Of a stretch of 64,000 nucleotides of DNA, positions 1-64,000 are shown piece by piece. The DNA is from Methylocaldum sp. 14B (GTDB lineage: Bacteria > Pseudomonadota > Gammaproteobacteria > Methylococcales > Methylococcaceae), in contig NZ_MSCV01000028.1 in NCBI RefSeq assembly GCF_002005105.1, positions 1-64,000 on the forward strand, in the 5' to 3' direction. Position numbers and translations under genes: made by a program. The number at the start of each line of letters is the position of its first letter. Within the stretch, counting starts at the first letter, position 1. The notes beneath the pieces are model-generated. The model was not told where the DNA came from and made no database searches. It worked only from the letters and a program-made list of their open reading frames with translations.

Positions 1-232
1 GAGTGTTTTTCAACCCGGTGTACGGATTCGTGTCGGGCGGGAAGAACGTAGATCGGCAATCCCTTGCCGACTTATCGGCTCGGCAACGGACTTTGTGGGA
101 AGGGGCGTCCTGGCGCTCCCAGGACGGCCTTTTGCGATTGGAAGGGTCGCGACTAAAGCGACCGTTTGCGATTGGGAAGGGATTGCCGACCTACATATCG
201 GGCTCCCTGATACCGGATCGGAAAATGCTCTA
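1..232. repeat. MITE-like composite repeat, TAGAGC family (type 2, left end cut by window)
   Basis: The right end reads GAAAATGCTCTA (221-232). The left end begins GAGTGTTTTTCAACC, an imperfect inverted partner whose first bases lie outside the window. The same outer sequences bound the element at 50702-50893. Inside are two palindromic units, 98-139 (42 bp, arms CGTCCTGG/CCAGGACG, loop CGCTC) and 140-173 (34 bp, arms GGTCGC/GCGACC, loop GACTAAA), followed by the recurring GATTGCCGACCTAC. Any ORF here is a by-product of the repeat. Confidence 0.75.
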
Positions 233-350
233 ATTCGGTCTGTCCGGCCATAATGCCGGCGTCATGATGCTCGGCCTGGCTCGGATGGACGAATTATCGG
301 TACGCGATGATTGTCCAAAAAAACTGGACCATTCAAAAAAGGAGCGAGCG

Positions 351-629
351 ATGAAACACCTGATAAGCATGCTGTTGCTAGCCAGCGCCGTCCTCTCGGT
401 ATCGCCGAGCATTCAAGCGGGCGAAGAGTTCTACGGCACCATTGAAAAGCGTCCCGAAGGCAAGGTCGGCACCTGGATGATAGGCGGTCGCGAGGTCGTG
501 GTGACGGAAAAAACCAAGTTGGAGGAAGACGACGGCCCTCTGGTGGTTGGAGCTTGCGTGGAGGTCGAGTACGAGGGAGGCTCGGTCGAGGAGATTGAAA
601 CCGAAAAGCCGGGGAAGTGCCGGAAGTAA
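351..629 (+). CDS. Small secreted DUF5666-like protein
   Basis: This 92-residue protein starts at the ATG preceded by AAAGGAG seven bases upstream; an upstream in-frame ATG at 264 lacks such a site. Residues 1-23 form a typical signal peptide (basic start, leucine-rich core, cleavage after SIQA). The mature part is a short acidic beta-type domain with a GTIEKRP..G.W.IGG..V pattern and a valine-rich GACVEVEY strand, which resembles DUF5666. It probably lies in the periplasm or outside the cell. It stands alone between two repeat elements with no operon partner. The family assignment rests on pattern only, and the function is unknown. Confidence 0.7.
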   Translation: MKHLISMLLLASAVLSVSPSIQAGEEFYGTIEKRPEGKVGTWMIGGREVVVTEKTKLEEDDGPLVVGACVEVEYEGGSVEEIETEKPGKCRK

Positions 630-831
630 CGGAACCCCTTTCATATGCCAATGGACTTGGAGAAACCTGAAGCCGGCCCCGCGAGAATTGGCCTTGAGCC
701 GGGTTATGATCAGCCAGGGCGCGGCTTCAGTAGTTCCGACATTGGCAACGATTTCCTGCCGAATCCGGCCACGCGGGATATAACCGCGCCCTAGCCGACC
801 GGAAAGCTCGGCACTACCGCGTCGTTCAAGC

Positions 832-1190
832 TAGAGCATTTTTATACCTACTGTACGGGCATTCGCGCGTAGGTCGGGAATCCCTTCCCAATCGCAAACG
901 GTCGCTTTAGTCGCGACCCTTCCAATCGCAAACGGCGTCTTCGGGAGCGCCGAAGCCGCCCTTCCCGACGCCGCCGTTGGGCCAACGGGTTTGTCGGCAA
1001 AGGATTGCCGACCTACGAATGTAGCACCCTGTAGGTCGGGAATCCTTTCCCGACGCCACGTCCCGGCCGAGCGTCTTCGTAGGCAAAGGATTGCCGACCT
1101 ACGAAAGCTTGAGTCGATCTACCCTGGCCGAAGGCGCCAACGACTCCTGCCAGGCCTGTTTTGCCGTACGAGCGAGATGAAAACGCTCTA
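832..1190. repeat. MITE-like composite repeat, TAGAGC family (type 1)
   Basis: It starts TAGAGCATTTTTATACC and ends GATGAAAACGCTCTA, an imperfect terminal inverted pair. Internally it carries a host hairpin (arms GTCGGGAA/TTCCCGAC) interrupted by two reverse-oriented palindromic units, 890-923 (34 bp) and 924-965 (42 bp, arms CTTCGG/CCGAAG). It also holds uninterrupted copies of the GTCGGGAA/GTCGGCAA hairpins at about 1036-1055 and 1083-1103. Close relatives lie at 7278, 17815 and 40153. A 12-bp inverted repeat (CTAAGTACATTC, 1188-1199 and 1281-1292) starts at the right end. Confidence 0.8.
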
Positions 1191-1296
1191 AGTACATTCA
1201 GGGAAGTCTTGCGGCATAGGCAACCTGCAGGACAACCCCGCCAATCAAGCCAATCAGTCGAGATTCCGCAAATATTTGCGGAATGTACTTAGCTCC

Positions 1297-1785
1297 TCAT
1301 GGCTTGCCTGCGGAGGAATCCACTTTCGTTTCGGTCCTCGCCTTTTCGCGGGCCACGCGCGCGAGGGTCACGTATTTGCTGCGCAGTATCGCCAATTCCT
1401 CTTCTTCCAGCTCTTCCAAATCCAACAGCGTGTCATCGGCTTTTTCGATGGCACGGATGAGTTCGTCCAGTTTCACTTGGAGGGCTTCGGTATCCCGGTT
1501 CTGGGTGTGCTGAATCAGGAATACCATCAGGAACGTCACGATGGTGGTCGCCGTATTGATCACCAGCTGCCAGGTATCGCTGAATCCGAAGATCGGTCCG
1601 CTGACGACCCATACCAGGATCACGATCATTGCGATGTTGAAAGCCAAGGGCCGCCCCGACAAGCGAGAGAACAGTCTCGCGAACCGGTCGAACTTGGCGT
1701 TCCAGTAAGCGGTATTCTCGAGGTTCTTCTTAGCCCAGGCGGCGCATTTGACTAGAAAAGCAAGCATACGGATATACCAAGACAT
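1297..1785 (-). CDS. Low-affinity iron permease family protein
   Basis: The protein is 162 residues and matches the bacterial members of the low-affinity iron permease family (Fe_per, PF04120). Two hydrophobic segments around residues 45-65 and 75-95 flank the diagnostic FSDTWQLVINTATTIVTFL motif and the HTQNRD sequence. A charged, probably coiled C-terminal half follows (LDELIRAIEKADDTLLDLEELEEEEL). Bacterial members are usually small inner-membrane proteins whose iron transport is unproven, so the name describes the family and not the activity. It is a single gene, transcribed away from the ABC exporter operon behind it. Confidence 0.85.
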   Translation of the reverse strand: MSWYIRMLAFLVKCAAWAKKNLENTAYWNAKFDRFARLFSRLSGRPLAFNIAMIVILVWVVSGPIFGFSDTWQLVINTATTIVTFLMVFLIQHTQNRDTEALQVKLDELIRAIEKADDTLLDLEELEEEELAILRSKYVTLARVAREKARTETKVDSSAGKP

Positions 1786-1992
1786 CGCGGCATTCCTCCA
1801 GATTTCGGATCTTTGTAGCTCATTGTTTTTAGATCGATCGGACCAAGCTTGAACACGACCGAGCGGCCCACTAGCCAGTGTAGGGTTTTGCCGCGTGGAC
1901 AGCCAGAGGCGTTTTGAAAGAAATCAATCTCGGCGGCCGGCTTTGGTAAATCGGCCTGGATCCGGCAATAGAAGAAGAGAATTCGACTGAAA

Positions 1993-2682
1993 CTACGCCG
2001 GCCGCCAGTCGGCGTTGATTTTGCCGTCGACAAGGCCGATGCGCCGGTCGGCGGCCGAAGCGAATTCAGCGTCGTGGGTCACGGCGACCACCGTCTTGCC
2101 CATTTGGTGAGCCAGATCGTGGAGAATCTGCCGCACCGTGGCACTCGATACCGAGTCGAGATTGCCGGTCGGCTCGTCGGCCAGAACGACCAGGGGATCG
2201 TTGGCCAGCGCGCGGGCGATGGCGACGCGCTGACGCTGCCCCCCCGAGAGCTGGTGCGGATGTTTCGCGCTCTGCTCGGCGACGCCCAGCCGAGCCAACA
2301 ATTCCATGCCGCGCGAACGGATCGCGGCATCGCCGTGCTTGCCGAGCCGCCGCATCGGCAGCGTAACGTTGTCGAGCACCGAAAACTCGGCGAGCAGGAA
2401 ATGGAACTGGAACACGAATCCCAGTTTCTCCAGCCGGCGGTTCGCCAACTCGTTCTCGCCGTACGCCGAAGTATCCTCGCCGTCCAGCCACACCCGCCCC
2501 GAGGTGGGAACGTCGAGCAGACCGAGCAGATAGAGCAGCGAGGACTTGCCGGAACCGGAAGGCCCCATGATGCAGACGAACTCGCCCCGCTCGATATCGA
2601 GGTTGATGTCCTCCACCAGGGTCACCGGAACTTCCCCGGCCAGCGTGCGCCCGAGATGCTCGGCTCGCAGGACCGCCGTCAT
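1993..2682 (-). CDS. ABC transporter ATP-binding protein (LolD/MacB type)
   Basis: This 229-residue ATPase has Walker A GPSGSGKSS (about residue 40), a Q-loop near FVFQFHFLL, signature LSGGQRQR, Walker B VVLADEPTGNLD and an H-loop in VAVTHD. The start is the ATG at 2682, which overlaps the permease stop as ATGA, so translation is coupled; the longer open frame upstream is antisense-like and lacks homology. LolD/MacB-type ATPases power FtsX-like permeases that extract or export molecules from the outer face of the inner membrane. It is the last gene of a three-gene operon (adaptor, permease, ATPase). The substrate cannot be told from sequence. Confidence 0.93.
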   Translation of the reverse strand: MTAVLRAEHLGRTLAGEVPVTLVEDINLDIERGEFVCIMGPSGSGKSSLLYLLGLLDVPTSGRVWLDGEDTSAYGENELANRRLEKLGFVFQFHFLLAEFSVLDNVTLPMRRLGKHGDAAIRSRGMELLARLGVAEQSAKHPHQLSGGQRQRVAIARALANDPLVVLADEPTGNLDSVSSATVRQILHDLAHQMGKTVVAVTHDAEFASAADRRIGLVDGKINADWRPA

Positions 2683-3923
2683 GCGGCGCCCCGCAGAATC
2701 TCCACGGGATGCACGCGGCCCGCGCGGCGCGCCGGCAGATAGGCGGCGAGAATGCACGAGACGAGGGCGAAAGCGGTGGCGATGGCGAATTGTTCCGGTC
2801 CCCACCAGATCGGCATCTGCACTTTTTCCGTAATGCCGGGCGGCCTGAACTCGATGGTCGACAGCAGCTTCATGAGTCCGGCCCCCAGAACCAGGCCGAA
2901 TACGCTGCCCACCACGCCGATGATGACCCCTTCGAGCAAAAAGATGAGGCGTACATCGCGGGCGTGAAAGCCGATGGATTTCAGGATCGCGATATCGCGG
3001 GTCTTTTCCATCACGATGGTCGACAGGGTGTTGTATATCCCGAAGGACGCCACGATGAGGATCGCCGACACGACGCTGTACATGATGATGTTGCGTACGA
3101 TCAGCACGCTCAAGATGTCCTCGGAGGCTTCGATCCACGACACCGACTTGTAGCCGGCGACCGCTTCGATTCGCTGGGCGGCATCGCGGGCCTCGTAGGG
3201 GTCGTCGAGCTGGATGATCAAGCGGTTAACCCGATTGGGCCGGTCGAACATCACCTGGGCGCGCTTCAGCAAGGTGAACGTCTGGGTCTCGTCGTAGTTC
3301 GCGTTGCCGGTGCGGAAGATACCGACCACCTTCATCGGACGGCTGGCGCCGTTCGCGGCGACCACGTTCACGTTGCGGCCCAGGCCGAGATTGAATTTCT
3401 GCGCCAGCCCCGTGCCGATGACGATTCCGTTCGGATTGGCCGCGAGCGCGTCGATCGAGCCTTCGATCATCTTCTCCTCGAGCGTCGACACCGTCTTCAT
3501 CTTGTCCGGCACCACGCCCGAGAGGGTGACGCTTTCCTCCCGGCCGGCGAATACGAGCACGGCCGAACCGACCAGTACCGGCGCGACCTTCAGCCCGGGC
3601 ATGGACTCGACGAATTCGAGTTTTTCGCGATAACCGCGGATGCCGCGCGTTTCCGTCTGCGGCTTGACGTTGCTGATCCGGATCGCGCCGCCCGCCCAGC
3701 GCAGCTCCGCCGGCTGCGTCCGGGGCAAGCGGTATTCGTCGTAGACCGTGATGTGCGGGCTGTTGTCGATGAGACGCTTGATGAAGTCCTTCTCGGAACC
3801 GCGCATCAGGGACGACACCGCCAGGAAGAAGGCGACGCCGAGTATGACTCCGGTAAGCGAAACAAAAGTCTGGCGTGTGCGACCCGTAAGATGCGTGAGC
3901 GCCACCTGGAGCTGGATGCGCAT
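2679..3923 (-). CDS. ABC transporter permease, FtsX/MacB type
   Basis: The protein is 414 residues with the FtsX-family layout: an N-terminal membrane segment (about residues 17-40), a large periplasmic MacB-like domain (about 45-270), then three C-terminal membrane segments (about 280-305, 330-360 and 380-405) with the IAILKSIGFHARDVRLIFLLEG coupling region. The C-terminus PARRAGRVHPVEILRGA is typical. The gene starts inside a TGATG overlap with the adaptor gene and ends in an ATGA overlap with the ATPase gene, so the three are a tightly coupled operon. Such permeases work by mechanotransmission instead of forming a substrate tunnel. Confidence 0.92.
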   Translation of the reverse strand: MRIQLQVALTHLTGRTRQTFVSLTGVILGVAFFLAVSSLMRGSEKDFIKRLIDNSPHITVYDEYRLPRTQPAELRWAGGAIRISNVKPQTETRGIRGYREKLEFVESMPGLKVAPVLVGSAVLVFAGREESVTLSGVVPDKMKTVSTLEEKMIEGSIDALAANPNGIVIGTGLAQKFNLGLGRNVNVVAANGASRPMKVVGIFRTGNANYDETQTFTLLKRAQVMFDRPNRVNRLIIQLDDPYEARDAAQRIEAVAGYKSVSWIEASEDILSVLIVRNIIMYSVVSAILIVASFGIYNTLSTIVMEKTRDIAILKSIGFHARDVRLIFLLEGVIIGVVGSVFGLVLGAGLMKLLSTIEFRPPGITEKVQMPIWWGPEQFAIATAFALVSCILAAYLPARRAGRVHPVEILRGAA

Positions 3924-4942
3924 CAGGACACCGGCACGGGAGATGACGAACGGATACGGGCGGCGCGTCCGTCGCGAAGGTTTTCCGAAGGCGTCTCGAC
4001 GACTTGGGCCTCCGGAGACAGTCCCTCGACGATTTCGGTACGAACGGCGCCGGTTACGCCGGTCCGCACCGGCTGCTGGTGTAGCCTCCCGTCCTCAACC
4101 ACCCAAATGGTGCCGTTCTGGACCGCGGTGGACGGTACCAGCAGGGCATTTTCCCGTTCGGAAACGATCAGGTTGGCGTCGACCGTCATGCCCACCTGCA
4201 ACTTCTCCGGGTCGGCGAGCCGGATGCGAACCCGGTAGCTGCGTGCGATCGGGTCGCCCTTGGGCGTGATTTCGCTGACTTCGCCGTCGAGTACTTCGTC
4301 CGGCAGCGCGTCGGCGCGCAACACCGCCTTCTGCCCCACATGCACCCGCAAAATGTCTTCTTCGTCCACCTCGGCCGTGACCCGCAAAGGCGCGCAACAA
4401 GAGAGATAGAACAGGGCCTGTCCGGCGGGAATGAACTGGCCGATCTCGCCGTCGCGCCGGATGATCAGGCCGTCCGCGGGCGCCGTGAGAGTCATGAAAT
4501 CACGCTGAGCCCGCGCGCGCTCCAGCGCCGCCTCGGCCGCTTCCAGATCGGAGCGCGCCCGGTCCAGTTCGACTTTGGCAATGACATTGCGGCGCACCAG
4601 TTCCTGCAAGCGCTGATACTGCGTGCGCGCGAACCGCACGCGGGCGGCCAGTTCCTCGACCGTGTTCCTCAAATCCGCGTCGTCGAGCCGAGCGAGTACC
4701 TGTCCCTTACGCACTTGACTCCCTTCATCGACGTTGAGTTCAACCAAATGGCCTGCCTGCCGCGCCGCGATCGGCAGCATGACCGTCGGTTCCACGGTGC
4801 CGGTCGCGTAAATCGCCTCCACCGCGGGCCCGCGAGTCGGCGTCACGACGGTGACCGTGACAGGACCTTCGCGCCACCAATAAATTCCGCCGGCGGCAGC
4901 GAGCACGCCGATGGCAAGAATCCAGATCCACTTTCTTTGCAT
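3923..4942 (-). CDS. Periplasmic adaptor (membrane fusion) subunit of ABC efflux system
   Basis: This 339-residue HlyD/MacA-like protein has an N-terminal membrane anchor (residues 5-22), a biotinyl-lipoyl half (VDEGSQVRKGQVLARLDDADL), a short alpha-helical hairpin (about 85-150), the second lipoyl half (LTAPADGLIIRRDGEIGQFI) and beta-barrel domains. It is the first gene of the operon and would link the FtsX-type permease to an outer-membrane TolC-like channel. No TolC gene is adjacent, so the channel is probably shared. The stop codon overlaps the permease ATG by one base. The substrate is unknown. Confidence 0.9.
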   Translation of the reverse strand: MQRKWIWILAIGVLAAAGGIYWWREGPVTVTVVTPTRGPAVEAIYATGTVEPTVMLPIAARQAGHLVELNVDEGSQVRKGQVLARLDDADLRNTVEELAARVRFARTQYQRLQELVRRNVIAKVELDRARSDLEAAEAALERARAQRDFMTLTAPADGLIIRRDGEIGQFIPAGQALFYLSCCAPLRVTAEVDEEDILRVHVGQKAVLRADALPDEVLDGEVSEITPKGDPIARSYRVRIRLADPEKLQVGMTVDANLIVSERENALLVPSTAVQNGTIWVVEDGRLHQQPVRTGVTGAVRTEIVEGLSPEAQVVETPSENLRDGRAARIRSSSPVPVS

Positions 4943-5233
4943 TGTTCGGAAGGGGAGAATGACGGTCGTCGATGGTGGGTCTATTGCTGGTTAATTGTTA
5001 TAGCAAGAAAGGCGGCCCGGTTCCGGGCCCTGTCGAGACTGCCAGACTCGCCCGCATCGGGTTCTTGTAGAGGAAACATGCTCCCATTTTAAACGACATC
5101 GAGATGACGAAGCGCGGTCGGCTTGTCGATGCTCCCGACGATCACCCGTGCCGCTTCGAGAACTTTCTGCGACTTCATCGGATTGCCGCATGAACCGACG
5201 AAACCTCGGCAGTCTAATCGAAATGAAAGCATT

Positions 5234-5641
5234 ATGCGGATGAGCCAAGATATGATCAGTCTGATCTTCGAATCCGAGCAGCTAGCGAAAACCACCAAGC
5301 TTGCACCGGCGCCTTTCTTCCGAATCACCGGCAATTTCATCAGCCAAGGGCCCAACGGGACAGTGGTCGCCAAATTCAGCAATCACTTCTGGGATATGCA
5401 AGGCCAGCAGCACTTCACCCAGTACGCCTGCCATGACCGGACGTCGATCCATTTTGAGGATGCGCTGGCAAACACCTCGGAAAGCTTCGGCCCGTTCGAT
5501 GAAATCTCCGTTGCCGATGGAGTGGTCTACGCCAATGGCCAACTCTTCGCCCGGTTCACCGAGGAAACACAACTCTGGCATTGTTACAAGACCGATACCT
5601 ATTGGTTGAGCATGATCATCGCGTCGCCGCCCTCGCTGTAG
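5234..5641 (+). CDS. Hypothetical protein
   Basis: The frame stays open from 5123, but the most likely start is the ATG at 5234 (MRMSQDMISL), giving 135 residues. I recognise no family. The product looks soluble: aromatic-rich, with many short polar strands (FFRITGNFISQGPNGTVVAKFSNHFWD) and no signal peptide or membrane segment. The Shine-Dalgarno signal is weak. It sits alone between two genes on the other strand. Codon use resembles the neighbouring genes, which favours a real gene, but an overlapping antisense frame (5089-5382) makes this less than certain. Confidence 0.55.
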   Translation: MRMSQDMISLIFESEQLAKTTKLAPAPFFRITGNFISQGPNGTVVAKFSNHFWDMQGQQHFTQYACHDRTSIHFEDALANTSESFGPFDEISVADGVVYANGQLFARFTEETQLWHCYKTDTYWLSMIIASPPSL

Positions 5642-5693
5642 ATTGAGTCTTCCTGCAAGGGATTCGACGCCACTATTTCGCTGGGTCCGTTCC

Positions 5694-6746
5694 CTAACTT
5701 AAAGCTCTTTCCCGGGCACTCCATTCCTGAAACGAGGCATAGGCTATGGCGAGCAAGGTCGGACCCAGAAATATGCCGAGGAAGCCAAAGGCCATCACCC
5801 CGCCCAAAGTTCCGAGAAACACCAGGATGAATGGCAGATGACTCCCTTTGCCGATGAAATAGGGCTTAAGAAAATTATCGACGAGCCCCACCACTAGAAG
5901 TCCCCAGAGCACGAGAAAGACGGCCCACCCCGTCGAACCCTTTCCGAACAGCCAGATGGCCGCGGGTAACCAGATTAATGCGGGACCGACGGGAATCAAG
6001 GACAGAACGCACGCCAGCACGCCGAGCAACAGGACGCGGGGGATGCCCGCGATCCACAACCCGATACCAACCAAAATCCCCTGAATCAACGCGGTACCGA
6101 TAACGCCGTAAACGACGCCTTTGATGGTGTCCCCCGCCACATGGAGTAATGCCGGCGCCCGTTGGCCGCCGACCCGGGTGAATAAGGGGGCCAGCCTTGT
6201 GGATAACGCGGCACCGTCCCGATACAAAAAGAACGCGATGAACACGCTGAGGCTTAAGTACAGGAGACTTTCTCCGAAGTTTGCCGCACTGCGCAACGCC
6301 CAATCTCGCAGGGGCATGAGGTACTTCAGCAACGCCTCGGTCAAGCGGGCGCCGCTCCCCGCCATCTCTTGCCAGTGGTCGTGCAGACGCGAACCCACAA
6401 CCGGCAGCTTGGCTACCCACGCGGGTGGGGTCGGCGGTCCCTCACTGAGGAGTTGCCGTGCCATCTCCACGAGCGCGGTCACGTCTTCCGCCAAACTGGT
6501 GCCGAGGAGCGCCAAGGGGACAATCAAGACGGCTGCCACTATCAGGACCATCAGTCCACTGGCCAATCCTTTCCGGCCCGCGACGGCCGATTCGATCCTT
6601 TGATAAACCGGCCACGTGGAAAAGGCCAGGATGACCGACCACAGGATCGCCGAAAGGAACGGACGCAGCACGACGAAACAGCCCAGGATCAATACGAGGA
6701 CTACGGCGAAGCCGGCCCACTGGTCGACACGGTTTTCGCTCAGCAC
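5694..6746 (-). CDS. AI-2E family transporter
   Basis: This 350-residue polytopic inner-membrane protein belongs to the AI-2E family (PF01594; TqsA/PerM-like). It has paired N-terminal helices (about 12-50), a helix at 62-85, a soluble loop rich in PP and W (about 105-150) and five C-terminal helices ending in the conserved GGVMAFGFLGIFLGPTLLAI pattern. The start is a GTG at 6746 (MLSENRVDQW). Some family members export autoinducer-2; others are Na+/H+ antiporters, so the substrate is not assigned. It is a single transcription unit. Confidence 0.9.
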   Translation of the reverse strand: MLSENRVDQWAGFAVVLVLILGCFVVLRPFLSAILWSVILAFSTWPVYQRIESAVAGRKGLASGLMVLIVAAVLIVPLALLGTSLAEDVTALVEMARQLLSEGPPTPPAWVAKLPVVGSRLHDHWQEMAGSGARLTEALLKYLMPLRDWALRSAANFGESLLYLSLSVFIAFFLYRDGAALSTRLAPLFTRVGGQRAPALLHVAGDTIKGVVYGVIGTALIQGILVGIGLWIAGIPRVLLLGVLACVLSLIPVGPALIWLPAAIWLFGKGSTGWAVFLVLWGLLVVGLVDNFLKPYFIGKGSHLPFILVFLGTLGGVMAFGFLGIFLGPTLLAIAYASFQEWSARERALS

Positions 6747-6819
6747 GTCGTTTTCTCAGATCGACTGGAAATGCCCAATCACCACCCGCTTACTGTTCGT
6801 AACGAAAGTCAAACCACAT

Positions 6820-6950
6820 CGTCACCCCGGCATGGAAGGGGCCGACTAAAGGCCCGTTTGCGATTGGGACTGCCGGGATCCAGGTTACAAGGATGTAGAG
6901 GGCCGGCCATCCTTGGCCTCTGGATTCCGGCACTCCCTGCCGGAATGACG
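6820..6950. repeat. Inverted-repeat element CGTCAYYCCGGCA, with an inserted palindromic unit
   Basis: The region is bounded by CGTCACCCCGGCA (6820) and TGCCGGAATGACG (6950) as inverted ends. The left hairpin is split by a 32-bp palindromic unit at 6834-6865 (arms GGGCC/GGCCC, loop GACTAAA, tail GTTTGCGATT). Internal GGCCGGCCATCCTTGGCC and CTGGATTCCGG form further palindromes. A related element lies inside 61296-61760. Between this element and 7277 the only structure I see is a run of CCTGTCCTGAGC/TCGAAGGG repeats at about 7079-7125. Confidence 0.65.
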
Positions 6951-7277
6951 GGTAATACTGGCATTGCTTTCTTCACTCACTGTAAAAGATAAGGAAAGGT
7001 CGAGCCCTGTCGTTCTCCAAAGCCCTTGGTAGTCTAAGAGGGTGTTTAGAAAGCGTCACGCGCGGCCCGAAGGCAAGCCTGTCCTGAGCTCCGTCGAAGG
7101 GTCCGTCCTGAGCTTGTCGAGGGGCTGCCCTCAGGCCGTGCAGTAGCTTCTCGCACACACGCTAAGCTAACCCACGACCTCTTTGGCTTCGGCATATCAA
7201 ACTCAATCGTTATCACTCCAAGCGCTCGCATATCCGCGCGTTTCGCGTCAAGCCAAGGACTCGAACGCTGTCCAGGC

Positions 7278-7600
7278 TAGAGCATTTTCATACCGACTGT
7301 ACGGGCATTCGCGAGTAGGTCGGCAATTCCTTCCCAATCGCAAACGGCGTCTTCGGGAAGGGGCTGGCCGGCGCTCCCGGCCAGGCCGTTTGCGATTGGA
7401 AGGGTCATCCCAGCGCTTCTGGGATGACCGTTTGCGATTGGAGCGTCGAAGCCGCACTTCCCGACAGTGCAGTTGGGCCAACGGCTTCGTCGGCAAAGGA
7501 TTGCCGACCTACGAAGGCTTGAATCAATTTACCGTCGCCGAAGGCGCCAACGACTCCTGCCAGGCCTGTTTTGCCGTACGAGCGAGATGAAAACGGCCTA
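7278..7600. repeat. MITE-like composite repeat, TAGAGC family, with units nested in a loop
   Basis: Left end TAGAGCATTTTCATACC at 7278; right end GATGAAAACGGCCTA at 7600, where the usual GCTCTA has changed to GGCCTA. Inside, a reverse-oriented 42-bp unit (7336-7358 plus 7440-7461) is split in its loop by two forward units, 7356-7397 (arms CTGGCCGG/CCGGCCAG) and 7398-7439 (arms GTCATCCCAG/CTGGGATGAC). The final CTA is the complement of the TAG stop codon of the desaturase gene. Confidence 0.8.
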
Positions 7601-8773
7601 GGCTCTTGGGAGCGTATATCGGCGCAGTAGTCGGGCGAAGTCGCCCAAGGCCTCGATGCCGGTGTCTTCCGCCTGCCGGCACCAATTCTCGAGCAATTGC
7701 ACGCGGGCTTCATAATGGCTGGCGGATCGGATCCAGAGCTGTTTCAGGTCGTGTTTGGAACGGTAGATCGTCTCGAGCGTCCGGCTCAAGTTCAGCGCCT
7801 GTTTTAAGGTTTGGCAGGCCGCTTCATCGAGTTCGACGCCCTCCCGGACCAGAAGCGTTTTTACCTTATGCAGCAAAGGCCGGTGGGCGGAAGGAGCGGC
7901 CTTCCACTCGTGCCGCAGTACCGGGAGCACGACGCGACGCCCGTACAAAGCCAGGACATGATGGCGGTTGCGCATTACGGCCTGGACCGTGGCCGGGTTG
8001 ATCGGTTTGGGAGCGCGCTCGAGGCGGATTCGAGGCGCCGTGCGGCGGATCTCGGCCAGCCGAAACCTTTGCAGCAGGCGGATGTAGACCCAGCCGATGT
8101 CCAATTCCCACCAGCGATGGGCGAGACGGGCCGAGGCCGGATACGCGTGGTGATTGTTATGCAATTCCTCGCCGCCGATGAGGAGCCCTAAGGGAAACAG
8201 GTTCGTGGAGGCGTCCGGGGTTTCGAAATTGCGATAGCCCCGGTAGTGGCCCAGGCCGTTGATCACGCCCGCCGCCCAAAAGGGAATCCAGAGCATTTGC
8301 ACCGCCCACACCGTGATGCCATACAGGCCGAATAGCACGACATCGATGACGAACAGCAGGGCAACGCCCCCGCCTCGATAGCGGCTGTAAAGGTTCCGTT
8401 CGATCCAGTCATTCGGGGTGCCATAGCCATAGTGGTCCAGCGTTTCGACGTGGCGGGCTTCGGCCCGGTATAACTCGGCGCCTTCCCACAGCACTTTCCG
8501 AATGCCGAAGACGCGGGGGCTGTGAGGGTCTTGCGGGCTTTCGCAATGGGCGTGGTGTTTGCGATGAATCGACACCCATTCCTTGGTGACTATACCGGTG
8601 GTCAGCCACAGCCAGAATCTGAAGAAATGGCTGACGACAGGATGGAGATTCAGAGCGCGATGCGCTTGGTGACGATGCAGGAAAATGGTCACACTGGCAA
8701 TGGTGACGTGGGTCAGGCCCAGGGTAATGGCAATGAGTCCCCATCCGGGAATGTTGAGCAATCCATCAATCAT
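7598..8773 (-). CDS. Acyl-CoA/acyl-lipid fatty acid desaturase
   Basis: This 391-residue membrane di-iron desaturase carries all three histidine boxes: HRHQAHR (about residue 33), HRKHHAH (about 70) and HNNHHA (about 208). Hydrophobic stretches lie at 10-30, 48-62, 137-158 and 165-180. It would introduce a double bond, probably delta-9, into membrane fatty acyl chains. After about residue 250 comes a long basic C-terminal extension of unknown role. The TAG stop codon is supplied by the last bases of the adjoining TAGAGC-family repeat, so the last codons may have changed when the repeat arrived. Confidence 0.9.
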   Translation of the reverse strand: MIDGLLNIPGWGLIAITLGLTHVTIASVTIFLHRHQAHRALNLHPVVSHFFRFWLWLTTGIVTKEWVSIHRKHHAHCESPQDPHSPRVFGIRKVLWEGAELYRAEARHVETLDHYGYGTPNDWIERNLYSRYRGGGVALLFVIDVVLFGLYGITVWAVQMLWIPFWAAGVINGLGHYRGYRNFETPDASTNLFPLGLLIGGEELHNNHHAYPASARLAHRWWELDIGWVYIRLLQRFRLAEIRRTAPRIRLERAPKPINPATVQAVMRNRHHVLALYGRRVVLPVLRHEWKAAPSAHRPLLHKVKTLLVREGVELDEAACQTLKQALNLSRTLETIYRSKHDLKQLWIRSASHYEARVQLLENWCRQAEDTGIEALGDFARLLRRYTLPRA

Positions 8774-8900
8774 CTATCCCTATCCTAAAAACGGGGGGAA
8801 TAACATGTTTAGTCCTTCATCGAATTAGAGCGAGTACGACCGGGAAGGTTTTGCACCGTGTCGCCAGCGTGCGCAGGCGACTTTTTGACGTTGCCGGCAC

Positions 8901-9146
8901 CTAATCCTTTCTGATCAGACGCAACAGAAGCAAGAAGGCTACGGCGCCAACCGTCGCGATAATCAAGCTCCCAAGCCTGCCGCCCCCGGCGGACAAACCC
9001 AGCACATCGAACAGAACACCGCCCAACACGGCACCGAACACCCCGACAATAATGTCTCCGATGGCGCCAAACCCGCCGCCTTTGACCAATTGCCCCGCCG
9101 GCCAACCGGCCGCCAGGCCAATCAATACATACCACATCACTTCCAT
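8901..9146 (-). CDS. GlsB/YeaQ/YmgE family stress-response membrane protein
   Basis: This 81-residue, very glycine-rich protein with three hydrophobic helices shows the family pattern WYVLIGLAAGWLAGQ..KGGGFG..GDIIVGVFGAVLGG, followed by a short loop and a final helix (LIIATVGAVAFLLLLRLIR). These transglycosylase-associated-like proteins are induced by stress in several bacteria, but their biochemical role is not settled. It is followed by PsiE and the giant sensor protein on the same strand, though the 30-base gap to the PsiE gene does not prove cotranscription. Confidence 0.9.
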   Translation of the reverse strand: MEVMWYVLIGLAAGWPAGQLVKGGGFGAIGDIIVGVFGAVLGGVLFDVLGLSAGGGRLGSLIIATVGAVAFLLLLRLIRKD

Positions 9147-9176
9147 AGAGCCTCCCGTTTACCCGGGTCAATCGAG

Positions 9177-9611
9177 TTATTGATTTCCAGTCTGAACGTC
9201 CGTGGGGCCGAATGCTTTTTTAAGAACCAGATAGGTCGCCGACAATCCCAGGAGGATAGCTCCAATGCCTATGAGTAGGCCGGGCTCTGCATGTTTTAGG
9301 TCCAGGGTGATGAGTTTGTTGCCTAACGCGATGATGGCAACTTCCACCACGAAGGCCGGGTTGATGGAGCCCTGCACGAGATAGCTTTTGATGGACTTGA
9401 GGAGCTCCAACCCGATGACCAGGATGAGAAAAAGGCTGAATGATTCGAATAAGCGATTGATATCAACCAAGAAGAAAGAAGACTCAATAATGTTCTTGAT
9501 GACGACCCGGCTGAGCTCGAGGGTCCCCAAAATCACGGAAATCAGCAGCAAGAAAACCAGCACGTAGACGATGTATTTTTCAGCGCTATCAATGGTTCTT
9601 AGCACTTTCAC
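9177..9611 (-). CDS. Phosphate-starvation-inducible PsiE family protein
   Basis: This 144-residue inner-membrane protein has four predicted helices (about 15-37, 55-75, 85-105 and 110-130) and fits PsiE (PF06146); the SFFLVDINRLFESFSLFLILVIGLELL region is characteristic. Its function is unknown even in E. coli. The start codon overlaps the stop of the upstream CheB-CheR sensor gene as ATGA, so expression is translationally coupled to that regulator. This hints that it acts downstream of, or is produced with, the sensor. Confidence 0.88.
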   Translation of the reverse strand: MKVLRTIDSAEKYIVYVLVFLLLISVILGTLELSRVVIKNIIESSFFLVDINRLFESFSLFLILVIGLELLKSIKSYLVQGSINPAFVVEVAIIALGNKLITLDLKHAEPGLLIGIGAILLGLSATYLVLKKAFGPTDVQTGNQ

Positions 9612-12600
9612 GAGGTTTCCTCAGCGTCGTTCGCCTTCTTCCGGCGTGGGTAGGCCCACATCAACGCTTTGAGCCGGTCGAGGTCGACCGGTTTGACCAG
9701 GTGCCCATCGAATCCGGCGGTCCGGGATCGGTCGCGGTCTTCATCCTGTCCATAGCCGGTCATCGCCACCAGCAACGCCCCCTCCAACTCGGGCAGCGCC
9801 CGCAGACGGCGGGCCACCTCGTAGCCATCCAGACCCGGCAATCCGATATCGAGCAGGACGATCTGGGGGTGAAACATCGTCGCGGCTTCAAGAGCGCTCG
9901 GACCATCGAGTGCCGTCTGCACCTCGTGACCTTCGAGTTGCAGCAACAGCGCCGTACTCTCCGCGGTGTCCATGTTGTCATCGACCACCAGGATACGGTA
10001 GCGCATGAGGGGCATGGCTTGGGCCGCTTCGGTTTCCGCCGGAGCGGCAGGGACGGCCGTTTCCGGCAAGGCCGGCAAACGGACCGTGAACTCGCTTCCC
10101 TCATCCACCCCGGCACTGTGTACGCTTATCTGTCCGCCGTGCAATTCGACCAGGCGGCGAACCAGCGTGAGCCCGATGCCGAGGCCGCCTTGGGCACGAT
10201 CGAGGGATTTGTCGGCTTGCACGAAGAGGTCGAAGATCGAAGGCAGAAGTTCCGGGCTGATACCGATACCGGTGTCGGCGACCTTGAGCACCGCTTCCTG
10301 CCCTTCGTGTGTCAGGGTCAGGGTGATATCACCATCGGGCGGCGTATATTTGATGGCATTGCCCAGAAGATTCGAGACGATCTGTTGCAATCGGGCCGGA
10401 TCGCCTTCGACCGACAGGCCGTGCTCCGGCAGCGACAAGCCGAGCCGATGGTGATGCGTGTCGAGCTGAGAGCGGGCGTCGTCGACCGCCTGCGCCACCA
10501 GGTGCGTCAGATCAATCGGCTGTTTCTGAAGCACGATTGTTCCACGGGTGATGCGGGACAGATCGAGGAGATCGTCGAGCAGCCGTGCCTCCAGGCGGAG
10601 CTGGCGATCCAGCATGGCCTGGGCCTGCTTCTCCGCCGCTTCTCCGGCATCGCCGCGCCGCCAGATTTCCAGGGCGTTGCGGATGGGCGCCAGAGGATTG
10701 CGCAACTCGTGGGCGAGCATGGCCAGGAACTCGTCCTTGCGCCGATCGACCGTTTTGAGCGCGTCCAGCGCCGCCAGTTGCTCGGTGATATCCTCGATCG
10801 CCAGGAGGATGCGCTCCTGATCGCTCCAGCGCAACACCTGCGCGTTGAGACGCATCGTCCGCTCTCCGAGCTCGGGAAAAATCTGGGTGACCTCCTTATC
10901 CTGGAAAGCAGTCTGGGCGGGCAAAACCTCTTCGAGAAGCCGGCGCAAGGCGGGAATGTCCCATTGCCCATGGCCCAATTCGTAGAGCCGGACCTGCTCG
11001 GTCGCTTCGCGCGTGGTTTTGAAGTTCCGGTAGAAGGCGCGGTTCGCCTGCTGAATACGGAGATTGCCGTCGAGCACGAGTAGCGGCTGACGCATGGTTT
11101 CGACGACAGCCTCCGCGAAATCGCGCGATTGCCGCATCTCGTCGTTCAGCACGTTGAGTTCGCGGTTGCGGGCGCGCAGTTCGTCGTTGCTCGATTGCAG
11201 CTCTTCCTGGGCGGTCTCGAGTTCCTCGTTGGTACTCTGGAACTCCTCGTTACTCGATAGCAGTTCCTCTTCCGTTGCCTTGAGTTCTTCCACCGTCGTC
11301 TCGTGTGCATCCAGCATGGCCCGAATGTAATCGCGAGCCGCTTCGAGGTCCTGCGTAAGCCTCTGGATCTGGCGATCCTTTTCGCTTTCCGGCCGGAAAC
11401 TTTCCGCGCGTTTCCCCGAACGCATTCGGCTCCGCAACGAACTCCAAAATTCCCCGACAATGGTCGCGCCTTGGTCCCGTACCGCGGAGGCTTGCGCTTC
11501 AAAAAAAATTAGAAACCACGGGTTTTCCGCCCCGGCGATCCGAATCGGCATGACCTCGATATTTACCGACTCCGTATCGTTTGACCCCTCCACGCGCACG
11601 CCCTCCCGCCGTGTCGGAGCCCCTTCCTTGCGGGCCTGCTCGATGGCGCTGCTCAGGTCGACGAGGAGGCCCGGACGGGCCAGCTTTTGCAGCTTGAAAG
11701 TGGGAGGACCGGTCGGATTCGTCAGGTACGGGCCGGTCTCGCCTCGGAACTGAAGCACGTTCATCTCCGAATCGCATAGAACGCCCGGCGGAACGTAGTG
11801 GGCCATGGCCAAGCGATCGGCTTCCCGTTGCAGGCGCTCCGCCTCCACGGGTTCGCTGGACAGAGCCAACTGTTTCGGGCGGGACCGGTCCGGCAACGCG
11901 GGATACTCCTCCAGCAACGCCAGGTGATTCTTCTGTCCGGGCAGGATCGCCTTGGAATAGATCTTGAGCCGCTTGTCGACGGAACTGAACAGCTCGGAGA
12001 AGGGGCCTATGGTTTCGGACGGTCCCAGCACGAGAAATCCGCCCGGATTCAAGGCGTAATGGAACAGCGGAATCACCCGCTTCTGCAAAGCCGGCTCGAG
12101 ATAGATCAACACGTTGCGGCAACTCACCAGATCCAGCCGCGAGAAAGGAGGATCGCGGGCCACGTCGTGGCGGGCGAATACGCACAAATCGCGGATCGTG
12201 CGGGTGATTTGATAGTGGCCGCCGACCTTGACGAAGAAGCGCCGGAGCCGCTCGGCGGAGACGTGGCGGGCGATATTTTCCAGGTAAAGTCCGGTACGCG
12301 CCTTCTCGATGGCGGACTCGCTGAGATCGGTGCCGAAAATCTGAATCGGGGTTTGGGTCAGGCGCTCGCCCAAAAATTCCAGAAGGCAGATGGCGATGGA
12401 ATAGACCTCCTCGCCGCTGGCGCAACCCGGGACCCAGATCCGCAGCGGAGCTTGAGATGGACGGCGTTCGAACAAGCGCGGAAAGACGGTTCGGCTCAAC
12501 TCTTCGAACAACTCGGGATCGCGGAAGAAATCGGTCACCTGGACCAGCAGGTCCTGAAAGAGGGCCTGGGTTTCCGCCGTGTCGCTTTCCAACAAATTCA

Positions 12601-13354
12601 GGTACTCCGGCAGCGTATCCAGCCCGTGCAGGGCGAGGCGGCGCGCGAGTCGCCGCTGCACGGTACCGCGCTTATAGTGCGTGAAGTCCACGCCGGAGAC
12701 GTTGCGGAGGCGACGAAAGAGCCGGTTGAGCGTTTCCTCGTCCGTGGGCGGAGGTTCGCCGGCGGAGGCGGTGCTGTCTACCTTCAGGTATGGATGGCCG
12801 CCGAGGCGAGCGAGTTCGCGGGCAATCTCGCGCGGGGGCAGCACCCGATCGACCACGCCGAGATCTACCGCCGCCTTCGGCATGCCGTTGAATCTGGCCG
12901 AGCCTTGATCCTGGGCGTAGGTGATACCGCCGGAACCCTTGATCGCCTGCATCCCCAGCGCGCCGTCCGAGCCCGTGCCCGAGAAAATGACCCCGACCGC
13001 ATTGGCCCCCTGCTCTTGCGCGAGGGAATAAAACAAGCGGTCGACGGGCATGGGCGGCACGGGAAGCCCGTTGCGGGCAGCGAGAGCCAGATGGCCCTGG
13101 ACCAGGGTCATGACGGCATTGGGCGGGATGATATAGATGTGGTCGGGTTCGACCGCGAGCCCCTCCGTCGCCTCCTGGACCGGCAAGGCCGTTCTGGTCG
13201 AGAGGATCTGCGTCAGGACGCTTTCGTGGTGGGGGTCGAGGTGTTGGACCAACAGAAAAGCCATACCGCTGGTGGCGGGAAGGTCGGCCAGAAATTCCGA
13301 CAATGCTTCCAGTCCGCCGGCGGAAGCTCCGATGCCTACAATTGGAAACGCCAT
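9608..13354 (-). CDS. CheB-CheR-PAS-histidine kinase-receiver hybrid protein
   Basis: This protein is about 1248 residues long from the chosen ATG (MAFPIVGIGASAGG; AGGAG upstream). In order: CheB methylesterase (1-190, nucleophile in GASAGG, GTGSDGALG); CheR methyltransferase (about 210-480, SAM site PGCASGEE, GTDLSESAI); a region ending in a coiled coil (about 630-720, repeated ATEEELLSSNEEFQSTNEEL); a PAS domain (about 725-840); HisKA with H-box AHELRNPLAPIRNA (about 870); HATPase with DTGIGI and GGLGIGL; and a C-terminal receiver (about 1120-1240, ILVVDDN, phospho-Asp in LLDIGLPGLDG). It probably senses a signal and modifies other receptors. The N-terminal receiver of classical CheB is absent. 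Confidence 0.93.
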   Translation of the reverse strand: MAFPIVGIGASAGGLEALSEFLADLPATSGMAFLLVQHLDPHHESVLTQILSTRTALPVQEATEGLAVEPDHIYIIPPNAVMTLVQGHLALAARNGLPVPPMPVDRLFYSLAQEQGANAVGVIFSGTGSDGALGMQAIKGSGGITYAQDQGSARFNGMPKAAVDLGVVDRVLPPREIARELARLGGHPYLKVDSTASAGEPPPTDEETLNRLFRRLRNVSGVDFTHYKRGTVQRRLARRLALHGLDTLPEYLNLLESDTAETQALFQDLLVQVTDFFRDPELFEELSRTVFPRLFERRPSQAPLRIWVPGCASGEEVYSIAICLLEFLGERLTQTPIQIFGTDLSESAIEKARTGLYLENIARHVSAERLRRFFVKVGGHYQITRTIRDLCVFARHDVARDPPFSRLDLVSCRNVLIYLEPALQKRVIPLFHYALNPGGFLVLGPSETIGPFSELFSSVDKRLKIYSKAILPGQKNHLALLEEYPALPDRSRPKQLALSSEPVEAERLQREADRLAMAHYVPPGVLCDSEMNVLQFRGETGPYLTNPTGPPTFKLQKLARPGLLVDLSSAIEQARKEGAPTRREGVRVEGSNDTESVNIEVMPIRIAGAENPWFLIFFEAQASAVRDQGATIVGEFWSSLRSRMRSGKRAESFRPESEKDRQIQRLTQDLEAARDYIRAMLDAHETTVEELKATEEELLSSNEEFQSTNEELETAQEELQSSNDELRARNRELNVLNDEMRQSRDFAEAVVETMRQPLLVLDGNLRIQQANRAFYRNFKTTREATEQVRLYELGHGQWDIPALRRLLEEVLPAQTAFQDKEVTQIFPELGERTMRLNAQVLRWSDQERILLAIEDITEQLAALDALKTVDRRKDEFLAMLAHELRNPLAPIRNALEIWRRGDAGEAAEKQAQAMLDRQLRLEARLLDDLLDLSRITRGTIVLQKQPIDLTHLVAQAVDDARSQLDTHHHRLGLSLPEHGLSVEGDPARLQQIVSNLLGNAIKYTPPDGDITLTLTHEGQEAVLKVADTGIGISPELLPSIFDLFVQADKSLDRAQGGLGIGLTLVRRLVELHGGQISVHSAGVDEGSEFTVRLPALPETAVPAAPAETEAAQAMPLMRYRILVVDDNMDTAESTALLLQLEGHEVQTALDGPSALEAATMFHPQIVLLDIGLPGLDGYEVARRLRALPELEGALLVAMTGYGQDEDRDRSRTAGFDGHLVKPVDLDRLKALMWAYPRRKKANDAEETS

Positions 13355-13546
13355 CAAGCTGCATACTCCTGAGTAAGAAATTCTGTCTCGATATTCGACA
13401 TTATCCGGTACGGCGATGTCCAAGTCCGATTAAAACAAAGGTCCGCCTTGAGTGGCGAGCGACGGCGTCCGCACGCCTGCCCGATTCTTTAATCTTTAAC
13501 AGTACACTACACGGATTGGTCTGCACCTGCTTGAATTGCCGGCCGC

Positions 13547-14512
13547 TCAATTCCGGAATTTTTGCGTCACGATCAAGCCGTGAACGCCGCCGTCCATGAT
13601 GCCGATACCGACACGCCCGAATTGCGGCCGCAAGATATTCGCGCGGTGGCCGGGCGAGTTCATCAAGCCGGCGTGCGCGATGTGAACGCTGGGGGCGAGA
13701 GCCAGGTTTTCGCCGGCGATCAGAAAACCGACATTCGATTCGCGCATTCGGTCGAACGGGCTTTTGCCTTCCGGAGTGTAATGAGAAAAATAACCGCGGG
13801 CGAACATGTCGGACGAATGTCTTCGCGCCACTTCGGTCAAGGCGGGATCGATCTTCAGCGGCGAAAGTCCTTCCGTGGCGCGCTCGCGGTTGACGAGTCC
13901 AAGCATTTGCTCCTCGAGCGCCGGTCTCGGCTGCGGGGCTCCGACCCTGAACGGCAACGAAATATGCTCGTCGGATTCCGGGTAAACCGGAAGCCGGCGG
14001 TTCAGCCCGTGCGTAAGCGCATCTTCGAAAATCGGCATCAGAGCCGTGGTCAGCCGTTCCACCAGAACCGCGAAGCGGTTCGCCGTCCCGCTTTCGCGGG
14101 CATCCTCGCGTAGATCGCCCGGCAGCGGGACCACGAACAACAAGGCGGCGGCGATGGCTGCCGTTATCAGCCCGTTGGCCAATCCCGGAAGCGTGCCGAA
14201 CAGGTGATTGAAGGGCCGTCGGTGAATGCCATGCGGCAAGCGTTTGAGCAGCGCATTCCCGAGCAGCCCGATGGCCAAGCTGGTGAGCAGAACGATGAGA
14301 AGAAACGCGGCAGGCTGCTGCCACGTACTCGACAAACCGGTTTTCGAACCCAGTAAATCCGCCACCGGTCGATAAAAGAACCAGGCCGCAAGCAAGCTGC
14401 CCAGCCAGCGCAGAAGATTGAGAAAACCCAGGATGAAACCGCGCCGCCATCCACCCCAGACGGCGAACAGAATCAGCAGAAGAAGGAAGACGTCGATGAC
14501 GTTGAAGGCCAT
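13547..14512 (-). CDS. CvpA-CAP domain fusion protein
   Basis: The protein is 321 residues. Residues 1-150 form a CvpA-like integral membrane domain with four helices (DVFLLLLILFAVWGGWRRGF at the start). After a proline-rich linker (about 165-190), residues 195-320 form a CAP/SCP domain with the family's landmarks: LVNRERATEGLSPLKIDPAL, HSSDMFARGYFSH, AGENLAL, and GHRANIL followed by GVGI. The CAP domain should face the periplasm. The combination occurs in other bacteria; bacterial CAP domains are variously linked to envelope integrity or protease-like roles, and none is proven here. It is a single gene. Confidence 0.88.
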   Translation of the reverse strand: MAFNVIDVFLLLLILFAVWGGWRRGFILGFLNLLRWLGSLLAAWFFYRPVADLLGSKTGLSSTWQQPAAFLLIVLLTSLAIGLLGNALLKRLPHGIHRRPFNHLFGTLPGLANGLITAAIAAALLFVVPLPGDLREDARESGTANRFAVLVERLTTALMPIFEDALTHGLNRRLPVYPESDEHISLPFRVGAPQPRPALEEQMLGLVNRERATEGLSPLKIDPALTEVARRHSSDMFARGYFSHYTPEGKSPFDRMRESNVGFLIAGENLALAPSVHIAHAGLMNSPGHRANILRPQFGRVGIGIMDGGVHGLIVTQKFRN

Positions 14513-14777
14513 GTCGATAATCCCGTTACCGGCCGATGCACTTTATTAGATGGCCGTGGTTGCGCATTTGCTTGTCGATGCGGTTCCTATCCCTGAATCG
14601 ATCGAGCAGCCCCCGCCGCGGTTTGTCCGGCCGTTCTTCTCCGGGAAGGAACCCCGGTTCGCCCGGAAGGTCATTTTTCATAAGGGGCGAACTGCCGTTT
14701 CGTAGGGAAGTAGAGCGGAACGGCGAGCAATTCGGGAAAGGATCGCACGGAAGCCGGACAGCCGGCGGGAGATAGCA

Positions 14778-15248
14778 ATGCGTACGAACAGCAACGGCAG
14801 TTTCGATGCACTGATTTCCGGGACGATCGTCGGTATTGCCACCACGCTCGCGGCGGCAGCGTGCGGCAAGGCCGAGCGTTCCGGCGCCGTGGCGCCTTTG
14901 AACGCCGTGAGTCACGTCACTTGGGGCGACCAGGCCGCCCGGCAGAACGATGTCAGTCTCAAATACACGGGTACCGGATTCGTGCTCAATCACGCCGCGG
15001 CCGTTCTGTGGGCGAGTCTCTACGAACGCTGGTTCGGACGAGCCGCCGAGTCGGGCGATGTCGCCAGAGCATTGACGGGCGGAGCGATAGTCGCGGGCCT
15101 TGCCTATCTGACGGATTATCATCTGGTCCCCGAGCGTCTAACGCCCGGATACGAGAAGCGCTTATCGGGCAAGTCGCTGGCGGCGGTTTTCGGCGCGTTG
15201 GCTTTGAGCCTGCCGCTGCGCGGATTGGTTCAGCATTTGAGGCGCTAA
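14778..15248 (+). CDS. Conserved hypothetical membrane protein
   Basis: This 156-residue protein has four hydrophobic segments (about 10-30, 65-85, 100-118 and 132-150). I do not recognise a named family, but the pattern APLNAVSHVTWGDQAA followed by KYTGTGFVLNHAAAVLWASLYERW is seen in small conserved membrane proteins of Proteobacteria. The start ATG follows GGCGGGAGATAGCA, a usable ribosome site. The opposite strand is also open across most of this region; I prefer the plus frame because of its coherent membrane topology. Function unknown. Confidence 0.7.
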   Translation: MRTNSNGSFDALISGTIVGIATTLAAAACGKAERSGAVAPLNAVSHVTWGDQAARQNDVSLKYTGTGFVLNHAAAVLWASLYERWFGRAAESGDVARALTGGAIVAGLAYLTDYHLVPERLTPGYEKRLSGKSLAAVFGALALSLPLRGLVQHLRR

Positions 15249-15361
15249 CCCTCGCTTCGAGAGAGCTTTTCGCCGCCTTGCCGGACGGAGCCGTTCACGG
15301 CGATGACCGTCATTCCGCTTCGACGTAGCCGGTCTGGATTCTCTGTTGCACATGCATTCCG

Positions 15362-15390
15362 TTCTTGGGCGGTTACCGATCCCTTATAAT
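15362..15390 (+). promoter_or_regulatory. Candidate sigma-70 promoter for yjdM
   Basis: TTCTTG (15362-15367) and a perfect TATAAT (15385-15390) are separated by 17 bases. The -10 box lies 30 bases before the yjdM start codon, leaving room for a short leader with GAGCGG near the start. Found by eye; no transcript data. Confidence 0.45.
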
Positions 15391-15420
15391 GCACGCCCCA
15401 ACTTATTTTTGAGCGGAATC

Positions 15421-15762
15421 ATGTCCACTATCCCAGCTTGCCCCCAGTGCACTTTAGAAAACACCTACCCGGACGGCGACAATTATGTGTGCGCCGACTG
15501 CGGCTACGAATGGCCGATCGAGGAAACCGCGGCCTCCGACGACGACGCGGATGCGGTCGTTAGAGACGCCAACGGCAATGTTCTGTCCGACGGCGACACG
15601 GTCGTGCTGATCAAGGATCTGAAAGTCAAAGGCTCGTCCATCACGCTCAAAATGGGCACCAAGGTGAAAAGCATCCGTTTGGTCGGCGGCGACCACGAAG
15701 TGGACTGCAAGCTGGACAACGGCAATTTCATGCTGAAGGCCTGCTTTTTGAAGAAGGTCTGA
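15421..15762 (+). CDS. yjdM: Zinc ribbon protein YjdM (PhnA family)
   Basis: This 113-residue protein starts at the ATG of MSTIPACPQC; the longer frame from 15346 includes the promoter. An N-terminal zinc ribbon with two CxxC pairs (CPQC near residue 7, CADC near 27) is followed by an acidic linker (ASDDDADA) and a compact SH3-like domain (DGDTVVLIKDLKVKGSS, IRLVGGDHEVDCKLD). This is the full length and layout of YjdM, formerly called PhnA. The old phosphonoacetate hydrolase name is misleading and the cellular role is unclear. It appears to be monocistronic. Confidence 0.92.
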   Translation: MSTIPACPQCTLENTYPDGDNYVCADCGYEWPIEETAASDDDADAVVRDANGNVLSDGDTVVLIKDLKVKGSSITLKMGTKVKSIRLVGGDHEVDCKLDNGNFMLKACFLKKV

Positions 15763-15911
15763 TAAGCCGCTTTTGACCGATAGCGCTCTGATTCCAGATC
15801 CCTTTCAATCAGGCGTTCATTTTCGTAGGGTGGGTTAGGCGCACATCAGCACCAACCGACCGCCGATCACTGCGCTTCGCGTGCGCCGTAACCCGCCGAG
15901 CGACCTTCCAT

Positions 15912-16023
15912 CGGCGGGTTACGCGGAGCCTGTCCTGAGCCTGTCGAAGGGCCTGTCCCGAGCGGAGACTAGGGGCTAACCCGCCATCGATGGGTTTCGC
16001 TTCGCTCTACCCATCCTACGATG
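15912..16023. repeat. Palindrome-rich intergenic repeat, inverted copy at 47237-47346
   Basis: About 110 bp is nearly identical, in inverted orientation, to 47237-47346. It contains TCGGCGGGTTACGCGG, two overlapping CCTGTCC(T/C)GAGC/TCGAAGGG motifs, CTAGGGGCTAACCCGCC and CGATGGGTTTCGCTTCGC, ending CTACCCATCCTACGAT. The arms around it (GTAGGGTGGGTTAGG at about 15826 and CCCATCCTACG) form a larger imperfect palindrome. It fills the gap between yjdM and the Nudix gene; no coding potential is evident. Confidence 0.65.
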
Positions 16024-16112
16024 AATGTTCACTCGAATGCCGAATGGAATTGCGCCGGGATTTCGCAAAGCTTCCATCCCGGCCTACAGGCTCTATCGAT
16101 TCCGGCTCTCGT

Positions 16113-16547
16113 TCATCGCAGCGGCGCCACTCGTCCGGTCGCCCGGAATTCCCGGTAGTCCTCTAGCACCTGGGCATGGTCGAAGACCAGGGGCTGCGGC
16201 AGCTCATCCGGCATCACCACACTGCAATGCTTGGCATCGTCTGCGGCTATCGGCTCGCCGCTAGCCTCTGCGACGTACACGACGGTTACGGTATGGCCTC
16301 GAGGATCTCGCTTGGGGTCCGAATAAATCCCCAGCAGGGCAATCAGGCGAACCTCCAGCCCGGTTTCCTCTTGGGCTTCGCGCCTGGCAGCCTGTTCCAC
16401 GGTTTCGCCGATATCGACGAAGCCGCCCGGAATAGCCCAGCCTTGAGGCGGAAAGGCACGTTCGATCAAGACAATGGGCCGGCCGGGCCGGTCGGTCAAT
16501 TCGATGATAGCGTCGGCGGCAAGGGCGGGAGTCATCGGTCGCGGCAT
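16113..16547 (-). CDS. NUDIX hydrolase
   Basis: This 144-residue protein has a complete Nudix box, [23 protein letters not shown] (GX5EX7REUXEEXGU), at about residues 42-64. It is preceded by the WAIPGG strand and followed by [19 protein letters not shown], a pattern common in ADP-ribose and nucleoside-diphosphate sugar pyrophosphatases. It would hydrolyse a nucleoside diphosphate linked to another moiety; the substrate is not predictable. It lies about 100 bases downstream of dinB on the same strand, so cotranscription is possible. Confidence 0.9.
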
Positions 16548-16646
16548 GGCGTTTTCCTGTCGTTCAAGCCTGATCCGATAGACACTTTATCAAATCCAAG
16601 TTCTGAGAAAAGTCGGGCGTGGCTTGGATGGTCCCCTTGGACAAGG

Positions 16647-17750
16647 TCAGTCCGGCGCGAACAGGTCCAACGTCACCGGACGCTGCGCGTTTTCCAGGAC
16701 TGAAAAGCTGACGCCCAACAGGCGGACCTTGCGCCGGCCGGCTTCGGTGCGATTTAGGAGTTCCGCAAGGTGGGGCCGGACATCGCGGATGTCGCGAAAG
16801 GGCCGATCCAGGGTTCGGGCGCGGGTGACCAATTCGAAGTCGTCGTATTTGACTTTGACGGTGAGGCCACGAGCTTGTAGGCCGTGCCGGGCCAGTTTCT
16901 TCAGAACGCCTTCGGCGAGTTTGGCGAGGTGCTGGCACATTTCGGCCCGGTCCGAGAGGTCGGCGGGAAAGGTGGTTTCCGCGCCCCAGGATTTCCGCGG
17001 GCGGTTGGGGACGACCGGCCGCTCGTCGATGCCGCGGGCGATCCGGTAGTAGTGCTCGCCGGCCTTGCCGAACTGCCGTGTCAACGTGGCCAGCGCCAGG
17101 CGTTCGAGATCCCGGCCGCAACGAATGCCCAGCGCGAGCATTTTCGCTTCGGTGGCTTTGCCTATGCCGTGGAAGGCGCCGATGGGGAGCTCCGCGATGA
17201 CGGCCCTCCCCTGTTCCGGCGGAATCAGGCAAAGCCCGTCGGGCTTGTGGCGGTCGGAGGCGATCTTGGCGAGGAACTTGTTGTAGGAAACTCCCGCGGA
17301 GGCGGTGAGCTGGGTCGCTTCCCGGATGCGCCGCTTGATTTCCTCGGCTATTCGCGTGGCGGAACCTTGGAGAATCGGACTTGCCGTGACATCCAGATAG
17401 GCTTCGTCCAGGGAGACGGCTTCGACCAGGTCCGTGAAGTCGAGGAAGATGGCACGAATTTCCGCCGAGACCGCCCGGTACACGTCGAACCTCGGCCGAA
17501 TGAACACCGCCTCGGGACACAGCCGGTAAGCCTTGGCCGCAGGCATGGCCGAACGGATACCGAACACCCTCGCCTCGTAGCTGCACGTCGCCACCACCCC
17601 TCGTGAGTTCGGGGCGCCGCCGACCACCACGGGTTTGCCGCGCAATTCGGGAAAGTCCCGCTGCTCCACCGCCGCGTAGAAGGCATCCATGTCGATGTGG
17701 ATGATCTTTCGGAGGCGTTGGGGCGGCGGAACTTGATCAGAGCCGTTCAA
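16647..17750 (-). CDS. dinB: DNA polymerase IV
   Basis: This 367-residue Y-family polymerase matches the usual length. It begins RKIIHIDMDAFYAAVEQRD, carrying the first catalytic aspartates. The central active-site motif SLDEAYLDVT lies near residue 105, helix-hairpin-helix regions (HGIGKATEAKMLALGI) near 185, and the little-finger domain covers about 245-350. DinB performs error-prone translesion synthesis. I see no beta-clamp motif strong enough to call; the C-terminus LDLFAPD fits the usual clamp-binding tail (QL.LF type). No LexA box is obvious upstream. Confidence 0.95.
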   Translation of the reverse strand: MNGSDQVPPPQRLRKIIHIDMDAFYAAVEQRDFPELRGKPVVVGGAPNSRGVVATCSYEARVFGIRSAMPAAKAYRLCPEAVFIRPRFDVYRAVSAEIRAIFLDFTDLVEAVSLDEAYLDVTASPILQGSATRIAEEIKRRIREATQLTASAGVSYNKFLAKIASDRHKPDGLCLIPPEQGRAVIAELPIGAFHGIGKATEAKMLALGIRCGRDLERLALATLTRQFGKAGEHYYRIARGIDERPVVPNRPRKSWGAETTFPADLSDRAEMCQHLAKLAEGVLKKLARHGLQARGLTVKVKYDDFELVTRARTLDRPFRDIRDVRPHLAELLNRTEAGRRKVRLLGVSFSVLENAQRPVTLDLFAPD

Positions 17751-17814
17751 ATAGGGTCACCGGGTCTCATTAGGGCTGCTGTCGGACTGCAGTCTCGAGC
17801 CGGCTGCCGCGGGC

Positions 17815-18085
17815 TAGAGCATTTTCATATCTACTGTACGGGCACTCGCGAGTAGGTCGGGAATCCCTCCCAATCGCAAACGTCGCTTTAGTCGCGACCT
17901 TCCAATCGCAAACGGCGTCTTCGGGAGCGCCGAAGCCCCCCTTCCCGACACCACGTCCCGGCCAAGCGTCTTCGTCGGCAAAGGGTTGCCGACCTACGAA
18001 TGCTTGAATCCATTCACCCGAGCCGAAGGCGCCAACGACGTCCGCCAAGCTGGTTTTGCCGTACGAGCGCGATGAAAACGCTCTA
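17815..18085. repeat. MITE-like composite repeat, TAGAGC family (copy nearly identical to 40153-40424)
   Basis: It is bounded by TAGAGCATTTTCATATC and GATGAAAACGCTCTA. It carries two reverse units, 17872-17903 (32 bp) and 17904-17945 (42 bp, arms CTTCGG/CCGAAG), inside a GTCGGGAA/TTCCCGAC hairpin, then an intact GTCGGCAA/TTGCCGAC hairpin. By eye it differs from the inverted copy at 40153-40424 at about eight positions, while the flanking DNA is unrelated. Confidence 0.85.
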
Positions 18086-18254
18086 AAGCCCGCTCCCACG
18101 GCAAGATCAATTGCAATCAATACCTGGAAATAGAAACAGCTCCAAGGATACCCGGACCTCGATCTCATCCAAAATGATGTATCCCGCCGGGCGGCCGTTG
18201 CGCTAAAAGCGGTCGTCGGTCGGTGTCAAGTCTTGTCGGCGAGACAGCTTTGTC

Positions 18255-18479
18255 GGAAGGGGCGTCCTGGCGCTCCAATCGCAAACGGTCTGGCCGGGAG
18301 CGCCGGCCAGACCCTTCCCAGGACGGCCGTTTGCGATTGGAAGGGGGACTTTGGTGCTCCCAAAGTTCCCGTTTGCGATTGGAAGGTCGCGACTAAAGCG
18401 ACGTTTGCGATTGGAAGGGTCGCGACTAAAGCGACGTTTGCGATTGGAAGGGTCGCGACTAAAGCGACCGTTTGCGATT
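18255..18479. repeat. Tandem array of six palindromic GTTTGCGATT units, one nested in another
   Basis: In order: a 42-bp unit (18255-18276 plus 18319-18338, arms CGTCCTGG/CCAGGACG) split in its loop by a reverse 42-bp unit (18277-18318, arms GGTCTGGCCG/CGGCCAGACC); a 42-bp unit (18339-18380, arms ACTTTGG/CCAAAGT); then 32, 33 and 34-bp units (18381-18412, 18413-18445, 18446-18479) with arms GTCGC/GCGAC and loop GACTAAA. The array ends in GGGAAGGAATTGCCGACCTAC. It lacks TAGAGC ends. It has no protein-coding sense and no unique spacers, so it is not CRISPR. Confidence 0.85.
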
Positions 18480-18525
18480 GGGAAGGAATTGCCGACCTAC
18501 TTACCCCCGAATTTCGACATGCTGC

Positions 18526-18909
18526 CTAGGCTCCAACTTCGACACGAATGTCCGAAAACTTGTCGTCGTAAAAGGCGATCCGGTCTTTCAGTTCACGATG
18601 CTCTTCGTAGGGGTCTTCGTAGGTCCAGACCGAATCCTCGAGTTTCGTTTCGCCGAGCTTCAGATCGAAGTAATGAGCGGTCCCCTTGAACGGGCACTCT
18701 GTCGTGGTATCCGAGCGTTCGAGCCGATCCAGCCTGACGTCGGAACGCGGGAAATAATAACGCGCAGGATGTTGGTCTTCGTCGACTTCGATCACGTCGC
18801 GCGAGTCGGCAATCACTTCGTTGTCGATTTTGACTTGCACTCTTTGACCGAGATGCTTTTCTTGCACTTTATGCTCTGGCCATTTTTGGTGTCCTGGCGA
18901 TTTTTTCAT
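18526..18909 (-). CDS. DUF427 domain protein
   Basis: This 127-residue protein belongs to DUF427 (PF04248), with the characteristic motifs [31 protein letters not shown] and the late [18 protein letters not shown]. The start ATG follows a perfect AGGAGG seven bases upstream, so it is probably well translated. The family adopts a small beta-tent fold; its biochemical role is not established. A VOC protein gene lies upstream on the same strand about 60 bases away, so the two may be cotranscribed. Confidence 0.9.
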
Positions 18910-18970
18910 GCTGACCTCCTGGCTTCTTGGCCATGATCGATGTCAAAGGCAGTCTCTACGGCCCGCATGC

Positions 18971-19354
18971 CTATCGGCCGCTGCCGTAGGGACGGGTGAT
19001 GATCTCCAGAAGATGACCGTCCGGGTCTTCGAAATACACTCCGCGGCCGCCGTCGTTGCGATTGATCTGGCCCGGCCGGTGCTGGCCGGGATCGGCCCAG
19101 TACTCGAGACCCTGCTCGAGTATGCGGCCGAAGATCCGATCGAAGTCGTCTTCGCCGATCAGAAAAGCGTAGTGCTGCCAGGCGATCTCGCCGTCGGTCT
19201 CGTAGAAATCGAGCGAAACGCCGTTGCTGAACTCAACGACGAGGAAAGGTCCGAACGGTTTCTGCCCTGGCAGGCCGAGAATTTCGGTGAAGAACGTCGC
19301 CGACTTCCGCTTGTCCCGGCACGGGACGATGGTGTGATTGAGCTGTACGCTCAT
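18971..19354 (-). CDS. VOC family (glyoxalase/dioxygenase-like) protein
   Basis: This 127-residue protein has two beta-alpha-beta-beta-beta halves. It opens LNHTIVPCRDKRKSATFFTEILGL, with the usual first metal-ligand histidine, and closes GVYFEDPDGHLLEIITRPYG, where the glutamate in LLEI is the usual last ligand. Metal-dependent VOC enzymes include glyoxalases, extradiol dioxygenases and antibiotic-resistance proteins; the substrate is undetermined. A GGGAG lies near the start. It probably shares a transcript with the DUF427 gene. Confidence 0.9.
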   Translation of the reverse strand: MSVQLNHTIVPCRDKRKSATFFTEILGLPGQKPFGPFLVVEFSNGVSLDFYETDGEIAWQHYAFLIGEDDFDRIFGRILEQGLEYWADPGQHRPGQINRNDGGRGVYFEDPDGHLLEIITRPYGSGR

Positions 19355-19414
19355 CTGCGATGCTCCCTGACGCCAAGTCTGTTAGCTTTGTGACCGAACG
19401 CAAGGTCAAGCAGT

Positions 19415-21046
19415 TCAACCCGGCTTCGCCGAATCACCGATCTCGCTGATCGGCAGTCGGACAACGAATTCGCTACCCTTTCCCCGGCCCTCGCTAAATG
19501 CTTGTATGGTGCCGCCGTGCATCGCCACCAGACTTTCGACCAGCGATAGGCCGATCCCCAAGCCCCCTTCGGTGCGGTCGAGAGTCCGGTCCACCTGATA
19601 AAAGAGATCGAACAGATGACACAACGCCGCCGGATCGATGCCGCGCCCGTTATCGCGGACCCGGATGGCGACCTCGTCGCCTTCGCGTTCGACGCTCAGC
19701 CGGATTTGCCCTCCCTCATCGGTGTACTTGGCGGCATTGTTGAGCAGATTCGAGACCACCTGCGCCAGCCGCACGAAGTCGCCTTCGACGTGGATAGTTT
19801 CCGAAGGCAGTTGCACGCGGAGTTCGTGCCGGCGCGCGTCGATCAGGGGACGGCTGGTTTCTACCGCGCGCTGCACGATATCGGCCACTACCAGCAATTC
19901 CCTGCGCAGTTCGATCTTGCCGCGGGTGATGCGGGATACGTCCAAGAGATCGTCCACCAGCCGGGCCAAATGCTCGACCTGCCGATCGATAACATCCCGC
20001 GTCCACTGAAGCTTGGGATCCTCCGTTCCCAATTTGCGCATGATTTGAACGGCGTTGCGGATCGGCGCCAGAGGGTTGCGGAGCTCGTGGGCCAGCATGG
20101 CGAGGAACTCGTCCTTCCGGCGGTCGGCCTCGCGTAACGCTTCCTCCGCGCGTTTGATCTCGGTAATGTCCTGGAGGATGCCGCGCAGAATGATGCCGCG
20201 GCCTTGGGAGCGCGGGTAAGCCGCGCCCCGGAAGTGTAAAGTTACGAAAATTCCGTCGGCACGAGTGCCCTGCAGTTCCAGGTCAAAAGCCGAATCGGCG
20301 GATGCGGTGTGCAGCACGTCGAGCACAGCTGCATGATCCTGAGGGTCGATGAACTGCAGCAATCCCTCAAGATTGCACGGAAAGTCGCTTAAAGGATCCA
20401 CGGCAAAAATGCGGCGGATGTTTCCGTCGCACAAGAGCTTCTGATCCACCGGGTCCCACTGCCAGACGCAAATGGCAGCTAGCGCTTGGAGATCCCGAAG
20501 TTGCTCCTCGGACAGTTGCAACGCGACTCGCTGGCGGAATCGACGAATCAGGAACCAGGCATGATCCGCGATCGCCTGGAGGGATGCGAGATCCTCGTTA
20601 TCGTAGTCGACTGTCTTGTTGCCGACACCGACCAGCAGCACCACGCGATCATCGTATACGACCGGCACCCCCAAATGGCGCACCAGATGGACATGACCTT
20701 CCGGATAGCCCTGCTTGCGACTGAGCCCCTGGTAATCGTTGTGAACGTAGGGCCTGCGATGGCGGGCGCAGTCGGCCCAAATACCGGCGGTGCTTATCGG
20801 GTAATGGCGTTGATATACCGCTTGGCACTGGCGAAGGGTTGCGGCCGACCAGGTTCCCAGTTCGATAGTCACCTGGTCTTCATTGACCAGATGGAAGTAG
20901 CCGACTTCACTGTCCGTCACTGCGACCGCCGCCTCGATAGCCGCGGAGTACAATCTAGGTTCGTCTGCGTCGAGAGCGTGGCGATATAAGTCCAGTAACG
21001 CGGATTTTGCCTTGTCGGGGATTGGGGCTAAGGGCGTATTAATCAT
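19415..21046 (-). CDS. GAF-PAS sensor histidine kinase
   Basis: The protein is 543 residues with no membrane segment. An N-terminal GAF-type sensor domain (about 10-175; GYFHLVNEDQVTIELGTWS, DRVVLLVGVGNKTVDY) is followed by a short coiled linker, a PAS/PAC domain (about 185-300), HisKA with H-box LAHELRNPLAPIRNAVQIM (about 320) and HATPase (NLLNNAAKYT, RDNGRGI, GGLGIGLSLV). There is no receiver, so phosphate should pass to a partner encoded elsewhere. Its kinase core is very close in sequence to that of the giant sensor at 9608-13354, suggesting shared ancestry. Confidence 0.92.
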   Translation of the reverse strand: MINTPLAPIPDKAKSALLDLYRHALDADEPRLYSAAIEAAVAVTDSEVGYFHLVNEDQVTIELGTWSAATLRQCQAVYQRHYPISTAGIWADCARHRRPYVHNDYQGLSRKQGYPEGHVHLVRHLGVPVVYDDRVVLLVGVGNKTVDYDNEDLASLQAIADHAWFLIRRFRQRVALQLSEEQLRDLQALAAICVWQWDPVDQKLLCDGNIRRIFAVDPLSDFPCNLEGLLQFIDPQDHAAVLDVLHTASADSAFDLELQGTRADGIFVTLHFRGAAYPRSQGRGIILRGILQDITEIKRAEEALREADRRKDEFLAMLAHELRNPLAPIRNAVQIMRKLGTEDPKLQWTRDVIDRQVEHLARLVDDLLDVSRITRGKIELRRELLVVADIVQRAVETSRPLIDARRHELRVQLPSETIHVEGDFVRLAQVVSNLLNNAAKYTDEGGQIRLSVEREGDEVAIRVRDNGRGIDPAALCHLFDLFYQVDRTLDRTEGGLGIGLSLVESLVAMHGGTIQAFSEGRGKGSEFVVRLPISEIGDSAKPG

Positions 21047-21382
21047 TGATACGAAATCATGTCACAGTGAAACAAGGCAGGCTTGTGGCCTTTCTCACCA
21101 TTCTGGCCCGATGGCAAGAACGAGAGGGATTAGGGGCGCATGACGCTCAACTTCACAGACGTAAACAAAACTTCGATTTAGGCCCGCGTGTAAACCTTAT
21201 CACGCGATCGCGAAGAGATCCCAAGGGTCGGTCGTATCGCGCTCTCGCCGCCCGGAAGGTTTATCGTGTTCCTTTAATCTGGAATCGAAACCGAACGCAT
21301 CGGTATTTATTGATAACTGAATGGCAAGAATCCGCAAGTTCGACCATTTTTTTCGGACAATGTTTTCTTTTTTTCCTGCCCG
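21047..21382. other. Intergenic, no feature recognised
   Basis: About 335 bases lie between the kinase start and the RES gene end. I see no conserved frame, repeat unit or strong terminator. It should hold the kinase promoter, but no convincing -35/-10 pair stands out. Confidence 0.4.
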
Positions 21383-22258
21383 TCAGAACTCGAAAGCCCA
21401 GCTTTCCCGGTCCAACTGGCGCTGCAGCACGATACGGCGCGGCGGCTGGATCAATAAGGTCCAGGTTTGCTGATTGTTGCGGTACGGCTCCTTTACCGAT
21501 TTGAAGGGTTGGGGATTCAGCACGGCCAGGCAGAAGCCGCCCGGCGCGCGCACCGATTCGTAACGAATCAGGCCGACCCAGGCTTCCCGTGCCTGTTCCG
21601 CCAGCAGCTGCGTGCCGGCGTAATCGGAAGGATGCGTCCAGGTCTCCCGATGGGACACCAGGGGCGGCTTCGAAAGGTCGATAGCCTTATCGGCGGCGGC
21701 ATGAAATTCGAACAGAGTCAGCTCGACGCTCGCCGGACGGCCTGACAGGCCTTCGCTGTCCAGCCAGAACCGCAACCGCCAGTAGCCGCATTCGGCTGTG
21801 GCCGTTCGGCGATCCTCGGCGCCGTAAAAAACGCCGGGGTCGGTGCGCCGGCGAAATCGCGAACCGCCCGGCAGCGGCCAATAGCGGAACGGCGTCGCCA
21901 GCAGCCAGTGCAAGCCTTGGGCGTCAGCGGGCAGGCGCGGCTTGGCCTCGTCGAGGATGTCTTCCAGCAATGTCTGATCGTCCAGATTGCCCGAAGCGAG
22001 GTGCATGGTGGCAACCCGATGCTGCGCCTCGACTGCCCGCCAGCCGCTGCCCCGCCAGGGGCGGAGCTCGGAGGTTGTGAAAAACCGTCGCGAGCGGCCC
22101 GAGTCCGTGCCGACAAATCGGCAGGAGGGCTGATTTGCACGGCGGGTGCCGCCCATAGGGTGCCGGACAGAGAGGTCCGGCATGACAAGCGGAGGCGTAC
22201 GAGAGTGTACGTTGAGCATCGCAGGTGCGGACTCGGGCCGCGCAGTAGGCTTTTTCAC
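21383..22258 (-). CDS. RES domain toxin with repeat-derived N-terminus
   Basis: The RES domain occupies about residues 65-291: WRAVEAQHRVATMHLASG, the arginine-bearing FRYWPLPGGSRFR, DPGVFYGAEDRRTATAECGYWR and the C-terminal IRYESVRAPGG. RES toxins of Xre-RES modules degrade NAD+. The antitoxin gene lies just upstream. The first 60 or so residues are encoded by a 194-bp inverted-repeat element (22071-22264), and the only in-frame start is a GTG inside its terminal repeat, with poor ribosome-site spacing. The native start was probably a GTG overlapping the antitoxin stop, so the toxin may now be poorly expressed or altered. Confidence 0.85.
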   Translation of the reverse strand: MKKPTARPESAPAMLNVHSRTPPLVMPDLSVRHPMGGTRRANQPSCRFVGTDSGRSRRFFTTSELRPWRGSGWRAVEAQHRVATMHLASGNLDDQTLLEDILDEAKPRLPADAQGLHWLLATPFRYWPLPGGSRFRRRTDPGVFYGAEDRRTATAECGYWRLRFWLDSEGLSGRPASVELTLFEFHAAADKAIDLSKPPLVSHRETWTHPSDYAGTQLLAEQAREAWVGLIRYESVRAPGGFCLAVLNPQPFKSVKEPYRNNQQTWTLLIQPPRRIVLQRQLDRESWAFEF

Positions 22259-22264
22259 AACCTC
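22071..22264. mobile_element. MITE-like element with 14-bp perfect inverted ends in the toxin gene
   Basis: The ends are perfect inverted repeats GAGGTTGTGAAAAA (22071-22084) and its complement (22251-22264); total 194 bp, no coding of its own. The interior holds a GCCGGAC/GTCCGGC hairpin and a CCCTATGGGCG...GTGCAAATC..CC.TCCTGCCGATTTGT segment that recurs, with different hairpin arms, at about 61430-61500. It sits exactly between the antitoxin stop codon and the RES domain. No target duplication is obvious. Confidence 0.75.
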
Positions 22265-22645
22265 TTAGACGTGAGCACGGTGAGAATCCAAGTACTCACA
22301 GGCATGAATCAGGCCGTCGACCCGCTTGATGACCTCCAACGGCCGCTGTCCGTCGAAAGCGCGGTTGGCCGATTTCAGCCAGCTTCGGGCCAGTTCGTCG
22401 TCGCCGCCGACCAGCGATGACAGGGAACGATACAGGCGCACGAAATGGGCGGCCAGCTCCCAGGGTTTGCCGCCTTCCGGAAGAGCGTATCGGCCGTTCA
22501 ACAGCCGGGACGCGGTCGGTTGGCTGGCGCCGATAATGCTTTTCAGATCGCTGGGCCCCAATCCCAGGCGGCGAGCGGCCTCGATCACTGCTCCGGTGAG
22601 GACGCGCGAGCGGTCTGTGGCGGGGGCTGAAGCTGGGTGTGTCAT
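22265..22645 (-). CDS. Xre/MbcA/ParS-type antitoxin of RES toxin
   Basis: This 126-residue protein has an N-terminal helix-turn-helix (about 15-60; LGLGPSDLKSIIGASQPTASRLLNG) and a C-terminal toxin-binding domain (about 62-126; KPWELAAHFVRLYRSLSSLVGGDDELARSWL.SANRAFDGQRPLEVI), the standard layout of antitoxins paired with RES toxins. It should bind its own promoter and neutralise the downstream RES protein. A ribosome site (GAGGAAAG) precedes the ATG. The toxin gene follows immediately but is displaced by an inserted element. Confidence 0.9.
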   Translation of the reverse strand: MTHPASAPATDRSRVLTGAVIEAARRLGLGPSDLKSIIGASQPTASRLLNGRYALPEGGKPWELAAHFVRLYRSLSSLVGGDDELARSWLKSANRAFDGQRPLEVIKRVDGLIHACEYLDSHRAHV

Positions 22646-22984
22646 GGGGTCTTTCCTCGCTTGCTTGCCAACGTGTTTATTCTACTGAATAACCCTATCA
22701 TAAAACACACCGTGTGAATATCCGTTAACAGCCGGATGCACGCCAGATCTACCGAGACGATTATTTCGTCGATCCATCACTCCTGATCCACTTTCTCGAT
22801 GCGAAAAATATTCGGTTGGCGGACAATCCTAAGCTCGGCTCTCCGTTCCGAAGGTCGAACATGAAAGCAAGCGTGCGTAATCGGCCGGAAGGTGTGGTCA
22901 AACCTATACGAAAGGGCTTGATGAGTTTCGAAGTCGCGATCCAGCCGACGAGGACGTGAAAAAGACCGACCGCCCCAAACCGAC
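22646..22984. other. Divergent intergenic region
   Basis: About 340 bases separate the divergently transcribed antitoxin and acyl-ligase fusion genes and must carry promoters for both. The part next to the antitoxin is AT-rich (TTTATTCTACTGAATAACCCTA, CATAAAACACAC), a likely operator/promoter region for toxin-antitoxin autoregulation. No defined site can be assigned. Confidence 0.4.
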
Positions 22985-25489
22985 ATGAAGAAAAACACCC
23001 TCCTAGCTCAAGAAGGCCGGCATCCCGATGACTCGCTAGCCGCGTTCTTCGAACGGCAAACCCGGCGTCACGGATCTCGGGAAGCTGTTCGCTATAGGCC
23101 AAGATACCGCACCATTCGCTGGAGTTACGACATGCTCGGCGAGCGCGTGTTCGGATTGGCACAAACGCTGGCCGCACACGGCATCGGAACGGGCGATCGG
23201 GTCGCTCTCTGCGCGGAAAATTCGCCACACTGGGTTGCGGCCTTCTTCGCCATCCTGGCCCGCGGCGGCGTGGTGGTGCCTCTGAATCCGAAAAGCACTC
23301 CGGATCAGATCGACCGGATCAGCAAATCCGCCGAGCCTAAGCTGGCCCTGCTATCCCCCTCGCTCGCCTGGCCCGACGAGGCCGTGCCGTGCTTGCCGAC
23401 GGCCGACTCGTCCTACTCGGCGAACGAAGCCGCGGCCATGCGGGACAAAGCCGTCTTCGAGAACTCCGGCGGGCTCGCCGAAATCATCTACACCTCGGGA
23501 ACGACCGGCGATCCGAAAGGCGTCATGCTCTCTCACGGAAATCTCCTGGCCGATCTCGACGCCGTGATGAAAGCGGTGCCCTTGACGCCCGACGATCATA
23601 TCCTCACCTTGCTCCCCTTGTTTCACGTGTTCGGTCAAATGACGAGCCTCCTGTGCTCGCTGTACAGCGGATGCTCGGTCACCTATATCGCCGCCCCGAC
23701 GACCCGCGCCATTCGGGAAGCATTGACCTACACGCCGGCGACTCATCTGGTCGTGGTGCCCGAAGTGCTCAAGACCATGATGGATCGTCTGGAAAGCCGG
23801 CTGGGCCGAATCCCCGGTTTCCTCCGGCGCGCGCTGCGCGACCGCATCCGTTCCCGCATCTCCCGGACACTCCGGACCATCGTTTGCGGCGGCGCTCCGC
23901 TCGATCCGACGATCGAGGACAAATGGTGGAACCTGGGCTTCGAAGTCTTGCAGGGTTACGGACTCACCGAGACGAGCCCGGTCGTCAGTACCAACACCTC
24001 CACCGCCCATCGCGCGGGATCGGTCGGAAAGCCTCTGGACGGGGTCGAGGTCAGGTTGGCTCCGGACAACGAAATCCTGGTCCGAGGCCCGATCGTGATG
24101 CAGGGGTACTATCGGGATGCTCAACGCACCGAGGCCGTTCTGGACCACGGCTGGTTCAAGACCGACGATGCCGGACGCTTCGACGAGGACGGATTCCTGT
24201 ACGTCTTCGGACGCAAGAAATACATGATCCTGGGGCCGAGCGGCGAAAACGTCTTTCCCGAGGATCTGGAAGCCGAACTGAGCCGGGTTCCCGGCGTCAT
24301 CGACAGCGCCGTAGTGGGCTTGCCGAGGAACGGCCGGACCGTCGTTCATGCCGCGCTGCTCTGTGAGCCGAACCGAGCCGCCGGCGCCGTGGCCGAAGCC
24401 AACCGGCATTTGGCGCCGCACCAGCAAATCACGAGCTGGTCTGTTTGGCCCGAGCCCGATTTCCCGCGTTCGGTCACGCGCAAGGTTAAAAAAGAGGAAG
24501 TCATCAAAAGACTCGGCAGCGAACCGGCCGGCCGGCCGTCTCAAGGCGGGCGGATCACGCCGCTCAAGCGGCTCTTGGTCGAGGTGACGCAAACGGAGAT
24601 CGGAGAAATCGACGATTCGACGCGGATCGTAGCCGACCTGAACCTGGATTCTCTGCTGCGAATCGAGCTGGTCTCGCGGATCGAGGACGAATTCGGGGTT
24701 TATATCGAGGAAATGCAGATCACGCCGGAACTCACGGTCGCCGATTTGGACGCGCTTGTGCAAGGCCAAAAGGGACGAATGCCCCAGTTGGGGCGTTATC
24801 CACGCTGGTCGAACTCGGCTTGGGCCGGCCGATTGCGGCCCGCGGTAAATCAGGTTGTCTTCCGCTGGTGGCTTTCGATCTTCTGCCGCTTGCGCATAAG
24901 CGGCGAGGAAAACCTGACGAATCTTCAGGGACCGGTGCTGTTCATGGCGAATCACCGCAGTTTTCTCGATCCGGTCATCGCGACCTGGACGATTCCAGAA
25001 GTTATTCGCTCGCGCCTCGGCATCGCGGCCGGCACCGAGGTTCTCTACGGCAAATACCCTTGGTTCGCGCCGCTGGCGGAACTCGCGTTCAATGCCTTCC
25101 CGTTTCCCACCGGAACCCACGAAAACATCCGGCCGGGGCTCGATTATATCGGCCGCATGCTCGACGACGGCTGGAACGTTCTGATTTTCCCCGAGGGAGG
25201 GCTGAATCGGTCCGAACGGCCGCTGCTCGATTTGAAGGGCGGCACCGGCGTGGTCGCCGTCGAAATGGGCGTCCCCGTCGTACCGCTCGTCATTCAAGGC
25301 ACCGAGAAAATCCTCCCTCCCGACACCCTCGTGCCGAAGAGGCGGGATCAAGTGAGCGTCCGCTTCGGAAAGCCCTTGAATTTGGCAGGACAGGAATACG
25401 CCGACGCGACTGCGAGTATCGAATCGCATCTGCGACATTTACTTGAAGATCGGGAAAACCGCGAATCAGCTCGTCGTAGGCCGGAATAA
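22985..25489 (+). CDS. Acyl-CoA/ACP ligase-ACP-acyltransferase fusion
   Basis: This 834-residue protein has three modules. Residues 1-510 form an AMP-dependent ligase (P-loop YTSGTTGDPKG near 170, GYGLTETSP near 325, GWFKTDDAGRFDEDG, C-terminal lysine motif SVTRKVKK). Residues 530-600 form an acyl-carrier domain with the phosphopantetheine serine in LNLDSLLRIELV. Residues 635-820 form a PlsC-type acyltransferase (NHRSFLDP, the HX4D motif; FPEGGLNRSE; VPVVPLVIQG). It would activate a fatty acid, load it on its own carrier and transfer it to a lysophospholipid or similar acceptor. No canonical ribosome site precedes the ATG. Confidence 0.92.
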   Translation: MKKNTLLAQEGRHPDDSLAAFFERQTRRHGSREAVRYRPRYRTIRWSYDMLGERVFGLAQTLAAHGIGTGDRVALCAENSPHWVAAFFAILARGGVVVPLNPKSTPDQIDRISKSAEPKLALLSPSLAWPDEAVPCLPTADSSYSANEAAAMRDKAVFENSGGLAEIIYTSGTTGDPKGVMLSHGNLLADLDAVMKAVPLTPDDHILTLLPLFHVFGQMTSLLCSLYSGCSVTYIAAPTTRAIREALTYTPATHLVVVPEVLKTMMDRLESRLGRIPGFLRRALRDRIRSRISRTLRTIVCGGAPLDPTIEDKWWNLGFEVLQGYGLTETSPVVSTNTSTAHRAGSVGKPLDGVEVRLAPDNEILVRGPIVMQGYYRDAQRTEAVLDHGWFKTDDAGRFDEDGFLYVFGRKKYMILGPSGENVFPEDLEAELSRVPGVIDSAVVGLPRNGRTVVHAALLCEPNRAAGAVAEANRHLAPHQQITSWSVWPEPDFPRSVTRKVKKEEVIKRLGSEPAGRPSQGGRITPLKRLLVEVTQTEIGEIDDSTRIVADLNLDSLLRIELVSRIEDEFGVYIEEMQITPELTVADLDALVQGQKGRMPQLGRYPRWSNSAWAGRLRPAVNQVVFRWWLSIFCRLRISGEENLTNLQGPVLFMANHRSFLDPVIATWTIPEVIRSRLGIAAGTEVLYGKYPWFAPLAELAFNAFPFPTGTHENIRPGLDYIGRMLDDGWNVLIFPEGGLNRSERPLLDLKGGTGVVAVEMGVPVVPLVIQGTEKILPPDTLVPKRRDQVSVRFGKPLNLAGQEYADATASIESHLRHLLEDRENRESARRRPE

Positions 25490-25554
25490 GCGCAACGTTT
25501 CCGGCACCGGCTCCCGGCGATGAGTCCTTGTCCCCGACATCGTTTGACCCAAAC

Positions 25555-25695
25555 CAAGATGTCGGGAAAGGATTCCCGACCTACCAGACGGCCCAGGCTC
25601 GTAGGTCGGCAATCCCTTGCCGACAAACCCGCTGGATCGCGGAAAGGCTCGCGAATAAAGCAGCCGTTTGCGAGCGGGCGCTACCGCAGACCAAA
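25555..25695. repeat. Degenerate hairpin-repeat cluster ending in ATGCTCTA
   Basis: It contains GTCGGGAA/TTCCCGAC (about 25559-25580) and GTCGGCAA/TTGCCGAC (about 25605-25624) hairpins with TAGG flanks, then a decayed palindromic unit (about 25641-25672; GGAAAGGCTCGCGAATAAAGC) and an AAAAATGCTCTA end as in the TAGAGC family. The left TAGAGC end is missing, so this is probably an old truncated copy. Confidence 0.55.
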
Positions 25696-25716
25696 AATGC
25701 TCTATCCGAAGCACTG

Positions 25717-27108
25717 TCAGGTCTTTTTCTTGTGCCTGATCAGGCGCCGACGCTTTCGAACCTGGCGGGCGGAAAGAATGTTGCGTTTGCCCTTGAACGG
25801 ATTCTCGCTGCTCCGGAACTCGAGCTTGATCGGCGTTCCCTGTATGTCCAAGGTATCCCGGAAGACGTTGATCAGGTAGCGTTTGTACGCCCCCGGCACT
25901 TCTTCCGTTTGATTGCCGTGGATCACGATGACCGGCGGATTCTGACCGCCCTGATGGGCGTATTTGAGCTTGATGCGCCGGCCGCGGACCAAGGGCGGCT
26001 GGTGCGCGACCAGGGCGTCCTGAAGGATTTTGGTTAGCCGCGAAGCGGACAAATCCCGCGTCGAAGCCTCGTAAATGGCTTCCACCGTATCCAGCAGATT
26101 GCCCACGCCCGTGCCGTGCAGTGCTGAGATGTAATGCTTTTCCGCGAAATCAAGGAACGGCAGTTTCAAATCGATCTGGCGCCGCACGTTGTCTTTCTGG
26201 TCCGGACTGAGCCCATCCCACTTGTTCAGGCCGATGATGAGCCCGCGGCCGATTTCCAGAACCATGCCCAGGAGATTGGCGTCCTGATCGGTCACGCCTT
26301 CGCGCGCATCGATCAGGAAAATCACCACGTGGGCCGTTTCGATCGCTTGCAGGGCCTTGATGACGCTGAACTTTTCGATGGTTTCCGAGACCCGCCCGCG
26401 GCGGCGGATGCCGGCGGTATCGATCAGGGTATAGGCTTTGCCGTGACGCTCGAAGGGAATGTAGACGCTGTCCCGCGTCGTTCCGGGCTGATCGTAGACG
26501 ACTACCCGCTCCTCTCCCAGAATGCGATTCACCAAGGTCGATTTGCCGACATTGGGACGCCCCACCACGGCGATGCGAATGCCGGGCGATTCTTCAGTCA
26601 TTTCCGGCTCTTCCGGAGCCGGCAACTTGGCTTCCAGCTCGTCCAGCAGCGTATCGATTCCGATCGCATGGGACGCCGAGATGGGGTGGGGCTCACCGAG
26701 GCCGAGAGCGTAGAACTCGCCCGCCACGACCGCCAAATCCGCCCGGTCGATCTTGTTCACCACCAGAAGAACGGGCTTTCCGGTCTTGCGCAAGCGTTCG
26801 GCAATGGCTTCGTCGCCGGCATTGAGGCCGTGACGGGCGTCGACCAGCAGCAGGATCAGGTCCGCTTCCTCCAGCGCATAACTAACCTGGCGCATAGCCT
26901 GTTCGTCGATGCCGAGTTCGGTCTCGACGATACCGCCGGTGTCGACCACGAAATAGTCCTTTTGACCGCGCCTTACCCGGCCGTATTGCCGGTCTCGGGT
27001 CAAGCCAGGGAAATCCGCCACGAGCGCGTCGCGGGTCCGGGTCAGATAATTGAATAGGGTGGACTTGCCTACATTAGGGCGGCCCACCAGGGCGACCACG
27101 GGCAACAT
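25717..27108 (-). CDS. der: Ribosome biogenesis GTPase Der (EngA)
   Basis: This 463-residue protein has two tandem GTPase domains, each with G1 GRPNVGKST (residues 8 and about 180), G3 DTGG and DTAG, G4 NKID and NKWD, followed by a C-terminal KH-like domain (about 355-440) and a basic tail ([12 protein letters not shown]). Der is needed for assembly of the 50S ribosomal subunit. It is the last gene of the yfgM-bamB-der stretch, and its ATG lies only 3 bases from the bamB stop, so the two are cotranscribed. Confidence 0.97.
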
Positions 27109-27111
27109 AAA

Positions 27112-28383
27112 CTACTCCAATCGCAAACGGTCATCCGGGGAGCGCCCGGATGCCCCTTCCAATCGCAAACGGTCATCCGGGGAGTTCCCGGATGACCCTT
27201 CCACCGCGATGGCGGCCAAGGTGCCGCCGCTGGTATAAACGTAGATGACGTCGTCGAACACGACTGGCGTCGCCGCGATTGGGCTCTTGTCCACCCTGAC
27301 CCGGCCCACCAAGCTGCCATCCTCCTGGGAAAGCAGATGGAGATAGCCCTCGAAATCACCTACCACGACATAGTCCTTGACCAAAGCGGGAGCCGTCAAA
27401 CGCCGGAAGTGCAACTCGTCCTGTTTCCACAGATCGGCGCCATTGCGCACGTCCAATTGCCAAACATCGCTGCTGGCGTCGGTTACGAACAGCGAGCGGC
27501 GGGCCGCCGCCATGCCGGTGTAAGAAGATAGTTCGGCCTGGCGCCAGAGCACGTCGCCGTCTTTTAACGATACGGCGGCCACGCCGCCTTGATAACCCGT
27601 CACGTAGATGGTGTCTCCTTTCACGATCGGATCGGAATCCATATCGACCAAACGCTCTATTTCGGAGCGACCGTGGGGCAACGCAATCGTCGCCTCCCAT
27701 TCCGGTTTGCCGTCAGTCAAATTCAGGGCGATCAGCTTGCCGCTGCCATAACCGTCCAGCACGAAATCGTCTGCGATTGTCGGCGAACCACGGCTGCGAA
27801 TCGAAAGTGCCGGTATCGTCCGGTCATGGTACCAGCGCGTCCCACCGGTATTTTCGTCGAGCGCGGTAATGCGCCCGTCGCTGCTCCGTATCACCACCGT
27901 GTCGCCTTCGACGCGCGGCAAGGCGAGAATCTCGCTGGACACGTTGGTTTTCCAAAGCACCGAACCGTCGCCGTCATTCAGCGCCACGATCTCGGCGTTG
28001 CTGGTGCCGAGTATGAGCTTGCCCTCACCCGCCACGGGTCCGGCGGAAACGGCCAGCTCAATATCCACGGACCACAGCTTGTCGCCGTTGAGACGGCTGC
28101 GCGCCTGAACTTCGCCCTTGCGGTCGGCCGCGAAAATCTTGTCTTCGGTGACGGCGGGAACCAGGTTCACATATTGCTCGGCATAACCTTTGCCGATATC
28201 GACATCCCAAAGCACCGTCATCTTGACCGCGGGCTCGAAATCTTTGAGCTCCGCGGGCGGGTCGGCATTATCCGAAGCTCCGAAGTACTCTCCTATACCG
28301 GAGGCTGCTTCTTTCAGTGGACCAAGCGCACTACAGCCGGTCAGCAGCAGACCGCACAAAAACAAGACCAGAAAACGGCGCAT
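27112..28383 (-). CDS. bamB: Outer membrane assembly lipoprotein BamB with repeat-encoded tail
   Basis: The protein is 423 residues. The lipoprotein signal peptide has lipobox LTGC (about residues 15-18). An eight-bladed beta-propeller with PQQ-like repeats (SRLNGDKLWSVD, NDGDGSVLWKTN, LTDGKPEWEA, KDGDVLWRQ) follows. BamB supports beta-barrel insertion by BamA at the outer membrane. The native protein should end ...GGTLAAIAVE; here two in-frame 42-bp palindromic units add GSSGNSPDDRLRLE and GASGRSPDDRLRLE before the stop. The ATG overlaps the yfgM stop as TGATG, and der follows at once. Confidence 0.95.
   Translation of the reverse strand: MRRFLVLFLCGLLLTGCSALGPLKEAASGIGEYFGASDNADPPAELKDFEPAVKMTVLWDVDIGKGYAEQYVNLVPAVTEDKIFAADRKGEVQARSRLNGDKLWSVDIELAVSAGPVAGEGKLILGTSNAEIVALNDGDGSVLWKTNVSSEILALPRVEGDTVVIRSSDGRITALDENTGGTRWYHDRTIPALSIRSRGSPTIADDFVLDGYGSGKLIALNLTDGKPEWEATIALPHGRSEIERLVDMDSDPIVKGDTIYVTGYQGGVAAVSLKDGDVLWRQAELSSYTGMAAARRSLFVTDASSDVWQLDVRNGADLWKQDELHFRRLTAPALVKDYVVVGDFEGYLHLLSQEDGSLVGRVRVDKSPIAATPVVFDDVIYVYTSGGTLAAIAVEGSSGNSPDDRLRLEGASGRSPDDRLRLE
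27119..27202. repeat. Two 42-bp palindromic units inserted in frame in bamB
   Basis: Units lie at 27119-27160 (arms CATCCGGG/CCCGGATG, loop CGCTC read on the gene strand) and 27161-27202 (arms GTCATCCGGG/CCCGGATGAC, loop AACTC). TCC flanks them (27116-27118). Each unit is 14 codons and keeps the frame open; deleting both leaves GCG GTG GAG TAG, a natural bamB end. They also lie between the bamB stop and the der start region, so the hairpins could affect coupling of the two genes. Confidence 0.9.
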
Positions 28384-29030
28384 CAGGACCCGGCTGGTTT
28401 CGGCGCGGCCGGTAGATCGTTAAGCTTCAGCTCCAGCAGCGGGGAAGCTTCGCCGAATTCTTTCGCGGCTTCGTAAGCTCTACGGGCTTCGTCGGGCCGG
28501 TTGGCGGCCGCGTACAGATCGCCTTTGAGCTCTTGGTAAAGACCCGCAAACTTGCCCATCTGTTCCGCGGTCAACGGCTCCAAAAGGCTCAGTGCCGGAC
28601 CGGTTTCTCCCGAAGCCAGCATCACCTGGGCGAGACGGAGCCTTGCGATATGCTTGAAGTTTTCGTCCTTGGTTTTTGCAAGCGTCTCTTCCAGAACGGC
28701 CTTCGCGCCAGGCAAATCATTGGAATCGACCTTGAGCTTGGCGAGCAGCAACCGGGCGTAATCGGCATAGGCGCTCGACGGGTACGTGGCGATGACCCGC
28801 TCGCCCAATTTGATCGCGGGTTCCGTTTGCTTGGTTTCCGACGCCTTCAGCATTTGCAGATAAAGATTGGAAGCCTGCTCGTTTTGGCTGCGCACATTGC
28901 CCTGCCACATGTTCCAGCCGATGATGAGCGCGACGCCCAGAAGAACACCGAGAATCAGCGATTGCCGATTTTCTTTCCACCACCGCTGGAGCGCTTCTAA
29001 GCGCTCTTCTTCTGTCAAATACGTTTCCAC
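28383..29030 (-). CDS. yfgM: YfgM family tetratricopeptide protein (SecYEG-associated chaperone)
   Basis: The protein is 215 residues. A short cytoplasmic N-terminus (YLTEEERLEALQRWWKENRQ) precedes a single membrane segment (about 24-42) and periplasmic TPR-like helices. The opening EE.LE.L..WWKENR is the family hallmark. YfgM associates with the SecYEG translocon and the PpiD chaperone. The gene follows hisS by 15 bases and overlaps bamB, the standard gammaproteobacterial order. Confidence 0.92.
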   Translation of the reverse strand: METYLTEEERLEALQRWWKENRQSLILGVLLGVALIIGWNMWQGNVRSQNEQASNLYLQMLKASETKQTEPAIKLGERVIATYPSSAYADYARLLLAKLKVDSNDLPGAKAVLEETLAKTKDENFKHIARLRLAQVMLASGETGPALSLLEPLTAEQMGKFAGLYQELKGDLYAAANRPDEARRAYEAAKEFGEASPLLELKLNDLPAAPKPAGS

Positions 29031-29045
29031 TCGAACCTCGTCGCG

Positions 29046-30314
29046 TTAAATGAGTGCTTGCAAAAAGGGGATCAGCTCGGATTGCGAAAGGGTCGTCTGG
29101 CCGGCCTCGGTGCGTAAGTATTTGATGCCGATCAGCTGATCTCGCGCCTCATCTTCACCCATGATCAGCGCCAGTATTGCGCCGCTTTTGTCCGCCCGTT
29201 TGAATTGGCTCTTGAAACTGCCGCCGCCGCAATTCACCACCAGCCTCAAGTTCGGCAGGGCATCGCGCAAAGCCTCGGCCAGCACGGCGCCCTTGCGTTC
29301 GGCGTGTTCGCCCACGCGGATCAGATAAGCATGGGGCAGCGCCGCGGCATCCAGTTTTTCCGGGGATTCCAGTAGCTCGATCAGGCGCTCCATGCCGAGA
29401 GCGAATCCGGTTGCGGCGGAACCTTTTCCGCCCAATTGTTCGATCAGGCCGTCGTAACGTCCGCCGGCGCAAACCGTCCCCTGAGCGCCCAGTTCGTGGG
29501 TGACCCACTCGAAAACGGTGCGGCAATAATAATCGAGGCCGCGCACCAGCGTGGGATTCACGGAATAAGCAATACCGGCTTCGTCGAGAAGCTCCCTCAA
29601 TCGCTGGAAATGTGTTTTGGATTCCTCGCCCAGTTCGTGCGTTAAAACCGGCGCCGCCTGGATCAGCTCGCGCATATCCGGATTCTTGCTGTCCAGAATG
29701 CGCAAGGGATTGGATTCCAAGCGCCTCTGGCTGTCTTCGTCGAGCTTCCCATAGTGCGCACGGAAGTAATCCACCAGCTTGGCGCGATAACCGTGCCGCT
29801 CTTCGGCCGTTCCCAGGGTATTGATTTGCAGTTCGAGCTTGTGCGCGATGCCGAGTTCCCGCCACAGCCTGGAGCTCAGCAAAATCAGCTCGGCATCGAT
29901 GTCGGGGCTCGCCATGCCGTAAGCCTCGACACCCACTTGGTGGAACTGGCGATAGCGGCCCTTCTGCGGACGCTCGTGGCGGAACATGGGTCCCGCATAC
30001 CACAGCCGGTTGATCTGATTGTGCAGCAGGCCGTGCTCCATGCACGCCCGCAGGCAGCCAGCGGTACCTTCCGGACGCAGCGTCAGGGAATCGCCGTTGC
30101 GATCCTCGAAGGTATACATTTCTTTCTCGACGATATCGGTGACTTCGCCGATCGAGCGCTTGAACAGTTCGGTCCTTTCCACCAACGGCAGACGGATTTC
30201 CTCATAGCCGTAGCTCGCCATGACACGGCGCACCACCGACTCGACATGCTGCCAGCGCGGCGTGCGATCGGGCAGTATGTCGTGCATGCCGCGAATCGCC
30301 TGAATCTTTTCCAT
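29046..30314 (-). CDS. hisS: Histidine-tRNA ligase
   Basis: This 422-residue class II aminoacyl-tRNA synthetase starts [13 protein letters not shown]. Motif 2 lies around [17 protein letters not shown] (about 110-127), with histidine motifs [14 protein letters not shown] (about 262) and AGGRYDGL (about 285), motif 3 at GFALGMERL, and a C-terminal anticodon-binding domain (about 330-420). The length is standard. It sits between pilW (40 bases upstream) and yfgM. In many relatives rodZ and ispG lie between pilW and hisS; they are absent here. Confidence 0.97.
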
Positions 30315-30354
30315 AGTCGAAAGGGTTGTCGTGGGGTTATTTAAGAAGCGGGAG

Positions 30355-31125
30355 TCAGTCTACCGAAATGTAGCGCTTGGCCTGCACGGCTTCCTTGGTA
30401 TTTGGAAATTTCGACCGCAGGGTTTTCGCATAGTCTCTGGCTGCATGGAAATTGCCGAGACCGGCTTCGGTCTCGACGCCGATCCAAAGCGATCTCGGAT
30501 CCGGTTCCGCCACGGCGTGATAGCGCTCCAAAAACGCGCGCGCAGACATGCCCTGACCGGTTTCGCGGCTCAGCTCGGCCATCTCGATCAACGCCGGCGC
30601 AAAGCGGGGATCGTATTCCAGCGCCTGACGCAGATACTGCTCGGCTTCCCCATTTTGACCTGCCGACCGGGCGCAAATCCCGGCATTGGTGAGCGCGATC
30701 CAGGGCGAGTTATAGAGCTTCGAACCGATGACTTCCCGGAACTGGCTCATGGCTTCGGCGTACCGGCCCTGCCCGCACAAAAACCGGCCGTAGTTGTTGC
30801 GGACGCCGAAGTTTTCGGAATTCGCCGACAAGGCCTTCTTGAACTCGCGCTCGGCGTCGGCCGGCTGATCCAGCCGCTGATAGAGCACCGCCAGCGCGTT
30901 GTAGGCCTCGCTGTTTCGTCCGTCCAGTTCGGCGGCCTTGGTCAGATCCTGTAGGGCCACCTCGTAGTTGCCCGCTTCCATGTATTGGATGCCCTTTCGA
31001 ACATAAATGTCGGATTGGCTGAGCGAACCATAGGGATCGTTAGGACGGGTATTGTGCGTCTTCGATGATCCACAGGCCGCGAGCGCCACACACACTATCG
31101 GACCGATCAAAACCCGGAATTTCAT
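30355..31125 (-). CDS. pilW: Type IV pilus biogenesis/stability lipoprotein PilW (PilF)
   Basis: The protein is 256 residues from the ATG at 31125, which overlaps the rlmN stop as ATGA; the open frame extends further upstream but lies inside rlmN. The signal peptide has lipobox LAAC (about residues 16-19). Six TPR repeats follow ([47 protein letters not shown] and so on). PilW/PilF is the outer-membrane pilotin that promotes PilQ secretin assembly. No other pilus genes are nearby, which is normal for this locus. Confidence 0.93.
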
Positions 31126-32222
31126 GACTGTACAACCTGTAAGCGGTGGTGCCTGCGCGTACGGTCGTTCACCCGCCCCACCAGCTGGCCGCAGGCCGCG
31201 TCGATGTCGTCGCCGCGAGTCTTGCGGGTGGTCGCGATCAATCCGGCGGCGTGCAGCATGTCGCTGAACCGGCGTATGGTTTCCGGACCGGAGCACCGGT
31301 AATTGGAACCCGGAAACGGATTGAACGGAATCAGGTTGACCTTGGATGGCACGTGACTCAATAGGCGAATCAAGGCCCTGGCATGCGCGGGCGTATCGTT
31401 GATGCCGTCAAGCATCACGTATTCGAACGTCACTTTGCGGCGGTTTTCTCGCCCGACATAGCGTTTGCACGCTGCCAGAAGCTCCTTGATCGGGTACTTC
31501 TGGTTGATCGGCACCAATTCGTTGCGCAATTCGTCGTCCGGGGCGTGCAGGGACACGGCCAGGGCGATATCTGACACTTCGGCAAGTCTGTCCAAGGCCG
31601 GAACGATGCCTGAGGTGCTGAGCGTCACCCGGCGCTTGGAGAGCCCGTAGGCGAAATCGTCCAGCATCAGGCTGGTGGCGGCGACAACATTGTTGAAGTT
31701 GAGCAGCGGCTCGCCCATGCCCATGAGGACCACGTTGGTCACTCGGCCTTCGCCGAGTTCGCGCCGCGCCACCCAGAGCTGGCTGATGATCTCGGCGGCG
31801 CTCAGGTTGCGATTGAAGCCCTGCCGCGCCGTGGAACAGAACGAGCATTCCAGAGCGCAACCCACTTGGGACGATACGCACAAGGTGCCGCGCCCGTCTT
31901 CGGGAATGAAGACGGTCTCGATGCGGTTTTGGTCATCCAGTTGCAGCAACCATTTGCAGGTGCCGTCCGAGGATTTCTGCGCATAGGCGATCTCCGGCAC
32001 GCGGATTTCGCAACGTTCGGCCAGCCGCATCCGCAGCGACTTGCTCAAATTGGTCATCGCCGAGAAATCGGCGACGCCGCGCTGATGTATCCATTGCAGC
32101 AACTGCGTCGCACGAAAAGGTTTTTCCCCGATCTCGACGAAGAAGGCTTCCATCGCCTTCCGGTCTAGGCCGAGGAGATTCAGCTTTTCGCCGGAATTAA
32201 CGGGTGCGGGGGCAGAGCTCAT
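31122..32222 (-). CDS. rlmN: Dual-specificity 23S rRNA/tRNA adenine-C2 methyltransferase RlmN
   Basis: This 366-residue radical-SAM enzyme has the CxxxCxxC cluster motif in [12 protein letters not shown] (about 122-133) and a second catalytic cysteine near the C-terminus (DIDAACGQL). It methylates A2503 of 23S rRNA and A37 of some tRNAs. The start is set at the ATG of [20 protein letters not shown], 26 bases inside the end of ndk; further upstream the frame has no homology. The stop overlaps pilW. Confidence 0.95.
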
Positions 32223-32628
32223 TCTCTTTGAAGAAAAATGCGATTTCCTGTGCCGCCGTATCCGGTCCGTCGGAACCATGCACCGCGTTTTCGTCGATGC
32301 TGACGGCAAAATCGGCACGGATGGTGCCGGGTGCGGCTTCCTTGGGATTGGTGGCGCCCATGATTTCGCGGTTCTTGGCGATGGCGTTTTCGCCTTCCAG
32401 GACCTGCACCATCACCGGACCGGTGATCATGAAATTTACCAGATCGTTGAAGAACGGCCTTGCCTTGTGGACCGCATAAAATCCCTCCGCTTGCTCGCGG
32501 GAAAGATGCAGCATTTTAGCCGCGACGATTTTGAGCCCCGCTTTCTCGAAGCGGCTGTAAATTTCGCCGATCACGTTCTTGGCTACAGCGTCGGGTTTGA
32601 TGATGGACAAGGTGCGTTCGACCGCCAT
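32197..32628 (-). CDS. ndk: Nucleoside diphosphate kinase
   Basis: This 143-residue protein is the full family length, from [18 protein letters not shown]. The phosphohistidine lies in the signature [12 protein letters not shown] (about residue 117). It equilibrates nucleoside triphosphates. The start follows AGGAGATCC. The last 26 bases overlap the rlmN start. In Pseudomonas-type genomes the isc operon ends just upstream of ndk; here the upstream flank instead holds a fragment of iscA and an Rhs island. Confidence 0.96.
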
Positions 32629-32844
32629 TGGATCTCCTTGATTCGGATTCGCCGGTGTTGTGTAGTGAATGAAAACCGAGCGTTCTCGGCTTTCGGAAAA
32701 ACGTTCGCCGCCCAGATACGGGCAGATAAAACATTGGGATTTTACTGGAAAATTGAGCCGATGATAAGAAATACCGGCCCTTGAACCCGTTTTCAAACGC
32801 CATGAGCAGCATCATGGCGTCGCACGGCAGATTGAAGCCGGCCT

Positions 32845-32945
32845 TTAGACCGCGAAACCTTCCCCGCAACCGCAGGTCGCCTTGACGTCGGGATTGTCGA
32901 AGCGAAACGCTCCGTTGATCCCCTCCCGGCGATAATCCACCCGAA
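32845..32945 (-). pseudogene. 3' fragment of iscA
   Basis: The 101 bases ending at TAA (32845) encode ...VDYRREGINGAFRFDNPDVKATCGCGEGFAV-like residues, the C-terminal 32 residues of IscA including the CGCG cysteines. By eye they match the end of intact iscA (40712-40812) with about nine mismatches, and the match stops abruptly on both sides. It is a direct repeat bounding the Rhs island. Confidence 0.88.
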
Positions 32946-33269
32946 GTTGAAGACTCAACTCGCCGGGCCAGAACTCCGGCCACCCTGGAAACTTATCATT
33001 ATCATTCCCAAATCGACAGGAGAAGGGCGCAGGCTTTCGTTGTTTGACTTCCATGACCGCGCCAACGGAGTATCAACGGCGCGGGTGGGTTAGCAGAGCA
33101 TAACCCGCTTTCAGAGATTCACCGACGCCCCCCGGCGCGATACGCGTCGCTGCTTCCCGCAGGGAGGTGGACTGATTCAAAATTAAAAGCAAATAACCAA
33201 AGTCTGACCCCTTCGCTCGTTCAGCGCATCATATGGCTCTGGATAAAAATCTAATTTAACGATCACCCT

Positions 33270-33692
33270 TTAACTGCTCAGACTTGCATTGTGCCTTGCC
33301 GCCTCTTCATCCGCGGGATCAACATAGTAATCGTCACAGGAGCGATAAGTCCTATTTCGGTTATCTTTAACGCGTCCGCCGAGTTGCGTGGCAATTTCAA
33401 TCATCCATTTTAAAGTCTTCTCGTCGGAATTCTTTGTCATCAAATGACTTTTTGATAAAAATAGTTTTCCTGGAATATCCCCCATAGGGTCAAATACTAA
33501 AGTGCCCTTCTCCGCCCTGCTGCCTGTGTCACTTTCCTTGAGAGCAATATCGTTACGCGCTTTGGCTAACGCCTTTAGCTGGGCAAGCGATGGCGGTAAA
33601 TAATAGAAAAGTTTCTTTCTGCCGAGCCACCACGGGCCATATCGTGTTTTTAGGCCCAGGACCATGAAAAATAAACCTTTCTTTACCGCCAT
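33270..33692 (-). CDS. Hypothetical protein, candidate immunity protein
   Basis: This 140-residue soluble protein is from a clearly more AT-rich stretch than the flanks. The C-terminal part, IATQLGGRVKDNRNRTYRSCDDYYVDPADEEAA, resembles small proteins encoded after Rhs toxin tips, but I cannot name a family. It begins 18 bases after the stop of a toxin-tip remnant (33710-33880), the usual place for a cognate immunity gene. Immunity function is inferred from position only. Confidence 0.55.
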   Translation of the reverse strand: MAVKKGLFFMVLGLKTRYGPWWLGRKKLFYYLPPSLAQLKALAKARNDIALKESDTGSRAEKGTLVFDPMGDIPGKLFLSKSHLMTKNSDEKTLKWMIEIATQLGGRVKDNRNRTYRSCDDYYVDPADEEAARHNASLSS

Positions 33693-33709
33693 TGCTTTAT
33701 AAGGGGTGG

Positions 33710-33880
33710 TTATTTGAACGATTTTATGACACCTGCACCACTGTAAAGTCTATTGACATTGGTCAAGCCCTTACCACGCTCATATAACAGAGGAATTCCA
33801 AGGCCATAATCAGCGCTATAATCCCTAACATGATTAGCCCATTGCCCTTTAGTCGTTAGGTCTGCCCAAAGCGCGGTAGG
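33710..33880 (-). pseudogene. Remnant of an Rhs toxin C-terminal tip
   Basis: An open stretch without a start codon reads LWADLTTKGQW...ANHVRDYSADYGLG...LYERGKGLTNVN and ends at TAA (33710). Composition and phrasing fit an Rhs C-terminal tip. Upstream homology ends abruptly at a hairpin repeat (33876-33965). It has neither an Rhs core nor a start, so it is a displaced, non-functional cassette that has left its probable immunity gene behind. Confidence 0.5.
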
Positions 33881-33965
33881 GCGCAATAGCGTACTCGCGT
33901 ATTGCGCCGAATAAAGGCCGAATTCATGCGGCGGAATACGGGAGTACCCTATTCCGCCCTACGCG
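33876..33965. repeat. Pair of related hairpins with covarying arms
   Basis: Two adjacent palindromes share one plan: GGCGCAATA-GCG-TACT-CGC-TATTGCGCC and GGCGGAATA-GGG-TACT-CCC-TATTCCGCC (one base longer in places), with CTACGCGAGC at the end. Arms differ between the two but stay paired, as in the GTTTGCGATT units. Confidence 0.6.
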
Positions 33966-33980
33966 AGCTAAATGAGCAGA

Positions 33981-34304
33981 TTATTCACCGTGACTAACTC
34001 GGATAACTTTTGCATCTCTTTTTGATATTTCTATCATGGCCACTCCACCCATTAGTCCTTCTGGTAACGTTCCTTTTATTACCCAAACGGTATTATTAAG
34101 GACCGCTTTTAGAGGTTTTTGTCTATCAATATTTTCCACACCATATATCGGTTTTAAAATCGCCTCCGCCACGACTACGGCCGTCATCTCGTCGGGAATA
34201 AAACCTTCATCAGGAACATAGGAGTGTTCCTGCGCCATAACGCTATAGCTTTCAGCTACCATTAAAAAAAATATAAAAAAGACACGACTTATCCGCTGAC
34301 TCAT
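33981..34304 (-). CDS. NTF2-fold immunity protein
   Basis: This 107-residue protein has an N-terminal signal peptide ([18 protein letters not shown]). The mature part shows [26 protein letters not shown] followed by [34 protein letters not shown], the pattern of the NTF2-fold immunity family (PF15631). It should act in the periplasm against the toxin tip encoded immediately upstream, whose stop it overlaps. The pair is an orphan toxin/immunity cassette behind the main rhs gene. Confidence 0.8.
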
Positions 34305-34771
34305 TTGGCTCCGCTCCCAACTGTTTGGACGGTGCCGTGAAGTGGGCTATTTGGTAACGGTGTATACATTTTTATCTGTCCTTGAGGAGTGCCGAGTAAT
34401 CCTGGAAGATTATCTTTGTCAAGATTTCTCTTGTCATCCTCTGAGAAGTTCTCGTTGTCATATCTTTTATCGTAACTGCCATGGGTATGATAGTTTCCGG
34501 CAGCTTTGGTACCAGTGGGACATACCCCATCATATGACCAATCTTTTCCACCCTTATTGGGAGGTGTATAAAAACAGCTTCCATTTGCATAAGTACACAG
34601 CCTACCGGCATATTCGACGCCATCCTTAATTGATTGCGGATTAATATCCCTAACGGCCTGCTCCCCAGCAGCTTGAGCACTCGGATACTCTGCGTAGGGT
34701 TCCAGCCCAAATGGATCGATGTAATTCAGCGGGTTATTCCCCACATAGGCATAGGTATTTAGACCACCCAC
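34301..34771 (-). CDS. Orphan Rhs tip with DUF4329-like toxin domain
   Basis: From a GTG at 34771 the frame gives 156 residues: the end of an Rhs core ([23 protein letters not shown]) then a toxin domain with [24 protein letters not shown] and [14 protein letters not shown], the DUF4329 (JAB-like) pattern with an HxH motif. Upstream of the GTG the core stays in frame to about 34976 (WFWDSDPFG) but meets a stop and has no start. It is therefore a displaced tip, expressed only if it recombines onto the rhs gene through the shared core DNA (34743-34964). Its immunity gene follows with an overlap. Confidence 0.75.
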
Positions 34772-34964
34772 GAGCCCGATCGGATCGCTCTCCAGATACC
34801 GCCCGAGGCTCGGATCGTAATCGCGGAAGACGTTGTAATGCAGCCCCGACTCGCCGTCGTAGTACTGGCCCGGGAAGCGCAGGTTGAGTGTGAGGGGCTG
34901 TTGATCGCCATCCGGGTCTTCCTCGGGGCGACCGACACCGAACGGGTCGGAGTCCCAAAACCAG
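34743..34964. repeat. Rhs core direct repeat (second copy 35905-36126)
   Basis: The 222 bases match 35905-36126 in the main rhs gene at constant offset 1162 with about eight mismatches. They encode the conserved Rhs core end up to DPFG. Homologous exchange between the copies would replace the current toxin tip with the orphan one and delete the DNA between. Confidence 0.85.
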
Positions 34965-35046
34965 CGCGGTAGGTATCAAGTCCCGGCTGTTTATAAACCT
35001 TTTTACGGAAAAGATGGGGATGGGATGTTTGCCAATTTTTCAGCCC

Positions 35047-35124
35047 GCGTAGGATGTGCCGACGAAGGAGGCGCATCGATCACAAACTCGAACGATGCGG
35101 TTCCTGCGTCACCGCATCCTACGC
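35047..35124. repeat. Inverted repeat GCGTAGGATG/CATCCTACGC
   Basis: Ten-base arms at 35047-35056 and 35115-35124 enclose GCGCATCGATC and CGAACGATGCG as an inner palindrome. A related palindrome lies at about 51015-51135. It sits between the orphan tip and the EF-hand immunity gene. Confidence 0.55.
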
Positions 35125-35142
35125 GAGCTTTGCTTATCCAGC

Positions 35143-35403
35143 TTATTGAGGGCAAACTGTCTTTATGGGTAGGCCATCTTTGTAAGCATAGTATTCGACG
35201 CAAGCTTTCTGATTTCTAATAACCTCGCGCTTACCAATATCACTACCATATATGACCTCGGCAATTGAGGTTGTCCCGTCTTGATTCCAGTCCATTTCTC
35301 GCCACGAGTATCCGTGCCTATAACTGGAAGATGCACGAGAAATAAGATATATGAGTAGAAATATAAAAACCACGCCAACAATTTTTGTCATGAGCTTTAT
35401 CAT
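35143..35403 (-). CDS. Small EF-hand membrane protein, probable Rhs immunity protein
   Basis: This 86-residue protein starts at the ATG overlapping the rhs stop (TGATG); AAGG lies just upstream inside the rhs end. An N-terminal membrane segment (about 6-24) is followed by a canonical EF-hand loop, DWNQDGTTSIAE (about 40-51), and a short polar tail with two cysteines. Position directly behind the toxin tip and translational coupling indicate an immunity protein for the main Rhs toxin. The family is not named; the calcium site is read from the motif. Confidence 0.7.
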   Translation of the reverse strand: MIKLMTKIVGVVFIFLLIYLISRASSSYRHGYSWREMDWNQDGTTSIAEVIYGSDIGKREVIRNQKACVEYYAYKDGLPIKTVCPQ

Positions 35404-38400
35404 CACCTTGCCCATGGAGCACTAGTCCCATCGCTTGATCGAGTAGCAGGATAATTCGTCGTTCCATTGGCCGCTTCGGAAGAAAGTAATCCATTACCAA
35501 GATCTACTGGTAAGACGTGGTTTCCATTTATGCCCAAAGTTGTTTCTCCATGTTTAAAAAAGTCATTTAACCCCGCTTCTCGAAGACATCGCTGCACAGG
35601 GGATGCACAGTTATTGGTTAGCGCATTATATCCACCTTGCGATCTCCGAAGGCACGCCTCAAATACTGCCTCCTTCTCAGGCGGCAACTTTAAATTTACT
35701 CGCGTGCCATCTCGAAAACCATTTTTGTCTACATACTCGGATGTAGGAAGATTGGTCATCCCGCTCGGACCAAAAGAATAAGTGGTGCCGTTAACATCGG
35801 CAGATGCATGACCGAACGACGAGCTGCCCCATCCAACCGGCTGCCAGATCGTTACACCGGCTTCTAATCCAAATGGATCAATCCAATTGACCGGATTATT
35901 CCCGACATAGGCATAGGTATTTAGACCACCCACGAGCCCGATCGGATCGCTCTCCAGATACCGCCCGAGGCTCGGATCGTAATCGCGGAAGTAGTTGTAG
36001 TGTAGCCCCGACTCGCCGTCGTAGTACTGGCCCGGGAAGCGCAGGTTGAGTGTGAGGGGCTGTTGATCGCCATCCGGGTCTTCCTCGGGGCGACCGCCCC
36101 CGAAAGGATCGGAGTCCCAAAACCAGGCTACGGTCTGATTTTGATCGGTCAGAAGCCTCGGCGCAGCAAGGTGGTCGGCCTGAACGAAATAGACGGCGGG
36201 TTCGCTTTGTGGTGGGGCGCCGCCGACACAGGTCGGGTAACCGCAACGCAAGACCAGCCGGCGCGCGTCGAGGACGGTAATCCAATGGTCGCGGTCGAGG
36301 TCGCGGGGGTCGCCGGGGCCAACCGGCTGGTTGCGGGCTTGAAGTAGGATGTCCACATCGCTCCGGTCGATGACCCCGTCGCGGTTGAAGTCCTGCTCGC
36401 GACCCTCGGGAGAGCGGATGAAGGCCAGCGGCAGATCGTCGAGATAGACAAATTCCCGCAGGGGCTGGCCTGCTTCGCCGCTTTCGGCAATGAGGTGCCC
36501 GGCCGCATCGTAGTGGTAGCCCGTAGTCTGGAAGGTGGTTTTTTGTACGCGCTGTCCCAAACCATTGTATCGGTAGGCGGCCCGGGGCAGGCTCTCCTGG
36601 TTGACCGTTGTGAGTCGGCCGTCCTCACGATAGCCGAATTGGTAGCTGCCCGCGCCGACCATGCGACCGGCTTCGTCATAAGCAAAGCTGCGGTTGTCCA
36701 GCCCCTCGGCCGCGAGCAGCCGATGAGTATCCAGGGCATAGCGGTATGCCGTCTGACCCGCGCTGCGGGTTTCGAGGAGGCGGTTGCCGACCTCGTCGTA
36801 ACTCCAACCGCGACTGCCGTAGCGCCCATTGGCGCCGATCAGTCGGTCCAGGGCATCGTAGGTAAAATTCTGGTTGCGGCCCATGTCCAGCCAGTCCGTG
36901 ATACCGACGATATTGTCTGCTTCGTCCAACGCGTAAGCGTGATGCTGCACCGTACCCACGGTTTGCTCGGTCAGGCGCCCGTCGGCATCGAAGCTGCGCG
37001 TCAGGATCAAACCGTTGCCGAAGGTGAGCTCCGCCAGAGGACCAAACGGCCGATAGCTGAGGCCGGTCGCTACCACCTCGGTCTGCCCCTGACTGGTACT
37101 CCGGACCTCCGTGATCCGTCCCGTGTTGTCCCGCGGATAACCGATCACCCGCCCAGACGGGTAGGTCAGGCTCACCAAACGGTCCGCGTCGTCGTAGCCG
37201 TAACGGGTGGTATACGACAGTCCATCGATCGTTACGGTTTGGGTCGTCAGCCGGCCACGAACGTCGTACTGGTAGGCGGTATCGCCAGCGCCGTCGGTCA
37301 GGCCGGTCAACCGGCCTAGCCCATGGGGTCCCTGGTCATAGCTATAGCTTACATCCGAGACCGTACCGGGATAGTCGATGCCCAAGAGCCGGTTGAGGGC
37401 ATCGTAGCTGGAGATCGCCGTGGCACCGGTGGCATCTTGTCGGGTGAGCCGGTTGCCGGCGCTGTCGTAGCTATAGAGAACTGTGCCGGTGTTGGGGCTC
37501 GCTTCCTGGAGGAGATCGCCAAAGCCGTCATAGGTGTAGGTGGTGGTGAGATTCGAGGGATCGGTGACCGCGAGAAGATGATCCAAGGCATCGTAGCTGT
37601 ACCCGGTGCTGCCGGCTAAGGGGTCAGTCTCTGAGACCCGGCGGTTCAAGGCATCGTAGGTGTAGTGAGTCACCCGGTTGAGGGGGTCGGTGACGCTGGT
37701 CCGGTTGCCGTTGGCGTCATAGGCGTAGGTGGTGGTCTGACCGGCGGCGCCGATGGATTGAGTAAGCTGCGAGAGGGTATCGTAGACCCACTGGTGTTGC
37801 CGGACCAGGGTGTTGGACGGATCGAATACCTCTTCTTTCGTCTTGTTGCCGGCGAGGTCGTAGGTGGTGTGGATGTTATTGCCTAAGGCGTCGGTGATAT
37901 CGGTCCGCCGGTGGGCGGCGTCGTAGGTGTACTCAAGAAACGCGCCGTTAGGCGGCGTGACTTTGGTCAACTGGCCGACGCCGTCATACTCGAACGTCGT
38001 GCTCTTGCCGCCCACGGCGCGGTTGATCAGCCGGCCTCGAACGTCGTAGGCCAGATCGATGATGAGCCCATTGGGATCGGTGATGCGACCGACCCGGCCG
38101 TGGGCGTCGTAGGCGCCGTAGGTGGTGACGTGCCCCAGGGCATTGGTGACCGAAGTCAGGTTGCCCTGAACATCGTAGGTCAAGGTCGTCACGTCGCCGA
38201 CATCGGTGCGGGGACCGTCGACGCTGGTGACTTGGCCGAAGTCGTTATAAGTGTAGGTCCAGGTGCGGCTTTGGCCGCCCGCGGTAATGGTCTTGGTGAG
38301 GCGGTTGCCGTGGGCATCGTAGGCGAAACTCGTGGTCCGCCCCGGCTCGGTGATCCGGGTCGGCAGCCGGAAAGCCGGGTGCCACTCGGTGGTGATCGTC

Positions 38401-39902
38401 CGGGCTTCGGGCGTCCCCACGGCTTCGGTGCGGCTGGTCTCGAGGTTGCGGGCGAGATCGTATTGATAAGTGGTAGTGACTCCCTTGAAGTCGGTGCGGC
38501 TGACGACGTTGCCGTTGGCGTCATAGCTGGCCGAACTGGCTTGCTGACCGCAGCCGCTGCCGCAAGGCTGGGTCACACCGGTGCTGCGGGCGACGTTCAG
38601 AATGGTTTGGAACCCGTAGGTCCGGGCTGTTCCGAGCGGATCGGTCACGGTGCTGGAGCCGTCGGCCTGATAGGTCAGGGTCATTCTATCCGCGCCGCCG
38701 GCGTGTTCGGTGAGGATACCGCGGCCTTGTTCGTCGTAGGCGAAGGTCGCGAAACGTTCGCCGTTTTCGTCGATAATCCCGGTCAAGGCATAGGGGAACC
38801 GGATATCTTCGTAGGTGTACAACCGCTTCGGGTTGTCCGACAGGGTCTCGGGGGTGCTGTCCGGATACAGAACCGTACCGAGGCGTCCGAGCACATCATA
38901 CTGATAGGTGTAGACGTTGCCGGCCGGGTCGGTCACGGTGCTCAGCCGATTTTGGGCGTCATACGCCAACAGCAATTGGCGGCCCGAGAGGCGATCGGTC
39001 ACATGGTAAAGCCGCCCCAGGCCGTCGTAGGCCAAATCCTGGGCCAGCCCTTCTCGGCTGACGATCGCGGTCAATCGGCCGGTGACATCGTAGTATTCCG
39101 AAGTCTCGTCCTCGCCGAAGGAATAGCGCCAGCCCGTGATCGTGCCGGCCTCGCTGAGCGGGGCAAGGGTATCGGTGACATCGGCGTCGGGCCGCCATTC
39201 GCTGCCGACCTTGGCAAAGCGATAGGCGCGGCCGTCAGGACGCACGACATAAATGTCGTTCGCGGTCAACGCCAACTGGCGATCGTAACTGTGGCGCCAG
39301 CGTAACCCCAGGGTCCGATGTTCCGGGTAGGCGCTGTTGTAATAGCGCCTGAATTCCAGCGGCAGCCGACCAGTTCCGGTATAGTCGGATTCCGCCTGGA
39401 ATTTGTTGCCGGTGGCACCGTTGACGGGATTGGTGCCGTTGCAGGCCTCAGGTTGTCCCGCGTTCTTTTGGGCCGGCGGCGGGGGTGGGGCGTAGTAGAC
39501 CACCATGCTGTCCGAGGCGCTGCAGCCGTTCACGCTGCCGTGGACTTCGAAAACGTTGGGGCCAGGCTGGAGCGTCACCGAGGCGGCGCCGGACCCGAGG
39601 AAGTTGATGAGGGTCGTGAAGGTGCCGGACTGCTGGAAAAACGGGACGCCATTCAGGGTGGCCGTGACCTGGCCGACATCCCCCTGATTGGCGGTCCCGG
39701 AGCCGGTACCGGCGACACCGACCTGGGCCGTCACCACCGTGCTGCCGCGAGCCGGCGCCGTGAAGCTGAGCGAGCAGGCGTCGGCCGCGCCGGCCGCAAG
39801 AAGATTCAGAACCAGCAGCGCGCAAACGAGCATGCGCGATGTTCCCGTGGTGTTCCCAACCAGGGCACAGAATCGTCTCCCTGCCCCCCATCGTTTTTCC
39901 AT
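35403..39902 (-). CDS. Rhs polymorphic toxin with dockerin-like insert
   Basis: The protein is 1499 residues from the ATG at 39902 (GGGAG seven bases upstream; the longer frame to 40118 is unsupported). A signal-like N-terminus (about 20-45) ends in AADACS. A beta-rich domain and a PPPPPAQ linker follow, then DUF6531 (about 155-230), then more than 25 RHS/YD repeats. At about 1170-1230 lies a dockerin-like pair of calcium loops, DFNRDGVIDRSDVDIL and DLDRDHWITVLDARRL. The core end [16 protein letters not shown] (about 1312-1340) precedes a 158-residue toxin tip with GHASADVNGTTYSFG and YNALTNNCASPVQRCL, resembling a papain-like (His...Cys) fold. The immunity gene overlaps the stop. Confidence 0.9.
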   Translation of the reverse strand: MEKRWGAGRRFCALVGNTTGTSRMLVCALLVLNLLAAGAADACSLSFTAPARGSTVVTAQVGVAGTGSGTANQGDVGQVTATLNGVPFFQQSGTFTTLINFLGSGAASVTLQPGPNVFEVHGSVNGCSASDSMVVYYAPPPPPAQKNAGQPEACNGTNPVNGATGNKFQAESDYTGTGRLPLEFRRYYNSAYPEHRTLGLRWRHSYDRQLALTANDIYVVRPDGRAYRFAKVGSEWRPDADVTDTLAPLSEAGTITGWRYSFGEDETSEYYDVTGRLTAIVSREGLAQDLAYDGLGRLYHVTDRLSGRQLLLAYDAQNRLSTVTDPAGNVYTYQYDVLGRLGTVLYPDSTPETLSDNPKRLYTYEDIRFPYALTGIIDENGERFATFAYDEQGRGILTEHAGGADRMTLTYQADGSSTVTDPLGTARTYGFQTILNVARSTGVTQPCGSGCGQQASSASYDANGNVVSRTDFKGVTTTYQYDLARNLETSRTEAVGTPEARTITTEWHPAFRLPTRITEPGRTTSFAYDAHGNRLTKTITAGGQSRTWTYTYNDFGQVTSVDGPRTDVGDVTTLTYDVQGNLTSVTNALGHVTTYGAYDAHGRVGRITDPNGLIIDLAYDVRGRLINRAVGGKSTTFEYDGVGQLTKVTPPNGAFLEYTYDAAHRRTDITDALGNNIHTTYDLAGNKTKEEVFDPSNTLVRQHQWVYDTLSQLTQSIGAAGQTTTYAYDANGNRTSVTDPLNRVTHYTYDALNRRVSETDPLAGSTGYSYDALDHLLAVTDPSNLTTTYTYDGFGDLLQEASPNTGTVLYSYDSAGNRLTRQDATGATAISSYDALNRLLGIDYPGTVSDVSYSYDQGPHGLGRLTGLTDGAGDTAYQYDVRGRLTTQTVTIDGLSYTTRYGYDDADRLVSLTYPSGRVIGYPRDNTGRITEVRSTSQGQTEVVATGLSYRPFGPLAELTFGNGLILTRSFDADGRLTEQTVGTVQHHAYALDEADNIVGITDWLDMGRNQNFTYDALDRLIGANGRYGSRGWSYDEVGNRLLETRSAGQTAYRYALDTHRLLAAEGLDNRSFAYDEAGRMVGAGSYQFGYREDGRLTTVNQESLPRAAYRYNGLGQRVQKTTFQTTGYHYDAAGHLIAESGEAGQPLREFVYLDDLPLAFIRSPEGREQDFNRDGVIDRSDVDILLQARNQPVGPGDPRDLDRDHWITVLDARRLVLRCGYPTCVGGAPPQSEPAVYFVQADHLAAPRLLTDQNQTVAWFWDSDPFGGGRPEEDPDGDQQPLTLNLRFPGQYYDGESGLHYNYFRDYDPSLGRYLESDPIGLVGGLNTYAYVGNNPVNWIDPFGLEAGVTIWQPVGWGSSSFGHASADVNGTTYSFGPSGMTNLPTSEYVDKNGFRDGTRVNLKLPPEKEAVFEACLRRSQGGYNALTNNCASPVQRCLREAGLNDFFKHGETTLGINGNHVLPVDLGNGLLSSEAANGTTNYPATRSSDGTSAPWAR

Positions 39903-40152
39903 CGTAGATCTCCCGAAAACGTGTTTTACCGTCGCCGCTGAAACGTCCGGCGCTGGCTTCGCCGCTGAAGTTAAGCAGCGATTCGGGAGTCGGTTTGTAA
40001 CCAACGTCGCAAAAACGAAAACACGTCCCCGATCACCGATGTCCGGTGCCGAGCTGAACGGCAGAATTCGTCGGAGTAGAAGATGCGTGAGTCCGACCGT
40101 TCGCTTCCGATGAAACACCCACGCACGAAAGCCGAACGATACGGTAGGTCGA

Positions 40153-40424
40153 CTAGAGCGTTTTCATCGCGCTCGTACGGCAAAACCGGCTTGGCGGACG
40201 TCGTTGGCGCCTTCGGCTCGGGTGAATTGATTCAAGCATTTGTAGGTCGGCAATCCTTTGCCGACGAAGACGCTCGGCCAAGACGTGGTGTCGGGAAGGG
40301 GGGCTTCGGCGCTCCCGAAGACGCCGTTTGCGATTGGAAGGTCGCGACTAAAGCGACGTTTGCGATTGGGAGGGATTCCCGACCTACTCGCGAGTGCCCG
40401 TACAGTAGGTATGAAAATGCTCTA
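40153..40424. repeat. MITE-like composite repeat, TAGAGC family (inverted copy of 17815-18085)
   Basis: The ends are TAGAGCGTTTTCATC and ATGAAAATGCTCTA. Units lie at 40294-40335 (42 bp) and 40336-40367 (32 bp). It is nearly identical to 17815-18085 in inverted orientation, within an intergenic stretch between rhs and iscA that otherwise has no gene. A separate hairpin of TAGGAGCCTA...TAGGCTCC type lies at about 40531-40603. Confidence 0.85.
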
Positions 40425-40711
40425 GCGCGAAGGTCGGCCGGGACAGGCAAGTCTTCCGGATGAGCCGATTTGTCGGTGTGGCAGAATCTTGCTCGCTAGT
40501 TGCGACAAGGAAAAGGACGCGGCTCGCCGACTAGGAGCCTACCCCAGTAGGTCACAAAACCCTTCGACACGCTCAGGACGAAAGGCCTACTGAGATAGGC
40601 TCCAGCATTGCACTGCCTAGGCGCGGCCGGCCAAGAGCAGGCGGTGAACGGCTAGCCTCACGAGATCACCGGGATGCCGATGTATCGGTTCTTCCGATTG
40701 AAGAGAGAATC

Positions 40712-41035
40712 TTAGACGGCGAAACTTTCCCCGCAGCCGCAGGTCGCCTTGACGTTGGGATTGTCGAATCGAAACGCTTCGTTGATTCCTTCCCGGCGAT
40801 AATCCACCTGAACGCCCGAGAGATAAGCCAGATCGCTGTCTCTCACGACGACTTTCACGCCGTGCTGTTCGAATACGGCATCGCCCTGCTCCACCGCATC
40901 GGCGTAATCGACTACATAGGCGAAACCGGTGCAGCCGGACTTTTTCACGCTCAGACGAAGCCCTACCCCTTTGCCGCGTTTTTGCAATTGCTTGGCGATT
41001 TGCTCCGCCGCTTTTTCAGTTAAGGTAATGGACAT
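40712..41035 (-). CDS. iscA: Iron-sulfur cluster assembly protein IscA
   Basis: This 107-residue A-type carrier has the three ligand cysteines in SGCTGFAYVVDY and the C-terminal CGCGESF. It accepts or supplies iron and Fe-S clusters. It follows iscS by 61 bases on the same strand. Its last 101 bases are duplicated at 32845-32945 on the far side of the Rhs island, as if the island entered at the 3' end of this gene. iscU, hscB, hscA and fdx, normally next to it, are absent. Confidence 0.95.
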   Translation of the reverse strand: MSITLTEKAAEQIAKQLQKRGKGVGLRLSVKKSGCTGFAYVVDYADAVEQGDAVFEQHGVKVVVRDSDLAYLSGVQVDYRREGINEAFRFDNPNVKATCGCGESFAV

Positions 41036-41096
41036 AATACGTAATCTCTGTCGGATCGCTGATTCAAAAAGCTTATAAACGCTCGGGGCATAATCT

Positions 41097-42257
41097 TTAA
41101 ATGACCGGCATCACCGGTATCGCTCCCCGGCTCTCAGACGTGGGTATGCCCACGAGGTTTTTCAAGACCTCCAGAAAACGGTCGACTTCCGCCTCGGTGT
41201 TGCTCTTGCCGAAGCTTGCGCGTATCGCGCTCTTGGCAACTTCCGGCTCAACGCCCATGGCGATGAGCACGGGGCTCGGCTCCCCCGCGCCGCTGGCGCA
41301 AGCTGAACCGCTGGACACCGCGATGCCCTGCCGATCGAGGTTCATGACCAGGGCTTCGCCGTCGTAACCGTCGATGCCGAACTGCAAAGTATTGGGCAGC
41401 CGCTCCGCATGTTTGGCGAACAAGATCGCTCCGGGAATCGTCTCCAAACCGACCTCCAGCCGTTTGCGCAGACCGAGCAGCTGAGCGCGTCGTCCCTCCA
41501 ATTCGGACAAAGCCAACTCCGCCGCTTTACCGAAACCGACGATGGCCGCCACGTTTTCGGTGCCGCCGCGTAGGCCTTGCTCCTGTCCGCCGCCATGCAG
41601 CAGGGGTTCTAGCATGACGGTTTTGTCGAGAATCAGCGCGCCCACGCCTTTGGGACCGTAAATCTTGTGCCCGGAAAGGGACATCAGATGAGCGCCTGAG
41701 GCTTTGAAATCGAGCGGAATCTTGCCCGCCGCCTGCACTGCGTCACAATGAAAAACGATGCCGCGCTCGCGGAACCAATTGGCGATGGACGCGATATTCT
41801 GAATCACGCCGGTTTCGTTGTTGGCCATCATGAGGGTGGCGAATCGAAGCTCGCCGGCCGGCAAAGATTCGATAAACGACGCATCGGCCATACCATTCCC
41901 GTCCACCGGAATGGTTGCGACCCGCCAGCCTCTGGCCTTCAGGAACTCCAAAGGCTCCGAAACCGAGGGATGCTCGGTAGCGCCCGCAGCGATCACGCCC
42001 GACTCGCGAGAAAAGGCCAAGCCTTTTAGCGCCAAATTATTCGCTTCGGTCCCGCCGCTGGTAAACACGACCTCGGACGGATGCGCGCCCACCAGGGCAG
42101 CGACCTGCTCCCTGGCCGTATCGACCGCGCCGCGGCAGACCCGCCCCATCCGGTAAAGACTCGACGGATTGCCGTAAAAGGCGCCCAGATAGGGCACCAT
42201 CGCGTCCAAGACCCGCTCATCCAGCGGGGTGGTCGCATTGTGATCGAAGTAGATCAT
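41097..42257 (-). CDS. iscS: Cysteine desulfurase (IscS/NifS family)
   Basis: This 386-residue PLP enzyme has the PLP lysine in SLSGHKIYGPKG (about residue 198) and the active-site cysteine in SSGSACASG (about 322). The N-terminus YFDHNATTPLDE is typical. It supplies sulfur for Fe-S clusters and thiolation. The mobile cysteine loop is long, as in class I desulfurases. Calling it IscS over NifS rests on the iscR-iscA neighbours; the C-terminus after residue 370 lacks the usual IscS tail for IscU binding, which fits the missing iscU. Confidence 0.9.
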   Translation of the reverse strand: MIYFDHNATTPLDERVLDAMVPYLGAFYGNPSSLYRMGRVCRGAVDTAREQVAALVGAHPSEVVFTSGGTEANNLALKGLAFSRESGVIAAGATEHPSVSEPLEFLKARGWRVATIPVDGNGMADASFIESLPAGELRFATLMMANNETGVIQNIASIANWFRERGIVFHCDAVQAAGKIPLDFKASGAHLMSLSGHKIYGPKGVGALILDKTVMLEPLLHGGGQEQGLRGGTENVAAIVGFGKAAELALSELEGRRAQLLGLRKRLEVGLETIPGAILFAKHAERLPNTLQFGIDGYDGEALVMNLDRQGIAVSSGSACASGAGEPSPVLIAMGVEPEVAKSAIRASFGKSNTEAEVDRFLEVLKNLVGIPTSESRGAIPVMPVI

Positions 42258-42269
42258 TTCGTCAGAACG

Positions 42270-42758
42270 CTAAATATGCGTTTCCCGACGCAACAGCATA
42301 TCGATGCCCTGAACGCCGGACGCCTGCTTGTCCTGACGCTCGGCGACCAGGCGCACGTTCTTGCGCTGCAAGACGTCTTGCAAGCTGATGGAGGCCAAAT
42401 AGTCGCGAATCTGCTCGCTCAATCCCAGCCAAAGATCATGGGTGAGACAGGGCTGATTGTTCTGGCAGTTGGCTTTGCCGCCGCAGCGCGTCGAGTCGAT
42501 GGTTTCGTCGACCGCGATAATGATTTCGGAGATATTGATCTGGCTGGCGTCGCGGCTCAATTGATAGCCGCCGCCCGGCCCTCGCACTCCTTCGACCATT
42601 CCGGCCCGACGCAAACGCGCGAACAACTGCTCCAGGTAGGACAACGAGATGTGCTGTCGTTTGGCGATATCGGTCAATGTCACCGGCCTTTTTTCGCTAT
42701 GATAGGCCAGATCCAGCATGGCGGTGACGGCGTAGCGGCCTTTCGTCGTTAAGCGCAC
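42270..42758 (-). CDS. iscR: Fe-S cluster regulator IscR
   Basis: This 162-residue Rrf2-family repressor has a winged helix (about 1-80; MRLTTKGRYAVTAMLDLAYH, SLSYLEQLFARLRRAGMVEGVRGPGGGY) and the cluster-binding cysteines in CGGKANCQNNQPCLTH (about 92-107). It senses Fe-S status and represses the isc genes when it carries a cluster. A matching type 1 IscR site lies at 42808-42832, 50 bases upstream of the start, indicating autoregulation. iscS follows 12 bases downstream. Confidence 0.95.
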   Translation of the reverse strand: MRLTTKGRYAVTAMLDLAYHSEKRPVTLTDIAKRQHISLSYLEQLFARLRRAGMVEGVRGPGGGYQLSRDASQINISEIIIAVDETIDSTRCGGKANCQNNQPCLTHDLWLGLSEQIRDYLASISLQDVLQRKNVRLVAERQDKQASGVQGIDMLLRRETHI

Positions 42759-42807
42759 GGAATGACTCCCGGAAATTCACACTAAATACGTGGGAATTCA
42801 GGTTCAC

Positions 42808-42832
42808 ATATCCTAGAAAAATAGTCAATTAT
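42808..42832 (-). promoter_or_regulatory. Candidate type 1 IscR binding site
   Basis: Read on the iscR strand, the 25 bases fit the type 1 consensus at about 20 positions: ATA at one end, TTGACTATTTTTCT in the middle and GATAT at the other end. The TTGACT could double as a -35 box. It lies between iscR and the divergent oxoprolinase gene, so it might affect both. Confidence 0.65.
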
Positions 42833-42873
42833 TAAGGCACCACAGGGTTTTTGCTGTCAAGATAACCGGCATC

Positions 42874-45800
42874 ATGCATTCGCAATCCTGGCAATTTTGG
42901 ATCGATCGCGGCGGAACCTTCACCGACATCGTCGCCCGCCGGTCGGACGGCCTCCTGTTGACCCACAAGCTCCTTTCGGAAAATCCGGACCGCTACCGCG
43001 ACGCCGCCCTGCAAGGCATCCGCGACATTCTGGATCTGGCTCCCGATGCGACCCTGGAACAGGCCAACATCCAGGCCGTGCGGATGGGCACCACGGTGGG
43101 AACGAATGCGCTGCTGGAACGGAAGGGCGAACCGACGGTCCTGGCCATCACGCGGGGCTTCGCCGACGCCCTCCGCATCGGCTATCAGAACCGGCCGGAT
43201 ATCTTCGCCCTGAATATCCGCCGCCCCGAACCGCTTTACCAAAAGGTCGCCGAAATCACCGGGCGTCACGACTCCCGCGGCTCGGAGCTGGAGCCGCTGG
43301 ATCTCGGCGAAGCGGAACAACAATTGACCGGGGCCTACCGGGAAGGTTTCCGATCGATCGCCATCGTGCTCATGCACGCCTGGCGGACGCCCGATCACGA
43401 ACTCGTACTGGAAAAGCTGGCCAAGGCAATCGGCTACACCCAGATTTCCCTCTCCCACCGCGTGAGTCCCGCCATGAAATTGATCGGGCGGGGCGACATC
43501 ACGGTGGTGGATGCTTATCTGTCGCCGGTATTACGCCGTTATGTCGATCAAGTCGCCGCCGGCTTGGGCATCGGCCCAGCCCATGAAGTGCAACAAGATC
43601 ACAAGCTCAAGTTGCTGTTCATGCAGTCCAATGGCGGATTGGCGGATGCCCACCGGTTCCAGGGCAAGGACAGCATTCTGTCGGGTCCCGCCGGTGGCAT
43701 CGTCGGCGCGGTGGCGGTCTCCCGTCTCGCCGGCTTCGATCGGATCGTCACCTTCGACATGGGCGGCACATCCACCGACGTGGCCCATTACGCCGGCGAA
43801 TTCGAACGCAGCCAGGAAACCGAGATCGCCGGCATCCGGCTGCGGGCGCCCATCCTCAATATTCACACCGTCGCGGCGGGCGGCGGCTCGATCCTGCGTT
43901 TCGACGGACTTCGCTTCCGGGCCGGCCCCGATTCGGCCGGTGCCAATCCGGGCCCCGCCTGCTACCGGCGCGGCGGACCTCTGTGCGTGACCGACGCCAA
44001 TGTGATGGTAGGAAAGATACGCCCGGAGTTCTTTCCGAAAGTGTTCGGACCGACCGGCGATCAGCCTCTGGATACGGAAATCGTGCGGCGCAAATTCCGG
44101 GAACTGGCGGAAACCGTCCGGTCCGGCTCCGGGCAAACGCTCTCGCCCGAAGAAGTGGCGGAAGGCTTCATCGACGTGGCGGTGGAAAACATGGCCGCCG
44201 CGATCAAGAAGATCTCTGTGCAGCGCGGCCACGATCTGGCCGATTACGTCCTGTGCTGCTTCGGCGCGGCCGGCGGCCAGCACGCCTGCAAGGTCGCCGA
44301 GCGGCTCGGCATCGCCAAGATTTTTCTGCATCCTCTGGCTGGCGTCTTGTCCGCCTACGGCATGGGTCTCGCCGATTACCGCGTCATCAAGGAAAGGGCG
44401 GTCGTCGCTCTGTTGAACGATGCCGCCGTCCCGGAGTTGCGGACGGTGCTCGACGCACTGGAAACCGAAGGACGCGCGGAGCTCTCCGCCCAGGAGGTCC
44501 CGCCGGAACGGATTGTCGCGGCTCGCCTGGCCATGCTCCGGTACGAGGGTACCGACACCCTGTTCGCCGTGCCGTTCGGCGATTCGGCGGAGATGCGGGC
44601 GAAGTTCGAGGACCGGCACCGCCAGCGCTTTGGCTTCGTTTATCCCGACAAGGCTTTGCTGGTGGATACCGCGACCGTGGAGCTGTCCGGCTTGAACGAA
44701 ACCATCGAAGAACCGGAATACCCGTTACAGCCCGACGCTTCTCCGGAACCGGTCGCGAAGGTCCGGATATATTCCGGCCGAAACCATCACGATGCGCCGG
44801 TTTATCGGCGCGAGGACCTGAAGCCGGGGGTCCGCTTGCAAGGACCCGCGATTCTGGTCGAACCGAACTCGACCACGATCATCGAGCCCGGCTGGCAGGG
44901 CGAGATTACCGTCCGCAACCATCTTATCCTCAGCGCTCGTGAAGCAAGCGACTGTGCGAATTCCATGTCGGAGGCAGAAGAAACGGAGCAGCCGGTCGAT
45001 CCGGCGCGCCTCGAAATCTTCAACCGGCTGTTCATGTCGGTCGCCGAGGACATGGGCTATACGCTGCAAAACACCGCCCATTCGGTGAACATAAAGGAGC
45101 GCCTCGATTTCTCCTGTGCGCTGTTCGACGGAAACGGCGGACTCGTCGCCAATGCGCCGCACATTCCGGTACATCTGGGTTCCATGGACGAGAGCGTCAA
45201 GGCGCTGATCGCGGGTCACGGGGACGAACTGCGACCGGGCGACGTTTGGCTCATCAATTCCCCCTATCACGGCGGTACGCATCTGCCGGACATTACGGTA
45301 ATCACGCCCTTGTTCGACGACACGGGCGAATCGGTCCTTTTCTATCTCGCCTCGCGCGGTCATCACGCCGACGTGGGCGGCATCACGCCCGGTTCGATGC
45401 CGCCCCGCAGTACGTCCATCGATCAGGAAGGCGTTCTGAGCTCGGGTCTGAAGATCGTCGAAAACGGACACATACGCGAATCGGCCATCCGCGACTGGCT
45501 CAATGCAAAGCCTTATCCGGCCCGCGATCCCGACCGGAATCTGGCGGATCTCCGCGCCCAGATCGCCGCCAACGTGAAAGGCATGCAGGCGCTCCGCGGC
45601 ATGCTCGAACGTTATTCGCTGGCGACGGTCCGGCGCTACATGGGGCATGTGCAGGACAACGCGGAAGAAGCGGTGCGGCGGGTCATCGCACGGCTTTCCG
45701 ACGGCGAATTCGCGGTGACGATGGACTCGGGCGCGGTCATCCGCGTGGCGATCCGGGTCGATTCCGAAAACCGGCGGGCCTTCATCGATTTCACCGGGAC

Positions 45801-46521
45801 CTCGCCGCAGCAGCCGGACAATCTGAACGCCCCTGCCGCCGTGTGCAAGGCGGCCGTCCTGTATGTGTTCCGCACCCTGGTGGACGACGATATTCCGCTG
45901 AACGCCGGCTGTCTGCGCCCGCTCGAAATCCGGATTCCCGAAGGCTCCCTGCTCAACCCCCATTATCCCGCGGCGGTCGCGGCCGGCAACGTGGAAACCT
46001 CGCAGCACATCGTCGATGCCTTGTACGGCGCGCTGGGCGTGCTGGCCGCTTCGCAGGGCACGATGAACAACTTCACCTTCGGCAACACGCGCTACCAATA
46101 CTACGAAACCATCTGCGGCGGGGCCGGCGCCGGAGCCGGTTTCGACGGCGCGGACGCCGTGCACACCCATATGACCAATTCCCGCATCACCGATCCCGAA
46201 GTACTGGAGTGGCGGCTTCCGGTGCTGCTGGAAACCTTCGCCATCCGCCGGGGCAGCGGCGGCGAGGGCTTGCATAAGGGCGGCGACGGCGTGATCCGAA
46301 AGATCCGGTTTCTGCAACCGATGACCGCAGGAATCGTCTCCAGCCGCCGCCTGCAGCCGCCGTTCGGCCTCAACGGCGGAAACCCTGGCGCATGCGGACG
46401 AAACCTCGTGATCCGCGCCAATGGAGAGCAGGAAATTCTCGGGTCGCAGGCCGAAACCGACATGGACGCGGGCGACACGTTCGTCATCGAGACGCCCGGC
46501 GGCGGCGGATATGGAAGTTAG
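42874..46521 (+). CDS. 5-oxoprolinase/hydantoinase A+B fusion
   Basis: The protein is 1215 residues. The N-terminal half (about 1-690) is hydantoinase A/oxoprolinase with an ASKHA-type nucleotide fold: [42 protein letters not shown] and [15 protein letters not shown]. The second half (about 705-1215) is hydantoinase [56 protein letters not shown]. The fused form fits an ATP-dependent 5-oxoprolinase, which opens 5-oxo-L-proline to glutamate; hydantoin substrates are an alternative. It is divergent from iscR with no clear ribosome site. Confidence 0.92.
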
Positions 46522-46609
46522 ATTGTTCCGAATCCCATAGCCTCCTGGCCTCGGACAGCTGCTCGTTGACGGCCGTTTTCACGACTGTTTTGGACATCGA
46601 GGTGATCAC

Positions 46610-47209
46610 TTGAAGAGCATTTGCGTATTCTGCGGTTCCAACCCCGGCAAGCGCCCCGAATACCGGATCGCTGCCGAAACCTTGGGCCGGCTGCTGGCCG
46701 AAAAAGGTTTGGAACTGGTGTATGGCGGCGGGACCGTGGGTCTCATGGGCATTCTGTCGAGTGCCTGCCTTGCGGCCGGAGGACGGGTGATCGGCATCAT
46801 CCCGAAAGCTTTGATCGGCCGCGAGGTGGCAGGACGAATGGTGGAACACACCAGCCTTACCCGGCTGGAAGTGGTAGATTCGATGCACACCCGCAAAGCC
46901 CGCATGGCAGAAATCGCAGATGGCTTCATCGCGCTGCCCGGAGGTTTCGGAACCTTCGAGGAGCTGTTCGAAATCCTTACCTGGGCCCAACTTGGATTTC
47001 ATCGTAAGCCGATCGGACTTCTCGATGCGGAAGGCTACTACGAACCTCTCCTAAGCTTGTGCGATCGGGCGCTCGCGGAGGGCTTCATGAAACCCGAGAG
47101 CAGAAGGCGGCTGCTGGCCCATACCGACCCGGAAATGCTCCTGGAGGCCCTGGCCGCATATCAGCCCGAACCGGTCATCCCGTGGATTCGGGACGAGAGG
47201 CAGCTGTAA
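46610..47209 (+). CDS. LOG family protein (TIGR00730 Rossmann fold)
   Basis: This 199-residue protein starts at a TTG with GAGGTGA five bases upstream. It has a Rossmann-like opening ICVFCGSNPGKRPEY, YGGGTVGLMG and the hallmark PGGFGTFEELFE (about 105-116), with the MHTRKARM catalytic region before it. Members act as cytokinin riboside 5'-monophosphate phosphoribohydrolases or more general nucleotide glycosidases. It lies 88 bases after the oxoprolinase gene; linkage is possible but unproven. Confidence 0.92.
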   Translation: MKSICVFCGSNPGKRPEYRIAAETLGRLLAEKGLELVYGGGTVGLMGILSSACLAAGGRVIGIIPKALIGREVAGRMVEHTSLTRLEVVDSMHTRKARMAEIADGFIALPGGFGTFEELFEILTWAQLGFHRKPIGLLDAEGYYEPLLSLCDRALAEGFMKPESRRRLLAHTDPEMLLEALAAYQPEPVIPWIRDERQL

Positions 47210-47236
47210 TTCCATTCGGCATTCAAGCGGACATTA

Positions 47237-47346
47237 ATCGTAGGATGGGTAGAGCGAAGCGAAACCCATCGATGGCGGGTTAGCCCCTAGTCTCCGCTCG
47301 GGACAGGCCCTTCGACAGGCTCAGGACAGGCTCCGCGTAACCCACC
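47237..47346. repeat. Inverted copy of the 15912-16023 repeat
   Basis: Reads TCGTAGGATGGGTAGAGCG...CGATGGCGGGTTAGCCCC..., then CCTTCGACAGGCTCAGGACAGG and CTCCGCGTAACCCACCGA. It is nearly identical in inverted sense to 15912-16023. From here to 47479 I see nothing else. Confidence 0.65.
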
Positions 47347-47479
47347 GATTCGAGGTTGCCACACCTGAATTCAATTGAAAGCTACGCGCTGAGAAGCTCC
47401 GGAGCGTAATGGCTGCCCCGGTTCGTGGCGAGCCTCAGCCCTCAAGTGAAAGGCGCATGAAAGTGAAAGGGACAGGCAG

Positions 47480-47677
47480 TCAAGCAACGACTTGCTCATA
47501 CGAAAAGCTCGGGAGATCCGCCCTCTCCTTCGCATGCTCGATCGTAATCCCGCAAATATTCCCGTGCGGGTCCAGTTCAAGCAGCGTATTTTCGTCCAAG
47601 TCCCGCGTTTCCGAAACCTCGGCGGGCTTCAACTCGATATAAAGGGTGTCCGTATCCTGAAAGTACATAATCTTCAT
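47480..47677 (-). CDS. DUF2283 domain protein
   Basis: This 65-residue protein is the full DUF2283 length and pattern: MKIMYFQDTDTLYIELKP, then SETRDLDENTLLELDPHGNICGITIEHA. These small proteins often sit in or beside toxin-antitoxin loci. It lies 28 bases downstream of a HigA-like gene on the same strand and may be part of that operon. Function unknown. Confidence 0.85.
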   Translation of the reverse strand: MKIMYFQDTDTLYIELKPAEVSETRDLDENTLLELDPHGNICGITIEHAKERADLPSFSYEQVVA

Positions 47678-47705
47678 AACCTAGACGTCCTATCGGACAG
47701 AGACG

Positions 47706-47948
47706 CTAATGTGTCGATTCCTCCAAGGGATAGTTGACCTTCTCATACTCATGAATGAAAAGCCCAAGCGTCTCCACCAGACGGGCAAGCGGGTTGTTTT
47801 CATCGGCGCCGCCTGCGTCCAAAAGCTCGTTCAGGATCGACACCGCGCGGTCGTATTCGGCCTCCGAGTGGATCGGATAGAGCGGAACGGCATTGCAAAT
47901 CGCCTGATAGTGGCGGATCACATCGGAAAGTTCAGTGGCGTGCATCAA
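47706..47948 (-). CDS. HigA-like antitoxin, apparently lacking the DNA-binding domain
   Basis: This 80-residue protein has a region with the HigA N-terminal pattern PIHSEAEYDRAVSILNELLDAGGADENNPLARLVETLGLFIHEYEKVNYPL. HigA partners of this HigB type normally continue into an Xre helix-turn-helix of about 50 residues; here the frame stops right after YPLEESTH and no helix-turn-helix sequence follows before the next gene. The ATG overlaps the HigB stop. It may still neutralise HigB, but autorepression by DNA binding is doubtful. Confidence 0.75.
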   Translation of the reverse strand: MMHATELSDVIRHYQAICNAVPLYPIHSEAEYDRAVSILNELLDAGGADENNPLARLVETLGLFIHEYEKVNYPLEESTH

Positions 47949-48226
47949 GGCCTCCAGCGGTCATAGTCGCTGTGCGTCAGTACCGCACGAATGTAAAGCG
48001 TTTGGGTATTGAAATGGATAGCGGCAATCAGCCGGTAATGGTTACCGGCAATGTCAAAGACATAATAATGCCCTACTTTATCCACGGAACCGAACACCGC
48101 CTTCAACTCGGCAAAAGAACTGAACCTGTTCGATTCAATCCGTCTTCGCCAATCCTGCAAAGACTTCTCCGCCTGAGGGTGCAAAGCTGCAAAATCTCGT
48201 AAAGCCTTGTTGCTGACAACACGCAA
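47945..48226 (-). CDS. higB: HigB-type mRNA interferase toxin
   Basis: This 93-residue protein matches the HigB toxin family (PF09907): MRVVSNKALRDFAALHPQAEKSLQDWRRRIE, FGSVDKVGHYYVFDIAGNHYRLIAAIHF and the terminal YIRAVLTHSDYDRW. It would cut mRNA at the ribosome. It is the first gene of the pair, toxin before antitoxin as usual for HigBA, with an ATGA overlap. Confidence 0.88.
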   Translation of the reverse strand: MRVVSNKALRDFAALHPQAEKSLQDWRRRIESNRFSSFAELKAVFGSVDKVGHYYVFDIAGNHYRLIAAIHFNTQTLYIRAVLTHSDYDRWRP

Positions 48227-48562
48227 ATGTTCGACTCCCTAAACTGCCAGAATAGCATCGTCAAGCGATCGCCGGATATGGAATAGATTAACAAGCCTGA
48301 AGCATCAAAGATGCAACTTCTGGAGAACGCAAACCGCAGCCATCAACTAACATTCGACTATGGAACGTCAGCCAAAGGACGAAAGCCTGACACCTTCTCG
48401 CCACCTTCTCGCTCTGGGTGAACTTCATTCAGTTACTCACAGCGATTCCTATACGCGATAAAGCGCGGTCGGAAAAGATCATGCCGGCCATGGGGTATTA
48501 GCACAATAACCAAAGCCTGACACCTTCTCCACTGACACCTTCTCCACCTTCTCTGACACGTG
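48227..48562. other. Intergenic with short TGACACCTTCTC repeats
   Basis: The motif CCTGACACCTTCTC occurs at about 48388 and 48508 with a partial tandem (CACTGACACCTTCTCCACCTTCTCTGACAC) up to 48550. No gene is evident. The higB promoter should lie at the left end. Confidence 0.45.
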
Positions 48563-49249
48563 TTAGCTGCGTGAACCACCATAGCCACCCCAAATGGTAT
48601 AGACAGGCGCCTTGTACGTTCTTGTTCCTTCAGCATCTCTCACAGTGATCTCGTTCAGCCAGTCGTCGGTCAACCGTCCAGAAAGACGCCCCGATAGCTC
48701 CAAAATCATCTTGTCTAGGATCGAGAGCGCGGCTGTTGCGTGCGTATGATCCAACTCGAATGGGTTCTTTGGAATTCGCGATTGTCGCCACGATTCCCCT
48801 TTAAGGATTTCCAGCCAGGGATATTCTTCCGGTTTTCCGCTAATTGAAATTGTCGAATTCGGCGGTGCCTTGCCCTTGAGGAAGATCTCCACCTTCGGGT
48901 GCGCAAGCCAGTTCCTAATTTGGATCAGTTCCTTGAAACTCTGAAAAGGCTCTGCACCCCGATCAAATGCGGTTTGTGCTGCATCGCCGCAGACAAATGG
49001 CGCTATGCACCACTTGTCAAGAATGCTGGCTTTTTCAAGGGCTTCCGCTACGACGGGATCGGCTGAGAATTCCGAGAGAACACGGTTAATCAGAGCTTCA
49101 CTGGCAAATACAGTGGAGATAATTGCGTGACGGACGTAAATGCTTGGATTCACGTCGCCTTCGTGCTGCGAAGCAGCCCACTCCGCGAACTTCCGCGCAT
49201 CGTTGTAATGCATATAGAAGAAGTTGAGTTCAATGCCTACGTCCGACAC
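48563..49249 (-). CDS. HEPN-like hypothetical protein
   Basis: This 228-residue helical protein has an N-terminal helix pair (HYNDARKFAEWAASQH, VRHAIISTVFASEALINRVLSEF) followed by FKELIQIRNWLAHPKVE near residue 110. The RNWLAH sequence fits the HEPN RX4-6H motif, and a preceding bundle of helices is expected for that fold. HEPN proteins are often RNases of toxin or defence modules, but some only bind nucleotides or act in signalling. It follows a RES-domain gene by 80 bases on the same strand. The assignment rests on motif and context. Confidence 0.6.
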   Translation of the reverse strand: MSDVGIELNFFYMHYNDARKFAEWAASQHEGDVNPSIYVRHAIISTVFASEALINRVLSEFSADPVVAEALEKASILDKWCIAPFVCGDAAQTAFDRGAEPFQSFKELIQIRNWLAHPKVEIFLKGKAPPNSTISISGKPEEYPWLEILKGESWRQSRIPKNPFELDHTHATAALSILDKMILELSGRLSGRLTDDWLNEITVRDAEGTRTYKAPVYTIWGGYGGSRS

Positions 49250-49329
49250 TTTCTTCTCTCCCTTGCGGCTAACGCCCTGCTTGAGCCGCGCGTTGCTTTG
49301 AATGCGTCGGCTTCAAGCGATTATTGGGC

Positions 49330-50376
49330 CTACACGCCGACTGGACCAAAGTGGAACCCATAATTGACGTGACTCAATACCAATTTGTTGATGCAGCGGA
49401 CCGTTACCTTCTGCCCTGCTATGGGACGACCAAACAAGGCGAAGTTCGGGATCGACTTGGCCTGTTCATATTCCCGCATTTGCGGGAAACGTCGATATGA
49501 AATTCCATACGCCGCCTCGAAAGGCATACTGCCCGTTCGGAGCAAACTAAAGTATGACGAATAGATCAGTCCGTCGTACCCGGCCACATGCGCCGCCTTA
49601 GCTATTTCTCGGGAGATCGGATAGGAATGCTTTCCTGCCAGAAACAGCATATGGACGGCCATATCGAGGCTATCAAACTCCGTGACATGTTCCTCTGGCA
49701 AGACATAAGAAAGATCCAGGAGCTTTAAGGTCCTCGTCGGCGCTAGCGAAGCGACGTAGATTTCGTCCTCTGCCGTTACCCGGCACTCATGCACACATAC
49801 TTCAAGGTCCTGAGATCCGTACATGACCGGGAGGTCGGTGGAGTCCAAACGTCCTGTGCCCAGGAACTCTGTCGGTGGAGTGTCGTATTCCGCCTCCTCA
49901 GTCGGCACTTTCGGCGCCTTGCGGATACGATAGAACAAGCGGCTCTCATCGAGTTCAACTAACGGATACTCGTTAATGATCCGCTGGATGATCGCAGCTC
50001 GAGAGTGCCCCTCCTGAAGCGCCTTGAGAGGCTCAACCTCACCCACCATCCATAAGCGAGGCCCGTAGCAGAAGAAGCCGACTCCGAGCGTGTTGCTGAT
50101 CAGTTCGATGTCCTTCTTAAACCGAGCAGCAGTCGAGATGCTCGTTTTCTGATGTTCGTTGAATTGGACGATCGGCGCTGCGCCATAGTCGCACTTATGC
50201 AGAGTTCCCCACACGAAAAACCTATGAGCAAGCGCTTCAACTCTCTCTTTTGTTAGTTTTCGCCCGGAAGCTTGACCGCAGTTCTGGCACTTAGAATCGT
50301 CTGCGTCGCCGATTCGTTCGGCATCCAGTCTCAGGCCCTGATCGGAAAAGCAGTTCGAACACAAAACGAAGCTCAT
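49330..50376 (-). CDS. RES domain protein with N-terminal zinc ribbon
   Basis: The protein is 348 residues. Residues 6-35 carry two CxxC pairs (CSNC, CQNC), a likely zinc ribbon. A helical middle (about 40-140) is followed by a RES domain (about 150-320): LFYRIRKAP, GRLDSTDLPVMYGSQDLEVCVHECR, TLKLLDLS and AAHVAGYDGLIYSSY. RES proteins of this longer type are probable NAD+ phosphorylases or glycohydrolases outside the classic Xre-RES pairs. It is transcribed ahead of the HEPN-like gene, suggesting a two-gene effector or defence module. Confidence 0.8.
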   Translation of the reverse strand: MSFVLCSNCFSDQGLRLDAERIGDADDSKCQNCGQASGRKLTKERVEALAHRFFVWGTLHKCDYGAAPIVQFNEHQKTSISTAARFKKDIELISNTLGVGFFCYGPRLWMVGEVEPLKALQEGHSRAAIIQRIINEYPLVELDESRLFYRIRKAPKVPTEEAEYDTPPTEFLGTGRLDSTDLPVMYGSQDLEVCVHECRVTAEDEIYVASLAPTRTLKLLDLSYVLPEEHVTEFDSLDMAVHMLFLAGKHSYPISREIAKAAHVAGYDGLIYSSYFSLLRTGSMPFEAAYGISYRRFPQMREYEQAKSIPNFALFGRPIAGQKVTVRCINKLVLSHVNYGFHFGPVGV

Positions 50377-50701
50377 TTAGGTTCCTTGGCCCAACTTAAA
50401 GTCGACCTCAAAAACGAGATCTAATCTGGAATTGGAAAATATCCAACGTTTTGCTTTGCATCAATCGTGATACCTAATCCGGAAGGCCAAATAATCCGAA
50501 TCGGGAGAAGGAGTCGCGCTTTATTATTTTGCTTACGCCACGCTCACGGCGTTCGTTTCCCACCGCGTTTTCATTTCGCCCAACAGTACGGTAGATCAAG
50601 AATCCTTTCCCGACACGACTGCCGGCAATGGATGGCCGACCTACGACTTTGCCGGAAACGCAGAGTCTGTCCTGAGCGAAGCCGAAGGGCTTATTCCGGC
50701 C

Positions 50702-50893
50702 TAGAGCATTTTCCGATTCGGTGTCAGAGAGCCCGATATGTAGGTCGGCAATCCCTTCCCAATCGCAAACGGTCGCTTTAGTCGCGACCCTTCCGACAAA
50801 ATCCTTTGCCGAGCCGATAAGTCGGCAAGGGATTGCCGACCTACGTTCTTCCCGCCCGACACGAAGCCGTACATCGGGATGAAAAACGCTCTA
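50702..50893. repeat. MITE-like composite repeat, TAGAGC family (type 2)
   Basis: The left end TAGAGCATTTTCCGATTCGG and right end GATGAAAAACGCTCTA match the outer sequences at 1-232. It contains one 34-bp unit (50761-50794) and a GTCGGCAA/TTGCCGAC hairpin. The 120 bases to its left (50580-50700) hold decayed pieces of similar hairpins and a CCTGAGCGAAGCCGAAGGG motif. Confidence 0.75.
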
Positions 50894-51014
50894 TGAGTCA
50901 TATCGGCCTGTATTTTGACTTGTGCGGGGCAGTTTCCCATGGCGCGCCGCTATATAGCAGTGAAAAATGCTTAATTGCTCCGGCAGCTTAGTGGAATCAT
51001 GCCAATGATAGCTG

Positions 51015-51135
51015 GTATAGGATGGGCTGAGCCTGCGCAGCCCATCGATCGCGAACGATGCCTGTCCTGAGCCCAGTCGAAGGGCCTGTCCTGAGCGAGT
51101 CGAAGGGCGCTTCCCGATGGTCGGCACATCCTACG
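51015..51135. repeat. Palindrome-rich repeat TAGGATGGGC...CATCCTACG
   Basis: Outer arms GTATAGGATG and CATCCTACGG enclose GGGCTGAGCCTGCGCAGCCC, GATCGCGAACGATG and two CCTGTCCTGAGC/TCGAAGGG units. It is related to 35047-35124 and 15912-16023. Confidence 0.5.
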
Positions 51136-51175
51136 GACTGCATTTGTCGAAAATCGCTCTTTGTGCCATAGCAAT

Positions 51176-51409
51176 AACAGCCGTGTCTTGAGCGCGGCTG
51201 TCGCCGGAGCCCAGGCGGGCGAATTGATCCATGAATACGTCTTGGCAATGTGCAAGAATCTGAAGGTATCCGATCTCGCCGGGACCATACACATCTACCC
51301 GACCCTGGCGCAAATCAACCCCCGCCTGGCCGAGCAACGTCTCAAGGCTGGCCTGACCCCGACGGCAAAACGCTGGCTTAAATGCCTGTTTGGCTTGCGC
51401 GGCAACTAG
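51176..51409 (+). pseudogene. C-terminal remnant of a mercuric-reductase-like oxidoreductase
   Basis: From about 51200 the plus strand reads AGAQAGELIHEYVLAMCKNL, LAGTIHIYPTLAQINPRLAEQRLKAGLTPTAKRWL and ends LFGLRGN. This is the dimerisation domain end of class I pyridine nucleotide-disulfide oxidoreductases of the mercuric-reductase-like group. The catalytic and FAD domains are missing, and the upstream DNA is a palindromic repeat. Confidence 0.75.
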
Positions 51410-52105
51410 TAGTACAGCCGCAGCTGTTCCCGCCGGTGGCACCGATAATGGCAATCTCGAGCGCGGACTTCAGGCAGCAAAAACCCTACTCACTTCAGCG
51501 TCAGCACGAGCGTAACCCATTGAATCTACGATGATGAAAAAATCAAATCTGCGCGGATTCGAGCTGATAAGCTGGTTTAGATGACTTTTTCAACACAATC
51601 GGCCAAAAGCCGCCAGTCGCCAAATCTCCGTGGACGGTCGGTTCCTTTGGAAAAATCGGCCATTTTGCGGCAGCGACGTGAAGTGCGACGCATCCCCAGC
51701 ATATCCGCAGAGTTACTGATTCGGTAACTAGGGCTAGATCATGGCGTCCGAGAAGGATGACTACACGTCCAGCGAAACAGCGGAGTGATGAGGCGCTAAC
51801 CGATTCGTCCAAACTTTCGTTTTTCTGCTCTCCCGCTAAGCGGCCGTTCAATTTCAAATGGCGTTTCTGTGTACGGCCTGTTACAAGCATGTCAGGATTT
51901 TTTACAGAGCCCCAAAGATACAGAGGGAACCGCTGGGCGCGAGGCACTCTAAAGAGTTTTATTTCAAGGTCTTACGGTTAGTATTGGAGGCGATGGCCTA
52001 AATCCTGCTTGGCACTTCGAAGGTGCTAGGGGGTCGTTCCGAGGCGGTAGCGACGGTTTACCATCATGCTCACTCGTGAGCGCAGAATTAGGGAAAGTGA
52101 GACCA
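51410..52105. other. Intergenic region, no gene recognised
   Basis: About 700 bases. Open frames exist on both strands (51543-51947 minus, 51757-51981 plus) but neither shows a family, ribosome site or coding character. CTCTAAAGAGTTTTATTTCAAGG followed by TCTTACGG at about 51948-51976 looks like a decayed end of a TAGAGC-family repeat. The promoter of the next gene should lie at the right end. Confidence 0.4.
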
Positions 52106-52732
52106 ATGAAAACTCTGTGGATAATCGTTTGCCTAGTCGCTTCGTGCCTTGCCTGGGGAAGCGCGCATGCTCTACCGACGCTGCAGGTGACTAACGGCAT
52201 ATTGACCGGGGCCACCGGCGTCGAAGTCACCGTCAACAACGTGACCACGCTATACGATGTCACATTTCAGGGTGGGACCTGTGCCGGGTTGTTCAGCGGG
52301 TGCGATTCCAGCAACGATTTCGTGTTTAAGACGGAAGGGGAGGCATTGGCCGCCTCGCAAGCCTTATTGGACCAGGTCTTTTTGGACGGGGCCTTTGGCG
52401 CCTTCGATTCCGCCCCGGATACAACCGCGGGGTGCTCAGATTTCGTTCTTTGCATGGTGCTGACGCCCTATGATTTTGGGCTCACCGTAGGCGGGTTGGC
52501 CGATGTGGGTTTTGCACAAAATCTGTTTGGCCCGTTGGACGACGTTTCTGGTCTCCTGATTGTTTCCCCCTCGGACGACCTAACTTCCGAAAGCTTCATC
52601 TATGCCGTGTGGTCCCGCGTACCGACCAACAACGTCCCGGAGGCGCCGTCACCGGCGCTGGTGGGGGCGGGCATGATGGCCTATGCCGTTTTCCGCCGCC
52701 GGAGTTCGAGTCAGCGCAACCGCGCTCGGTAA
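52106..52732 (+). CDS. Exported PEP-CTERM-like protein
   Basis: This 208-residue protein starts at the ATG of MKTLWIIV, giving a clean signal peptide (1-22, cleavage after AHA). The mature region is polar, glycine- and aspartate-rich, with two pairs of cysteines (TCAGLFSGC and GCSDFVLC). The C-terminus VPEAPSPALVGAGMMAYAVFRRRSSS has the tripartite sorting-signal layout (VPEx motif, hydrophobic helix, arginine cluster) of PEP-CTERM proteins, processed by an exosortase encoded elsewhere. Function unknown. It lies upstream of the RTX gene but 620 bases away. Confidence 0.75.
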   Translation: MKTLWIIVCLVASCLAWGSAHALPTLQVTNGILTGATGVEVTVNNVTTLYDVTFQGGTCAGLFSGCDSSNDFVFKTEGEALAASQALLDQVFLDGAFGAFDSAPDTTAGCSDFVLCMVLTPYDFGLTVGGLADVGFAQNLFGPLDDVSGLLIVSPSDDLTSESFIYAVWSRVPTNNVPEAPSPALVGAGMMAYAVFRRRSSSQRNRAR

Positions 52733-52816
52733 GTTCGACCAACAAGCTTCACACGCGCTGCGAGTCATCTGCGCGCGATATCCGAACCCGTGGTTGGGGC
52801 CGGGCGAGACGGGTGG

Positions 52817-52884
52817 GGAAGGTCGCGATTAAAGCGACGTTTGCGATTTGGAAGGGGTGGCGATTAACGCCACCGTTTGCGATT
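52817..52884. repeat. Two tandem palindromic GTTTGCGATT units
   Basis: Units at 52817-52849 (arms GTCGC/GCGAC, loop GATTAAA) and 52850-52884 (arms GGTGGC/GCCACC, loop GATTAAC). The second has different arms but stays paired, and both loops carry a T where other copies have C. The remaining stretch to 53351 shows no gene; AAGGAG just before 53352 is the ribosome site of the RTX gene. Confidence 0.8.
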
Positions 52885-53351
52885 GATTCGGCCAGTGCGC
52901 CGACCGCCGGGACTCGTCGCCACGATAGGTTCTTTTGGGTGACCGGGATGCCACACAAGGGTTTCGTAAAAAAATCGCGACGCAACGCTGGATTTTTTGA
53001 ACCTTTCTCGCTCGGAGGGAGAAATACCGATACAACGCGCCAGTGGGAGGTGCGGCGGGCGATGTCATGGCTGGGCCGGATAAACCGGCAAGCGCTTCGA
53101 GATCAGGGCCATGAAAGGGATGATCGGCCATGGCTCCGTTCAGGTTCTTGTGAGTGTACCGCCGGAGTTAGTCCGAGCGAAATCGGGAGGCGGGCCGAAA
53201 CGATGATCCGGCACCGCATTTTGAGCCGAATCCCGATAAGAAGTTTCGGATGGAGCCGGATTAGGACGGGGCGTTCAATCCTTAACCCTAGTCCACCGAA
53301 ATTTCATACGGCGTTATCGAGTGATCATCAAAAATAATTAAGGAGAAAACC

Positions 53352-56336
53352 ATGGGTATGTCCAACCTCGGCCGGAAACAGCCGGTACCCGCACCAGAAG
53401 TGCTTGCATTGGATCAGCTACCGTTCCGAGCCCCCTCGGAGAGCGGTCTGTCGACCGAAGATGTCCGACCGCTCGCTCTTACCGCAAGCGCAGACATCAC
53501 CGCCCAGACGGTCACCGGAACGTTCACACCTTCCACCGGGGTTCTGACGGCACTCGGTGATGCATTCGACAACACGATCGAATTCAGCCGCAATGCGGCC
53601 GGAACCATTCTCATCAATGGCGGCGCCGTTCCGGTCGGGGGCGGTACCGCGACCGTCGCCAACACGAGCCTGATTCAGGGATTTGGGCTGGGCGGAAACG
53701 ACACCATCACGCTCGACGAAACAAACGGTGCTTTGCCCCGCGCCAACCTTTTCGGCGGCACGGGAAACGACACGCTGACCGGCGGCTCGGGCGGCGACCA
53801 GCTCTTCGGGCAGGCGGGCGACGACGTCCTCTTCGGCAAAGGCGGCGTCGACTTTCTGTTCGGCGGTTCTGAAAACGATACGCTGACCGGCGGCGACGGC
53901 GATGACCAGATGTTCGGCGAGGCCGGCAACGACCGTATGATCTGGAACCCGGGCGATGACAGCGATCTGATGGAGGGCGGAACCGGCATCGATACCGCGG
54001 AAGTGAACGGCGGCAACGGCGCCGAGGTGTTTACGGTAACCGCCAACGGATCGCGCGTCCGTTTCGATCGCCTCGACCCGGCCCCTTTCGCACTCGATAT
54101 CGGCACGACCGAGAATCTCGTCGTCAACATGAACGGCGGTAACGACACGTTTTCCGCAACCGGCAATCTAGCGACCCTCATCCAGATCACTGTCGACGGC
54201 GGCGCCGGCGACGACACGATCCTGGGCAGCAACGGCGCCGACGTTCTCCTGGGCGGCGACGGCGACGACTTCATCGACGGTCAGCAGGGCAACGACGTCG
54301 CCTTCCTCGGCGCCGGCAACGACGTATTCCAGTGGGATCCGGGCGACGGCAGCGACACCGTCGAAGGCCAGGCCGGCTTCGATACGATGCTGTTCAACGG
54401 CAGCAACGTGGCCGAGAACATCGACATCGCCGCCAACGGCGGCCGCGTGCGCTTCTTCCGCAACGTCGGCAGCATCACCATGGACCTGGACGACGTCGAG
54501 CGGATCGATTTCAGGGCGCTGGGCGGCGCGGACAACATCGTGGTCAACGATCTGTCCGGCACGGACGTGACCGAAGTCAACATCGATCTCGCCGGAACGC
54601 TCGGCGGAGCGGCGGGCGATGGGCAGGCCGATACGGTGGTCACGAACGGCACGGGCGGCAACGACATCATCGACGTGTTCGGCGCCGGGACATCGGCGTC
54701 GGTGGTCGGACTGGCGGCGCAGGTTAACATCGCCAACAGCGAAGGCGCCAACGATTCGCTCGTCATCAACGGCGGGGCAGGCGACGACGGGATCACTGCG
54801 ACCACCCTCCCGGCGGGCGTGATCAAGCTCGTGATCGACGGCGGCGCCGGCAACGACACGATCCTGGGCAGCCAGGGCGCCGACGTCCTCCTGGGTGGCG
54901 ACGGTGACGACTTCATCGACGGCCAGCAGGGCAACGACGTCGCCTTGCTCGGCGCCGGCAACGACGTGTTCCAGTGGGATCCGGGCGACGGGAGCGACAC
55001 CGTCGAAGGCCAGGCCGGCTTCGACACGATGCTGTTCAACGGCAGCAACGCGGCCGAAAACATCGACATCGCCGCCAACGGCGGCCGCGTGCACTTCTTC
55101 CGCAACGTCGGCAGCGTCACCATGGACCTGAACGACGTCGAACAGATCGATTTCAACGCGCTGGGCGGTGCCGACAACATCGTGATCGGCGATCTCAGCG
55201 GGACGGACGTCACTCAGATCAACATCGACCTGAGAGGCACCGGCGGGGGCGGCGACGGCGCGGCGGACACGGTCACGGTGAACGCCACGAATGGCGCCGA
55301 CGTGTTCGGCGTCGCGGGCGATGCCGGCGGAATTACCGTCTTCGGTCTGCCGAGCCAGGTGAACATTTCCGGCCAGGAGGTTGCGAACGATCGGTTGACG
55401 CTCAATGGTCTTGGCGGGGATGACGTCATCGATGCTACCGGTCTGGAGGCTGGCGCAGTCCAACTGACGATGAACGGCGGCCTCGGCGCCGACGTTCTAC
55501 TCGGCAGCGAAGGGGACGATCTGTTCAACGGCGGAGACGGCAACGACCTCGCAATCATGGGCGCGGGCGACGACACCTTCGTCTGGAATCCGGGCGACGA
55601 CAACGACATCCTCGAAGGCCAGGCCGGCTTCGACACCATGCTGTTCAACGGCGCGAACGTCAGCGAAAACATCGATATCTCCGCCAACGGCGGCCGCGCG
55701 CGCTTCTTCCGCGACGTCGCCAACGTCACCATGGACCTGGACGACGTCGAGCGGATCGATTTCAGGGCGCTGGGCGGCGCCGACAACATCGTGGTCAACG
55801 ATCTGTCCGGCACGGACGTGACCGAAGTCAACATCGATCTCGGCGCTTTCGGCGGCGGTAGCGACGGCCAGGCGGACACCATCTTCGTCAATGCGACCCA
55901 GGGGGACGACGTCATAATCGTCGTGGGCGATGGCAACGGAGTCTCCGTGCTGGGTCTTGCGGCCCGGATCAACATCACGAATTTCGACCCGACAATGGAC
56001 CGCCTCGTGATCAACGGCCTCGCCGGCGATGACGTGATCGAGGCGTCGGGGTTGACGGTGGGCAGCATCCAGCTCACAGCCAATGGCGGCGATGACGACG
56101 ACGTGCTGATCGGCGGTGACGGCAATGACGTGCTGCTCGGCGGCGCCGGCGACGACGTGCTGCTGGGTGGCGCCGGACTCGATGTGCTCGACGGCGGCAC
56201 CGGGGACAACGTTGTGATCCAGAGCCTGGTGAGCGGTTCGACCACGGAGGGTGCCGGGATTGCCCCTCTGGGTATTCCGGAGATCAGCCTGGTGGGCGTA
56301 GGCGCGGAGCTGCAACAGAACGAGTTTCTGATCTAG
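53352..56336 (+). CDS. RTX-repeat (hemolysin-type calcium-binding) exported protein
   Basis: This 994-residue, acidic protein has no signal peptide and an excellent ribosome site (AAGGAG). After a 120-residue N-terminal region it has nonapeptide calcium-binding repeats (GGTGNDTLTGGSGGDQLFG, GGDGDDQMFGEAGNDRM), then three long modules of about 212 residues starting near 278, 494 and 706. Each module combines GGxGxD repeats, an AGFDTMLFNG..AENIDI strand region and an ALGGADNIVV.DLSGTDV segment. It ends with further RTX repeats (GGAGDDVLLGGAGLDVLDGG) and a hydrophobic tail EFLI. It is almost certainly the substrate of the type I secretion system encoded next. No enzymatic domain is visible. Confidence 0.9.
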   Translation: MGMSNLGRKQPVPAPEVLALDQLPFRAPSESGLSTEDVRPLALTASADITAQTVTGTFTPSTGVLTALGDAFDNTIEFSRNAAGTILINGGAVPVGGGTATVANTSLIQGFGLGGNDTITLDETNGALPRANLFGGTGNDTLTGGSGGDQLFGQAGDDVLFGKGGVDFLFGGSENDTLTGGDGDDQMFGEAGNDRMIWNPGDDSDLMEGGTGIDTAEVNGGNGAEVFTVTANGSRVRFDRLDPAPFALDIGTTENLVVNMNGGNDTFSATGNLATLIQITVDGGAGDDTILGSNGADVLLGGDGDDFIDGQQGNDVAFLGAGNDVFQWDPGDGSDTVEGQAGFDTMLFNGSNVAENIDIAANGGRVRFFRNVGSITMDLDDVERIDFRALGGADNIVVNDLSGTDVTEVNIDLAGTLGGAAGDGQADTVVTNGTGGNDIIDVFGAGTSASVVGLAAQVNIANSEGANDSLVINGGAGDDGITATTLPAGVIKLVIDGGAGNDTILGSQGADVLLGGDGDDFIDGQQGNDVALLGAGNDVFQWDPGDGSDTVEGQAGFDTMLFNGSNAAENIDIAANGGRVHFFRNVGSVTMDLNDVEQIDFNALGGADNIVIGDLSGTDVTQINIDLRGTGGGGDGAADTVTVNATNGADVFGVAGDAGGITVFGLPSQVNISGQEVANDRLTLNGLGGDDVIDATGLEAGAVQLTMNGGLGADVLLGSEGDDLFNGGDGNDLAIMGAGDDTFVWNPGDDNDILEGQAGFDTMLFNGANVSENIDISANGGRARFFRDVANVTMDLDDVERIDFRALGGADNIVVNDLSGTDVTEVNIDLGAFGGGSDGQADTIFVNATQGDDVIIVVGDGNGVSVLGLAARINITNFDPTMDRLVINGLAGDDVIEASGLTVGSIQLTANGGDDDDVLIGGDGNDVLLGGAGDDVLLGGAGLDVLDGGTGDNVVIQSLVSGSTTEGAGIAPLGIPEISLVGVGAELQQNEFLI
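54190..56110 (+). repeat. Three tandem ~640-bp modules inside the RTX gene
   Basis: Module starts lie near 54190, 54832 and 55467, a period of about 635-642 bases. Modules 1 and 2 share long identical stretches (for example around 54340-54420 and 54982-55062); module 3 matches module 1 best around 55620-55850. Such identity within one gene points to recent duplication or conversion. Confidence 0.8.
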
Positions 56337-56566
56337 CGGGTCTCCTCTGATCCGATATGGCGGTTCGCCTGCGAAAGCCCGGTTGCCCTGCCTTGCCGCC
56401 GAAGGCGCCGGGCAGGCGCAGCCGGCCTGATTCCGGTCAGAACACGAGCGCTCATGTTTCGGGAAGGAACGAATGCCCGATCCGCAAGGCCCGGCTTGAA
56501 GGCTGCCCGCTCTAATTTCATGCGGAGCGTTGAGGGTATCCGTTCAGCCTCTACTTAGGAATTCGA

Positions 56567-58336
56567 ATGGGTACCCACCAACCGCAACCACAACACCAGG
56601 GTACATGGGTCCGGTCGGATCTGCGCCGGGCGCTGCAAACCTGCCGGACCTCCTTCTGGTCGGTAGGGTTCTTCAGTTTCTTCATCAACTTGCTGCTTCT
56701 GGTGCCGTCGATCTACATGCTGCAGGTCTACGATCGCGTGCTGAGCAGCGGCAGCGAGTCGACGCTCCTGATGCTGACGCTCATCGCGGTGTTCCTCTTC
56801 ATCGTGATGGGCGGGCTGGAGTGGGTCCGTACCCAGATTCTGATCGTTACCAGCGCGCGTCTGGACAGTCTCCTGGGCGGGCGGGTTTTCGATGCGGTGT
56901 TCGCCCAGTCCCTCGCTTCCGGGGGCAGGATATCGTCCGCGCAGCCTTTGACCGACCTGCTACAAATCCGGCAGTTCCTAACCGGGCCGGGCCTCTTCGC
57001 GTTTTTTGACGCCCCCTGGTTTCCGGTTTATCTGGGGATGATGTTCCTGTTCCATCCGGTTTTCGGGGCAGTCGGCCTGATTTCGGCGTTCGTGCTGGCG
57101 GGCCTTGCTGTCTGGAACGAAGCGGCTACCCGCAAACACCTGCAGGAAGCCAACCGGCACGCCGTGGAGTCCAACCAGTTCACCCAGCGCAATCTGCGCA
57201 ACGCGGAAGTGATCGAGGCCATGGGCATGCTGCCCCGGATGCGGACCCGCTGGCAGGACAAGCAGACCCTGTTGCTCGAGCTGCAAAGCCAGGCCAGTGC
57301 CAAGGGCGGCCTGATCGCCGCGCTGTCGAAGACTTACCGGCTGACCATCCAGTCGCTGATCCTTGGTCTCGGCGCCTATCTGGCCATCCACAGGGAGATC
57401 ACACCGGGTTTGGTGATCGCGGGTTCCATACTGCTGGGCCGCGCCTTGGCGCCTCTGGACCTGATGATCAGCACCTGGCGGGGTTTTTCGCAGGCGCGGG
57501 CCGCTTACCAGCGGCTCGACGAACTGCTCAGCGCCGCCCCATACCGCGAACCGCCGATGCCGCTGCCCGCCCCGAGGGGTGAAATCCTCCTGGAAAGCGC
57601 CGCCGTCCAGCCGCCGGGCGCCTCCGCCCCGGTGCTCAAGGGCATCAGCCTTCGGATCGAACCGGGCACCGCACTGGGCGTGATCGGAGCCAGCGCCTCC
57701 GGCAAATCCACCCTGCTCCGCGCGATCCTGGGGCTTTATCCCGTAAGCCACGGGGCCATCCGGCTTGATGGCGCCGAAACCACCCAATGGGACCGGGAGG
57801 CGCTGGGCAACTACATCGGCTATCTGCCTCAGGACGTCGAACTTCTCGACGGCAGCATCGGCGAAAACATCGCGCGATTCGGCACCGTCGACCCCGACAG
57901 GGTAGTGGCGGCCGCCCGCGCCGCCGGTATCCACGACATGATCTTGCGGCTGCCGGAAGGCTACGACACCAAAATCCTCGGCCACGGCAATATCCTCTCC
58001 GCCGGACAGCAGCAGCGGCTGGGATTGGCCCGCGCCTTGTTCGGCGACCCGAAGCTGGTGATCCTGGACGAGCCCAATTCCAACCTGGATCAGGAGGGTG
58101 AAAATGCCTTGGTCGCCGCCCTGGCCGAACTGAAGCGCAAAGGGTGCACCGTGATCGTGGTCACCCATCGCAAGAGCCTCCTGAGCCAGGTGGACAAGAT
58201 CGTTCTGCTGGCGGAAGGTCTAGTGGCCGTGTCGGGACCGCGCGACCAGGTTCTGGCGAGCTTGCAGAATTCGACGCCGCGGCCGGCCGGCGGCCTCCGC
58301 CCCGTCGCGGCCGCTCCCGTCCACAATCCGTCTTGA
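56567..58336 (+). CDS. Type I secretion permease/ATPase (PrtD/HasD type)
   Basis: This 589-residue ABC exporter half has a membrane domain (about 30-320) with WSVGFFSFFINLLLLVPSIYMLQVYDRVLSS near the start, and an ATPase domain (about 335-570) with Walker A IGASASGKST, signature LSAGQQQRLGLARALF, Walker B LVILDEPNSNLD and the switch VVTHR. It lacks the N-terminal C39-like domain of HlyB, as expected for the PrtD group. It exports unfolded C-terminal-signal substrates, here probably the RTX protein encoded 230 bases upstream. The stop overlaps the adaptor ATG (TGATG). Confidence 0.94.
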   Translation: MGTHQPQPQHQGTWVRSDLRRALQTCRTSFWSVGFFSFFINLLLLVPSIYMLQVYDRVLSSGSESTLLMLTLIAVFLFIVMGGLEWVRTQILIVTSARLDSLLGGRVFDAVFAQSLASGGRISSAQPLTDLLQIRQFLTGPGLFAFFDAPWFPVYLGMMFLFHPVFGAVGLISAFVLAGLAVWNEAATRKHLQEANRHAVESNQFTQRNLRNAEVIEAMGMLPRMRTRWQDKQTLLLELQSQASAKGGLIAALSKTYRLTIQSLILGLGAYLAIHREITPGLVIAGSILLGRALAPLDLMISTWRGFSQARAAYQRLDELLSAAPYREPPMPLPAPRGEILLESAAVQPPGASAPVLKGISLRIEPGTALGVIGASASGKSTLLRAILGLYPVSHGAIRLDGAETTQWDREALGNYIGYLPQDVELLDGSIGENIARFGTVDPDRVVAAARAAGIHDMILRLPEGYDTKILGHGNILSAGQQQRLGLARALFGDPKLVILDEPNSNLDQEGENALVAALAELKRKGCTVIVVTHRKSLLSQVDKIVLLAEGLVAVSGPRDQVLASLQNSTPRPAGGLRPVAAAPVHNPS

Positions 58337-59658
58337 TGGCCGTGACGACCTCAGCCCAGCCATCGCTGCTGACCGACGACCGCCGTTTCCGCCGGCTCGG
58401 GTTCCTCGTCGTTTTCGCCATCTTCGGCGGCCTCGGCACCTGGGCGGCCCTCGCTCCGCTCAGCAGCGCAGCGCTGGCCCCGGGCGTCATCACCGTGGAA
58501 AACTACCGCAAGACGGTCCAGCATCTGGAAGGCGGCATCATCAAGACCATCCGGGTCCGCGACGGCGATTCGGTCGAAAAGGACCAGGTTTTGGCCACCC
58601 TCGACGACACCCAGCCGCGAGCCCAGCTCGAAGTCCTGCGCGGGCAGTATTACATCGCCGCGGCACGGGAAGCCCGCCTGATCGCGCAACGCGATGGCCT
58701 GAATGAGGTCCGCTATCCTCCCGATTTGCTCGCCCATGCAGACGATCCCCGGATCGATGACGCCATCCGCATACAGAACCACACTTTCACCGTCCGCAAG
58801 ACGGCCCACGACGGCGAGATTTCCCTGTACCGGCGGCAGATCGAACAGCTCCGCGCCAAGCTCAAGGGTTTGCAGGCCCAAATCACCAGCCGTGATCGCC
58901 TGGTGAAGTCATTTCGGCACGAACTGGAGGATTTCGAGGCCCTTCTCAAGGAAGGCTACACCGAGAGGCAGAAAGTGCGGGAACTGGAGCGCAATCTGGC
59001 ACAGAGCGAGGGCCAGCGCGGGGAATTGGCGTCTGAGCTGGCAGCCACCGAATTACAGATCAGCGAGACCGAACTCAAGATCCTCCAGCTCGAGAAGGAG
59101 CTGCAGCGGGAGGTCGCGAAAGAACTAGGCGAGGTCCAGGCGGCCCTGTTCGAGTTGCGAGAAAAGATTCAGTCCCTGGAAAGCACAGTGGCGCGCACGG
59201 TCGTCAAGGCACCCGAGCCCGGCATGGTCCTGGGTCTGTCCGTGCACACCCTGGGGGGCGTCATCCAGCCGGGGGGAAAGATCCTGGACATTGTTCCGCA
59301 GGATGAGCGCTTGGTCGTGGAAGCCCGGCTGTCGCCTCAGGACATCGACCGTATCCAGCTCGGCCAGATGGCGGAAGTGCGGTTTACCGCCTTCAAATCC
59401 CGCGATACCCCAAAAATCGAGGGCAAGCTGATGGTTGTTTCCGCCGACCGTCTGGTGGACGAACAAACCCAGACTTCCTATTACCTGGCGCGGGTGGAAA
59501 TCACGCCGGAAGGGCTTCAGGACCTGGCCCGCCAGAAACTGGACCTGGTGCCGGGCATGCCGGCCGAGGTCTTGATAAATACGGGCGAGCGCACCCTGTT
59601 CGAGTATCTGACCGACCCCTTCGTGAACACCGTCACCCGCTCCTTTATCGAAGATTGA
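58336..59658 (+). CDS. Type I secretion adaptor, HlyD/PrtE family
   Basis: The protein is 440 residues from the ATG overlapping the ATPase stop. A single membrane helix (about 28-48; LGFLVVFAIFGGLGTWAALAPL) is followed by a lipoyl half (VQHLEGGIIKTIRVRDGDSVEKDQVLATLDD), a long coiled-coil hairpin (about 150-300), and the second lipoyl and beta-barrel part (VKAPEPGMVLGLSVHTLGGVI, MPAEVLINTGERT). The C-terminus PFVNTVTRSFIED matches the conserved end of the PrtE group. It bridges the ABC exporter and the outer-membrane channel. Confidence 0.94.
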   Translation: MAVTTSAQPSLLTDDRRFRRLGFLVVFAIFGGLGTWAALAPLSSAALAPGVITVENYRKTVQHLEGGIIKTIRVRDGDSVEKDQVLATLDDTQPRAQLEVLRGQYYIAAAREARLIAQRDGLNEVRYPPDLLAHADDPRIDDAIRIQNHTFTVRKTAHDGEISLYRRQIEQLRAKLKGLQAQITSRDRLVKSFRHELEDFEALLKEGYTERQKVRELERNLAQSEGQRGELASELAATELQISETELKILQLEKELQREVAKELGEVQAALFELREKIQSLESTVARTVVKAPEPGMVLGLSVHTLGGVIQPGGKILDIVPQDERLVVEARLSPQDIDRIQLGQMAEVRFTAFKSRDTPKIEGKLMVVSADRLVDEQTQTSYYLARVEITPEGLQDLARQKLDLVPGMPAEVLINTGERTLFEYLTDPFVNTVTRSFIED

Positions 59659-59661
59659 TCC

Positions 59662-61005
59662 ATGACATTAGCCGGTTTCGGAAAGGGCCTCCTGTGCCTG
59701 GCGGTACTTGCTCTGCCTTCGGCCTCTTGCGCCGAGTCCCTGCTGGAGCTGTACCAGCGCACCCTGGAAACCAACCCCGTGCTGAAAAGCCGCGAATACT
59801 CGGTGGATCGAGCCAACGCCCAGAAAGACCAGGCATTCAGCAAATTGCTGCCGCAGATTTTCGCGGTCGGGAATTACTCTTACAACGATCTGCATCAACA
59901 GGCCGGACAAAGCTCGCTGAGCCTGAGCAGCTTGCCCGCAATCGATCAGCAATACAGCGGCCTGCGCGGAACGGTGCAGTTGCGCCAGGCCTTGTTTGAC
60001 CTGGCCTCTTTCTATCGCTGGCAGAGCGCCGAAAATGTCATTTTGCAGTCGGAGCAGGAACTCGAGGCGGCGCGTATCGCTGTCGCGGGGGACCTGGTGG
60101 ACCGGTATCTCAGGGCAGTCGAGGCTACCGACAACATCGCCTACGTGGCATCGGAAACAAAAGCCGTGGAAAGCCAGCTGAAAGGCCTGCAGCGGATGCA
60201 CGAGCGGCAGATGGTGAAGGTGACCGATCTGTACGAGGTCGAGGCCTATTACCAAACGTTGGCCACCCGCGGGATCGAGGCGCGAAATGCCAAGGATGTG
60301 GCGCTGGAGAAACTGCGCGAGCTGGCCGGGGGTTCGGTGCGGGATGTCAACCCGGTCGGCCGGGAGCACTTTCCCCCCGTCCCGCGCGCTCCGGATGAAT
60401 GGGTGCAGGAAGCGACCCGTAACAACCCGGCCCTGACCGCGCTACAACACGGCATCGACGCCACAGACAAACTGGTGACCAGCAGCCGGGCCGAGCATGC
60501 TCCGCTGCTTACCCTGCAGGTCTCCGAGACCTATGCGGACACCGGATTCGATAACCGTTCCCAGCCCCCTTACAACGTGTTCACCGCCGGCGTGCAGCTC
60601 ACCGTCCCGATCTTCGAGGGCGGCCGGGTTCAGGCGGGGGTGAGGGATGCACAAGCCAGGCATCGGATCGCCCGGGAGCAGTTCGAGCAGAAGCGCCGAG
60701 AAATCGAACAGGAAACACGAACGGCATACATGGATGCCATGGCCAGCTACTCGCGGATCGACTCCACCCGCCAGGAAGTGCGCGCGCAGGAGAAAGCCGC
60801 CGAGGCCCAGGAACGCGGCTATGAGCTCGGCGCTTCGACGATCGTCGACCTGCTCGAGGCCCGGCGCCGGCTGCTGAAGGCACGCGTCGAGCAGGCCAAG
60901 GCCCGCTACGACTACATCCGCGGGCTTGTTGGATTACAGGTCAGGGCCGGCAGTCTGTCCACGCCGTTCATGGAGGAGATCAACGGCTGGATGGCCGGGA
61001 AGTGA
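59662..61005 (+). CDS. TolC family outer-membrane channel of type I secretion (PrtF type)
   Basis: This 447-residue protein starts 3 bases after the adaptor stop. The signal peptide (1-24, ASCAES) is followed by two TolC repeats of long alpha-helices and short strands: SLLELYQRTLETNPVLKSREYSVDRAN, then LRGTVQLRQALFDLASFYRW, and in the second half TLQVSETYADTGFDN and GVQLTVPIFEGGRVQAGVRDAQA. It completes a full exporter, adaptor and channel set directly behind the RTX gene. Confidence 0.93.
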   Translation: MTLAGFGKGLLCLAVLALPSASCAESLLELYQRTLETNPVLKSREYSVDRANAQKDQAFSKLLPQIFAVGNYSYNDLHQQAGQSSLSLSSLPAIDQQYSGLRGTVQLRQALFDLASFYRWQSAENVILQSEQELEAARIAVAGDLVDRYLRAVEATDNIAYVASETKAVESQLKGLQRMHERQMVKVTDLYEVEAYYQTLATRGIEARNAKDVALEKLRELAGGSVRDVNPVGREHFPPVPRAPDEWVQEATRNNPALTALQHGIDATDKLVTSSRAEHAPLLTLQVSETYADTGFDNRSQPPYNVFTAGVQLTVPIFEGGRVQAGVRDAQARHRIAREQFEQKRREIEQETRTAYMDAMASYSRIDSTRQEVRAQEKAAEAQERGYELGASTIVDLLEARRRLLKARVEQAKARYDYIRGLVGLQVRAGSLSTPFMEEINGWMAGK

Positions 61006-61019
61006 TTCAGCGAGCGGGG

Positions 61020-61920
61020 CACGCGTTTGAAGAGCAGCGTCCAAAGGTGGCCTCCATTACCGCCAGTGGCGCCGTTGGCGGTTGTAGAAGATCTCGATCC
61101 ATTCCGTGATGTCCGCGATGGTTTGTTGTCGCGTAGCAAACCGCCGGTGACGGACCCGTTCGTTCTTCAGCGTGCCCCAAAAGCTCTCCATAGGAGCATT
61201 TGGAGGCTTGAAACCGAACTGCTCCAGCAACGCCCGATAGGCATGGGCACAACACTGGCTCCCCTGACCGGAATGGTGAATCAGGCCTGGAGCGGCAATG
61301 CCGTTAAGTTAAGACGAATAACGTCACCCCGGCAGGGAAGGGGCCGACTAAAGGCCCGTTTGCGATTGGAATGCCGGGGTCCAGAAGCCATGGACGGCAG
61401 AGGCCTATCACTTCCTTGTGCACTGGATTCATGCCGCACAGTCCCTGTGCGGCACCCTACGGGCGCTTCGCGTGCAAATCGGCCATCCTGCCGATTTGTC
61501 CGGCACAAATTTGCCAGGAGCAAATTTGGACGTGCGGAGCACGGTCCGTAGGACGAACCCCAGGGATGGGGTGAGCAATCCCTGCCGGAATGACGGCTTA
61601 ACTTATTAGTCAGGCCCGTAAATACCCTCCTGGTATTTCGGGCCGCCGCCCAGGCCGGTACACGCCCGGCCTGGGCTCACGCGGCTTGTCGCCGCGCCGG
61701 GGCATCCTTGCCCCGGATTAACCCGGCCTATATTTATAGGCCGGGTTAATAATGGCATTGCCTGGAGCGGGCCGCTTTGCCGACACCTCCCGCCACAAAG
61801 ACTGGCTGACCAAGGCCGTCGTCATGCGTTCCCCGCGAGCGTAGCCCACGATCTCTCCGGTAAACAGGTCCTTGTGGCTGGCCCGGCACAGCCAGCCTTC
61901 CCCGGTCGGGGCCTGTAACG
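61020..61920 (-). pseudogene. IS3-family transposase remnant, split by a MITE-like element
   Basis: Reading leftward, 61920-61761 encodes PTGEGWLCRASHKDLFTGEIVGYARGERM...SAKRPAPG and 61285-61050 encodes GLIHHSGQGSQCCAHAYRALLEQFGF, then NAPMESFWGTLKNERV and YNRQRRH, the C-terminal half of an IS3-type OrfB integrase-core transposase. A 465-bp element separates PAPG from LIHHS. There is also a short deletion after EQFGF, a premature stop after RRHWR, and no N-terminal half. It is inactive. Confidence 0.88.
61296..61760. mobile_element. Hairpin-rich MITE-like element with 10-bp target duplication
   Basis: The insertion lies within the IS3 remnant, flanked by CCTGGAGCGG at 61286-61295 and 61761-61770. 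The ends are inverted (CAATGCCGTTAA and TTATTAATGGCATTG-like). It is packed with palindromes: a 32-bp GTTTGCGATT unit at 61336-61367, GCCGCACAG/CTGTGCGGC, GCCCGTAAATACC/GGTATTTCGGGC, CCAGGCCGG/CCGGCCTGG, CCGGGGCA/TGCCCCGG and TTAACCCGGCCTAT/ATAGGCCGGGTTAA. No coding sequence. Confidence 0.82.
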
Positions 61921-61941
61921 CCCGCTGCCGCAGGCGTTACA
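61914..61941. repeat. Hairpin TGTAACGCC/GGCGTTACA after gmk
   Basis: Nine-base perfect arms lie 10 bases past the gmk stop. No T-run follows in either direction, so a classical terminator is not supported; it may be another dispersed palindrome. Confidence 0.4.
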
Positions 61942-61951
61942 CAAAATGGAA

Positions 61952-62566
61952 TTAGGCCAATAGTCCGCCGATCAGATCTTTGTGAACTTCGGACTGCCGC
62001 CCCGTCTTGAGCCGGCTGGCGACCACGACGCTGCGCAGCTCGGCGAGAGCCCGATCGAAGTCGTCGTTCACGATGAGATAGTCGTACTCGCTGTAATGCG
62101 ACATCTCCGAGATGGCATCGCGCATGCGGCGGGCGATGGTGTCAGGATCGTCCTGGCCGCGCGCCTTGAGCCGTTCTTCCAGGGTGCGGCGCGAGGGCGG
62201 CAGAATGAAGATGGAGATGCAATCGGGCATCAAGTTCCGGATTTGGCGGGCGCCCTGCCAGTCGATTTCGAGCAGCACGTCCTGTCCTTCGGATAGGGCT
62301 TTTTCCACGGTTGCCCGAGCCGTGCCGTAATAGTTGTCGAACACCCTGGCGTGCTCCAGAAACCCGCCCGATTCGATCATCCCTTCGAATTCGGCATGAT
62401 TCACGAAGAAATAATCCCGGCCGTGGACTTCTCCGGGACGCTGCGCTCGCGTGGTATGCGACACCGAAACCGTGAACCCCTCGAGGTTTTCCCGCAGTGC
62501 CCTGACCAAACTGGTTTTTCCCGCCCCGGACGGGGCTGAAACGATGAACAGCGTGCCGATACTCAT
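61952..62566 (-). CDS. gmk: Guanylate kinase
   Basis: This 204-residue protein starts at the ATG of [20 protein letters not shown], with the P-loop at residues 10-17. GMP-binding residues follow ([21 protein letters not shown]) and the LID region ends [24 protein letters not shown]. It phosphorylates GMP to GDP. AAGG lies just upstream of the start. No rpoZ or spoT follows, in contrast to many Gammaproteobacteria, where rpoZ is next; an IS remnant lies there instead. Confidence 0.96.
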
Positions 62567-62696
62567 GTGCCTTGAAATGATCCGGAGTGGTCTTAACGGT
62601 TGTCCGACGAATGGCGGTTTCCGACCCATGCCGCAGCAGGGGCCGAAAACCGTTAGCTTAGCATGTCATACCGTAGAGGTCGTGAGAATCAGCCGT

Positions 62697-63083
62697 CTAC
62701 CGCAGCGTATAGAGAAAGCTGGCAAGATGGCGGGCATCCGCTTCGGTAACACCCGTGTTCGGCATGGCGGTCAGGGGATCGATAGCGGGCGGATCTTGAA
62801 TCCAGCGCATCAGATTTTCCGGCGTGTTGGTCAGCACGCCGGCGATGTAGACGCGGCTCGCGATTCCGCTCAAAGGCGGCCCCACCAGACCGTTTGCGCC
62901 TTCGATTCCGGGGATGACATGGCAGGACCCGCAGCCGTACCGTGAAATGGCTTCCCTCCCCTGTGCGGGATCGCCGCCGGCTACCGATACCGCTGCGGGG
63001 TCCTCCTGGCGATCGCAGGCATTCAGAAGAAGAACTGCCGCAATCGCACAGGCTAATGCCGAGAGCTTATGACCGATTTCCAT
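62697..63083 (-). CDS. c-type cytochrome lipoprotein
   Basis: The protein is 128 residues. The lipoprotein signal peptide has lipobox LLNAC (about residues 19-23). A single haem site CGSCH (about 51-55) and a late methionine ligand in DPLTAMPNTGV (about 108) define a class I cytochrome c domain ending SFLYTL. Its start overlaps the end of the MxaJ/XoxJ-like gene by 31 bases, so the two are co-translated. It probably carries electrons in the periplasm in methanol or related alcohol oxidation. Confidence 0.9.
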   Translation of the reverse strand: MEIGHKLSALACAIAAVLLLNACDRQEDPAAVSVAGGDPAQGREAISRYGCGSCHVIPGIEGANGLVGPPLSGIASRVYIAGVLTNTPENLMRWIQDPPAIDPLTAMPNTGVTEADARHLASFLYTLR

Positions 63084-63943
63084 CCTGACCGTCCGTTTCG
63101 GCTGGAAAGGCGGGTTCCGATCCGGGGCACGCCATACTCGTCGAGTATGGCTTCGATCTCCTTGCTCCTGCGCTCGATGATGCGTTCCAGTTCTGTGCGT
63201 AACCGTTTATCGCCGTGCCTCACTCCCATCGCGATATCGAACACGAAGGGAAGAGACCGGTCGGCCGGCGGCGAGACGGGCACGACGGCGAGCGGAACCG
63301 CTTGGTTCTTGGCAAAGTAGCCCGCCAAAGGTCCCCATACGACGGCGATATCGATGTCGCCCGCCACTACCGCATCGATGATCCTGGCCGGCGGATTCTC
63401 CTTGGAGTAATCGCCGTAAACGGTGTAACCGACCACGTTATCGATGATCTTTCGGCTGGTCAGGGCATGGGCCGGCGGGGTGTTGGCGAAGTCGTCCCCG
63501 ACGATCTGCACGCCGATCCTGACGTCGTGCAGCGTAGGATCGTTGAAGGAGCGGATGTTCAGCCCCGAGTCCAGGCGGTAAACGAACACGTAGCTGGACC
63601 GATAATACGGCGTCGTCGTCAGTGCGGGCCCGAAGTTGCTCGGGACGCCGAGAACCAGGTCGCAGCGATGGGATTTGAGCGTATTGCGGATAAAGCCGCG
63701 CCGCTGCGCCCACCAGGTGTACTCGACTTCGGCATTCAATTCGTGGGCGATGAGATCGCCGATCTTGTTTTCGAAGCCTTCCTGCCTCTGGTTGGAGAAG
63801 GGCAGATTATTGGGATCCGAGCAGATGCGGAGAGTACGCTTTGGAGAATGATCATCCACGACGGCTGACGCCATGCCCGGCCAAAACGCCGCAAGCAAGG
63901 CAAGCATCGAGAAGAACCCGGATCTACGGCAATGCGAAGACAT
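63053..63943 (-). CDS. MxaJ/XoxJ-like periplasmic binding protein (quinoprotein dehydrogenase-associated)
   Basis: This protein is 296 residues from the ATG at 63943 (a GTG at 63955 is also in frame). The signal peptide (about 1-27) ends in MASA. The substrate-binding-like fold has the signature LRICSDPNNLPFSNQRQEGFENKIGDLIAHEL and EYTWWAQRRGFIRNTL, which marks proteins encoded with PQQ alcohol dehydrogenases. The role is not firmly known; MxaJ/XoxJ is thought to assist dehydrogenase assembly or activation. The dehydrogenase gene would lie beyond the right edge. XoxJ versus MxaJ cannot be decided here. Confidence 0.88.
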   Translation of the reverse strand: MSSHCRRSGFFSMLALLAAFWPGMASAVVDDHSPKRTLRICSDPNNLPFSNQRQEGFENKIGDLIAHELNAEVEYTWWAQRRGFIRNTLKSHRCDLVLGVPSNFGPALTTTPYYRSSYVFVYRLDSGLNIRSFNDPTLHDVRIGVQIVGDDFANTPPAHALTSRKIIDNVVGYTVYGDYSKENPPARIIDAVVAGDIDIAVVWGPLAGYFAKNQAVPLAVVPVSPPADRSLPFVFDIAMGVRHGDKRLRTELERIIERRSKEIEAILDEYGVPRIGTRLSSRNGRSGWKSVISSRH

Positions 63944-64000
63944 ACAGCATCCCACCCCGCGTCGTATACTCCGGTAAATCGGTCATCGCATTGATGAATC

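Follow-up and report, generated by a model that had tools for sequence, protein, structure and literature searches.

The SDRs of the cyanobacterium Nostoc (Elhai et al. 2008) are reportedly very small hairpins of 21-27 nt that show compensatory changes and are nested in themselves and in other repeats, and an RNA intermediate is said to have been proposed for them. Rickettsia palindromic elements (RPEs) are about 150 bp long and come from Rickettsia, according to PMC10969869. The palindromes of the REP/REPIN/RAYT systems are small and intergenic, at times intragenic, and are likely moved by single-strand Y1 enzymes (PMC8266576, PMC3116915); REPs lying inside other palindromes are known as well (PMC3733652). 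For the Y1 enzymes, PMC8266576 describes transposition of single strands and guide pairing. How the smallest bacterial repeats (REP, RPE, SDR) move is still an open question.

We analyzed a 64-kb stretch of DNA of Methylocaldum sp. 14B, here called the window, which carries many copies of a short palindrome with the feet GGAAGG and GTTTGCGATT. The results indicate that the unit is a very small non-autonomous mobile hairpin of the window's genus and of some relatives. Among the matches listed from the open-access literature (titles and abstracts), no published description of the family was found, and the word 'palindrom' occurs 0 times in the Methylocaldum genus paper (PMC10974252). Below, G000 is the window's own genome and G001, G002 and G003 are congeners.

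Unit anatomy and pairing of the stems

The original prediction, made from the window, listed about 24 palindromic copies in eleven intervals and divided them into two size classes. Our count also gave 24 units, and all eleven intervals contain units. Of exact GGAAGG-N-GTTTGCGATT form are 21 of the 24; the unit at 98-139 has the tail TTTTGCGATT in place of GTTTGCGATT (T for G at the tail start), and two are outer units, at 7336-7461 and 18255-18338, each split by other units. With at most one mismatch, GTTTGCGATT occurs 28 times in the window, compared with 5.9 +/- 2.3 times in shuffles (largest 15). No Rfam match (0) was obtained in the window. The units and their hosts are as follows.

98..173, plus strand: two tandem units in a GTAG-REP, one of 42 bp (98-139, tail TTTTGCGATT) and one of 34 bp (140-173)
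890..965, minus strand: two tandem units in a GTAG-REP, one of 42 bp (924-965) and one of 34 bp (890-923)
6834..6865, plus strand: one 32-bp unit, lying in a hairpin loop (CCCCGGCA/TGCCGGGA)
7336..7461, minus strand: 42-bp unit, loop split by two plus-strand units (7356-7397 and 7398-7439)
17852..17871, plus strand: left half of the host GTAG-REP (GTAGGTCGGGAATCCCTCCC), adjoining the units at 17872-17945
17872..17945, minus strand: two tandem units in a GTAG-REP, one of 42 bp (17904-17945) and one of 32 bp (17872-17903)
18255..18338, plus strand: 42-bp unit, loop split (CCTG^GGAGCG, bottom strand) by a minus-strand 42-bp unit (18277-18318)
18339..18479, plus strand: four more tandem units (42, 32, 33 and 34 bp), detected as a tandem repeat, then the GTAG-REP right half (18480-18500)
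27119..27202, minus strand: tandem pair of 42-bp units in frame with bamB, at the 3' end of the gene; the insertion is clean (GCGGT^GGAGTAG)
27112..28383, minus strand: bamB (outer membrane assembly factor), last 28 codons unit-derived; the TIGR03300 match ends at residue 392
40294..40367, plus strand: a 42-bp and a 32-bp unit in tandem within a GTAG-REP
50761..50794, minus strand: single 34-bp unit in a GTAG-REP
52817..52884, plus strand: two units (32 and 35 bp, one T between them) in a module common to a phage contig
61336..61367, plus strand: one 32-bp unit, lying in a hairpin loop (CCCCGGCA/TGCCGGGG)

Other repeats were seen in the window. G003 contains at least 20 partial copies of the repeat at 15788-16051 (about 260 bp), and G001 contains many; by eye this repeat is unrelated to the units. 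That at 47205-47360 (about 150 bp) also has many copies in G003 and G001, at places which are partly the same. At 51060-51108 there is a 24-bp repeat, GCCTGTCCTGAGCCCAGTCGAAGG, which gives ten successive matches in steps of 48 bp near position 5584184 of G003. The large open reading frame at 53352-56336, with 27/54-bp tandem repeats of the GGxGxD kind, may encode an RTX-type calcium-binding protein.

The two size classes were borne out by 249 units from fetched stretches of seven genomes: 151 measure 42 bp, 56 measure 34 bp and 36 measure 32 bp, while six are of 33, 35 or 41 bp, with two 33-bp copies each in G000 and G017. The stem of the 42-bp class consists of 10 variable pairs and a nearly constant G-C at its base, and its loop is CGCTC in 116 and TGCTC in 26 of the 151 units. 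Short units have 4-5 variable pairs and a loop near GACTAAA. The feet GGAAGG and GTTTGCGATT are common to both classes, their invariance being imposed by the search pattern. When three units were folded as DNA, both strands had energies below the mean of the shuffles (z -1.7 to -3.1); for all three, the top strand had the lower energy.

The arms of a unit are clearly matched to each other. Among 82 distinct 42-mers, own arms were 87.8% Watson-Crick, whereas arms re-dealt among the set reached 55.8% (maximum 61.2%); the excess over shuffled controls that had been sought for the arms is present. Standard pairs made up 93.0% of the cells, compared with 71.6% after shuffling. Doubly changed paired cells numbered 215, against 58.3 +/- 8.9 in 500 shuffles (0/500 as high) and at most 61 in slid registers, counts that are not independent as the 42-mer sequences are related, although nearly unrelated stems (GTCATCC.., GGCTGGCC.., GGGACTTT.., ATCGGTT..) coexist in one genome. 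The number of pairs with any double change (9 versus 7.8) lay within the shuffles (90/500). The statement that the arms usually stay paired holds for standard pairs and double changes, but perfect stems are a minority: 19 of the 82 are fully Watson-Crick, and 63 contain one or more non-Watson-Crick pairs. A recurring G.A mismatch is common to several stem types. Some units are hybrids with mismatched arms, and one such arm combination would be the product expected of a deletion inside a nested pair (locus L109 compared with the G002 hybrid). On the top strand, G.T was found in 37 cells and A.C in 12, or 15 and 8 when collapsed by family, so that the G.T excess is only a lean after the collapse.

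It had been suggested that the stem is renewed, one arm being copied from the other during hairpin replication (template switching), which would keep new stems perfect. Template-switch correction of quasipalindromes is established. The second bamB unit of G001, with decayed ends and a perfectly compensated stem (GTCATCCGAG/CTCGGATGAC), is what renewal would give. However, at the bamB site the stem type GTCATCCGGG/CCCGGATGAC and close variants are present in all four congeneric genomes (two units in G000, one in G003, two in G001 and one decayed unit in G002), and identical stems recur at many loci and are shared across species and two genera; stems are inherited at this orthologous site. Moreover, non-Watson-Crick pairs are kept in the 63 distinct 42-mers noted above, and the stem GTCATTCGGG/CCCGGATGAC contains a T.G pair bridging the C-G and T-A forms within one family, an intermediate of stepwise change. 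Renewal as the general rule is accordingly improbable, and any arm-to-arm copying would be occasional. The stems are inherited families which drift stepwise under selection for pairing, and are not renewed at each move.

Target sites, empty sites and distribution

Readable flanks were available for 153 arrays, of which 105 are not preceded by another unit; these represent 83 distinct contexts, those within one host repeat family not being independent. The right flank is GGAR or GGGA in 69 of the 83 (44 GGAR, 25 GGGA), against a background of 1.2%, whatever the stem, and the idea that the stem acts as an address is therefore not supported. The 14 contexts without either word include GAAC, GATT and GAGG. 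Most insertions abut GGAR directly on its 5' side, and neither duplication nor loss of target sequence is detectable, a 3-bp GGA duplication being indistinguishable from element-borne GGA at most sites. Sites with a non-GGA right flank keep GGA on the left, where the search pattern requires it, and this speaks against duplication mildly at most.

The 155 arrays were assigned to hosts by simple patterns, which are rough. GTAG-REPs contain 55 of them, and 26 are at the loop of the unit itself; two further hairpin repeats account for 12 and 8, and the other 54 are elsewhere. Tandem units join at their own GGAA, and nested units at their own loop (GGAG, bottom strand). The context was closed by a stem of at least 7 bp in 12 of the 83 cases, compared with about 2.3% when flanks were re-dealt; hairpin loops are favoured as sites, not required. 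In GTAG-REPs, insertion is into the 5' part of the palindrome (GTCG^GGAAGGG), not its loop.

A possibility is that the units have no mobility of their own, being parts of GTAG-REP/REPIN composites, and that they multiply solely along with these composites and by tandem slippage. The 55 arrays in GTAG-REPs (rough pattern) are in its favour, as are some composites found again between the same left and right flanks, one context as often as nine times. Many G000 copies may indeed have spread as passengers of GTAG-REP pairs. A 182-aa Y1 gene of G003 (L184 1908-3140), embedded in arrays of GTAGGTCGG REP pairs with no unit, is likely the RAYT of these host GTAG-REPs. But units also lie in unrelated hairpins, the fetched arrays of G005 and G017 show no GTAG-REP host by the same pattern, and there are clean insertions in genes, as described below. 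We regard the absence of own mobility as a poor explanation, with little chance of being correct.

Occupied and empty sites were compared at five orthologous gene sites, and all show insertion. First, a unit is present in bamB in 4/4 congeneric genomes and in none of 8/8 loci read from other genera; at the boundary (..GT^GGAGTAG), five of the eight empty loci have GGAR and three have GGAC, GGAT or GCAA. In 13 further genomes the bamB alignments end at residues 393-398, which is ahead of the unit-coded part or barely within it. Secondly, an error-prone DNA polymerase gene of G000 (NF004225, 1489 bits) has three units, one of them nested, which add 126 bp in frame. This site is empty in 6/6 relatives read (G001, G002, G003 and three further genera), the insert boundaries being ambiguous by five bases because the target itself reads CGATTGGAA in G002. 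Thirdly, a traC-like gene is GAAAA[42 bp]GGAGAAATCCC in G005 and empty, GAAAAGGAGAAATCCC, in G000, exact to the base. Fourthly, a trbC/traW-like gene has two units in G000 and is empty in G005 (AGAAT^GGAATAC), with a less exact right edge since about 20 bases after the insert differ between the two genomes. Finally, an HSP70-like gene contains two units in G005, one of them decayed, and is empty in G000; its right flank, GGAC, is outside the GGAR rule.

Host repeats without a unit were observed too: the sites CCCCGGCAG^GGAATGCCGG and CTCCCTCTG^GGAGA have the empty forms CCCCGGCAGGGAATGCCGG and CTCCCTCTGGGAGA. Among GTAG-REP ends in G000 stretches, which were chosen around units, 101 were empty, 47 filled and 7 other. 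Taken together, the precise empty sites in relatives and the empty host repeat copies agree with the proposal of a mobile palindrome: units have inserted at new places in recent and in older times, and cleanly. Such base-exact occupied and empty sites between methanotroph genera are of value, as clean donor/target pairs are otherwise rare.

A genome-wide search, as the original prediction had recommended, was performed with GGAAGG-N12-32-GTTTGCGATT. It gave 244 exact units in the whole G000 genome (137 and 107 per strand) and 0 with the reversed control pattern. The same loose pattern matched 20 (G001), 22 and 64 times in the three congeners, one of the 20 being visibly no unit. Elsewhere in the family, two genera gave 16 and 13 matches (the latter in G017) and another gave one. 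A stricter pattern, GTTTGCGATTGGAAGG, matched in 7 of 41 genomes, G000 included. Spread outside the family was considered and rejected: besides G000, 6 of 369 genomes of the class match the loose pattern, once each and with no paired stem by eye, and these look like chance because the reversed control hits 5 genomes. On the Sulfuritalea contig L047, the match resembles one 32-bp unit, yet lies inside an open reading frame; those on L051 and L052 are bare 18-mer matches.

Viral contigs gave 10 matches, including one true unit, which lies on phage contig L220 between a tail-sheath gene and a neighbour gene with no assigned function. A 92-bp stretch including this unit matches the window at 52761-52852 by 90%, and the other flank by 74%. 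This one example suggests that phages may carry units. The module around the two units of the window (52713-52988) is partly common to L220, beyond the units on both sides. Among 50,697 records of annotated phages and 72,556 of plasmids, none matched the 141-base array at 18339-18479.

In G001, two places near C1 positions 1348564 and 2242101 (L149 and L154) have one and the same unit between almost identical flanks, and a gene or insertion sequence that was duplicated seems to have carried it. In G017, 5 of the 13 pattern matches of the 4.4-Mb chromosome lie within about 42 kb (C1:2190073-2231951), near a Y1 gene at 2234983. No replication strand bias was found in G003, where a hand count gave about 8 plus and 10 minus arrays on one side and 12 and 12 on the other, with the origin assumed at base 1.

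The conserved hairpin, the covariation and the regular tandem spacing might also reflect a functional RNA or DNA structure kept by the host, such as a terminator, a protein-binding site or a CRISPR-like array. This would hardly agree with a presence that varies between species, with 'spacers' (the stems) that are self-complementary and repeated, with the Rfam result in the window or with units inside coding frames, and it seems most improbable.

Units inside genes and a candidate route of movement

The 42-bp unit corresponds to 14 codons and is stop-free in the frame used, while the short classes, except for the 33-bp copies, are not multiples of three. An open frame of at least 200 residues beyond the array length runs into or through 40 of the 155 arrays, chance frames included. 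In G005, 8 of 11 such arrays are read in one frame, giving EGSS..RS..DRLRL; the in-frame peptide in recognisable genes is EGSS..RS..DDRLRL. The shared frame is partly due to phase alone: of 3624 GGAR words in long open stretches, 2138 begin at codon position 3. A Pfam family was matched in 9 of 10 unit-containing proteins scanned from two genera, and the host families are BamB, DNA polymerase III alpha, TrbC, HSP70-related, TraC, MMPL, HlyD-type, TraI_2 and Cas_NE0113. This amounts to in-frame decoration of genes by a palindrome outside Rickettsia, including that of an error-prone DNA polymerase.

The reading that we prefer, with a probability of roughly 0.55, is that the unit is a complete, tiny non-autonomous element (GGAAGG, a hairpin with free stem and class loop, and GTTTGCGATT) moved by a Y1-type single-strand route. 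An enzyme supplied in trans would read the terminal sequences and the presence of a hairpin on single-stranded DNA, not the stem sequence. The bottom strand would be cut after YTCC, a word that forms the flank of the target as well as the end of the element itself (YTCC^AATCGCAAAC-hairpin-CCTTCC^), and the unit's own GGAA and loop would serve as new targets. Such cutting would resemble that of the Y1 (HUH) transposases of the IS200/IS605 and REP (RAYT) kind. The same word 5' of both cuts is the layout of IS200/IS605-family Y1 enzymes.

Y1_Tnp genes were found in all six genomes with at least 10 units, among 13 genomes searched. Genomes that lack units can have them too, and G016, with its single unit, gave no Y1 match. 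None of 30 Y1 loci (with 1.5-kb flanks where the contig allows) carries a unit, one tail match in L061 being no unit; in 19 further stretches, units were present only in L134 and L138, both of which had been fetched for their units. The fetched stretches of G000 include five Y1 genes; four of them have their nearest unit at 245, 1341, 2510 and 3855 bp, and the fifth has none. Among the Y1 genes inspected, a subset, none was bracketed by units. The nearness may belong to the host repeat, as the 245-bp unit is in a CCCCGGCA hairpin and the 1341-bp one in a REP. The Y1 gene with the unit 245 bp away inside the CCCCGGCA hairpin is that of L089 4439-5066 (G000:C4:82438-83065). The ends of three IS200/IS605-like families of G003 were compared with the unit and are unrelated to it. 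In L176 (2197-2824), an IS200-like element directly adjoins a seemingly decayed unit (TTCCAACCGCAAACGG). Against a Y1 enzyme, the G.T excess and the top-strand folding lean to the strand opposite the predicted cut.

A shared neighbour gene was also sought. When 1511 flanking ORFs, many of them mechanical, were clustered, no transposase was recognised by eye among the 40 widest clusters; those listed include an ABC-type family near 8 loci in 5 genomes, synteny-like sets and repeat-made ORFs.

Alternatively, the unit might be transcribed, folded and inserted as an RNA copy, by a reverse transcriptase or a reverse-splicing-like step, its 3' CCUUCC base-pairing to GGAR at the target site. For the cyanobacterial SDRs, an RNA intermediate was reportedly proposed; top-strand stems allow G.T more than A.C, and clean sites and nested copies fit. 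Reverse transcriptases were found in 10 of the 13 genomes searched; their presence in 6 of 7 carriers counts in favour. Yet the carrier G001 gave no RVT_1 match and has 20 pattern matches (one no unit), and the G.T excess is on the top strand, whereas GGAR pairing would need a bottom-strand RNA. We consider the RNA route rather unlikely.

A wider formulation can be offered tentatively, at less than even odds: a fully bounded transposon of 32-42 nt, recognised by its ends and by the presence of a hairpin, with base-exact empty sites and among the smallest, whose stem is free to evolve, which a single-strand enzyme would move, and whose 14-codon class would be an in-frame peptide inserter. The system has a defined target word and a stem of unconstrained sequence; most carriers have 1-22 copies, and the counts reach 64 and 244. 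With clean sites, the target word and the free stem, the cleavage site, the active strand and the end requirements are testable with short oligonucleotides.

Comparison with described repeats

The units share with the SDRs, as these are reported, compensatory changes in a conserved hairpin and nested copies, 26 of the 155 arrays ending at the unit's own loop by the rough pattern. They differ from them in size (32-42 bp), in sequence and in hosts.

Like GTAG-REPs and REPINs, the units are small palindromes. However, their feet are GGAAGG and GTTTGCGATT, with no GTAG/CGTC tag; their stem is not fixed; no unit-bracketed Y1 gene was found among those inspected; and the GTAG-REPs are themselves hosts of the unit. 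With the IS200/IS605 family and its non-autonomous derivatives (PMC8266576 for part of the features), the units have in common the lack of detectable target duplication, one-sided insertion beside a fixed short word and a hairpin. In contrast to that family, there is one hairpin instead of two ends, and no matching ends were found in the three G003 families.

The likeness to RPEs on which the original prediction had drawn has been strengthened, as the 42-bp unit also inserts in frame in genes. RPEs are palindromic repeats that insert, with the reading frame kept, into unrelated protein genes, to which they contribute a conserved peptide (PMC10969869, PMC3733652). The Methylocaldum unit is set apart from them, by description and not by sequence, in its size of 32-42 bp, its occurrence in Methylococcaceae, its GGAR site, its self-nesting and its freely varying stem. 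By analogy, then, the unit appears to behave like Rickettsia palindromic elements and like the cyanobacterial SDRs; we place it among the miniature palindromic mobile repeats, outside REP, RPE and SDR.
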